Below are positions 1 to 34,225 of a stretch of DNA of 34,225 nt, in pieces. The notes below the pieces were generated by a model. The model was not told the origin of the DNA, did no database searches, and worked only from the letters and a program-made list of their open reading frames with translations. This DNA comes from Dehalococcoidia bacterium (GTDB lineage Bacteria > Chloroflexota > Dehalococcoidia > Lucifugimonadales > UBA3495): assembly GCA_002724585.1 (NCBI GenBank), contig PBPE01000032.1, forward strand, positions 8,071 to 42,295, read 5' to 3'. Position numbers and translations under genes: made by a program. Position 1 is the first letter of the stretch. Each line of letters begins with the position of its first letter.

Positions 1-522
1 ATTCTTAGGAAAAAGAGAAACCTCAGGATATTAGCGACAGGGAGTAATAACAATACTCAAGACTCAGTATACGACCTCAGACCTATAACCGGTGGTGTTT
101 TAGTTCAAACCCCAGATTTCATAGAAGAGGACCCAAAATCTTGGCAAATTGTTACCGATAGAGTACCCAGTGATGAAGAGCTTCAAGATCTCGCTTTTGC
201 CTGGAAGGCCGGAAAACATATCAAGTCAAATGCAATTGTCTTAGCTAAAGGAAGAGCCCTAATGGGAATGGGAGCAGGGCAACCAAATAGGGTTGTTAGC
301 GTTCATCTATCGCAGCGCGTAGCAGGAGAAAAAGCAAAGGGAAGTGTATTAGCATCTGACGCATTTTTCCCTTTTCCAGATAATATAGAACTTGCCGCAG
401 CTGCAGGTGTGACTGCTATTGTTCAGCCGGGAGGATCAATACGGGACGACGAGGTAATAGAAGCGGCTAACAAACATAAATTGGCCATGGTATTTACAGG
501 AGTAAGACACTTTCGACATTAG
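1..522 (+). CDS. purH: PurH, bifunctional AICAR formyltransferase/IMP cyclohydrolase, 3' part only
   Basis: This is the C-terminal 173 residues of PurH, open from base 1, so the start and the cyclohydrolase domain lie outside the window. PurH catalyses the last two steps of IMP synthesis: formylation of AICAR, then ring closure. The visible part belongs to the formyltransferase domain. It contains the conserved run KSNAIVLAKG, then GMGAGQPNRV, then SDAFFPFPDN, and ends in the family-typical AMVFTGVRHFRH. All three blocks sit in the expected order and distance from the C-terminus. The reading frame is uninterrupted and the stop is at 520-522. An 80-base gap follows before the next gene, with no clear terminator. 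The other purine genes in the window lie more than 15 kb away on the opposite strand. Confidence 0.95.
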   Translation: MLRKKRNLRILATGSNNNTQDSVYDLRPITGGVLVQTPDFIEEDPKSWQIVTDRVPSDEELQDLAFAWKAGKHIKSNAIVLAKGRALMGMGAGQPNRVVSVHLSQRVAGEKAKGSVLASDAFFPFPDNIELAAAAGVTAIVQPGGSIRDDEVIEAANKHKLAMVFTGVRHFRH

Positions 523-602
523 GGCCGTCGTGTGACGACATAGCTCTAACGCCTACCAGTAAATCCAATCTTCCTAACGAGCAAAGCCATTACAGGATAT
601 AC

Positions 603-1322
603 ATGAAACTTACAGTTACCATCGTTATACCAGTTTATAATGAGGAAGCTGATCTTCCGAATTGTATTGGAACATTGTTGGCGTTCCTATCAGAAAATAA
701 CACCTATGAATGGAGCATTGTAATCGCAGATAATGCTTCCGTAGATAATACACGTGCAGTGTCAGAAGCCCTTTGTAGAAAACACAGTTCAGTAGACTAC
801 CTTTATCTTCCTGAGAAAGGGAGGGGTAGGGCCTTAAGACTAGCTTGGCTTAGAAGCGATTCCGATATACTATGCTATATGGATGTAGACCTTTCTACTG
901 ACCTACGTCATCTTCCTGAGATTATAGATGCAGTGGCCGGAGATTATGATATAGCGGTCGGTAGTCGGCTCAGTAAAGAATCTGATGTCAAAAGGTCTCT
1001 ACGACGAGAGATTATATCGCAATCATATAATCTGATTATAAAAACTCTTTTCTTTACTAAATTCCCCGATGCCCAGTGTGGATTTAAGGCTATAACTACT
1101 GGAGCGGCACGCCAGATTGTGCCACTCATAAAGAATAATTACTGGTTCTTTGATACGGAATTATTGCTCATCGCAGCTAAACGAGGATTTCGGGTACGAT
1201 CTATTCCAGTTAAATGGGATGAGGATCCATCTAGCAGTGTCAGAGTGCTAAGTACAGCTTTGGAGGATATAAAGGGTCTTTTGAGGTTGCGTATCGGAGG
1301 CATACCTCGTATAGATAGCTGA
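603..1322 (+). CDS. Family 2 glycosyltransferase, dolichyl-phosphate-sugar synthase-like
   Basis: A 239-residue GT-A fold enzyme of family GT2, close to dolichyl/polyprenyl-phosphate glucose or mannose synthases, which move a sugar from a nucleotide sugar to a lipid phosphate. The N-terminus VTIVIPVYNEE (4-14) is the classic nucleotide-binding strand. IADNASVDNT (41-50) follows, then the metal-binding D-x-D as MDVDLS (93-98). QCGFKA (158-163) and WFFDTELL (181-188) match the acceptor side of DPG-synthase-like members, and the PVKWDEDPSSSV segment (202-213) is also typical. No transmembrane helix is obvious, so it is probably cytosolic or peripheral. The donor and acceptor cannot be read from sequence. 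ATG start; stop at 1320-1322. Confidence 0.88.
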   Translation: MKLTVTIVIPVYNEEADLPNCIGTLLAFLSENNTYEWSIVIADNASVDNTRAVSEALCRKHSSVDYLYLPEKGRGRALRLAWLRSDSDILCYMDVDLSTDLRHLPEIIDAVAGDYDIAVGSRLSKESDVKRSLRREIISQSYNLIIKTLFFTKFPDAQCGFKAITTGAARQIVPLIKNNYWFFDTELLLIAAKRGFRVRSIPVKWDEDPSSSVRVLSTALEDIKGLLRLRIGGIPRIDS

Positions 1323-1376
1323 CCTAAGGATAATTGGTGATTGAGGCGACAAATTAATGCGTAGGGAGCAAGCGTA

Positions 1377-2171
1377 ATGGAATTAGGGCTTGATGGAAAA
1401 AATGTAATAATCACTGGAGGCGGATCCAATATAGGGAGATCAATAGTTCATGCTTTCGCCAACGAAGGGGCTAATATCACTATTGCTGAGCTAGCTCCAG
1501 AGCAAGGAGAGAAGGTTGCATTGGAAGTGTCGCAATCTGGTGTTTCCGGGGATGTACGGGTAATCCCAACTGATGTGACAGATCAATCCAGCGTTGAAAA
1601 AATGGTTAGTGAGACTATAAATAGTATGGGTAGTGTAGACATATTAGTTAATAACGTTGGTTGGACTGTTGATAGATTATTTCTTGATAAACCAAGATCT
1701 GAGTATGAAAAAGAAGTCCAGGTTAATTTATGGGGTGCGATAAATTGTATTCACGCTGTCCTGCCGCATATGGTCGAACGGAAGACTGGGTCAGTAGTAA
1801 GCATTAGTTCTGATGCTGGTAGGATGGGAGAGTACCGTGAGGCTGTTTATTCAGCATGTAAGGCAGGCGTAATAGCATTAAGCAAGGCTATCGCGAGAGA
1901 AACCGGTAGATATGGCTTGAGGTTTAACATGGTTTGCCCTGGATTGATAGTTCCTCCTCAAGGAGAAGATATAAGTTCAGAAAGTATGTGGAATGAGATG
2001 CGGGATATTTTTACTGAAGATGTTCTAGAAAAAGTGGAACGGAATTACATCCTTCGAAGAATGGGCACGTCCAATGAAATAGCAAATGCTGTAGTATTCT
2101 TAGCTTCTGATGCTGCTAGTTTTATCACTGGTCAAACCCTTAGCGTGAGCGGCGGATACACAATGATCTAA
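1377..2171 (+). CDS. Short-chain dehydrogenase/reductase (SDR)
   Basis: A 264-residue classical SDR that should use NAD(P)H to oxidise or reduce a carbonyl/hydroxyl substrate that cannot be named. The dinucleotide-binding loop is TGGGSNIG (13-20), with Asn where Gly is more common. NNVG (92-95) is the structural motif, usually NNAG. The catalytic residues are visible: Asn117, Ser144/145 in SISSDAG, and Tyr158/Lys162 in YSACK. The C-terminus SFITGQTLSVSGGYTMI is typical of the family. The ATG is preceded by a GGGAG ribosome site at 1363-1367. It sits 48 bases ahead of the luciferase-like gene, so the two may be co-transcribed. Confidence 0.92.
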   Translation: MELGLDGKNVIITGGGSNIGRSIVHAFANEGANITIAELAPEQGEKVALEVSQSGVSGDVRVIPTDVTDQSSVEKMVSETINSMGSVDILVNNVGWTVDRLFLDKPRSEYEKEVQVNLWGAINCIHAVLPHMVERKTGSVVSISSDAGRMGEYREAVYSACKAGVIALSKAIARETGRYGLRFNMVCPGLIVPPQGEDISSESMWNEMRDIFTEDVLEKVERNYILRRMGTSNEIANAVVFLASDAASFITGQTLSVSGGYTMI

Positions 2172-2189
2172 TATAAATCTTGGGATATG

Positions 2190-2212
2190 TGGAGAGAACT
2201 CTCTCCAGGAGG
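2190..2212 (+). promoter_or_regulatory. Hairpin directly abutting an AGGAGG ribosome-binding site
   Basis: A 7-bp perfect stem, TGGAGAG / CTCTCCA with an AACT loop (2190-2207), ends on the first base of the AGGAGG ribosome site (2207-2212). That site lies 7 bases before the ATG of the luciferase-like gene. The left arm itself contains GGAGAG, which could act as a decoy ribosome site. Whether it controls translation is not known. Confidence 0.5.
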
Positions 2213-2219
2213 ATGAACG

Positions 2220-3158
2220 ATGGAAATTGGATTAGGCTTGCCTCGTCTTCCCGATGCTGATGGTATTCGACATTTCGTCGAAAGGGCAGAACAGTTGGGA
2301 TTTGAATCGGTATTATCAGGTGATCATATTGTTCTACCAACAGCTGGGACTGACCAATACCCATATACTGCGGACGGGTCTTTTTCTAGACCTCCGGATG
2401 AACCATTTTTCGAGACTATGACTACGCTCGGATTTATAGCTGCTTGTACTAATACGATAAAAATAGGGAGTACTGTGATAATACTTCCTTATCGCAATCC
2501 TGTTGTACAAGCGAAAATGTTTGCATCGCTAGATGTGTTGACTAACGGTAGGATGATTTGCGGGGTCGGAGTTGGTTGGCTTGAAAAAGAATTTCAGACC
2601 TTAGGTTTGGAATACGCAGATCGCGGGCCTATGACTGATGAATTCCTAGAAATTTTCCAAGCGTTGTGGAGCGATGACAATCCCGAGTTTCACGGTAAAT
2701 TTTACGATATAGATGGAATCCAATTTGCACCTAAACCGGTACAGAAGCCCGGTGTTCCAATATGGGTAGGTGGCCATACGAGAAGAGCTTTGCGTAGAAC
2801 GGCGAAATACGGAGATTGTTGGCACACAACAAGACAAACTCCTGATTTCGTGGCAGAAAATCTTCCTTATTTGAGGCAAGAAGCTGAAAAGGCAGGGAGA
2901 AACCCTGAAAGCATATCCATTTCCCTTAAAAGGAGCCTGCATTTTACTGATTTAGGATACGGGGAAAGTGCGAATTCAATAAGTGGTGGGACAGTAATGG
3001 GGACAACTCAGGAAGTTATCGATGATTTGTACTACTGTCGCGAGTTAGGAATTGATCAGTTGACCTACGATTTTCGGGTGGAAGGTACCGCTGACAGCGT
3101 AAATGTTATGGAGCATCTCGCCCATAACATACTCCCCGTTGCCCAGAGACTAGGCTAA
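2220..3158 (+). CDS. LLM-class flavin oxidoreductase, probably F420-dependent
   Basis: A 312-residue luciferase-like monooxygenase-family TIM barrel, closest to the actinobacterial/Chloroflexota F420-dependent group. Characteristic blocks in order: GLGLPR (4-9), SGDHIVLP (33-40), TLGFIAACT, KIGSTVIILPYRNPV, SLDVLTNGRMICGVGVGWLE (residues about 104-123), EFQTLGLEY..RG, and PVQKPGVPIWVGGHTRRALR. These match enzymes that take hydride from reduced F420, although FMN-using members look alike and the cofactor is inferred. The substrate is unknown. A near-perfect AGGAGG ribosome site precedes the ATG, suggesting strong translation. It is the last gene of the rightward group; its stop codon forms the base of the terminator stem. 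Confidence 0.88.
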   Translation: MEIGLGLPRLPDADGIRHFVERAEQLGFESVLSGDHIVLPTAGTDQYPYTADGSFSRPPDEPFFETMTTLGFIAACTNTIKIGSTVIILPYRNPVVQAKMFASLDVLTNGRMICGVGVGWLEKEFQTLGLEYADRGPMTDEFLEIFQALWSDDNPEFHGKFYDIDGIQFAPKPVQKPGVPIWVGGHTRRALRRTAKYGDCWHTTRQTPDFVAENLPYLRQEAEKAGRNPESISISLKRSLHFTDLGYGESANSISGGTVMGTTQEVIDDLYYCRELGIDQLTYDFRVEGTADSVNVMEHLAHNILPVAQRLG

Positions 3159-3208
3159 TAAACAAGCAGTATTCCCCTAATTATTAGGGGAATACTGCTT
3201 GTTTATTA
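3156..3208. terminator. Bidirectional intrinsic terminator between convergent genes
   Basis: A perfect palindrome centred on base 3182: 3156-3181 pairs with 3183-3208, 26 complementary positions around one base, so a stem of about 25 bp with a tight loop. The core is TATTCCCCTAAT against ATTAGGGGAATA. The outer arms are A/T rich and supply U-runs in both directions. The TAA of the luciferase-like gene (3156-3158) and the TAA of the leftward gamma-carbonic-anhydrase gene (3206-3208) are the two outer ends of the stem. Confidence 0.9.
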
Positions 3209-3712
3209 TAAACCGCTTTCTTTGAACAACTTTGCGTGTTCTACGAGGCTCAGGGCTGTCCGCTTCATTGCTTCTTTTTGTTTCTCACTGACTTGGCGTT
3301 TGATCTGGCCGGGGATACCGGTAACAAAAGAATTAGCGGGTATATCCACATTTGCTAATACCACAGAATTGGCGGCTATCAGGCAACTCTTGCCCAGATT
3401 GGAATGAAAAAGAAAAGTGCAATTGTTTCCTAGGAGAGAACCTTCTCCTATGAAATCTCCATGTACTACCACTGAGTGACCAATGGTTACATAGTCCTCT
3501 ATGACTAGTCCGCTACCATGTATAACTGCTCCTTCCTGTGCATTTACATAATTTCCGATTTTAATGCTTTCCTTACCATCTCCTCTGACGGTAACACCGG
3601 GCCAAATGCTCGAATATTCTCCAATTTCCACATCACCTACAACATAGGCATGTTCACTGACCCACGCGGTATCTGCAATTTTTGGGGTTTTATCTCCAAG
3701 ACTCCTGATCAA
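3206..3712 (-). CDS. Gamma-carbonic-anhydrase family protein (left-handed beta helix)
   Basis: A 168-residue hexapeptide-repeat protein of the gamma-carbonic anhydrase/YrdA/CaiE type, which forms a trimeric left-handed beta helix with metal sites between subunits. Repeats run from about residue 18 to 135 (VSEHAYVVGDVEIGEYSSI and onward). The three metal-ligand histidines are present: His65 in AVIHGSG, His79 and His84 in GHSVVVHG. It ends with the usual FVTGIPGQIKR hinge and a helix. Many members have low or no carbonic anhydrase activity, so the reaction is uncertain. The start is TTG at 3710-3712, supported by a GGAGG ribosome site on the complementary strand 7-9 bases upstream. It is the last gene of the leftward group. 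Confidence 0.88.
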   Translation of the reverse strand: MIRSLGDKTPKIADTAWVSEHAYVVGDVEIGEYSSIWPGVTVRGDGKESIKIGNYVNAQEGAVIHGSGLVIEDYVTIGHSVVVHGDFIGEGSLLGNNCTFLFHSNLGKSCLIAANSVVLANVDIPANSFVTGIPGQIKRQVSEKQKEAMKRTALSLVEHAKLFKESGL

Positions 3713-3817
3713 GACCTACCTCCAGGCAAGAAAGTATTATGGCTTGCTAAATAAAAAAACAAAACCGTAGTTTGCCATCGGTGATTATAGACTAAAGCGA
3801 GCCGTTGTGGGGGCAAG
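3713..3817 (-). promoter_or_regulatory. Leader of the gamma-CA gene with a TATAAT box and a weak hairpin/U-run
   Basis: Between smpB and the gamma-carbonic anhydrase gene, the leftward strand carries TATAAT (complement of 3784-3789) with no good -35 at 16-18 bases. Further on is a short ACCG...CGGT hairpin followed by TTTGTTTTTTTA, which could attenuate or end smpB transcription. Only the -10 match and the U-rich run are directly visible. Confidence 0.3.
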
Positions 3818-4306
3818 TTATTCGTAGGAGCGCATTGCTCTACGTGCGGCCATATCCATTTCTCTATTCATTATAGATCGGCGTTTGTCGTATTGGCGTT
3901 TACCTCTCCCAACACCTAACTGAACCTTTGCAACCCTGTTTCTGATGTAAAGACTGAGTGCGACAACTGTGAGGCCTTTTTGTGAAACAAAAGACTGTAT
4001 TTCAGTAATTTGATTGCGGTGAAGTAGTAATTTTCGCGGTCGTCTCGGATCATGGTTGTAGATGCTACCCGAATCATATAGAGCTATATGGGCATTAACT
4101 AGCCATAGTTCTCCACTTTCTGGCCGGGCGTATGCATCTCTTAAATCAACTTTTCCTGCACGAATAGATTTTATTTCTGTGCCTGTTAGGACTAATCCCG
4201 ATTCAAATTTTTCTAAGATTTCATAGTTGAATAATGCACGCCTATTTAGGGCGATCGTGCGACCGTCGTTGTTCGAATTTGCAGCCCTTTTCTTGGGTTT
4301 AGCCAA
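3818..4306 (-). CDS. smpB: SmpB, tmRNA-binding protein for trans-translation
   Basis: A 162-residue SmpB, the small basic protein that binds tmRNA and brings it to stalled ribosomes. Diagnostic blocks are NRRALFNYEILEKFESGLVL, TGTEIKSIRAGKVDLRDAYA, the NAHIALY strand, the YNHDPRRPRKLLLH block and the C-terminal GRGKRQYDKR tail, which enters the mRNA channel. Length is normal. It uses TTG at 4304-4306. Its first 8 bases overlap the end of the upstream protease gene (4299-4306), so translation is probably coupled. No tmRNA gene (ssrA) is recognisable nearby. Confidence 0.97.
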   Translation of the reverse strand: MAKPKKRAANSNNDGRTIALNRRALFNYEILEKFESGLVLTGTEIKSIRAGKVDLRDAYARPESGELWLVNAHIALYDSGSIYNHDPRRPRKLLLHRNQITEIQSFVSQKGLTVVALSLYIRNRVAKVQLGVGRGKRQYDKRRSIMNREMDMAARRAMRSYE

Positions 4307-5489
4307 AATTCGTGCGCTTCTGATTTAGTATTTCTAATGCTTTTTCCATTTGTACATCACTTACAGAATCGGTCGGAATGTCCACAACTATATCTGGTTC
4401 TATTCCCGCTCCTTCAATTAGGGTGCCGTTAGGCGTGAACCAATGTGCTACTGTGAAGTATATACCTGAACCGTCACTCAATGATCGCAGTATATTAACA
4501 CTGCCTTTACCGAAAGATTTGGTACCGATTATTGTCGCTCTTTGATGATCCATCAACGCTCCGCAGAAAACTTCACTCGCGCTCGCACTAAATTGGTTTA
4601 TGAGGACCACCATAGGATAGTTGTGATGATTGCCTGTGCGTCGTGAGGGCCAATCCTTTCTTGCTCCAGACCCATCAATTTCGTAAAGAACAAGACCTTC
4701 ATTAATGAACAGGCTTGTCACGTCTACTACTGAATTTAGTAAGCCTCCCGGATTGTTTCTTAGGTCAAGTACTAGTGCCCCTGATGTGGTTGATTCTTCG
4801 AATTCTTTGAGGGCTATCTCTACTTCAGATTTGGTATTTTCTGTAAAATTAGATATGTAGATATAGCCTATGTCGTTGGGCATGAGTTGAAAACTAACAC
4901 TGTCTATTTGTATTACGCCACGCCTGACGGTTATTGTTACTGGAGTAGCCTCATTCACATGTAGTATTAACAGATCTACTGTTGTACCTTTTTCTCCGCG
5001 TATCTTGGTTACAGCTTCAAGAAGTGTAGTATCTGCGGTGCTATCACCATTGATTCCCAATATGATATCACCGGATCGTATGCCGGCTTTTTCCGCTGGG
5101 GAATCTGGCATAGGGGCAATTATGGTTATTTTCTCATCTCTTATCCCTACGTGCGCTCCGATTCCTTCGAAAGAACCATGTACATCTTGTGATTCCATTG
5201 AGAATTGTTCGGCATCGAGAAATGAAGCGTATGGATCGTCTAACGATTCCAGCATGCCTCTTATTGCTGCCTCACTGATCTTATCCGAGTTTAGATTGTT
5301 TCGATTGATGTGCTGTTCTTCTAACAGTTTCCACACTTCTTCAACTCGTTCAAAACCACCAGATGATGATTGATTCGAGGCGGGTTGGTTTTGTATTCTA
5401 GGTTCGAAGGCACAAGCTAATGAGAGAAGCGCTACTAGCGTAGTGCAAGCTACAGCAGATAGAAGTGGTAGTTTCTTGATTTGGATCAA
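4299..5489 (-). CDS. S41 carboxyl-terminal processing protease (CtpA/Tsp-like)
   Basis: A 396-residue S41 serine protease, exported and acting outside the membrane. Residues 8-27 form a hydrophobic signal; Cys26 in SLACAF could be lipidated, although the lipobox is imperfect. A PDZ domain spans about 105-190 (GIGAHVG, PAEKAGIRSGDIILGING). The catalytic core follows: LDLRNNPGG (241-249), Ser305 in SASASE, and the base Lys328 in SFGKGSVN. It ends with the usual PNGTLIEGAGIEPDI block. Start is TTG at 5487-5489. It leads a leftward pair with smpB, whose start overlaps its stop. Likely role: periplasmic or cell-surface protein processing; the substrate is unknown. Confidence 0.93.
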   Translation of the reverse strand: MIQIKKLPLLSAVACTTLVALLSLACAFEPRIQNQPASNQSSSGGFERVEEVWKLLEEQHINRNNLNSDKISEAAIRGMLESLDDPYASFLDAEQFSMESQDVHGSFEGIGAHVGIRDEKITIIAPMPDSPAEKAGIRSGDIILGINGDSTADTTLLEAVTKIRGEKGTTVDLLILHVNEATPVTITVRRGVIQIDSVSFQLMPNDIGYIYISNFTENTKSEVEIALKEFEESTTSGALVLDLRNNPGGLLNSVVDVTSLFINEGLVLYEIDGSGARKDWPSRRTGNHHNYPMVVLINQFSASASEVFCGALMDHQRATIIGTKSFGKGSVNILRSLSDGSGIYFTVAHWFTPNGTLIEGAGIEPDIVVDIPTDSVSDVQMEKALEILNQKRTNFG

Positions 5490-5581
5490 TAAAATTCGGC
5501 TGAGGACAGATTAATTTCCCGCGAGTACCCTTAAGAGGTTTAATTGTAACATAGGGCTACTGGTATCGCGTTACGTGTAAA

Positions 5582-5611
5582 TTGACATAGTTTAGATATG
5601 CTTGATAGCAT
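5582..5611 (+). promoter_or_regulatory. Sigma-70-type promoter for the synthase-thiolase-MFS operon
   Basis: A perfect TTGACA (5582-5587) is followed after 18 bases by TAGCAT (5606-5611, 4 of 6). Transcription would start near 5618, giving a leader of about 20 bases before the TTG start at 5639. It sits in the 149-base divergent gap between ctpA and the synthase-like gene. Confidence 0.5.
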
Positions 5612-5638
5612 TGCCGGAAAGTTGAGGACGGTGAATAT

Positions 5639-7063
5639 TTGGTAGGGATAATAAACTTTGGTGCATATATACCAAAATATAGATTAGGAGCCGATACAAT
5701 CGGTTGGCATTCTAATCAAGAACGGTCTGTAGCAAATTTTGATGAAGATACCGTCACTATGGCTGTCGCTGCGGGTTATGAATGTATCAAAGGGTTTGAC
5801 CGAGGGCAAATCGATGGCCTGATATTCGCTAGTACCACCCCGCCCTACTCAGAAAAACAGTGTGCTGCTATTGTGGCAGAGGCTTTAGACCTGAATGAAA
5901 ATTTGTTTACTTCAGATGTAACTGATGTTTTGAAATGCGGGACCACTGCCCTGCGGTCAGCATTTGACGCGATTTCTGCTGGTTCGTGCGGTTTAATGCT
6001 AGTGATAATTTCCGATAGTAGACAAGGTCCTCCTAGGAGCGAAACGGAGCGTAATTCTGGAGACGGCGCAGTTGGGTTCTTGCTCGGATCTCATAACGTG
6101 ATCGCAGAATATGAAGGGTTTTATTCTGTTACCAAAAATCTACTTGATAATTGGCGATCCAATGGTGACCCTTTCGTGAGGACTTGGGAAGATAGATTTG
6201 CTATTGAAGAGGGGCTTGAAAATGTTCTCAATGACGCTACATCAGCTTATTTATTGAAATACAATATGAAACCGTCTGATTTTGCAAGAGTGGCTTTGTA
6301 CGCGCCAGATGGGCGGCGTCACACATCTCTAGCTAAAGGTATGGGGTTTGATGATAATCAAATAGAGCCGCCTTTGTTTGGGTTCCTTGGGAACATCGGA
6401 GCAGCTTTTGCTCCGATGTTATTGGCTAAAGCTTTGGAATCACGGGTTGAAGGAGAACGACTCCTAGTCGCTTCTTATGGCGATGGTAGTGATATCCTCG
6501 GTTTTAAGATGACCCAAGATACTAAACTATCTCGAGACCTGCTCGGAGTAACAGGCTATTTGGAATCAAAGGAGATTTTGGAATCTTACGAGACATACGC
6601 TAAATGGCGGTCAGTGTGGGATGTAGATGACGGTTCAAGGCGGCCAGACCCTCAATCGCCATCAGCAATAGCCTTATGGAGAGAGTCCGATAAGAATATT
6701 AAATTATATGGTAGCAAATGTAATAGTTGCGGGTATATCCAATATCCTATGCAATCCATTTGCGTAAACTGTCAAAGCAGAGATGACTATTTATCTGTCC
6801 GATTTAGTGATCAGCAAGGGAATATCTTTACATATTCTATGGATTATATTGCCGGTAGTGTTGATGTCCCATTGGTTATCACTGTGGTTAACTTCGATGA
6901 TGGGGGGCGTATTCTGTGTATGATGACTGATAGAGAGATCGGCAAAGTTCATATCGGCATGCGAGTACAGATGAGTTTCCGTAAACTTCGAGTGGTCAAT
7001 GGAATACATAATTATTATTGGAAATCGATACCAATAAGGGGTGTTGCTAATGCGGGGAATTAA
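5639..7063 (+). CDS. HMG-CoA-synthase-like condensing enzyme fused to a DUF35 (Zn-ribbon/OB) domain
   Basis: A 474-residue, two-part protein. Residues 1-about 300 are a thiolase-superfamily synthase related to archaeal HMG-CoA synthase. Cys100 (LKCGTTA), His228 (RRHTSLAKG) and Asn252 (GNIGAAFAPM) form the expected catalytic triad. By alignment from memory, the synthase's catalytic Glu (in the family's SES-HPYAVKP block) is Thr66 here (STTPPYSEKQ), so true HMG-CoA synthesis is doubtful. Residues about 345-470 are a DUF35 module: a zinc ribbon with Cys361, Cys364, Cys375 and Cys378, then an OB-fold. In archaea DUF35 is a separate scaffold that bridges thiolase and synthase. The start is TTG at 5639, with GAGGACGG upstream; no in-frame ATG fits better. 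The 3' end overlaps the thiolase gene by 14 bases. The product is unknown. Confidence 0.85.
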   Translation: MVGIINFGAYIPKYRLGADTIGWHSNQERSVANFDEDTVTMAVAAGYECIKGFDRGQIDGLIFASTTPPYSEKQCAAIVAEALDLNENLFTSDVTDVLKCGTTALRSAFDAISAGSCGLMLVIISDSRQGPPRSETERNSGDGAVGFLLGSHNVIAEYEGFYSVTKNLLDNWRSNGDPFVRTWEDRFAIEEGLENVLNDATSAYLLKYNMKPSDFARVALYAPDGRRHTSLAKGMGFDDNQIEPPLFGFLGNIGAAFAPMLLAKALESRVEGERLLVASYGDGSDILGFKMTQDTKLSRDLLGVTGYLESKEILESYETYAKWRSVWDVDDGSRRPDPQSPSAIALWRESDKNIKLYGSKCNSCGYIQYPMQSICVNCQSRDDYLSVRFSDQQGNIFTYSMDYIAGSVDVPLVITVVNFDDGGRILCMMTDREIGKVHIGMRVQMSFRKLRVVNGIHNYYWKSIPIRGVANAGN

Positions 7064-8222
7064 GGATAGGGTTGCAATAGTAGGCATGGGGTGTAGTAAT
7101 TTTGGGGAACGCTGGGAGTCAAGCGCTGCAGATTTGATGGTAGAAGCCGGATATGAAGCGTATGCTGATGCTGGGTTGGAGGCTAAAGATATCCAAGCTG
7201 CATGGCTTGGAACGGTGAGTTCTTTTAGAACAGGACAACCATTGGCAGAGGCCCTCAAATTAGACTACATTCCTATTACAAGGGTTGAGAACGCATGTGC
7301 AACAGCCACTGACGCATTTCGGAACGCTTGTTATGCCGTTGCTGCCGGAATATATGACATCGTATTAGCTGTTGGGGTGGAAAAACTGAAGGATTCAGGA
7401 TTCTCTGGACTAGCTATACCTGAAGCTCCTGGTGCTGATGTTGCCCCACCTACACCTCCGCCATCCCAGTTTGCGATGGCGGCAACTCGTTACTTCCATC
7501 AATATGACATACCCTATGATAAAGGCAAGCTGACTCTGGCCGAAATTGCAACTAAAAATCATCATAACGGGACTCTTAATCCGAAAGCTCATTTCCAACG
7601 TGAAATAACTACAGATCAGGTTGTTAACGCTCCTATGATTGCGTGGCCCCTGGGTTTATTCGATTGTTGCGGCGTTAGTGACGGAGCTGCTGCAGCAATA
7701 ATTACTACACCAGAAATAGCCAAAGGGTTAAGGAAGGATTACGTATTAGTTAAAGGACTAGGCTTATCGGTGGGGGCATTCGGAGTTCTACGTGATGACT
7801 GGGACTTTACGCATTTCCCTGAGACTGTTAAGGCTAGTCAGGCTGCATACGAAGAGTCAGGTATATTGAATCCTAGGCAAGACATAGATCTAGCTATGGT
7901 GCACGATTGTTTTACCATCACCGAGTTGATTATTTACGAGGATCTAGGCTTTAGCGGTAGAGGTAAAGCATCAGATGATGTGCACTCAGGCAGTTTTACG
8001 CTGGAGGGTGATCTACCGGTTAATACTGACGGGGGGCTTAAGTGTTTTGGTCATCCTGTTGGAGCTAGCGGTATTCGCATGATTTATGAGGTGTACAAGC
8101 AATTGCAGGGAAAGGCAGAAGGTAGGCAACTTAAGAAAGCTGATGTGGGATTAACCCATAACTTAGGCGGAAGGCCCGGTTCATTCACTTGTTCAGTAGC
8201 TATTTTTGGATCTGCTGAATGA
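7050..8222 (+). CDS. SCP-x-type thiolase (acetyl-CoA acetyltransferase-like)
   Basis: A 390-residue thiolase of the SCP-x/archaeal type, which forms or cleaves 3-ketoacyl-CoA. The nucleophile Cys lies in ENACATATDAF, a second block HDCFTITELI is characteristic of SCP-x members, and the catalytic His is in KCFGHPVGASG. The end (HNLGGRPGSFTCSV) lacks the classic thiolase CxG loop, as expected for this branch. I place the start at ATG 7050, 8 bases after AAGGGG; GTG 7041 is an in-frame alternative. It overlaps the synthase/DUF35 gene by 14 bases, which implies coupled translation and a shared complex. In archaea the matching trio makes HMG-CoA from acetyl-CoA, but the partner here seems altered, so the substrate is uncertain. 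Confidence 0.88.
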   Translation: MRGIKDRVAIVGMGCSNFGERWESSAADLMVEAGYEAYADAGLEAKDIQAAWLGTVSSFRTGQPLAEALKLDYIPITRVENACATATDAFRNACYAVAAGIYDIVLAVGVEKLKDSGFSGLAIPEAPGADVAPPTPPPSQFAMAATRYFHQYDIPYDKGKLTLAEIATKNHHNGTLNPKAHFQREITTDQVVNAPMIAWPLGLFDCCGVSDGAAAAIITTPEIAKGLRKDYVLVKGLGLSVGAFGVLRDDWDFTHFPETVKASQAAYEESGILNPRQDIDLAMVHDCFTITELIIYEDLGFSGRGKASDDVHSGSFTLEGDLPVNTDGGLKCFGHPVGASGIRMIYEVYKQLQGKAEGRQLKKADVGLTHNLGGRPGSFTCSVAIFGSAE

Positions 8223-8258
8223 GGATAACGAAACATTCGAAAGTTGGGGAGTGCACTA

Positions 8259-9521
8259 GTGGGTAACTTTCTACAGACTATATCGAGCCGGTTTTTAATT
8301 GCATTACAGTATCAAGACTACAGGACCCTGTGGACAGCTAACCTATTGGCAGGTGCTTCGGCGTGGGCCTTAATCGTTGCCCGAGCAGTTCTAGCATTTG
8401 AAATCACTGGTTATTATTCTTGGGCAGGATTGGTAGTATTTGCTGCGATGATCCCAAGATTAGTAGCCACTCCTTTGATTGGATTTATAGCTGACAGATT
8501 TGATAGGCAAACGGTTTTGTCTTGGACGTATGCGCTAAATCTCCTACATAATGTTGCCTTGGCCATTCTCGTTATGACGAGCCTAATAGGGCCAATTTTG
8601 TTAGTATTACTCGCTTTCTTTAATGGAACTCTCCGTGCTTCTCAGATGACCGCGACGCAGTCTTTAGTCCCAAACTTAGTACCCAAAGAGCATTTATTGA
8701 ACGCTGTTGCTTTGAACCAGGCAACTCAACAAGGATCTAGAGCAGTTGGTCCCTTAGCGATTACTCCAGTCGTTCTTTATGTAGGCCTAGACTGGGCCTT
8801 TTGGGTTTGTGCTTTGTTTTATTTGGTAGGACTCATCCAGACTATGCGAATAAAGACTAGGTCTAGTGGAGATGTAGATAAACGAAAGAGTGTAGGAAGA
8901 AACATATTTGATGGTTTTTCTTATGTCTATACGACTCCTATCGTCCTAGCGATGATAATGTTCGCGGTGTTTCATTGCACTCTTACTATGTCTTACGAAT
9001 CACTCTTGCCGGCTATGTCTGAAATAATGAGTAAAACTGGTAATCCTAATCATGCGGTTTTGTTGATGTCAGGCATAGGCGTCGGAGCCTTGATATCATC
9101 GATACTTCTGGCAGGCGTTAAGACAGACGCCGTTAGAGGGCGAGTTTTCTTGTTTGTTGGGTTAACCAGTGGCCTTACATATATAGCCTTAGGTTTATCT
9201 TCTATGATGGAGATGGCTTTGTTATTTGCTGTCTTATTGGGGGCAAGTACTGCTGGTTTTATGACAGTTACTCATACAGTAATACAAGCTGTTGTTCCGG
9301 ATGGTGTTCGAGGTAGAGTCTCTGGAATATACAGCATGCATGTGGGTGGGAGTATGGCTTTCGCTAATCTACTCAATGGTATATTGGCTGATGTCTTTAA
9401 TGCACCACTAGTAATGACCATAACAGGTATCGCATTTCTCATACTATCCATTGTAAGCATAATTTATAAACCTGTGAGGTCTCTCTACTTTCCACGAATC
9501 TTCAATAGTGAACTCACGTAG
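8259..9521 (+). CDS. MFS transporter, EntS/MFS_3-like exporter
   Basis: A 420-residue membrane protein with about 12 hydrophobic segments. It opens with the cytosolic lead ALQYQDYRTLWTANLLAG typical of the MFS_3 (enterobactin exporter EntS-like) branch, and carries the loop 2-3 signature as GFIADRFDRQTVLSW. The loop NLVPKEHLLNAVALNQ is also typical, and the second half repeats the pattern with VPDGVRGRVSGIY. GTG at 8259 is chosen because GGGGAG lies 7 bases upstream; TTG at 8244 would overlap that ribosome site. It follows the thiolase gene by 36 bases and is probably in the same operon, so it may export that pathway's product. The cargo cannot be predicted. Confidence 0.87.
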   Translation: MGNFLQTISSRFLIALQYQDYRTLWTANLLAGASAWALIVARAVLAFEITGYYSWAGLVVFAAMIPRLVATPLIGFIADRFDRQTVLSWTYALNLLHNVALAILVMTSLIGPILLVLLAFFNGTLRASQMTATQSLVPNLVPKEHLLNAVALNQATQQGSRAVGPLAITPVVLYVGLDWAFWVCALFYLVGLIQTMRIKTRSSGDVDKRKSVGRNIFDGFSYVYTTPIVLAMIMFAVFHCTLTMSYESLLPAMSEIMSKTGNPNHAVLLMSGIGVGALISSILLAGVKTDAVRGRVFLFVGLTSGLTYIALGLSSMMEMALLFAVLLGASTAGFMTVTHTVIQAVVPDGVRGRVSGIYSMHVGGSMAFANLLNGILADVFNAPLVMTITGIAFLILSIVSIIYKPVRSLYFPRIFNSELT

Positions 9522-9785
9522 GAGACATGCATAATCCATAGTTGGTAGGGTATCACTGGCACTCTCTAGGGTACCCTAGGTGAAGGCGCTCCGTGGTGAA
9601 ACCTCAAGAAATTGCTGAAAATGGGTATCCTTTCTCCTTGACTTAAAAAAACTGATCTTGATATAAGTTAATGGCAACGTAGTGGGAAGTGATGGCGTCG
9701 GGGAGTTGCACTTTTATCGGTTTTTATTGATACGTCTCCACCGTCGTAACCCCAAGTAATAGTGTTGCTGGACTGATTTAGGCTT
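9522..9785 (+). promoter_or_regulatory. 264-base intergenic region: palindrome, promoter and long leader of minCDE
   Basis: The left half (9541-9630) has the palindrome CTAGGGTACCCTAG (9566-9579). It could alternatively pair as TAGGGTA (9546-9552) with TACCCTA (9572-9578), and GGTGAA occurs twice after it. The promoter is at 9638-9667. The leader then runs to 9785 with no coding frame of note. I cannot match the structure to a known riboswitch or small RNA family, and no protein or tRNA fits. Confidence 0.4.
9638..9667 (+). promoter_or_regulatory. Sigma-70-type promoter for minCDE
   Basis: TTGACT (9638-9643, 5 of 6) is followed after 18 bases by TATAAG (9662-9667, 5 of 6). Transcription would begin near 9674 and leave an untranslated leader of about 110 bases before the minC ATG. 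This is one of the best promoter matches in the window. Confidence 0.6.
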
Positions 9786-10850
9786 ATGCTCGAAACGAGT
9801 CTGATTAAAGTTATTGGCAGAGGGAGTACGGTTAATGTTTCAATAGACGATATTGAAGATATTTCTGTCGTATGCCAGCATTTGAATGATCATTTAGCGA
9901 CCAATCGATTCATGTATTCTACTGGGATTATCAATGTCGATGTGGGGCGTAGAATTTTGGTTAAGGAAGAACTGCACAAAATAAAGGAAATTATCGAATC
10001 GGAGTCTAATGTTACAGTATCGAGATTCTGGTGTGATCCTTCCACGTTATCTGACGCATTATCGGAAACTAATGGATTTGGAGTAGACCTCGCTGATCCT
10101 TCAAAAAAATGGCAATCTCAGCAGCCCATTGTAATTCAACATAATGATCCAGCAACTTATGTAGATCCTGATAGTTGTATAGAACAAGACGTCATTGATC
10201 TAGATGAGCATTTGTCGGATGGGGGTGGCATTTCCGAAACAATAGCTCCCGAGACGCCTGAATATTTGAATGGATTGATCAAAGCTACAGGCCATTCTGA
10301 CGAAGATCTGCATTATGACACTGAATATGCATCTTCAGCTATTTCAGAAATTACCGGCGCGGATGAGGATACTTTATTAGATGATCTTGTCGGTTTTCCT
10401 GTCAGAAATGAATCTGCCTCCCTTGACGTTAAGTCACCCAAAACCGAAGAACTGATAGACGCCTACCGAAGGAACGAGGCACTGTTTATAAAGACGACTT
10501 GTCGGTCCGGAGAGGTGATCAAGTACCCAGGAGATATAGTCGTACTGGCGGATGTAAACCCTGGTGCTCAACTAGTTGCTGACGGCGACATAATTATCTT
10601 TGGAAACCTTAGAGGGTTTGCTCACGCAGGTGCTAGTGGAGATACACAATCAGTAATAGTAGCATCTAATCTGAATGCTCACAGATTGCAAATTAGTGAG
10701 TGCACTGGAGTTTCACCTGAGAAATCAAATCGCAGTAAATCAAAAGGAAGTAAACCTAGGATAGCTTTCATTCGGCGTAATTCGATATATGTTGCGGCGT
10801 ACACTGGAAGGTTTGCTGGGTACACTGGAGGGGTATTGTATGAAGGGTAG
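9786..10850 (+). CDS. minC: MinC, division septum inhibitor, with a long acidic linker
   Basis: A 354-residue MinC, well above the usual 220-270. MinC blocks FtsZ assembly away from mid-cell and is recruited to the membrane by MinD. Residues 1-about 82 match the MinC N-domain (a DHLATNRFMYSTG block, then NVDVGRRILVKEELHKIKEI). Residues about 232-342 are the beta-helical C-domain: TTCRSGEVIKYPGDIVVLAD, VNPGAQLVADGDIIIFGNLR, GFAHAGASGD, then the TGVSPEK and RIAFIRRNSIYV tail. Between them lie about 140 residues rich in Asp, Glu and Ser with no recognisable fold, which accounts for the extra length. The ATG at 9786 lacks a strong ribosome site. The 3' end overlaps minD by 11 bases. Confidence 0.93.
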   Translation: MLETSLIKVIGRGSTVNVSIDDIEDISVVCQHLNDHLATNRFMYSTGIINVDVGRRILVKEELHKIKEIIESESNVTVSRFWCDPSTLSDALSETNGFGVDLADPSKKWQSQQPIVIQHNDPATYVDPDSCIEQDVIDLDEHLSDGGGISETIAPETPEYLNGLIKATGHSDEDLHYDTEYASSAISEITGADEDTLLDDLVGFPVRNESASLDVKSPKTEELIDAYRRNEALFIKTTCRSGEVIKYPGDIVVLADVNPGAQLVADGDIIIFGNLRGFAHAGASGDTQSVIVASNLNAHRLQISECTGVSPEKSNRSKSKGSKPRIAFIRRNSIYVAAYTGRFAGYTGGVLYEG

Positions 10851-11658
10851 GACCATAGTCATCACATCAGGAAAAGGCGGGGTGGGCAAAACCACTACGA
10901 CGGCCAATATTGGTACTGGATTAGCCATGCGAGGCCATAGAGTGGTTGTTATTGATACTGATATTGGGTTGCGGAACCTGGATGTTGTTATGGGACTGGA
11001 GAATCGTATTGTATACGATCTAGTTGACATAATCGAGGGCAGCTGCAAGATGCATCAAGGTATGATCAAAGATAAAAACAATCAGGATTTATATTTGATA
11101 CCAGCTGCTCAAACTCGCGATAAAAACTGTATCACCGAAGAACAAGTTAAGGAACTGTGCAGCAAGCTTGAGAGTGAATTTGACTACGTGTTAATTGACT
11201 GCCCTGCGGGGATAGAACAAGGATTTAAAAATGCTATTGCTGCAGCAGAGGAGGCAATTATTGTAACAACCCCGGAAGTTTCAGCTATACGCGATGCGGA
11301 CAGAGTAATTGGCTTGCTTGCAGCTGCGGAAATTCACAATCCTAAGCTGATAATTAACCGAATTAGACCAGGAATGGTTAAGCGCGGTGAGATGATGGAC
11401 AAAGATGACATCGTCGATTTGTTGGCTGTTGAAGTTCTTGGGATGGTTCCCGCTGATGATAGATTAATAACTGCGACTAATCAGGGTGTACCTGTAATAC
11501 ATGATAAACGGGCCGTTTCTGGTGCCGCTTTTTCGCGTATAACCGCCAGAATAGACGGGGATGATGTTCCATTGATGGATCTAGACCCTAAAACAGGTAT
11601 CATGGGGAAAGTAAAAGAAATCATGGGAATGAATAGAGGTGCTTACTCACATGCGTGA
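10840..11658 (+). CDS. minD: MinD, ParA-like septum-site ATPase
   Basis: A 272-residue MinD, the ATP-dependent membrane-binding partner of MinC and MinE. The deviant Walker A is SGKGGVGKTT (residues 9-18), with the signature lysine. DTDIGLRNLDVVMGLENR is the MinD switch block, and VLIDCPAGIEQGF carries Walker B. The tail contains GIMGKVKEIMGM, suited to be the membrane-targeting amphipathic helix. The ATG at 10840 is preferred over upstream in-frame starts because the Walker A then sits at the normal distance. It lies inside the end of minC (11-base overlap), and its own end overlaps minE by 8 bases, so the three are translated as a coupled unit. Confidence 0.96.
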   Translation: MKGRTIVITSGKGGVGKTTTTANIGTGLAMRGHRVVVIDTDIGLRNLDVVMGLENRIVYDLVDIIEGSCKMHQGMIKDKNNQDLYLIPAAQTRDKNCITEEQVKELCSKLESEFDYVLIDCPAGIEQGFKNAIAAAEEAIIVTTPEVSAIRDADRVIGLLAAAEIHNPKLIINRIRPGMVKRGEMMDKDDIVDLLAVEVLGMVPADDRLITATNQGVPVIHDKRAVSGAAFSRITARIDGDDVPLMDLDPKTGIMGKVKEIMGMNRGAYSHA

Positions 11659-11938
11659 ATTAATAAAATGGGTAATTGCCAAGCGAGATCAAACTCGAAT
11701 AGTTGCTAGCAAAATTTCGGCTCGTGAACGACTTCAAATGGTTTTGATGAGAGATCGTATGGACGTGTCACCAGATATCATGGATGCTCTAAAAAATGAC
11801 ATGAAAGATGTCATGTCTCGTTATCTTGTAGTTGAAGATGATTTTCAGGAGTTCGCCATACACCGATCAGATGAATCAGTCTTCCTAGTCTCAAATATAT
11901 TGGTAAAAGAATTACCCAGAAACACAGCTACGACCTAG
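11651..11938 (+). CDS. minE: MinE, topological specificity factor
   Basis: A 95-residue MinE, which displaces MinC from MinD and stimulates MinD ATPase so that division stays at mid-cell. The N-terminal membrane/MinD-binding segment runs RELIKWVIAKRDQT. The family core is ISARERLQMVLMRDRMDVSP followed by DIMDALKNDMKDVMSRYLVV (about 22-62). The C-terminal beta segment binds the partner subunit. ATG at 11651 gives the normal MinE N-terminus and lies within the end of minD. A strong terminator begins 29 bases after the stop, so the operon ends here. Confidence 0.93.
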   Translation: MRELIKWVIAKRDQTRIVASKISARERLQMVLMRDRMDVSPDIMDALKNDMKDVMSRYLVVEDDFQEFAIHRSDESVFLVSNILVKELPRNTATT

Positions 11939-11967
11939 AGCGGTATGATCATAGAGGGGACCGTGGA

Positions 11968-12013
11968 AACGGGGTAGATGATTTAGGTTCTTCACAGAAT
12001 CATCTACCCCGTT
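11968..12013 (+). terminator. Terminator-like hairpin after minE
   Basis: A perfect 16-bp stem: AACGGGGTAGATGATT (11968-11983) pairs with 11998-12013, around a 14-base loop. There is no clean U-run on the 3' side; the following bases are GGTATGTGTGTATTT. The position just after minE and before a new promoter supports termination. The final two bases of the stem form the first part of the next promoter's -35 box. Confidence 0.65.
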
Positions 12014-12040
12014 GGTATGTGTGTATTTGAGTAGTATAAT
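12012..12040 (+). promoter_or_regulatory. Promoter of the aminomutase-like gene, overlapping the minE hairpin
   Basis: TTGGTA (12012-12017, 4 of 6) is spaced 17 bases from a perfect TATAAT (12035-12040). Transcription would start near 12047, about 24 bases before the ATG, with AAAGGA at 12055-12060 as ribosome site. The first two bases of the -35 are the last two bases of the preceding hairpin. Confidence 0.65.
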
Positions 12041-12070
12041 CGTGGCCAATTATTAAAGGACGCGTACATC

Positions 12071-13399
12071 ATGAACTCAACCCACGATGAATTGTCCAGG
12101 TACTTGGAACTGACACTAAAGAGTAAAGCATTCTGGGAGAATGCTTGTGAATATTTGCCTGGGGGAGACAGCAGAAATTCTATCTATTGGCGTCCGTACC
12201 CGATCTTTATCGAATCTGCTAAAGGTGCGGTGGTCACCGATCTTGATGGTTATGAGAGACTGGATTTCATAAATACCATGACGACTATGATATTGGGGCA
12301 TGGATTCCAGCCAGTTATCGATGGTGTAACACGCCAATTAGACGCTGGAGTTGGTTACAACGCTCCGAATATTTATCAGGTTGAGTTGGCTCGACGTTTA
12401 TGCGAACGGATACCAAGTTGTGAGTTACTGAGATTTACTAATTCAGGTACCGAGGCAACGTTAAATGCTATTAGAGCGGCACGGGCGTTTACAGGAAGAA
12501 CAGCTTTTGCGAAAGTAGAAGGGGGATATCATGGAACGCACGATTCTGTATCTGTGAGTGTACGAGTTGATGTTTCCAAAGCAGGTAGTGCTAATGCCCC
12601 CCATGCATTAGCAGCAAGTGAAGGGCTGCCAAGTGAAATATTAGACCAAGTGGTCGTCTTGCCGTTCAATGATACGGAAGTAGCGCTAGCAATATTAGAA
12701 GAACATCATAGTGATCTAGCCGCAGTAATTGTAGAACCAGTCATGGGGTCAGTTGGTATGGTTCCTGCGAGCCATGAATTTCTGTCGATGCTACGTGGCT
12801 TTACTCAGGAACACGACATAGTATTAATTTTTGATGAAGTTATTAGCTACCGTGTCTCAATTGGTGGGTGTCAGTCCTATTATGGTATAACTCCAGATAT
12901 GACTGCTTTAGGCAAGATTATTGGTGGTGGTTTTCCAGTGGGTGCTTTTGGTGGGCGTAGGGATATCATGGAATTGTATGATCCGAGGATAGGCCCAAGA
13001 GTTGCTCATGCAGGGACGTTTAATGGAAATCCTGTTTCGATGTTAGCTGGAGTAATTACTCTTGATAACCTTACACCGAAAGTTTATCAAGAGCTAGAAA
13101 TACTCGGACACGAATTGCGTTCTCAAATTCAAAACATCTGTATTGATATGGAAGTTCCAGTGCAAGTTACGGGTATTGGATCTCTATTCGGTATTCATTT
13201 CGCAGATCACGGGATACACAACTACCGTGATATTGCTAATTGTAATAATGAACTACGGGATCGCGTGTTCTTAGGTCTTATGAATGAGGGTATATTGGTT
13301 GCTCCCAATTTAGTTGGCGCATTGTCAACTGAAACGAAACTTGAGGAAATTAGAGTGTTCTCTGAAACTTTTAGAAAAGTCCTGTCGAGAAATATTTGA
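12071..13399 (+). CDS. Class III aminotransferase, glutamate-1-semialdehyde aminomutase-like
   Basis: A 442-residue PLP enzyme of fold type I, class III, nearest to glutamate-1-semialdehyde 2,1-aminomutase (HemL). Key blocks: YLPGGDSRN (28-36), FTNSGTEATLNAIRAAR (122-138), EGGYHGTHDSV (150-160), IFDEVISYR with PLP-binding Asp255, and LGKIIGGGFPVGAFGGR with the Schiff-base Lys282. GTFNGNPVSMLAG follows. Genuine HemL usually reads DEVMTGFR and has a KFEGCYHGH block, so this could be a related aminotransferase or aminomutase for another substrate; the heme role is not assured. It is transcribed alone, between its own promoter and a strong terminator. Confidence 0.8.
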   Translation: MNSTHDELSRYLELTLKSKAFWENACEYLPGGDSRNSIYWRPYPIFIESAKGAVVTDLDGYERLDFINTMTTMILGHGFQPVIDGVTRQLDAGVGYNAPNIYQVELARRLCERIPSCELLRFTNSGTEATLNAIRAARAFTGRTAFAKVEGGYHGTHDSVSVSVRVDVSKAGSANAPHALAASEGLPSEILDQVVVLPFNDTEVALAILEEHHSDLAAVIVEPVMGSVGMVPASHEFLSMLRGFTQEHDIVLIFDEVISYRVSIGGCQSYYGITPDMTALGKIIGGGFPVGAFGGRRDIMELYDPRIGPRVAHAGTFNGNPVSMLAGVITLDNLTPKVYQELEILGHELRSQIQNICIDMEVPVQVTGIGSLFGIHFADHGIHNYRDIANCNNELRDRVFLGLMNEGILVAPNLVGALSTETKLEEIRVFSETFRKVLSRNI

Positions 13400-13432
13400 T
13401 TCCTACAATCTACGTGGCTTGTATTCAGGGAA

Positions 13433-13497
13433 TGAAAACATAGTTTTCACAGGAACAAGAAAGATGGGCTAGATAGCCCATCTTTCTTGTTCCTGTG
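13433..13497. terminator. Bidirectional terminator with a 23-bp perfect stem
   Basis: 13448-13470 pairs perfectly with 13475-13497 around the loop AGAT. A smaller 7-bp hairpin (TGAAAAC / GTTTTCA, 13433-13449) abuts and shares two bases with it. It lies between the convergent aminomutase-like gene and the ABM gene, with TTT on the rightward side and an A-rich (leftward U-rich) stretch on the other. The ABM stop codon is only 7 bases beyond the stem. Confidence 0.88.
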
Positions 13498-13503
13498 TTT
13501 GGA

Positions 13504-13833
13504 TTAGTCCACTGGGGCACGCTTTTCCCACTTCTCCGGCGGAGGATATACTGGGGTTGCTAGTCTGCGTACGTTTTCAGTAGCAAACCAATCTTTGCAT
13601 TCCTCTCTCCATTTGACATAATGCGGGGCGTTTCGGTGTGCTTCAACTGCAGCATCATCTTTGTAGATTTCATATAGGTGTATCTGGTTTTCGTCTTCGT
13701 TATCTTGAAGTACGTCAAACCTGAGGCACCCCGGTTCGTCATTGTTTGATCCTCGCGCGTCACCCATCATTGACGCCATGAACTGGTCTTTAAACCCGGG
13801 TTTGATATTGATTGTCACGACTAGGGCTATCAT
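13504..13833 (-). CDS. ABM-domain protein (antibiotic biosynthesis monooxygenase family)
   Basis: A 109-residue single-domain ABM protein of the dimeric ferredoxin-like fold, a family that includes cofactor-free quinol monooxygenases and YgiN-like proteins. The first strand is MIALVVTINIKPG (1-13). EPGCLRFDVLQDN (33-45) and IHLYEIYKDDAAVEAHRNAP (51-70) follow, then HYVKWREE and the final strand before PVYPPPEKW. A textbook AGGAGG ribosome site precedes the ATG. The substrate cannot be predicted, and some family members act in heme or quinone chemistry. Confidence 0.85.
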   Translation of the reverse strand: MIALVVTINIKPGFKDQFMASMMGDARGSNNDEPGCLRFDVLQDNEDENQIHLYEIYKDDAAVEAHRNAPHYVKWREECKDWFATENVRRLATPVYPPPEKWEKRAPVD

Positions 13834-13876
13834 TCTACCTCCTTATATCTGGTGTATATCCCGTATAGCCAGCGAC

Positions 13877-13905
13877 ATTATATCTATGAGCATGATTAGT
13901 TACAA
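13877..13905 (-). promoter_or_regulatory. Leftward promoter for the ABM gene
   Basis: On the leftward strand TTGTAA (complement of 13900-13905, 4 of 6) is 17 bases from a perfect TATAAT (complement of 13877-13882). Transcription would start near 13870, about 37 bases before the ATG. A weaker rightward TTGTTA (13911-13916)/TAGGAT (13935-13940) pair, 18 bases apart, could serve the glutaredoxin-like gene. Confidence 0.55.
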
Positions 13906-13975
13906 GAAAATTGTTATGGTGACACGTGTGGTCATAGGATGTAGAATTTCCCAAATCGATAGTTTGGAGATATTG

Positions 13976-14191
13976 ATGGGTGATATACCAATTGTATACA
14001 CATTAACGGTCTGTCCGGCATGTGACCTTTTGAGGGATACGTGGCGTCGTGAAGGAATCCAGTATGAAGAGCGTAGAGTAGACCAGAGTCAGGATACCCT
14101 CGATGAGGCATTAGATTACGGAGATTCCGTTCCGATAATTGTTTATCCTGATGGAAAAGTTGAAATTGGATTTCAGGGCCAGACTGGTTGA
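13976..14191 (+). CDS. Small glutaredoxin-like protein
   Basis: A 71-residue thioredoxin-fold protein with a CPAC redox motif (Cys13-Cys16) after the first strand PIVYTLTV. It has an IQYEERRVD second strand and the VPIIVYPDG cis-proline loop. It is slightly shorter than usual glutaredoxins (75-85). The frame stays open upstream, but ATG 13976 is chosen because GGAG sits 6 bases before it and the fold begins directly after. It would work as a thiol-disulfide carrier in the cytosol. The next gene is also thioredoxin-like and starts 71 bases later. Confidence 0.8.
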   Translation: MGDIPIVYTLTVCPACDLLRDTWRREGIQYEERRVDQSQDTLDEALDYGDSVPIIVYPDGKVEIGFQGQTG

Positions 14192-14262
14192 GAGATTGGG
14201 TAACCGGCCGGTGGTCGGTAAAGAAGAAAACGAACTTTAGATTTAATTTAAGGGAGCAGGTC

Positions 14263-14844
14263 ATGGAACGTGGTAATACTGTTGTTACACCGCAGAGATA
14301 TGCAGAAGGTTTCGGATACTCTGATTACATAGAACAAATCAATGTGAACAAAGCCAGATTTCAAGAGTTTTACGAGAAGTTTCACGTTAGTGACGCGGAG
14401 TCAGCAAAGCTGAAGGAGATCACATCTCATGCAAAAGGGCCGTCTAAGATGATGGTTATAGGAGAAGACTGGTGCGGTGATGTGGTAAGAGGACTCCCTG
14501 TTTTAGCTAGAATGTCAGAGGTTGCCGGTTGGGATATGAAAATATTTCCGCGTGACTCGCACGAAGATATTATGAATGAGTTTTTGAAAGAAGGAAAATA
14601 CATGTCTATACCGGTGGCCGTTTTCTATACTAGTGAACATGAATATTTATGTCACTGGATAGAACGGCCAGAAGTTGCAGCCCAAGAGCAAAGAATTATA
14701 GAACAGCAGATAAGAGATGAGAATCCTGATATCACGGATCAGGAATTTGGTCGCGAACGTAGGAATAGAACCGGTGCAAAAGCCGAAGAATGGCAGCAAG
14801 CCACGGTAACCGAAATAATAGATCTCTTACAATCTAATCTTTAG
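14263..14844 (+). CDS. Thioredoxin-family protein with a single-cysteine WCGD motif
   Basis: A 193-residue protein of the Thioredoxin_9 type. The active-site region GEDWCGDVVRGLPVLARM has only one cysteine (Cys71), with Asp in place of the second. It therefore cannot form the usual intramolecular disulfide. A cis-proline occurs in KYMSIPVAVFY. The C-terminal third is highly charged and helical (AAQEQRIIEQQIRDENPDI and on). Start ATG 14263 is supported by AGGGAG 6 bases upstream. It lies close behind the glutaredoxin-like gene and may be co-transcribed. The function is unknown. Confidence 0.82.
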   Translation: MERGNTVVTPQRYAEGFGYSDYIEQINVNKARFQEFYEKFHVSDAESAKLKEITSHAKGPSKMMVIGEDWCGDVVRGLPVLARMSEVAGWDMKIFPRDSHEDIMNEFLKEGKYMSIPVAVFYTSEHEYLCHWIERPEVAAQEQRIIEQQIRDENPDITDQEFGRERRNRTGAKAEEWQQATVTEIIDLLQSNL

Positions 14845-14911
14845 AAGGCTGATTGGGGTTTCCAAGATCTGGAGTGAATACGAGCCTTTTATTAGTCGTT
14901 CGGATTTTCTA

Positions 14912-15904
14912 TTAGCCAATGGCTAGAGCCCGCACTTCTTTCGCACCGTCTGGCAAGGGATACGACTCCCATGTTGCACCATCGTCCTTGGATCCAAACG
15001 CTTCTCCTGCCCGGGCAACGCAGAAAACGTTATGAGGAGCCTTTGGATCGTTTCTTACTGCCATCATTGTACTGTTTGAGGTGACACCTGTTCCGATTGT
15101 CTCGAACGATCTGAAGAGGTCGCGGCTTCGATATACGGCTCCTTGATCGCTTATCGCCGCCGCGCCAATTGATACATAAAGAACGTTAGCCATGTGCTCG
15201 TCTGACCATAGATCCCTAGTGTAAGTTATTTTCGAGAATCTCCCAAAATCTATGGGTATCCAGTCACTGCCTCGATCAGGACCAATAAATGGTCCCTGTC
15301 TAGTAGTTATGAAAACAGTTCTTGGTGACGCAGCAGTACAGTGAATTCCGTGTAAATCTAGTGTGTCTTCACTATTAGCAAGTGATCCAGTGATATCTTC
15401 CCAATTCTCTCCGCCATCAAGACTCCTTATTACGCCAGCAACTTCCAATGCGGCGTATATTTCGTCCGGTGCGTTTGGGTCTGCGGTGAGAGCAATAACG
15501 CGAGTGGGGAATGACATGGTACATTCATTGGATCCCATTACTGCTGATGTCTTATTCCAAGAATCACCGCCGTCAGTACTTTTATGGATTTCACCTGGCG
15601 CAGTGCCAAGGTACATGGTTTTAGTGTCACCGGGTTTGAATAAGAAGGACCATACGGCTGGACCGCTTGTTGGATAATCTAATCGTGCCCAACTGTCGCC
15701 ACGATCCTCACTACGATATGGACCGTCATGGGTTCCGGCAAATATCACCTCAGGCCTATTGGGGTGGATGACGAGTGTTTGCACTTGCACTTTACGTGGC
15801 AGTCCGTTAGTTAAATTTTCCCAGGAATTTGACTCAGGTGATAGACGATATAATCCATGGGTCTCTGCTCCAACGTATACGAACGTACTTTCTCCAAAAA
15901 CCAT
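14912..15904 (-). CDS. BNR/Asp-box beta-propeller protein without signal peptide
   Basis: A 330-residue beta-propeller of the sialidase-like/VPS10-like type, often auto-annotated as exo-alpha-sialidase or a photosystem assembly-like factor. Asp-box repeats (S-x-D-x-G-x-x-W) recur at about 50-residue spacing: SEDRGDSW, STDGGDSW, SLDGGENW, GPDRGSDW and SKDDGATW. No catalytic sialidase residues stand out, and the N-terminus MVFGESTFVYVG is a strand rather than a signal peptide, so a cytosolic location is inferred. It is the last gene of the leftward purine run, 32 bases after purS. It is unrelated to purine chemistry by family, so it may simply be transcribed along. Confidence 0.8.
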   Translation of the reverse strand: MVFGESTFVYVGAETHGLYRLSPESNSWENLTNGLPRKVQVQTLVIHPNRPEVIFAGTHDGPYRSEDRGDSWARLDYPTSGPAVWSFLFKPGDTKTMYLGTAPGEIHKSTDGGDSWNKTSAVMGSNECTMSFPTRVIALTADPNAPDEIYAALEVAGVIRSLDGGENWEDITGSLANSEDTLDLHGIHCTAASPRTVFITTRQGPFIGPDRGSDWIPIDFGRFSKITYTRDLWSDEHMANVLYVSIGAAAISDQGAVYRSRDLFRSFETIGTGVTSNSTMMAVRNDPKAPHNVFCVARAGEAFGSKDDGATWESYPLPDGAKEVRALAIG

Positions 15905-15936
15905 ATGCTAATTGATCCTTTTGCACATTTTTAGGG

Positions 15937-16194
15937 TTAACGCGTATGCATGTCTTCTAGTGTGTAAGTGAATTCTTCTATGACTGGATTTGAAAGAAGT
16001 TTCTCGGCCATCTCATTGACTTGTGTTTCAGCGGCTGTGCGAGAAGACTCGTCTATTTTTATCTCCATGTATTTTCCGACTCGCACGTCTTCAACAGATT
16101 GGAACCCTAGGTTTTTTAGTGCTCCCAAAACTGTTAGCCCCTGTGGATCGTTAACCATCTGTTTTAATGTAACTCGGACCTTTGCCAAATACAT
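15937..16194 (-). CDS. purS: PurS subunit of phosphoribosylformylglycinamidine synthase
   Basis: An 85-residue PurS, the small structural subunit that couples glutaminase PurQ to synthetase PurL in the fourth purine step. It begins YLAKVRVTLKQMVNDPQGLT, then VLGALKNLGFQSVEDVRVGK (residues 22-41), which is diagnostic, and ends with the conserved IEEFTYTLEDM. Normal length. ATG start. The purL and purQ genes it needs are not in this window; they normally follow purS directly, so their absence here is unusual for a PurS-type genome. Confidence 0.95.
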   Translation of the reverse strand: MYLAKVRVTLKQMVNDPQGLTVLGALKNLGFQSVEDVRVGKYMEIKIDESSRTAAETQVNEMAEKLLSNPVIEEFTYTLEDMHTR

Positions 16195-16239
16195 AATTCA
16201 ACTCGTTTGTACTAATAATATGTTGATTAGATAATACGG

Positions 16240-16908
16240 TTAGCTAGTGGGTGGCGCCATGACTCCGCTTTCTGTGCACACTAGTCTCTCTGGTCCAAGG
16301 TTACCTGCGTAGGTATCAAAAAACTTTTCTAATCGTTCCTTATCTATTGTTGTCATAGTGTCGGATATTCCCCATGCTGCTGCAACAATAGTGCCGGAAG
16401 GTATTGCTTTATATGGGCGAGCAACACCCCATAGTCTAGATGGGCCTATGTCGTCAAATACTTCCCGTAGTTGATCGATTTCATTGCTATTTTCTAAGTT
16501 GTAACTGATAACTATATTTCCGTGCTCTAGGTTATGGACTACTCGCTCGTCCACTAACTCAAATTCTTCGAATCCACACTCTGCCCATCTTGCATAGTGA
16601 TCTCCAGAAGTAGGAGGCACAGTATTATATTCTACCTGAGTACCTTCACTTATGTGCCTTCTCGTAGGCATTATGTCGTGCTGTATACCTACACCCTTGA
16701 CATATGTCTCAGAAGCTCCAGTCCGCGCGCCAAAAGAAGCACCTCCCACTACGAATCCAGCTATGACAAGAAAAGCTATGATAGCGGAGGCAGATATATA
16801 CCACCAGTTGGCTTTTGGTTTAGGTCGATTTAACGATAAAGAGGCGTCTGAGCTTCTACTACCGGGTTGAATTCGCCCACGACGGCGACGATGTTTTGAT
16901 ATTGGCAC
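16240..16908 (-). CDS. DUF3105 membrane-anchored protein
   Basis: A 222-residue protein with a basic N-terminus (HRRRRGRI), one transmembrane helix at about 36-59 (a WYISASAIIAFLVIAGFVV run) and an outward C-terminal DUF3105 domain. That domain carries PPTSGDHYARWAECGF (98-113) and RVVHNLEHGNIVISY (122-136), the histidine-rich hallmark of the family. Its function is unknown; the clustered histidines could bind metal. The start is GTG at 16906-16908 with AGGAG just upstream. It lies between purC and purS. Confidence 0.85.
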   Translation of the reverse strand: MPISKHRRRRGRIQPGSRSSDASLSLNRPKPKANWWYISASAIIAFLVIAGFVVGGASFGARTGASETYVKGVGIQHDIMPTRRHISEGTQVEYNTVPPTSGDHYARWAECGFEEFELVDERVVHNLEHGNIVISYNLENSNEIDQLREVFDDIGPSRLWGVARPYKAIPSGTIVAAAWGISDTMTTIDKERLEKFFDTYAGNLGPERLVCTESGVMAPPTS

Positions 16909-16938
16909 TATGGATCTCCTATTTAGTTATTATCTAAT

Positions 16939-17835
16939 CTATATAGTTTCCCCGGTTAGCAGTTTATATGCTTCCGAGTAACGCTCTGTAGTTTTTAGCA
17001 CTACGTCATCTGGTAGTGCTGGCGCAGGTGGTTCTTGGTTCCATCCCTGGTTTGACAAGTAATCACGTATGAACTGTTTATCATAGTTGGGTTGTGATTT
17101 TCCGGGGGAGTAACCTTCCGCGTTCCAAAATCTGCTGGAGTCAGGAGTTAATAATTCGTCAATGAGAATTATGTTTCCGTCAAGAATGCCAAATTCCAGC
17201 TTTGTGTCAGCAAGGATAATGCCTCTCTGTCTAGCATGCTGGTCAGCGAACGAATATACTTGCTTACTGATCGATTCGAGTTCGTTTGCAATCTCTTTAC
17301 CCACCAAATCTTCCACTTGAGCTTGGGTAATATTTACGTCGTGGCCTTCTTCAGCCTTATTTGTTGGTGTAAAAAGCGGTTCCGGAAATGGCGTTCCTTC
17401 GAGCATGTCGGACGGCATTGATAATCCCCAGACTGTCCCGTTGCGCTGGTATTCTAACCAAGCTTGGCCGGTAATGTAGCCGCGGACTATGCATTCTATG
17501 TCAATTCGTTCAGCCTTCTTCACAATCATGGCCTGACCAGCCACCTCTGACGACATAGTGGCCAGCAATGGGTTGTCGCCATAGTTAGATTTGAGGTCTG
17601 GAGAATCTGCTAGACACAGGAAATGGTTAGGTACTATATCTTTGGTTTCTTCAAACCAGAAAGCAGATATACGGTTGAGAACTTGGCCTTTTTGGGGAAT
17701 CCCTGTGGGCAACACCACATCGAACGCGGAGATTCTATCAGTAGCTACCATTAGTAAAGTTTCGTCATTAACAGCGTAGGTGTCCCGGACTTTTCCCTTG
17801 TGTAATATATCCGGCATGTTTGTGTCTATAATCAT
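16939..17835 (-). CDS. purC: PurC, SAICAR synthase
   Basis: A 298-residue phosphoribosylaminoimidazole-succinocarboxamide synthase, which joins CAIR and aspartate using ATP. The N-terminus has HKGKVRDTYAVND (12-24), then ATDRISAFDVVLPTGIPQKG, VRGYITGQAWLEYQ, the DVNITQAQVEDLVG segment, and ILADTKLEFGI followed by LIDELLTPDSSRFWNAEGY. All known substrate-binding blocks are present. It belongs to the longer (about 300-residue) PurC class rather than the 240-residue class. ATG start, ribosome site weak. It is 44 bases after purB in the leftward run. Confidence 0.97.
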   Translation of the reverse strand: MIIDTNMPDILHKGKVRDTYAVNDETLLMVATDRISAFDVVLPTGIPQKGQVLNRISAFWFEETKDIVPNHFLCLADSPDLKSNYGDNPLLATMSSEVAGQAMIVKKAERIDIECIVRGYITGQAWLEYQRNGTVWGLSMPSDMLEGTPFPEPLFTPTNKAEEGHDVNITQAQVEDLVGKEIANELESISKQVYSFADQHARQRGIILADTKLEFGILDGNIILIDELLTPDSSRFWNAEGYSPGKSQPNYDKQFIRDYLSNQGWNQEPPAPALPDDVVLKTTERYSEAYKLLTGETI

Positions 17836-17879
17836 TATATTTCTCTTGTTTCCATGAGTGACTGATGTTTTAGCTGCTT

Positions 17880-19175
17880 CTACGTGGATAACCCGATCCT
17901 ATCAAACGTTTCATCGATGTGTTTTGTATAGTAACCATAATCAAATATTTTTTCCATATCGTCTACTGACAAGCTGGCTAGTGCGTCTGGATCATTCTTT
18001 AATAGTGAACGGAAATCGTGTCCTTCATCCCAACTTTTCATAGCGTTTCTCTGAACTATTTTGTATGAATCCTCTCTTGATAGCCCTTTGTCTACCAAAG
18101 AGAGTAGTACCTGTTGACTAAATATAAGACCACGGCTGCTCTCTACATTGGCCAACATCTGTTTATCTAAGACGCGTAGGTCCTTAACTATACCGGTGAA
18201 AATACTTAGGATGTAATCCAGTGCTAGGCAGGAATCAGGCAGTATTATTCTCTCTGCAGATGAATGGCTTATATCTCTTTCACCCCATAATGCAACATTC
18301 TCCATAGCTGTGACACTATTTCCACGTATAAGCCTAGCTAGGCCACAGATGCGTTCCGCTAATTCTGGATTTCTCTTGTGCGGCATAGATGAAGATCCGG
18401 TTTGGCCGTGTCCAAAGGGTTCCTCTAGTTCATGTATTTCGGTTCGCTGAAGTCCTCTAATCTCTGTGGCGAACTTTTCCAATGATGCCGCGATTAAGGC
18501 GAGGGTTGTTACGAAATGAGCGTGTCGGTCACGCTGTATTATTTGATTAGATACGGGAGCTACTTGTAGTCCCAAGTGTTTACAAACATTTTCTTCTACT
18601 CTGGGCGGGATGGTAGCGTGTGTTCCTACCGCTCCTGAAATCTTGCCTACTCTTATGCCATTACACGCGTCAACTAACCTAGAGCGCTGTCGCTTCATTT
18701 CTTCCCACCATAAGGCCATCTTGAGTCCAAAGGTGATAGGTTCTGCATGAACACCATGCGTTCTCCCCATCATTAGGGTATGTTTGTGTTTGATAGCTTG
18801 TTCAGCTAGAGCTTCTATCGCCTTGTCTACTTCTTCTATTAGTAATTCGCCTGCCTGAACCATTTGCATGGCCTGCGCGGTGTCTAACATATCGTTTGAC
18901 GTCATGCCCAGGTGTAACCAACGACCTTCCGGACCCAACCTTTCGGTTATGGATGTCAAAAAGGCAGTAACGTCATGGCGAGTTGTCTCAAATATTTCCA
19001 TCATCCGATCATAGTTATACGTGGCAGACCGTAATAAAGTCATGTCGGATTGCGGGATTACTCCTTCTTCAGCCCAAGCCTCCGAAACAGCTAATTCAAC
19101 ATCTAGCCATTTTTGATATTTATTCTCGTCAGACCACACCTGTTTCATGGCCGGCCTGGAATACCTGTCAATCAA
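17880..19175 (-). CDS. purB: PurB, adenylosuccinate lyase
   Basis: A 431-residue adenylosuccinate lyase of the fumarase/aspartase superfamily. It acts twice in purine synthesis, on SAICAR and on adenylosuccinate. The flexible catalytic loop is GSSSMPHKRNPELAER (about 262-277), whose third serine in a row is the expected catalytic base. TSNDMLDTAQAMQM (92-105) and MGRTHGVHAEPITFG (136-150) hold the substrate histidines. The start is TTG at 19173-19175, supported by AGGAGAT upstream. It stands 11 bases after the HAD phosphatase gene and is probably coupled to it. Confidence 0.97.
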   Translation of the reverse strand: MIDRYSRPAMKQVWSDENKYQKWLDVELAVSEAWAEEGVIPQSDMTLLRSATYNYDRMMEIFETTRHDVTAFLTSITERLGPEGRWLHLGMTSNDMLDTAQAMQMVQAGELLIEEVDKAIEALAEQAIKHKHTLMMGRTHGVHAEPITFGLKMALWWEEMKRQRSRLVDACNGIRVGKISGAVGTHATIPPRVEENVCKHLGLQVAPVSNQIIQRDRHAHFVTTLALIAASLEKFATEIRGLQRTEIHELEEPFGHGQTGSSSMPHKRNPELAERICGLARLIRGNSVTAMENVALWGERDISHSSAERIILPDSCLALDYILSIFTGIVKDLRVLDKQMLANVESSRGLIFSQQVLLSLVDKGLSREDSYKIVQRNAMKSWDEGHDFRSLLKNDPDALASLSVDDMEKIFDYGYYTKHIDETFDRIGLST

Positions 19176-19186
19176 AGCTCTATCTC

Positions 19187-19900
19187 CTATACGTTATTAG
19201 TGTTCGATTGCATCTCGTATTTTGATTGGTTGCACTGTAATGTCCTTAGGACATCACCAAAATCTCTAAATGGGATAAATGGTATATTTTTGCGCTGACA
19301 CTCCTCGGCTAAGACGCTGTGTGCGAAGACTACATCGGCTTCTAACGCCGCTTCAAAATCTGATCTCCCGTCACCAATGTAATATACCGTATGTCCTTTC
19401 TTCTGGTAGTTATTTACGATAAGTCCTTTTGAATTGCCCTGGGATTCGTTCCCTGGACGTACGTAATTATATTGGTATGATATTCCCTTCTCATTGATAC
19501 TTGTATTAACGGCGAAGATGGGAATGGAACTGTAACCTTCACCTTGAATTAAGGCTTCGATGTAAAAATCCAAGCCTTGACTGACTATAGCCATCGGAAA
19601 ATTATTAACGCAGCAATATTCGGCCAATTCTCCGAAATATGGACGAAGGCTTGCATTTTCCCGAACGTGTTGCTGCATTGTGGGTATGTCGACGCTAATG
19701 TTGCGAAATACTATCTCTTGGTAGTCTTTCAATGTGAGGTCTCCGTTCCGAAACTGAGCCCGAATGGTTTCCCATGAAGAGTCCCCAAATGTTTTTAAAA
19801 GCAACTCTGCGACGTTCTGGTGTGCAGCTGTATCATCGAAATCGCTAAGCACGCATGGGCGAAAACTAGATGTTCCTAGATTTGACTCGTTAATGTTCAT
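19187..19900 (-). CDS. HAD-family phosphatase, MtnX/PSP-like (subfamily IB)
   Basis: A 237-residue HAD hydrolase. Motif I is LSDFDDTAA with the two catalytic aspartates, motif II the serine in MAIVSQGLDFY, and motif IV YYIGDGRSDFEAA. The arrangement suits phosphoserine-phosphatase-like and MtnX-like enzymes, which act on small phosphorylated metabolites. The exact substrate is unknown; a role in nucleotide or methylthioadenosine salvage would fit the purine context but is only inference. ATG start with AAGG upstream. It is separated from purB by 11 bases. Confidence 0.83.
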   Translation of the reverse strand: MNINESNLGTSSFRPCVLSDFDDTAAHQNVAELLLKTFGDSSWETIRAQFRNGDLTLKDYQEIVFRNISVDIPTMQQHVRENASLRPYFGELAEYCCVNNFPMAIVSQGLDFYIEALIQGEGYSSIPIFAVNTSINEKGISYQYNYVRPGNESQGNSKGLIVNNYQKKGHTVYYIGDGRSDFEAALEADVVFAHSVLAEECQRKNIPFIPFRDFGDVLRTLQCNQSKYEMQSNTNNV

Positions 19901-19967
19901 ACGACCTTCTGATTTATTCTGGTTAGGCCTGGATTTCTGCCGGACGATATATTAGCAGTCTGGTTAA

Positions 19968-20432
19968 CTAGATTATTAGTCTTAGCTCTTCTTTTATTGC
20001 TTCAAGCAAAGCTATCTCTACTGCTGCTCGGTCCGGTCTTATGTCGATTTCATTTACCTGAAGATATATCCCGTTCGTGGTTATTCCGACATCTACGGCG
20101 ATTTCTCTCTCTTGGTCGCCGGTGGTGACTTCGTCCCAAGACAGTATAACGCTTATATAGTCTGGTCCGATTTCTCCTTCTTCCGTGGCGTAATCGGTCT
20201 CAGTGTTTATAATTTCCCAAGATGATTCGGTAGAAATAGTTCCCTGACCTTTTAGCGCTAACGTGTTCAGACTATTTAACATTTCTGGTATCTCAAGTTC
20301 AGACACTACTCTACTAAGAGCATCTCTATCTGTGTTAGTTTGTTCGGTCTCTTCCCGTATATGTTTCTCCCTTTCCTGGCGAATTAGTTCTAACTCAGGG
20401 AGTAGAGTGGTTATTTTTTCTATCCAATCCAT
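19968..20432 (-). CDS. Unknown protein, coiled-coil start and beta-rich end
   Basis: A 154-residue protein I do not recognise. Residues 1-about 55 are strongly charged and helical (ELELIRQEREKHIREETEQT), likely a coiled coil. Residues about 65-150 alternate short strands (GTISTESSWEIINTE, YISVILSWDEV, REIAVDVGITTNGIYLQVNE) and end with a helix. There is no signal peptide or membrane segment. Its ATG shares one base with the TAA of the upstream unknown gene (TAATG at 20430-20434), so the two are translationally coupled and probably work together. The start at 20432 is chosen for that overlap; a longer frame would run into the neighbour. Confidence 0.65.
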   Translation of the reverse strand: MDWIEKITTLLPELELIRQEREKHIREETEQTNTDRDALSRVVSELEIPEMLNSLNTLALKGQGTISTESSWEIINTETDYATEEGEIGPDYISVILSWDEVTTGDQEREIAVDVGITTNGIYLQVNEIDIRPDRAAVEIALLEAIKEELRLII

Positions 20433-21052
20433 TACGTTCTCATCTTTGTTGTTGATTTGGTGCCGCCCGCCATTGGGGAGAATCTGGTTAACCAATAATT
20501 GAATTGATCTACAGCGGCTAAGTTAGGTAATTGGAAACGGTATTGGATGCGATGTAGCAAATCTAGCATATCGATGTAGCGTATTCCCCAAGGTCCCTTC
20601 CTTAAATCCGGGGTGTACCAGCCTAATAGTTTCAACGCGCGTTCAGATGATTGGTTCCAAATTCCAAATAGTAAAGGATACCTCAAGTGAAGAAGGTACG
20701 AAACAAATTCTTTGCCTGTTCCATGAAGTTTGTAAGCTCCTACGTCCGACACACATTCGTCAAATCTCCCTTCTAGTTTTATTGTGTCGTACAACAAGAA
20801 ATCTAAAGCATCTCGAGTATCGGCAATAGTATTTGTCTTAAATACTGCAGTGTTTCTACCACCGGAGCATTTGTATAGATCTAAACTTTGTTCAATAGAC
20901 AGGGTTGGTAGCATATCTTCGGTTAACCATACGCTAAACTCAGGACACCTCTCAAACTTTTTTTGAGCATAGGTGCGCAATGTGCCATCGGCTATGGCTC
21001 GTCCAAAAGCTGATGATAAGTCGTATGTATCTGTGGATTGACGCATGACCAC
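20432..21052 (-). CDS. Unknown helical protein
   Basis: A 206-residue, mainly helical protein without signal or membrane segment. The second half has GAYKLHGTGKEFVSYLLHLR (about residues 105-124), then YPLLFGIWNQSSERALKLLG. This reminds me of a helical module seen beside nuclease or McrB-like proteins, in which a leucine-rich helix is followed by Pro and an N-x-x-x-x-x-A-L-x-x-L-G block. That likeness is from memory and does not give a function. The start is GTG 21052 or ATG 21046. It is coupled through TAATG to the next gene and sits between purD and a HAD phosphatase gene in the purine run. Confidence 0.6.
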   Translation of the reverse strand: MVMRQSTDTYDLSSAFGRAIADGTLRTYAQKKFERCPEFSVWLTEDMLPTLSIEQSLDLYKCSGGRNTAVFKTNTIADTRDALDFLLYDTIKLEGRFDECVSDVGAYKLHGTGKEFVSYLLHLRYPLLFGIWNQSSERALKLLGWYTPDLRKGPWGIRYIDMLDLLHRIQYRFQLPNLAAVDQFNYWLTRFSPMAGGTKSTTKMRT

Positions 21053-21068
21053 CGTAAAATTATCTCTT

Positions 21069-22325
21069 CTAGTCGCTTATGTCAGTTCGGCAGTTAGAAC
21101 CATCGAAATGGATATTGTTCACTCTAGTGTAGGCATTAGCTTTGGCGTCATCGATTGATGCACCCCATCCTACTACTGTGAGTACTCTCCCGCCAGAGGT
21201 GACTATATCTCCTGTATCTGGGTCGTGTCTTGTGCCGGCATGAAATACCATGCTATTTGGACTTTCGTTCTCTAACCCCTTGATAGCTCTTCCTGTTTCG
21301 TATTTGTCTGGATATCCCCCTGAGGTCATTACAACCCCAACGTGAGGTTTGTCATTCCATTTGACTGTAATACTATCTAGAGTTCCACTGGTGCAAGCAT
21401 TCATGATTTGTATGGGGTCAGTTTCTAATAACGGAAGGATCACTTGAGTTTCAGGATCGCCGAACCGACAATTGAATTCCAGAACTCGTGGGCCTGATTG
21501 AGTCAACATTATTCCGGCGTATAAAATACCGGTGTATGGTATATTCTTTTCGGCCAACTTGCGGATGGTTGGCTCCATAATGTTTGTCATTATCTGATGC
21601 TCAAGTTCGTCGGACCAGAACCGTGGCTGGGTATAACTACCCATGCCTCCGGTATTTGGCCCAGTATCTCCGTTGCCCACCCTTTTGTAGTCGCAGGCCG
21701 CCACGGGCTTGGATACAGATATTCCATCGCTAAAAGCAAAAACGCTCACCTCAGGGCCGGATAGAAATTCTTCGATGACTATTGTGTCTCCCGCGGATCC
21801 AAATATCCGGTCTGACATTGTAGTAACGACAGCTTTTCTAGCGGAAGACTGATCCATGCATATTAGAACGCCCTTGCCGGCTGCTAACCCATCTGCCTTT
21901 ACAACGAGTGGCCCAGTGGTTTTGTCTATAAATGACAGAGCTAAAGCAGGGTCTGTAAAAATATGATAATCAGGCCCTGGTACCTGAGCTTCTGTAATTA
22001 TTTGTCGCGCAAATGATTTGCTAGATTCTATTTGAGCGGCACTCTTGCTTGGCCCAAAAGCAGGAATGCCCACTTTATAAAGTCTATCTACTAAGCCGTG
22101 GGCCAGAGGTGTTTCTGGACCTACGACTACCAACTCTATCACTAAGTTCTGGGCTAATTGGATAATTGCTTCTGTATTGAGAGGGTCAACATCCACGTTC
22201 GTCGATATCAGATTCGTTCCTGCATTCCCATTAGCGGTCCAGATATTGTGAGCGGAATCCGATTGACTAATGCGCCAAGCTAAGGCGTGTTCTCTGCCTC
22301 CAGACCCTACTACCAATATATTCAT
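21069..22325 (-). CDS. purD: PurD, phosphoribosylamine-glycine ligase (GARS)
   Basis: A 418-residue ATP-grasp enzyme that makes GAR from phosphoribosylamine, glycine and ATP. The start MNILVVGSGGREHALAWR is diagnostic, followed by GPETPLAHGLVDRL (72-85), KADGLAAGKGVLIC (the ATP lid region, 144-157), VIEEFLSGPEVSVFAFSDG, and the metal-binding LEFNCRFGDPETQ block. Normal length. ATG at 22323-22325. There are 71 bases between it and guaA upstream, and 16 bases to the next unknown gene. Confidence 0.97.
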   Translation of the reverse strand: MNILVVGSGGREHALAWRISQSDSAHNIWTANGNAGTNLISTNVDVDPLNTEAIIQLAQNLVIELVVVGPETPLAHGLVDRLYKVGIPAFGPSKSAAQIESSKSFARQIITEAQVPGPDYHIFTDPALALSFIDKTTGPLVVKADGLAAGKGVLICMDQSSARKAVVTTMSDRIFGSAGDTIVIEEFLSGPEVSVFAFSDGISVSKPVAACDYKRVGNGDTGPNTGGMGSYTQPRFWSDELEHQIMTNIMEPTIRKLAEKNIPYTGILYAGIMLTQSGPRVLEFNCRFGDPETQVILPLLETDPIQIMNACTSGTLDSITVKWNDKPHVGVVMTSGGYPDKYETGRAIKGLENESPNSMVFHAGTRHDPDTGDIVTSGGRVLTVVGWGASIDDAKANAYTRVNNIHFDGSNCRTDISD

Positions 22326-22396
22326 AACATTGAATCCATTTGGGATATATTCTCGCGCAACGTGCTTCTATACATTGACTTTACCTATCGCACGTC

Positions 22397-23989
22397 TTAT
22401 TCCCACTCAATTGTTCCCGGAGGTTTGCTGGTGATGTCATATACCACTCTATTGACTCCGGTCACCTCATTGACAATCCGGCTGGATATCTGTGCCAATA
22501 GCTCATATGGCAAACGGACCCAGTCAGCTGTCATTGCATCGTCGCTAGAGACTGCCCGAATAGCACATACGTAACCGTATGTCCTAAAGTCACCCATTAC
22601 GCCGACGGTACGGTTATCACTTAACACGGCGAAGCTTTGCCAGATGTCCTCATACAACCCGGCGTTACGGATTTCTTCGAGTACTATGGCATCACATTCT
22701 CTGAGTATATCTAATTTATCTTTAGTGATATTTCCGATGATGCGTATTGCTAAACCCGGGCCAGGAAACGGCTGTCTATATACCATTTCGCGTGCGAGTC
22801 CGAGTTCAATACCTACATCTCTGACCTCGTCTTTGAAAAGGTATCGGAGAGGTTCCACCAGTTTCAATTTCATATCTTCCGGGAGACCGCCAACGTTATG
22901 ATGGGTCTTGATTCTGGCTGAAGCACGGTTATCTGGAGTCTCGCTCTCTATTACATCTGGATATAAGGTGCCTTGCGCCAGGTATTCTGCATACCTGACA
23001 TCTGACGATATTTCTTCAAACACCCTAATAAACTCTTCTCCAATAATTTTCCGTTTTTGTTCTGGATCTGTAATATCTTCTAGGCGCTCTATAAATCGGT
23101 CAGCGGCGTCTACATATATAAGGTTTAAACCTAAGTTGTTCTTGAAGGTGTTTTGTACTGCTTCTGCTTCACCTTTTCTAAGTAGTCCGTTGTTAACAAA
23201 GATGCACGTTAGTTGATCACCAATTGCTTTGTGGAGTAGCAAAGCGGTTACGGATGAGTCTACACCCCCTGACAGAGCACAGATTACATGGGCATCCCCG
23301 ACTTGGTCTTTTATTCTTGTAGTGCATTCTGAAACGAAATTTCCGGGGGTCCAATCCTGTTTACAGTGGCATACCTTCTGAAGGAAATTATCAAGTACAC
23401 TCATGCCAAGAGGGGTGTGTGCTACTTCCGGGTGAAACTGTAGAGCGAATATCTTGTTTCCATCTCCAATGGCTGCCATCGATGAGTTCTCTGTGTGCGC
23501 TAAAGGCGACAGGGTTTTAGGCAGTACTTCTACCTTGTCGCCGTGGCTCATCCATACTTCAAGAGATTCGGGAATCTTGTCGAAAAGAATACAGTCAGAT
23601 GTATCTTGACTTAGAATGGCGTGTCCGTACTCGCGTTTGGGACTTGGTGAGACTTTTCCGCCCATTTGGTGTACTAATGCCTGCATGCCATAGCATATGC
23701 CGAGTATAGGTAAATCACTTTTGAAAACCCATTCCGGTATTGTCGGTGCGGCTTCGTCGTATACACTCGATGGTCCACCCGATAGGATAATACCTTTGGG
23801 AGTTAGTCTGTTTGTAACCATCTCCCATGTTGATGAGGGAGATACCAGTTCGGAATAAACGTGGAGTTCACGGACTCGCCGGGCGATCAGGTGACTGTAT
23901 TGAGAACCGAAATCAATTACTACTATGCCTTCATCAGTTACTAGAGGCGACGCTACATTATCCACTGTACTTGCTTGCGAATATCCCAA
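22397..23989 (-). CDS. guaA: GuaA, GMP synthase (glutamine-hydrolysing)
   Basis: A 530-residue two-domain enzyme that aminates XMP to GMP. The glutaminase half starts IVVIDFGSQYSHLIARRVRE and has the nucleophile Cys in LGICYGMQALVHQMGG and the His-Glu pair in QFHPEVAHT. The ATP-pyrophosphatase half has the PP-loop ALSGGVDSSVTALL and ends in the dimerisation domain with the GTIEWE terminus. It has about 20 extra residues ahead of the usual start; TTG at 23987-23989 is used here, and a GTG (at Val9) is an in-frame alternative. It leads the leftward purine run. Confidence 0.97.
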   Translation of the reverse strand: MGYSQASTVDNVASPLVTDEGIVVIDFGSQYSHLIARRVRELHVYSELVSPSSTWEMVTNRLTPKGIILSGGPSSVYDEAAPTIPEWVFKSDLPILGICYGMQALVHQMGGKVSPSPKREYGHAILSQDTSDCILFDKIPESLEVWMSHGDKVEVLPKTLSPLAHTENSSMAAIGDGNKIFALQFHPEVAHTPLGMSVLDNFLQKVCHCKQDWTPGNFVSECTTRIKDQVGDAHVICALSGGVDSSVTALLLHKAIGDQLTCIFVNNGLLRKGEAEAVQNTFKNNLGLNLIYVDAADRFIERLEDITDPEQKRKIIGEEFIRVFEEISSDVRYAEYLAQGTLYPDVIESETPDNRASARIKTHHNVGGLPEDMKLKLVEPLRYLFKDEVRDVGIELGLAREMVYRQPFPGPGLAIRIIGNITKDKLDILRECDAIVLEEIRNAGLYEDIWQSFAVLSDNRTVGVMGDFRTYGYVCAIRAVSSDDAMTADWVRLPYELLAQISSRIVNEVTGVNRVVYDITSKPPGTIEWE

Positions 23990-24157
23990 CTAACCCTTAC
24001 CCCCTTCAGCCGTCTTTGTTCGCATGTATCTAGGAATGGAGTAAGGTATTATGCTTCAAATTGACATAATAATCTAGACCCATCCTTGGAATAAATCATC
24101 GGTTACGTGTGGCAAAATATCGACCCTTTTTATTCTACGTGCTAAACTCGTTCTGCT
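23990..24157. other. Divergent intergenic region between guaA and the tsaC-like gene
   Basis: 168 bases that must hold promoters for two long operons running in opposite directions. Rightward, TTGACA at 24061-24066 has no -10 at the normal spacing, and TATTCT (24131-24136) is a weak -10. Leftward, CATAAT (complement of 24048-24053) and TATTAT (complement of 24066-24071) are possible -10 boxes without good -35 partners. I see no hairpin, riboswitch or tRNA in it. Confidence 0.3.
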
Positions 24158-24814
24158 ATGGCATCAGTAGACTCTCTTTGTACTTTGCATGGATCAAAAT
24201 CTGAATGTGCCGACGAGATAAATCGTGCGGCCAATGTGATCTTGAATGGTGGGATAATAGTTTATCCAACAGATACCCTGTATGGCTTGGGAGCGGATAT
24301 TTTCAATGAAGACGCGCTTCTACGTATATACGATATCAAAGGCAGGCCTAATGACATGGCGTTGCCGGTTCTAGTAAATGGTTGGGAAATGGTGCAGTCG
24401 ATATCCTCAGAAGCAAATTTGATTGGTGAAAAACTAGCTGCTAGATTCTGGCCAGGTCAGCTTACTCAAGTAATACGAGCGAACGACAATTTATCTGCAA
24501 TTCTGACGGGAGGTAGGGGCACGATAGCCGTCAGGCAACCTGATCATTGGATAGCACAACAGATTATTGAACAGGTTGGTAATCCGATAGTCGGAACTAG
24601 CGCCAATTTTAGTGGGTTTCCAGATTTAGTTGAGCCTTCAAGTTTAGTTGATCAATTAGGTCATTTGGTGGACCATATAATAACTTGTGGTCCAAAACCA
24701 TTGGGGCTTGGATCTACTGTAGTTGACATAACGAGTGGGGAGCCCGCAGTTTTGAGGAAAACCTCTATCTCTGCAGAGGATATACAAGCGGTATTAGGGG
24801 AAATGGAGTCTTGA
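24158..24814 (+). CDS. TsaC/YrdC-family threonylcarbamoyl-AMP synthase
   Basis: A 218-residue Sua5/YciO/YrdC-domain protein. The family makes threonylcarbamoyl-AMP for the t6A37 modification of ANN-decoding tRNAs. Key blocks: GGIIVYPTDTLYGLGADIFN (about 31-50), KGRPNDMALPVLV (60-72), TIAVRQPDHW, GTSANFSGFPD and the GLGSTVVDIT block. It lacks the C-terminal Sua5 domain, so it is the short TsaC-like form. ATG 24158. It begins the long rightward run; its stop directly precedes the polyprenyl-synthase-like frame. miaA, another tRNA A37 modifier, lies farther along the same run. Confidence 0.92.
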   Translation: MASVDSLCTLHGSKSECADEINRAANVILNGGIIVYPTDTLYGLGADIFNEDALLRIYDIKGRPNDMALPVLVNGWEMVQSISSEANLIGEKLAARFWPGQLTQVIRANDNLSAILTGGRGTIAVRQPDHWIAQQIIEQVGNPIVGTSANFSGFPDLVEPSSLVDQLGHLVDHIITCGPKPLGLGSTVVDITSGEPAVLRKTSISAEDIQAVLGEMES

Positions 24815-24815
24815 G

Positions 24816-25826
24816 ATTTTTACGTTAGATAAATTACCTGAATATAGATCATCAGTTAACCAAGAATTGAAAGAATCATTCTCTGGGAGGGATGGTTTTC
24901 TATATGATCTGCTACGCTATCACCTAGGTTGGACTGATCAATATGGTCAAACACAAGATGTTCTGGTAGACATCGGATTTCAATCCATGTTGGCTCTTTC
25001 TATTGCTGATCTAATTTCAGATGATATAGATCCCGCGTTACCGGTAGCAGCTGCAGTGCAACTAATCTGTGATTTTATGGACGTACATGGAGAGGTGCAA
25101 GCTGGGAAACTGGGATCAGATTCGGAAAGACCCACGATTTGGTGGGTCTGGGGTCCTGCCCAGGCAATAAACGCAGGAGATGGTCTGCACGCACTCGCAA
25201 GGTCAGCCATGATGCGACTATCAACTCGACATATAGAACCTATAAAGATTCTAGAGGCAGTGCGATTACTGGACAGCACATGTTTGACCTTGTGTGAAGG
25301 TCAGTACATTGATTTGACGTTTCAAGATCAAGTAATGATAAAAACGTCCGATTACATGGAGATGGTTTCCAAAAAATCAGGAGCTCTGCCAGGTTGCGCC
25401 GCTAAATTAGGGGCTTTGGTGTCCGGTTTCGACCATGATACTTGTGTGGCAATTGAAGAATTTGGTATAAACCTAGGTGTTGCATGGCAGCTAAAGCGGG
25501 ATATAGATGGACTTTGGGGTGATTTAGGGACTGGTATAACTGCCGACAACTTATTGAACAAAAAAAAGACTTTGCCCCTCATCCATGCTCTAGAGACTGG
25601 GTCAGCAGCTATAAAACGTGAAATCACAGGGATTTATATGAAACGAGTCCTAGAACCATCAGATATATCCCGAGTTCTTGAACTGTTAGATGAAGTAAAC
25701 GCCAAAGGACATGCCTTGGCGGAGATGGACGAGATTTTAATCAAAGCTGGGGATAGTCTGGTGTCGTGTGGTATCGATAGAACTAAAAGCGACGAGCTTA
25801 TCGAGTGGGTCATTGCACATAAATAG
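24816..25826 (+). CDS. Degenerate polyprenyl diphosphate synthase-like protein
   Basis: An isoprenyl-synthase fold protein, 319 residues counted from the first canonical start, TTG 24867. Family blocks remain: RYHLGW (17-22), WGPAQAINAGDGLHALA (95-111), EGQYIDLTF (144-152), KSGALPGCAAKLGALVSG, and KKKTLP (232-237). Both Mg-binding aspartate motifs are damaged. The first, normally DDxxD after HIH/LIH, is GEVQA (75-79); the second is RDIDG (211-215) before LWGD. Prenyl transfer is therefore unlikely, or the chemistry has changed. The family's N-terminal LPEYRSSVNQEL segment lies upstream of the TTG in frame, with only ATT 24816 as start; GGAG is 7 bases before it. It sits between the tsaC-like gene and pgk. 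Confidence 0.75.
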   Translation: MFTLDKLPEYRSSVNQELKESFSGRDGFLYDLLRYHLGWTDQYGQTQDVLVDIGFQSMLALSIADLISDDIDPALPVAAAVQLICDFMDVHGEVQAGKLGSDSERPTIWWVWGPAQAINAGDGLHALARSAMMRLSTRHIEPIKILEAVRLLDSTCLTLCEGQYIDLTFQDQVMIKTSDYMEMVSKKSGALPGCAAKLGALVSGFDHDTCVAIEEFGINLGVAWQLKRDIDGLWGDLGTGITADNLLNKKKTLPLIHALETGSAAIKREITGIYMKRVLEPSDISRVLELLDEVNAKGHALAEMDEILIKAGDSLVSCGIDRTKSDELIEWVIAHK

Positions 25827-25869
25827 GACTGTATCCTGTTTCGGTCTGATTTAGGAGTTATCTTCACAT

Positions 25870-27066
25870 ATGCCAAAGAGAGCTTTAACTGATCTGGATG
25901 TTAAAGGTAAAAGAGTTCTTGTCAGGGTGGACTTCAATGTTCCGATTGAACAGGGAATTGATGCTATAGCGTTGTACGATCAGAGGTTAAGGTCAACTTT
26001 GCCCACCATAAAGTATCTTAGGGACCAATCTAGCATAGTGATACTATGTTCGCATTTAGGCCGTCCCAAAGGCGAAGTCGATGAAACGTTAAGGCTTGCT
26101 CCTATAGGTGATAGGTTGAGCCAGTTATTGGGTTGTCCCGTAACTAGCTTATCTGACTGCATCGGTGAGAAAGTTTCGACCCATATCAATGAACGGGTAC
26201 CTGGAGATGTTGTCCTTCTCGAGAATCTGCGTTTTCACCCAGGTGAGGAAAAAAACGAAGATGGGTTCATTAAATCATTAGCTAGCCTGGCCGATGTCTT
26301 CATAATGGACGCTTTTGCTGTAGCCCACAGAAGTCATGCGTCCGTTGTGGGTGTCACAAAACACTTACCATCAGCAATGGGACTGTTAGTAAAGAGAGAA
26401 GTAGATTCGATGAGTAAGGCCCTGGAGAATCCGGACACACCAATGGCAGCTCTAATGGGTGGGGCTAAAGTTAGCGATAAGATTTTGGTTATTGAGAATT
26501 TGCTTGATAGACTTGATCATTTGGTTATAGGTGGAGGTATGGCAGTAACTTTCTTGAGTGCTTGTAGGAAGCCAACCGGAGCCTCTAGAGTGGAAAGTGA
26601 TCGTATCGCATTTGCTAAATGGGTTATGGAAGAGTCAGGCAAACGGGACACAGAGGTTCACCTTCCTCAGGATTTAATAGTAGCCAGTGAATTCAGCGCG
26701 ACTCCATCACGTGTAGCTACGGTTGACCAAGGCGAGGTGCCCGATAACTGGTTCATTATGGATATTGGGCCGAAGTCCGCACAATCGTTTGCTAAAATTC
26801 TTGGACAATGCAAGACCATTATATGGAACGGCCCAATGGGAGTTTTTGAGATGGACAGTTACAAGCAAGGAACAGTCACAATTGGTAACACGATTGCTAA
26901 TATGCAGGGGGTTACTACAGTAGTCGGCGGCGGATCTACTGCAGAGGCTGTGGAATCCATGGGCATAACTGATAAATTGACACATGTATCTACTGGTGGC
27001 GGGGCATCACTTGAATTTCTTGAAGGGAAAGTACTGCCAGGCATAGATGCTTTGCCAGACAAGTAG
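25870..27066 (+). CDS. pgk: Phosphoglycerate kinase
   Basis: A 398-residue Pgk that converts 1,3-bisphosphoglycerate and ADP to 3-phosphoglycerate and ATP. Diagnostic blocks: VKGKRVLVRVDFNVP (10-24), ILCSHLGRPKGEVD, ENLRFHPGEEKN, DVFIMDAFAVAHRSHAS, the ADP-binding MGGAKVSDKILVIENLL, and GGGSTAEAVES near the end, which binds nucleotide phosphates. Normal monomer length. ATG with AGGAG 12 bases before it, somewhat far. It begins the glycolytic trio pgk-apgM-tpiA; 43 bases separate it from the polyprenyl-synthase-like gene. Confidence 0.98.
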   Translation: MPKRALTDLDVKGKRVLVRVDFNVPIEQGIDAIALYDQRLRSTLPTIKYLRDQSSIVILCSHLGRPKGEVDETLRLAPIGDRLSQLLGCPVTSLSDCIGEKVSTHINERVPGDVVLLENLRFHPGEEKNEDGFIKSLASLADVFIMDAFAVAHRSHASVVGVTKHLPSAMGLLVKREVDSMSKALENPDTPMAALMGGAKVSDKILVIENLLDRLDHLVIGGGMAVTFLSACRKPTGASRVESDRIAFAKWVMEESGKRDTEVHLPQDLIVASEFSATPSRVATVDQGEVPDNWFIMDIGPKSAQSFAKILGQCKTIIWNGPMGVFEMDSYKQGTVTIGNTIANMQGVTTVVGGGSTAEAVESMGITDKLTHVSTGGGASLEFLEGKVLPGIDALPDK

Positions 27067-27101
27067 AAAATAATCTTAGTGGAAGGGATAGTGGGTTAAA
27101 T

Positions 27102-28307
27102 ATGATAGACCTTGAACAATTGCATGATTGTTATGTGAAAACTGGTAGCAAAATAATACTTTTAGTAGTAGATGGTTTGGGAGGGCTAGCTCACCCCGAC
27201 ACGGGTAAATCTGAACTGGAAACTGCCAACATACCAAATCTAGATGCCATGGCGCAGGAAAGTGCGTGTGGTTTGACAACGCCGGTAATGCCCGGAGTCG
27301 CCCCTGGTAGTGGGCCCGGACACTTGGCTTTATTTGGGTACGATCCGCTTAAGTATCTGATTGGAAGAGGTGCATTGGAAGCACTTGGGATAGGTGTGGA
27401 ACTTTTGCCTGGAGATGTTGCAGCGCGTGGTAATTTCTGTACGGTTGATGACAACGAAATGCTTGTTGATCGCAGAGCAGGGCGTATTCCTACAAATTTA
27501 AGCGGCCCTCTATGTGAGCGGTTGAATGAAATCACAATTGACGGTGTTCAGGTTGATGTATTTCCGGTTCAAGATTATCGTTTTGTTCTGCGGTTAAGAG
27601 CTCCAGGTTTGTCTGAGGATATCAGTGAAACTGATCCACAGATTACAGGAGTCGAAGCTCTTAAAGTGAAATCTCTCTCGAATGGATCGGACAAAACAGT
27701 AAACATAGTCAATGAATTTGTCCAAAAGGCAAGGGATGTATTAAGAGAAGAAGAACGAGGTAACATGGTCTTACTTAGGGGATGGGCGCAGCTTCCTCAC
27801 TTGCCTGCTATGGGTGACGTCTATAAGTTAAATCCTGCTGCCGTGGCCGCATATCCTATGTATAGAGGATTGGCTACTGTGGCTCAGATGAAGGTTATTC
27901 CTACTGGCAAAACATTTTCTGATGAAGTCGATACTCTGTATCAAAACTATGAAGACCATGATTTCTTTTTTATACATTACAAACCAGCAGATGCTGCAGG
28001 TGAAGATGGAGATTTTGATGCGAAAGTTAAGACGTTAGAAGATTTAGATGAGCTGATACCGAGGTTGCGTAATCTAAATCCTGATGTATTTATGGTAGCT
28101 GGAGACCACTCTACTCCGGCTATTATGGCAGCGCATAGCTGGCATCCAGTTCCATTTATGCTTCATTCGGAGCTAACCAAAGGTGAGGGGATCTCTGGAT
28201 TCAATGAGACGGCCTGTAATCTAGGTGCGATTGGTCGTATACCAGCTACTAATATTATGCTACTAGCGCTATCACACTCTGGAAAACTCACAAAATTTGG
28301 ACCCTAG
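27102..28307 (+). CDS. apgM: Archaeal-type cofactor-independent phosphoglycerate mutase
   Basis: A 401-residue alkaline-phosphatase-superfamily phosphoglycerate mutase of the ApgM type, which interconverts 3- and 2-phosphoglycerate without 2,3-bisphosphoglycerate. Metal-binding Asp24 is in LVVDGLGG; the phosphoserine is expected at Ser70 in APGSGPGHLALFGYDP. The second metal cluster is seen in FIHYKPADAAGEDGDFDAK and VAGDHSTPAIMAAHSWHP. This form is the norm in archaea and is scattered in bacteria, including Chloroflexota. Start ATG 27102, 35 bases after pgk. It lies between pgk and tpiA. Confidence 0.94.
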   Translation: MIDLEQLHDCYVKTGSKIILLVVDGLGGLAHPDTGKSELETANIPNLDAMAQESACGLTTPVMPGVAPGSGPGHLALFGYDPLKYLIGRGALEALGIGVELLPGDVAARGNFCTVDDNEMLVDRRAGRIPTNLSGPLCERLNEITIDGVQVDVFPVQDYRFVLRLRAPGLSEDISETDPQITGVEALKVKSLSNGSDKTVNIVNEFVQKARDVLREEERGNMVLLRGWAQLPHLPAMGDVYKLNPAAVAAYPMYRGLATVAQMKVIPTGKTFSDEVDTLYQNYEDHDFFFIHYKPADAAGEDGDFDAKVKTLEDLDELIPRLRNLNPDVFMVAGDHSTPAIMAAHSWHPVPFMLHSELTKGEGISGFNETACNLGAIGRIPATNIMLLALSHSGKLTKFGP

Positions 28308-28321
28308 GCTGGCTGGGCGAA

Positions 28322-29077
28322 ATGGGTAGACGTATTGTAGTTGGTAACTGGAAAATGAATCAATCTCATCAAGAAGCGCTTGATTTGGCCTCTAAAGTCC
28401 AATCTGCTTGCGAAAATATATCTGAAGTGCACGTTATCTTGGCCCCTCCTTTTGTATCGTTAATTCCTATTAGAGATTGTCTATACGGTTCGAATATATC
28501 ACTAGCCGCCCAGAATATGTTTTACCAAGAGTCAGGGGCATATACAGGTGAGATATCCCCATTGATGCTTAAAGAAGTCTGTGACTATGTAATATTAGGG
28601 CATTCTGAGAGAAGGTCGATATTCCGCGAATGCAACGAGACAATAAATAAAAAAGTGATTGCGGCGTTGAAGCATGGTATTAGGCCGATCTTATGTGTGG
28701 GAGAGTCGTCACGAGACAGGCAATTAGGAGATTCCATAACTGCAGTCAAGTTGCAGATTGAAGAATCGTTACAAGGCCTGAGCCATGTGGGAGAGTTAAT
28801 GGTTGCTTATGAACCTGTATGGGCGATTGGGACAGGTGAATCAGCAAGCCCTGAGGTAATTGATACTATATCTTCGGAATGCATTCGTAGCACACTGGTA
28901 TCATTATTAGGAGACTCGGGGAAAGCGATTCCAATTTTGTATGGCGGTAGTGTTACTTCTCTAAACGTCGCAGAATTCCTGGATTGTGATCAGGTAGATG
29001 GAGTTCTTGTAGGAGGAGCTAGTCTCGATTACAAGCAATTTATCGATATTGTTAACCGATCCCAAGCTCCGGCCTAG
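28322..29077 (+). CDS. tpiA: Triosephosphate isomerase
   Basis: A 251-residue TIM barrel that interconverts dihydroxyacetone phosphate and glyceraldehyde 3-phosphate. The catalytic residues are visible: Lys11 in VGNWKMN, His94 in ILGHSERRS, and Glu164 in VAYEPVWAIGTG. The phosphate-binding LYGGSVTSLN and GVLVGGASLD close the barrel. Normal length. ATG 28322, only 14 bases after the apgM stop. The miaA start follows 13 bases after its stop, consistent with one transcript. Confidence 0.98.
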   Translation: MGRRIVVGNWKMNQSHQEALDLASKVQSACENISEVHVILAPPFVSLIPIRDCLYGSNISLAAQNMFYQESGAYTGEISPLMLKEVCDYVILGHSERRSIFRECNETINKKVIAALKHGIRPILCVGESSRDRQLGDSITAVKLQIEESLQGLSHVGELMVAYEPVWAIGTGESASPEVIDTISSECIRSTLVSLLGDSGKAIPILYGGSVTSLNVAEFLDCDQVDGVLVGGASLDYKQFIDIVNRSQAPA

Positions 29078-29090
29078 TGAGGTTGAGGCT

Positions 29091-30020
29091 ATGTCGGATT
29101 TGGTAGTTATACTTGGACCAACTGCTACAGGCAAAACAAAACTGGCTATAGAAATTGCTCTGGCTATAAATGGCGAGATTGTTAATGTCGACAGTCGACA
29201 GGTTTACCGTTTTATGGATATCGGGACCGCTAAGCCAACAAAGGATGAGTGCGCGAGTACACCCCATCATCTTATTGATATTTTGAATCCGGATGAAATG
29301 TATAGCGTTGGGAGCTTTATCGCCGATGCTGTACACACGATAAATCAAATCAGGGAACGGGGATCTGTTCCTATATTGGCCGGCGGGACAGGGCAATATA
29401 TCTGGGGTTTGCTTGAAGGGTGGAATGTTCCAATTGTGCCTCCCAGTGATTCGTTCCGCGCAGAAAAGGAAGCGCAGGTTGCCACGTATGGGTATCAGTT
29501 CTTGTATGATGAGCTACAGGACTTAGACCCCGAACGGGCATTTCAGATAGATCCGCGTAACGTAAGGAGAGTTATAAGAGCTCTGGAAATCATTCATATA
29601 GGAGGGATTAAACCTTCGGATGTGCCGTCAAGAAGAAACGAGAATTATGCTCCGTTGATAATAGGCCTGACAATGAACAGATCTGATTTGTATGCCAAGA
29701 TTGATGATCGAGTCGAGCAAATGATGGATATGGGCCTGCTAGAAGAAGTCAATAGCCTTAAGGAAATGGGATATTGTTTGGGAGAAGGGGCGCTCGACAG
29801 CCCAGGATATCGTGAACTTGGTGAATATTTAACTGATTCCTTGTCTCTAGTACAAGCAGTAGAGAAGACTAAATACCAAACACATAAACTAGCTCGACGG
29901 CAATATACATGGTTTAAGAAGGATGATCCTCGTATACATTGGCTGGACAGCAGTACTCCAGAGGTATTAGGTAAGGCAAAACGGTTGCTTTCTCAGACTT
30001 ATCCTCAAGCGTCACTATGA
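29091..30020 (+). CDS. miaA: tRNA dimethylallyltransferase
   Basis: A 309-residue MiaA, which prenylates A37 of tRNAs reading UNN codons, using dimethylallyl diphosphate. The P-loop is GPTATGKTK (9-17). The substrate loop VDSRQVYRFMDIGTAKP follows, then HHLIDILNPDE and the GGTGQYI block (106-112). DPRNVRRVIRALEI and the C-terminal KYQTHKLARRQYTWFKKD complete the set. ATG 29091 is chosen over in-frame upstream starts because GAGG lies 8 bases before it and the P-loop then sits at the normal distance. Confidence 0.97.
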   Translation: MSDLVVILGPTATGKTKLAIEIALAINGEIVNVDSRQVYRFMDIGTAKPTKDECASTPHHLIDILNPDEMYSVGSFIADAVHTINQIRERGSVPILAGGTGQYIWGLLEGWNVPIVPPSDSFRAEKEAQVATYGYQFLYDELQDLDPERAFQIDPRNVRRVIRALEIIHIGGIKPSDVPSRRNENYAPLIIGLTMNRSDLYAKIDDRVEQMMDMGLLEEVNSLKEMGYCLGEGALDSPGYRELGEYLTDSLSLVQAVEKTKYQTHKLARRQYTWFKKDDPRIHWLDSSTPEVLGKAKRLLSQTYPQASL

Positions 30021-30065
30021 TACAATTACGGTCTTCCCAGTTTATTTGTTCGGAGTGCATTCACA

Positions 30066-30908
30066 TTGAAATTTACGAAAATGCAAGGTGCTGGCAACGA
30101 TTATTTGTACATTGACGCACGTAATATGGAGAAGGATTGGGAGCGTCTAGCCATAGACATGAGTAATAGGCATTTTGGCGTAGGCAGTGATGGGATAATT
30201 CTGATCCAAACCTCCGATATAGCTGATTTGAAAATGCGGATGTTTAATGCTGATGGTTCTGAAGGTGAAATGTGTGGCAATGGTATAAGGTGCTTCGCGA
30301 AGTATTCTTTGGACAAGGGCATAATTCCCAATACCGAGGGAAACCTGCAGGTAGAGACGTTAGCTGGTATACGGGATATTGTACCTATAAGAGCAAATGG
30401 TGTCGTGGTAGCGGCACGAGTGTCTATGGGTAAACCTATATTTTGTCCAGCCGATGTTCCCGTAGTGCTCGATGCGGATTTTGTAAATCCTGTTACAAAC
30501 TACCCTGTGACTATTAGTGATCTCAATTTTGAAATGGGTTTTGTCTCAATGGGAAATCCTCATGCAGTGACGTTCATAGACCAGCCTGTACTGGATTTTC
30601 CCCTTCATAGCATCGGTCCGGTAGTTGAGAATCATGAGATGTTTCCTAGGAGAGTCAATTTCGAAATAGTCAATATAATTGACGAGAACCATTTGACAGC
30701 GCGGGTCTGGGAGAGAGGATCTGGAGAAACGATGGCCTGCGGAACTGGGGCATGTGGCATAGCTGTCGTATCTCGTTTGTTAGGGCACACCTCGGACAGG
30801 GTTAACATAACTCTGCCTGGCGGGATGTTGACTATTGAATGGGATGGTGTAGGGGAAGTATTTTTGGAAGGTCCTGCTGAGGAAGTGTTTACAGGAGACT
30901 GGGATTAA
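30066..30908 (+). CDS. dapF: Diaminopimelate epimerase
   Basis: A 280-residue DapF, which interconverts LL- and meso-diaminopimelate for lysine and peptidoglycan. The two catalytic cysteines are visible: Cys70 in GEMCGNGIRCFA and Cys225 in ETMACGTGACG. The N-terminus FTKMQGAGNDYLYID matches the family, as does MGNPHAVTF. The start is TTG 30066, preceded by GGAGTG about 8 bases upstream; the only other candidate, ATG at Met6, would cut into a conserved strand. It is followed by dapL after 27 bases. Confidence 0.97.
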   Translation: MKFTKMQGAGNDYLYIDARNMEKDWERLAIDMSNRHFGVGSDGIILIQTSDIADLKMRMFNADGSEGEMCGNGIRCFAKYSLDKGIIPNTEGNLQVETLAGIRDIVPIRANGVVVAARVSMGKPIFCPADVPVVLDADFVNPVTNYPVTISDLNFEMGFVSMGNPHAVTFIDQPVLDFPLHSIGPVVENHEMFPRRVNFEIVNIIDENHLTARVWERGSGETMACGTGACGIAVVSRLLGHTSDRVNITLPGGMLTIEWDGVGEVFLEGPAEEVFTGDWD

Positions 30909-30935
30909 AGTTATACATTTAGAAGGATTAGGCAA

Positions 30936-32114
30936 ATGGAATTCTCTAGTAGATTAGGAAAATTAGCACCTTATCCCTTTGTGGAAATATCAAGGATAAT
31001 TGCCGAAAAACGTGCTGCAGGGGCTGATGTAGTAACTTTCGGAATAGGTGATCCGGATATACCTACACCTCGACCGATTATAGATAGGTTGTTGACTGCT
31101 TCAGAACATACTCCGAATCACCGATATCCGGAGACTGACGGGTTGCCGGAGTTTCGTAGAGCTATCGCCCAATGGTACAAGCAACGTTTTGACATAACGT
31201 TAGACTCGGATACGGAGGTACTTCCATTAATTGGAGCTAAAGAGGGTATTGGACACGCAGCCTTCTGCTTTTTGGATCCCGGAGACGTTGCCCTTATCCC
31301 TGACCCTGCATACCCTGTTTACGGTGTTGGCACAATGTTTGCCGGTGCAGAGAGCTACATAATGCCATTGAAACATGAAAATGGATGGTTGCCTGTATAT
31401 AGTGATATACCTGAAGAGATAGCTAAGGCTGCGAAAGTTATGTGGTTGAATTATCCCAATAATCCTACTAGTGCAGTAGCCTCAATAGAAGAATTGGCTA
31501 CTGCAGTTGCATACTGTAGGGATAATGATATAGCTCTACTGCATGATGCTGCTTATAGCGAAGTAGGATATGAAGGTTATAAAGCGGTCAGCATGTTGCA
31601 GGTCGAGGGAGCGAAGGATATTGGTATAGAATTCCACTCCTTGTCGAAGACGTACAATATGACTGGTTGGCGAGTTGGTATGGCGGTAGGGAATGCAGAT
31701 ATGATAAAAGCGCTATTTCAAATCAAGGCCAACCTGGATTCTGGTATCCCTCAAGCGGTTCAGGAAATGGCCATGGAGGCTCTCACAGGATCACAGGATT
31801 GTATCGACGATAATATAGCGATATACGAACGCCGACGTGATAGAGTGATTAAGGCAGTTCGGTCTATTGGATTGTCCGTTGATGTACCTGAATCGAGTCT
31901 ATATATATGGGCGCGAGTCCCAGAAGGGTTTACTTCGGCAGAGTTTGCTGCAAGGTTATTAGAAGATATGGATATAGTTGTGACCCCTGGTTCAAGTTAT
32001 GGTGAATACGGGGAAGGGTACATTCGATTATCCTTAACTACTCCAGATGAACAAGTTGAGAAGGGATGTCAGAGAATCGAAAATTGGACAGTACCTTCGC
32101 CTAAGGCAGGTTAG
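30936..32114 (+). CDS. dapL: LL-diaminopimelate aminotransferase
   Basis: A 392-residue class I/II aminotransferase with the DapL signature. The opening FSSRLGKLAPYPFVEISRII, VTFGIGDPDIPTP, HRYPETDGLPEFRRAIAQWY (63-82), PNNPTSAVAS and the PLP-binding Lys238 in SLSKTYNMTGWRVG all fit. DapL converts tetrahydrodipicolinate directly to LL-diaminopimelate, bypassing the succinylase/acetylase routes. Its pairing with dapF supports this role over a generic aspartate aminotransferase. ATG start, AAGGATTAGG upstream. Confidence 0.92.
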   Translation: MEFSSRLGKLAPYPFVEISRIIAEKRAAGADVVTFGIGDPDIPTPRPIIDRLLTASEHTPNHRYPETDGLPEFRRAIAQWYKQRFDITLDSDTEVLPLIGAKEGIGHAAFCFLDPGDVALIPDPAYPVYGVGTMFAGAESYIMPLKHENGWLPVYSDIPEEIAKAAKVMWLNYPNNPTSAVASIEELATAVAYCRDNDIALLHDAAYSEVGYEGYKAVSMLQVEGAKDIGIEFHSLSKTYNMTGWRVGMAVGNADMIKALFQIKANLDSGIPQAVQEMAMEALTGSQDCIDDNIAIYERRRDRVIKAVRSIGLSVDVPESSLYIWARVPEGFTSAEFAARLLEDMDIVVTPGSSYGEYGEGYIRLSLTTPDEQVEKGCQRIENWTVPSPKAG

Positions 32115-32165
32115 ATTATACCTAGAAGAACGATATCAACATCTCGTGAAAAAGAAAAAGCTGTT

Positions 32166-33287
32166 TTGGTGGCTGTTGAGATAAAAGACAAAAGACATTC
32201 ATGGGAACTGACAGACACGTTGGCTGAGCTTGCCTACCTAACTGACGCTGCTGATGCTGAAGTAGTCGGACAGATCAGTCAAAAGGCCGATCGTCTTACC
32301 ACTACTTATGTTGGTAAAGGAAAAGTAGAAGAAATACGGGATTTGAGGGATGAACAAAAAGCCGATGTCGTGATCTTTGATGACGAACTCACTCCTACTC
32401 AACAGAGAAATCTTGAAGCCGCACTGCAATGTAAGGTGATAGATAGGACTGCTTTAATCCTTGATGTATTTGGTCGGCATGCGCAGACGCATGAAGGTAA
32501 GTTGCAAGTGGAACTGGCTCAACATCAGTATCTGTTACCACGGCTTGTCGGACAGTGGTCTCACCTGGAAAGATTGGGCGGAGGCATCGGTACAAGAGGC
32601 CCTGGTGAAACCCAGTTGGAGACCGACAGAAGAATAATAAGAAGGCATATACAAAAGATTGAACAAGAACTAGACAAGGTTAGACAAAGGCGTGATCTAC
32701 ACATGGAACGCAGGAAACGTGCTGGGCTACCAATGGCAACCTTGGTTGGCTATACCAATGCGGGTAAAAGTACACTATTTAATGCGTTGAGCTTGTCAGA
32801 TGTCATTGCACAGGACCAACTGTTCTCCACTTTAGACACTGTTACCAGAAAGCTCAGGTTATCTTCTGGAGGGGATCTGCTCCTTAGTGACACCGTAGGT
32901 TTTATTCAAAAATTATCTCCCACCGTTGTAGCTGCATTTCGAGCTACTTTGGAAGAGCTACAGGGTTCTGACGTTCTGGTTCATGTTATAGATGTGACTC
33001 ATGCCAAAGCGGCCGAACAAGCACAGGTAGTCGATGATACCCTCAATGAGCTGGGGCTTGGTGACAAACCAAGAATTCTAGTAATGAATAAGATGGATCT
33101 GGTGGAATCTAAATCAACGGATGGACAACCGGCTTTTATACCAACTTCGGACAAGTATCCTACTGTTTTTGTATCAGCACGAAAGAAATGGAATCTAGAG
33201 CGATTGCTCGATGAAATTGAGGGTACACTTCTGCAAATCGATGACTTGGTTGATGAAGAGGAAGAAGTCGAACAAGCCAGCGATTGA
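32166..33287 (+). CDS. hflX: HflX, ribosome-associated GTPase
   Basis: A 373-residue HflX, a GTPase that splits or rescues ribosomes. The N-terminal domain includes the [10 protein letters not shown] block (48-57) and QHQYLLPRL plus the glycine-rich [19 protein letters not shown]. The G domain has G1 GYTNAGKST (195-203), G3 DTVGF (242-246), G4 NKMD (308-311) and G5 SARK. Most of the segment before G1 is helical, as in the family. The start shown is TTG 32166; the frame is open to 32115 and encodes a family-like REKEKAVLV upstream, but no canonical start lies there. The acidic tail DEEEEVEQ closes the protein. Confidence 0.95.
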
Positions 33288-33529
33288 TTCAAAATGTTAT
33301 TTTAATTGGTTCGCACAACGTACGTTATGTAACCTTACTCCTGTGGTATTTGTTTACATAACCTAAATATAGGTATTTTGGAATAAACGACAGGTTATAC
33401 TGTGTTTGTTTGGTGAGTCTGTAATTCCGGTTGGGTTTGTCGTATAGTTTCTGAGGTTACAAAATTGCAAGGCTCTCAGATCGCCATAGAGCGTTTTGTA
33501 GCTTTTAACGAGGTGCAGGTGCCCGTAAA
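33288..33529 (+). other. 242-base intergenic region after hflX
   Basis: It contains GTTATGTAA (33324-33332) against TTACATAAC (33354-33362), a 9-bp stem with a 21-base loop, and GCTCT/AGAGC (33472-33492) followed by a T-rich run. Either could end transcription after hflX, but both are weak. A TATACT (33396-33401) could be a -10 for the next gene, without a good -35. A leftward open frame over this area shows no family features and I do not call it. Confidence 0.3.
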
Positions 33530-34225
33530 ATGAATTTACGGCTTTTCGGTGGGGATGGGTTTTTCGCTCAATCAAGTTTTGTAGTATTTGGATATCGAGA
33601 ATATCGATACTTCTGGATAGCGGCGGCTTTTTCAAATATTGGAATGTGGGCCTTGGTGTATGGGCGGTTGTGGCTGATGCATTCGCTAACCGATTCTCCT
33701 CTATTGGTGGGTTTAACGAATACGGCTACATTGGCGCCTGTCTTGATACTGTCGGTGTGGGGCGGCGCCCTGGCTGATCGGGTTAATCGTCTGAAGCTAC
33801 TTCAGTTTACCCGGTTCCTGTTCGCTGGATTGGCTTTTCTCACCGGTCTCTTGATAGTAATGGATGTAATTGCTCCGTGGCATGTGATAGCGATATCGGT
33901 TGTTACCGGTGTCTTACTTTCGTTCGATATTCCTTCCAGATCTGCGATGATGCCTAGCTTGTTGCCCAGGGAGCATCTGGCTGGTGGTATTGCCATGTAT
34001 TCTTTTGTGTTTGGTGGAGCGGCTGTGATAGGTCCGGCATTCTTTGGGTCATTGGTGGCGCTGTGGGGTATAGAAGGGATCTTTTTCATAATAGGTGCTG
34101 CGTATATATTGACAGTGGTTTTTCTTCTGGTGATGAACCCTGCCCACCATGTTCAGACCCCTAAGACCAGTAATATCGCTCAGGGGGTACTGGAAGGCCT
34201 GAAATATGTGCTGGGATATCGGGCG
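33530..34225 (+). CDS. MFS transporter, EntS/MFS_3-like, 3' truncated by window end
   Basis: The first 232 residues of a second MFS exporter; the frame is open to the last base. It opens with a FGYREYRYFWIAAAFSNIGM lead and has about six hydrophobic segments. The loop 2-3 signature is WGGALADRVNRLKLLQ, and the LLPREHLAGGIAMYSF segment aligns with the LVPKEHLLNAVALNQ segment of the transporter at 8259-9521, so the two are paralogues of the same branch. Start ATG 33530 has AGGTG 8 bases upstream. Cargo unknown. It is separated from hflX by a 242-base gap and probably has its own promoter. Confidence 0.85.
   Translation, partial: MNLRLFGGDGFFAQSSFVVFGYREYRYFWIAAAFSNIGMWALVYGRLWLMHSLTDSPLLVGLTNTATLAPVLILSVWGGALADRVNRLKLLQFTRFLFAGLAFLTGLLIVMDVIAPWHVIAISVVTGVLLSFDIPSRSAMMPSLLPREHLAGGIAMYSFVFGGAAVIGPAFFGSLVALWGIEGIFFIIGAAYILTVVFLLVMNPAHHVQTPKTSNIAQGVLEGLKYVLGYRA

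Follow-up and report, generated by a model that had tools for sequence, protein, structure and literature searches.

The window, meaning the whole stretch of 34,225 nucleotides of Dehalococcoidia DNA analysed here, derives from a genome that is 71.7% complete and carries on its forward strand a gene for a fused synthase-like/DUF35 protein, a thiolase gene and a gene for an MFS transporter. The genes, motifs and neighbours of the locus are as follows.

3818..5489, minus strand: smpB and ctp (S41 protease), conserved divergent neighbours outside the unit (Pfam, synteny)
5582..5611, plus strand: promoter-like site TTGACA-18-TAGCAT upstream of the fusion-thiolase pair (promoter scan)
5639..7063, plus strand: fusion gene, pseudo-HMGCS (KASIII fold) plus DUF35, 474 amino acids, start TTG
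5639..6616, plus strand: HMGCS-like part, residues 1-326 (PRK04262 match; Foldseek 6et9_I, TM 0.89)
5834..5836, plus strand: Thr66, replacing catalytic Glu82 in 6ESQ numbering (T 125, S 4, A 1 of 130; Glu 0/130)
5930..5932, plus strand: Leu98, replacing nucleophile Cys114 (L in 118/130; Cys 0/130 at this column)
6185..6196, plus strand: WEDR motif, residues 183-186 (E184 and R186 each 130/130)
6299..6301, plus strand: Tyr221, replacing the catalytic His (Y 102/130, H 6/130)
6701..6982, plus strand: DUF35 module, zinc ribbon C361/C364/C375/C378 and OB fold (Pfam; all four Cys invariant, 130/130)
7050..8222, plus strand: thiolase, PRK06157 type, 390 amino acids, start ATG 7050
7296..7298, plus strand: thiolase nucleophile Cys83 (129/129 homologs)
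7902..7913, plus strand: HDCF motif of SCP2-thiolase type, residues 285-288 (H, D, F 129/129; C 128/129)
8052..8054, plus strand: catalytic His335 in GHP (129/129 homologs)
8259..9521, plus strand: MFS transporter, start GTG 8259, a neighbour judged to lie outside the unit (synteny)
9786..11938, plus strand: minC, minD and a gene in the minE position, conserved downstream neighbours in the clade, outside the unit (Pfam, synteny)

The three open reading frames, their coordinates and their distances agree with the preliminary description: the fusion and thiolase genes overlap by 14 bp, and 36 bp separate the thiolase from the MFS gene, with alternative starts possible at GTG 7041 for the thiolase and TTG 8244 for the transporter. 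That description also placed all three genes behind one promoter. The TTGACA-18-TAGCAT site is rightly positioned for this role, but the region holds no excess of such sites over shuffled sequences, so the promoter scan leaves co-transcription unsupported. Among the downstream neighbours, minC and minD are named by Pfam and minE by position and shared gene cluster only.

The fusion protein comprises a KASIII/HMGCS-like region (residues 1-326), a linker, a zinc ribbon and an OB fold. Pfam places zf-ChsH2 at residues 355-382 and OB_ChsH2_C at 392-448, each above its gathering score, and the succession of a Cys4 zinc ribbon and an OB fold assigns the module to DUF35 (PF12172 plus PF01796). Both the CxxC-x10-CxxC ribbon first noticed at 361-378 and its fusion to a synthase-like part are thereby confirmed, the four cysteines being C361, C364, C375 and C378. 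Residues 1-326 score 200.7 bits against the NCBIfam archaeal HMG-CoA synthase model PRK04262 (cut-off 244) and the fusion 144 bits against TIGR00748 (cut-off 353), both below what these curated models require of an HMG-CoA synthase. The AlphaFold model of the fusion (pLDDT 84.8, pTM 0.88) retrieves the HMGCS chains of 6ET9/6ESQ as top PDB matches in Foldseek (TM 0.88-0.89 by target), followed by PhlA and MucABC; none of the solved chains spanned both fusion modules in sequence searches. The fusion is no assembly accident, since about 130 of the homologs examined carry it at full length, and one scan of species genomes yielded 456 confirmed relatives. Nor is the architecture categorically new, because DUF35 fused to thiolase-superfamily domains was already a general observation in 2010 (PMC2954200). 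Dehalococcoidia and SAR202 MAGs make up most of the named relatives at 59-63% identity, and the tree groups the window fusion with ctp/min-linked orthologs (35-row set, support 100).

Alignment of the homologs (130 fused rows, 98 once near-copies are removed) to 6ESQ reveals that the synthase half lacks the residues on which HMG-CoA synthase activity depends; statements on 6ESQ here are based on PMC6392133 and the alignments. The catalytic Glu and Cys are lost in all 130 fused homologs and the His in 124 of them; the window protein has none of the three. The altered active site noticed earlier is thus real and extends across the family. Cys100 of the window, two residues past Leu98, was considered as a shifted nucleophile and rejected, as the column is unconserved (97 A, 18 S, 11 G, 4 C). 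A WEDR motif present in neither 6ESQ nor PhlA is a signature of the family. Judged from these alignments, the synthase half looks non-catalytic, but it is under constraint rather than decaying, as its mean identity (50%) is about equal to that of the DUF35 module (52%).

The thiolase, in turn, retains its complete active site. Cys83, His335 and the HDCF motif are in place, and the protein scores 571.5 bits against NCBIfam PRK06157 (cut-off 403), which together identify it as an SCP2/archaeal-type thiolase. The same cut-off is exceeded by the partners in the window, on a Novosphingobium plasmid and in ribosome-linked Dehalococcoidia. The window thiolase resembles the archaeal thiolase, at 210 bits, much more closely than it does PhlC, at 96 bits.

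Synteny establishes the fusion and the thiolase as a real two-gene unit. At 111 of 124 loci with both genes (loci, not independent genomes, some genomes having been entered twice), the thiolase shares the strand of the fusion and follows it within 300 bp, and these loci span several phyla. In all 111 pairs the thiolase is the better conserved partner, with a mean identity to the window of 73% versus 53% for the fusion. Within the window's family the fusion is carried by 25 of 27 genomes of at least 90% completeness, and most loci show divergent ctp-smpB upstream and minC-minD-minE downstream; in this clade the two genes form a fixed pair on the chromosome. Elsewhere, plasmids of Novosphingobium, Rhodococcus, Variovorax, Tistrella, Sphingobium and Azoarcus carry a like fusion followed by a thiolase annotated as acetyl-CoA acetyltransferase, surrounded by acyl-CoA dehydrogenases, hydratases, CoA transferases and ligases. 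Overall, genes for acyl-CoA dehydrogenase, crotonase, CaiB, MaoC or a ligase occur close to the fusion in 28 of 132 rows, among them plasmids of Rhodococcus and Novosphingobium that degrade oil or pollutants. The pair is, in short, a widespread and unstudied bacterial gene pair.

An unexpected placement was seen in 13 Dehalococcoidia-type loci, where ribosomal genes lie within 6 kb of the fusion. Where the order was fully read, it runs tuf, nusG, rplK, rplA, sometimes a second thiolase and DUF35, then fusion, thiolase, rplJ and rplL. Mapped on the tree, the ribosomal placement requires four changes, which corresponds either to several gains or to an old state with losses. To our knowledge, the pair has not been described in a ribosomal neighbourhood before, and our literature search returned nothing on thiolases in ribosomal operons or on SAR202 thiolases.

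In architecture, the pair resembles several characterized multi-subunit thiolase complexes. The relation to the archaeal thiolase/HMGCS/DUF35 complex (6ET9/6ESQ) proposed at the outset holds in sequence and in fold: the three folds and the HDCF thiolase are shared, and this complex is the best fold match of the synthase half. It differs in that its three chains are separate and its synthase is active (Cys114, Glu82), whereas in the window synthase and DUF35 form a single chain, the catalytic residues are gone and the genome has no mevalonate pathway. PhlABC and MucABC (PDB 5M3K, 9VBO) share an HMGCS-like subunit without the catalytic Cys and Glu, a DUF35 subunit and one active thiolase subunit; PhlC is the sole catalytic subunit of PhlABC, and PhlA lacks the same Cys and Glu (PMC6392133). 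By its predicted parts the window pair conforms to this type, with an apparently inactive HMGCS-like part, a DUF35 module and a putatively active thiolase encoded together, although the chains of PhlABC and MucABC are separate and the PhlABC reaction is a CoA-independent C-acylation. In BbsAB, ChsH1-ChsH2-Ltp2, Shy-Sal and IpfDE, a DUF35 domain likewise holds a thiolase-fold enzyme and is often fused to another acyl-CoA domain, but the fused partner is MaoC or none rather than HMGCS. ChsH2 also bears a non-catalytic fold (PMC11321319). Two of the enzymes, Sal and Ltp2, are aldolases, and in Sal the thiolase nucleophile is missing (PMC12329534). The same domain order, thiolase family and gene order recur in pairs of Pseudomonadota and Actinomycetota annotated as 'OB-fold domain-containing protein' and 'acetyl-CoA acetyltransferase', including EGO55_13555/13550 of the edc cluster; these differ in that the fusions are 28-34% identical and lie in catabolic clusters, not beside min or ribosomal genes.

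We consider it reasonably likely that the fusion and the thiolase constitute a heteromeric thiolase complex that cleaves a bulky, branched or cyclic beta-ketoacyl-CoA, with the fusion as its non-catalytic component. The gene pairing, the loss of the synthase residues, the retention of the thiolase residues and the fold match are observed; a physical complex, the direction of its reaction and its substrate class are inferred. The thiolase would perform all of the chemistry, with Cys83 holding the acyl group and His335 and the Cys and His of HDCF acting as acid-base groups. By analogy, the DUF35 module would dock on the thiolase and help to hold CoA, while the dead HMGCS fold, set against the thiolase active site, may serve as scaffold and substrate pocket, as PhlA/PhlB do for PhlC. 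Thiolytic cleavage within a beta-oxidation-like route would be the likeliest direction, since many relatives reside in catabolic clusters of beta-oxidation type. Against cleavage, the pair has no flanking beta-oxidation genes in the window's own clade, where the neighbours are ctp, smpB and minCDE. The ribosomal-operon placement also speaks against this reading, in that it suggests a constitutive requirement tied to growth, with which biosynthesis is as compatible as catabolism.

The same complex might instead operate in the synthetic direction, as a biosynthetic acyltransferase performing a Claisen condensation or C-acylation in the manner of PhlABC and MucABC, for a housekeeping or a secondary metabolite. 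We regard this as a minority possibility. PhlABC and MucABC are the closest solved complexes besides the archaeal one, and both are synthetic; the pair is moreover near-universal in the window's family, where its locus is fixed and adjoins cell-division genes, and it accompanies ribosomal genes in other Dehalococcoidia. An unorthodox condensing enzyme is also conceivable in that FabH was not found in 58 of 59 relatives, but FabH is just as absent from pair-less relatives of the same order, and 58 of the 59 do have FabF. Replacement of FabH by the pair is accordingly unsupported. No polyketide or natural-product genes were seen beside the pair, and homologs elsewhere occupy catabolic clusters, which further argues against a biosynthetic role. 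A further, doubtful reading is that a thiolase complex linked to growth and built on a pseudo-HMG-CoA-synthase scaffold catalyses an undescribed core acyl-CoA step in Dehalococcoidia, one of such importance that the pair stayed by the cell-division genes and entered the rplKA-rplJL neighbourhood, possibly repeatedly.

It is improbable that the HMGCS-like half is a retooled synthase, in which a new active site (for example E184/R186 of WEDR) would carry out a second step on the thiolase product. The invariance of E184 and R186 (130/130), the restriction of WEDR to this family relative to 6ESQ and PhlA and the equal conservation of the HMGCS-like and DUF35 domains are compatible with such a role, but no conserved nucleophile exists at or near the old site (column 98 is never Cys, and Cys100 occurs in 4/130), and invariant residues could equally serve an interface or CoA binding. 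The suggestion of a complex retooled for a new product overreaches, given a synthase half that looks inactive and the many relatives in catabolic clusters of beta-oxidation type, a setting in which cleavage is more probable than synthesis.

The preliminary description further envisaged a three-gene pathway, with its product exported by an EntS-like transporter. The MFS transporter is real, but against the EntS model it scores 102.5 bits (equivalog cut-off 324), and MFS_3 / H+ antiporter is the safe name. A shared strand, a 36-bp gap with no terminator-like site and a same-strand MFS homolog 0.4-3.4 kb downstream in 15 of about 40 family loci would fit such a pathway. However, the MFS gene adjoins the thiolase in the window and comes close to it in one more genome (442 bp), whereas in other relatives the min genes intervene, as they do for most nearby homologs, or the ortholog is elsewhere in the genome. 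In genome G012, the pair lies at 1.65 Mb and the transporter at 1.93 Mb, 280 kb apart; four pair-less genomes (G015, G021, G050, G051) also have the ortholog, and no MFS of the window kind was seen near distant pairs. Because of this distribution the three-gene pathway is unsupported and highly unlikely, and so is export of a product. Synteny ties together only the fusion and the thiolase and led us to reject the transporter as a third member; instead of a three-gene pathway equipped with an exporter, the pair probably encodes a thiolase complex of two proteins.

An ordinary mevalonate module producing HMG-CoA is hardly conceivable and was ruled out: archaeal HMGCS is the nearest relative in sequence and fold, but the catalytic Glu, Cys and His are replaced, HMG-CoA reductase was found in 0/16 relatives by a search that was positive in mevalonate organisms, and the MEP enzyme IspG is present in 16/16. 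A GHMP kinase search gave matches in all genomes and does not separate IspE from mevalonate kinase, and its result was therefore left aside.

Recognition of the family bears on estrogen degradation and on annotation. The N. tardaugens edc cluster contains a thiolase and an 'HMG-CoA synthase' with no assigned step, and deletion of the operon (about nine genes, not the pair alone) abolishes growth on estrogens (PMC7793797). The Novosphingobium ES2-1 cluster shows the gene order of this edc cluster, and by gene order its pair would be the edc pair. Reading it as a non-catalytic thiolase partner gives a testable explanation for the presence, in an estrogen-degradation operon, of an 'HMG-CoA synthase' left unplaced by the authors of PMC7793797. 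Current annotation calls the synthase parts of the family HMG-CoA synthase or leaves them unnamed, and their recognition as non-catalytic partners would remove a false mevalonate signal from metagenome annotation. At least one member, L137, scores 253 bits and passes the PRK04262 equivalog cut-off even though the family lacks the catalytic residues.

Comparison with L042, the homologous locus in family member G011, reveals 80% identity to the window for the thiolase and only ~40% for the fusion; of the two genes, only the fusion has diverged very rapidly here. At four loci (L049, L050, L059 and L064) the two genes lie 0.7-1.0 kb apart, with small ORFs inside the intervening stretch in L059.

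Inspection of loci L129, L135-L139, L148-L152, L160 and also L125 places the fusion-thiolase pair within a tuf-nusG-rplK-rplA / rplJ-rplL ribosomal neighbourhood, as in the following examples:

L151:3449-10307, ribosomal neighbourhood with the pair
L137:1470-10233, ribosomal neighbourhood with the pair

Several of these loci also carry a second thiolase gene and a DUF35 gene there. The L137 pseudo-synthase (L137:6485-7888) scores 253 bits against the 244 cut-off of the NCBIfam equivalog PRK04262, 'hydroxymethylglutaryl-CoA synthase', and this passing match is a likely source of misannotation.

FabH (TIGR00747) at E <= 1e-20 was not found in the 59 SAR202-order genomes, bar one partial match (G029), and FabF is present in 58 of the 59.

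The fusion gene of L043 (G041:C81) occupies two frames, with a break around residues 190-215, reflecting either a pseudogene or an assembly error. L097 (PBML01000033), from a MAG titled 'Acidobacteria bacterium', encodes a fusion near-identical to that of the Dehalococcoidia genome G037 (L057), and is probably a mislabelled record.
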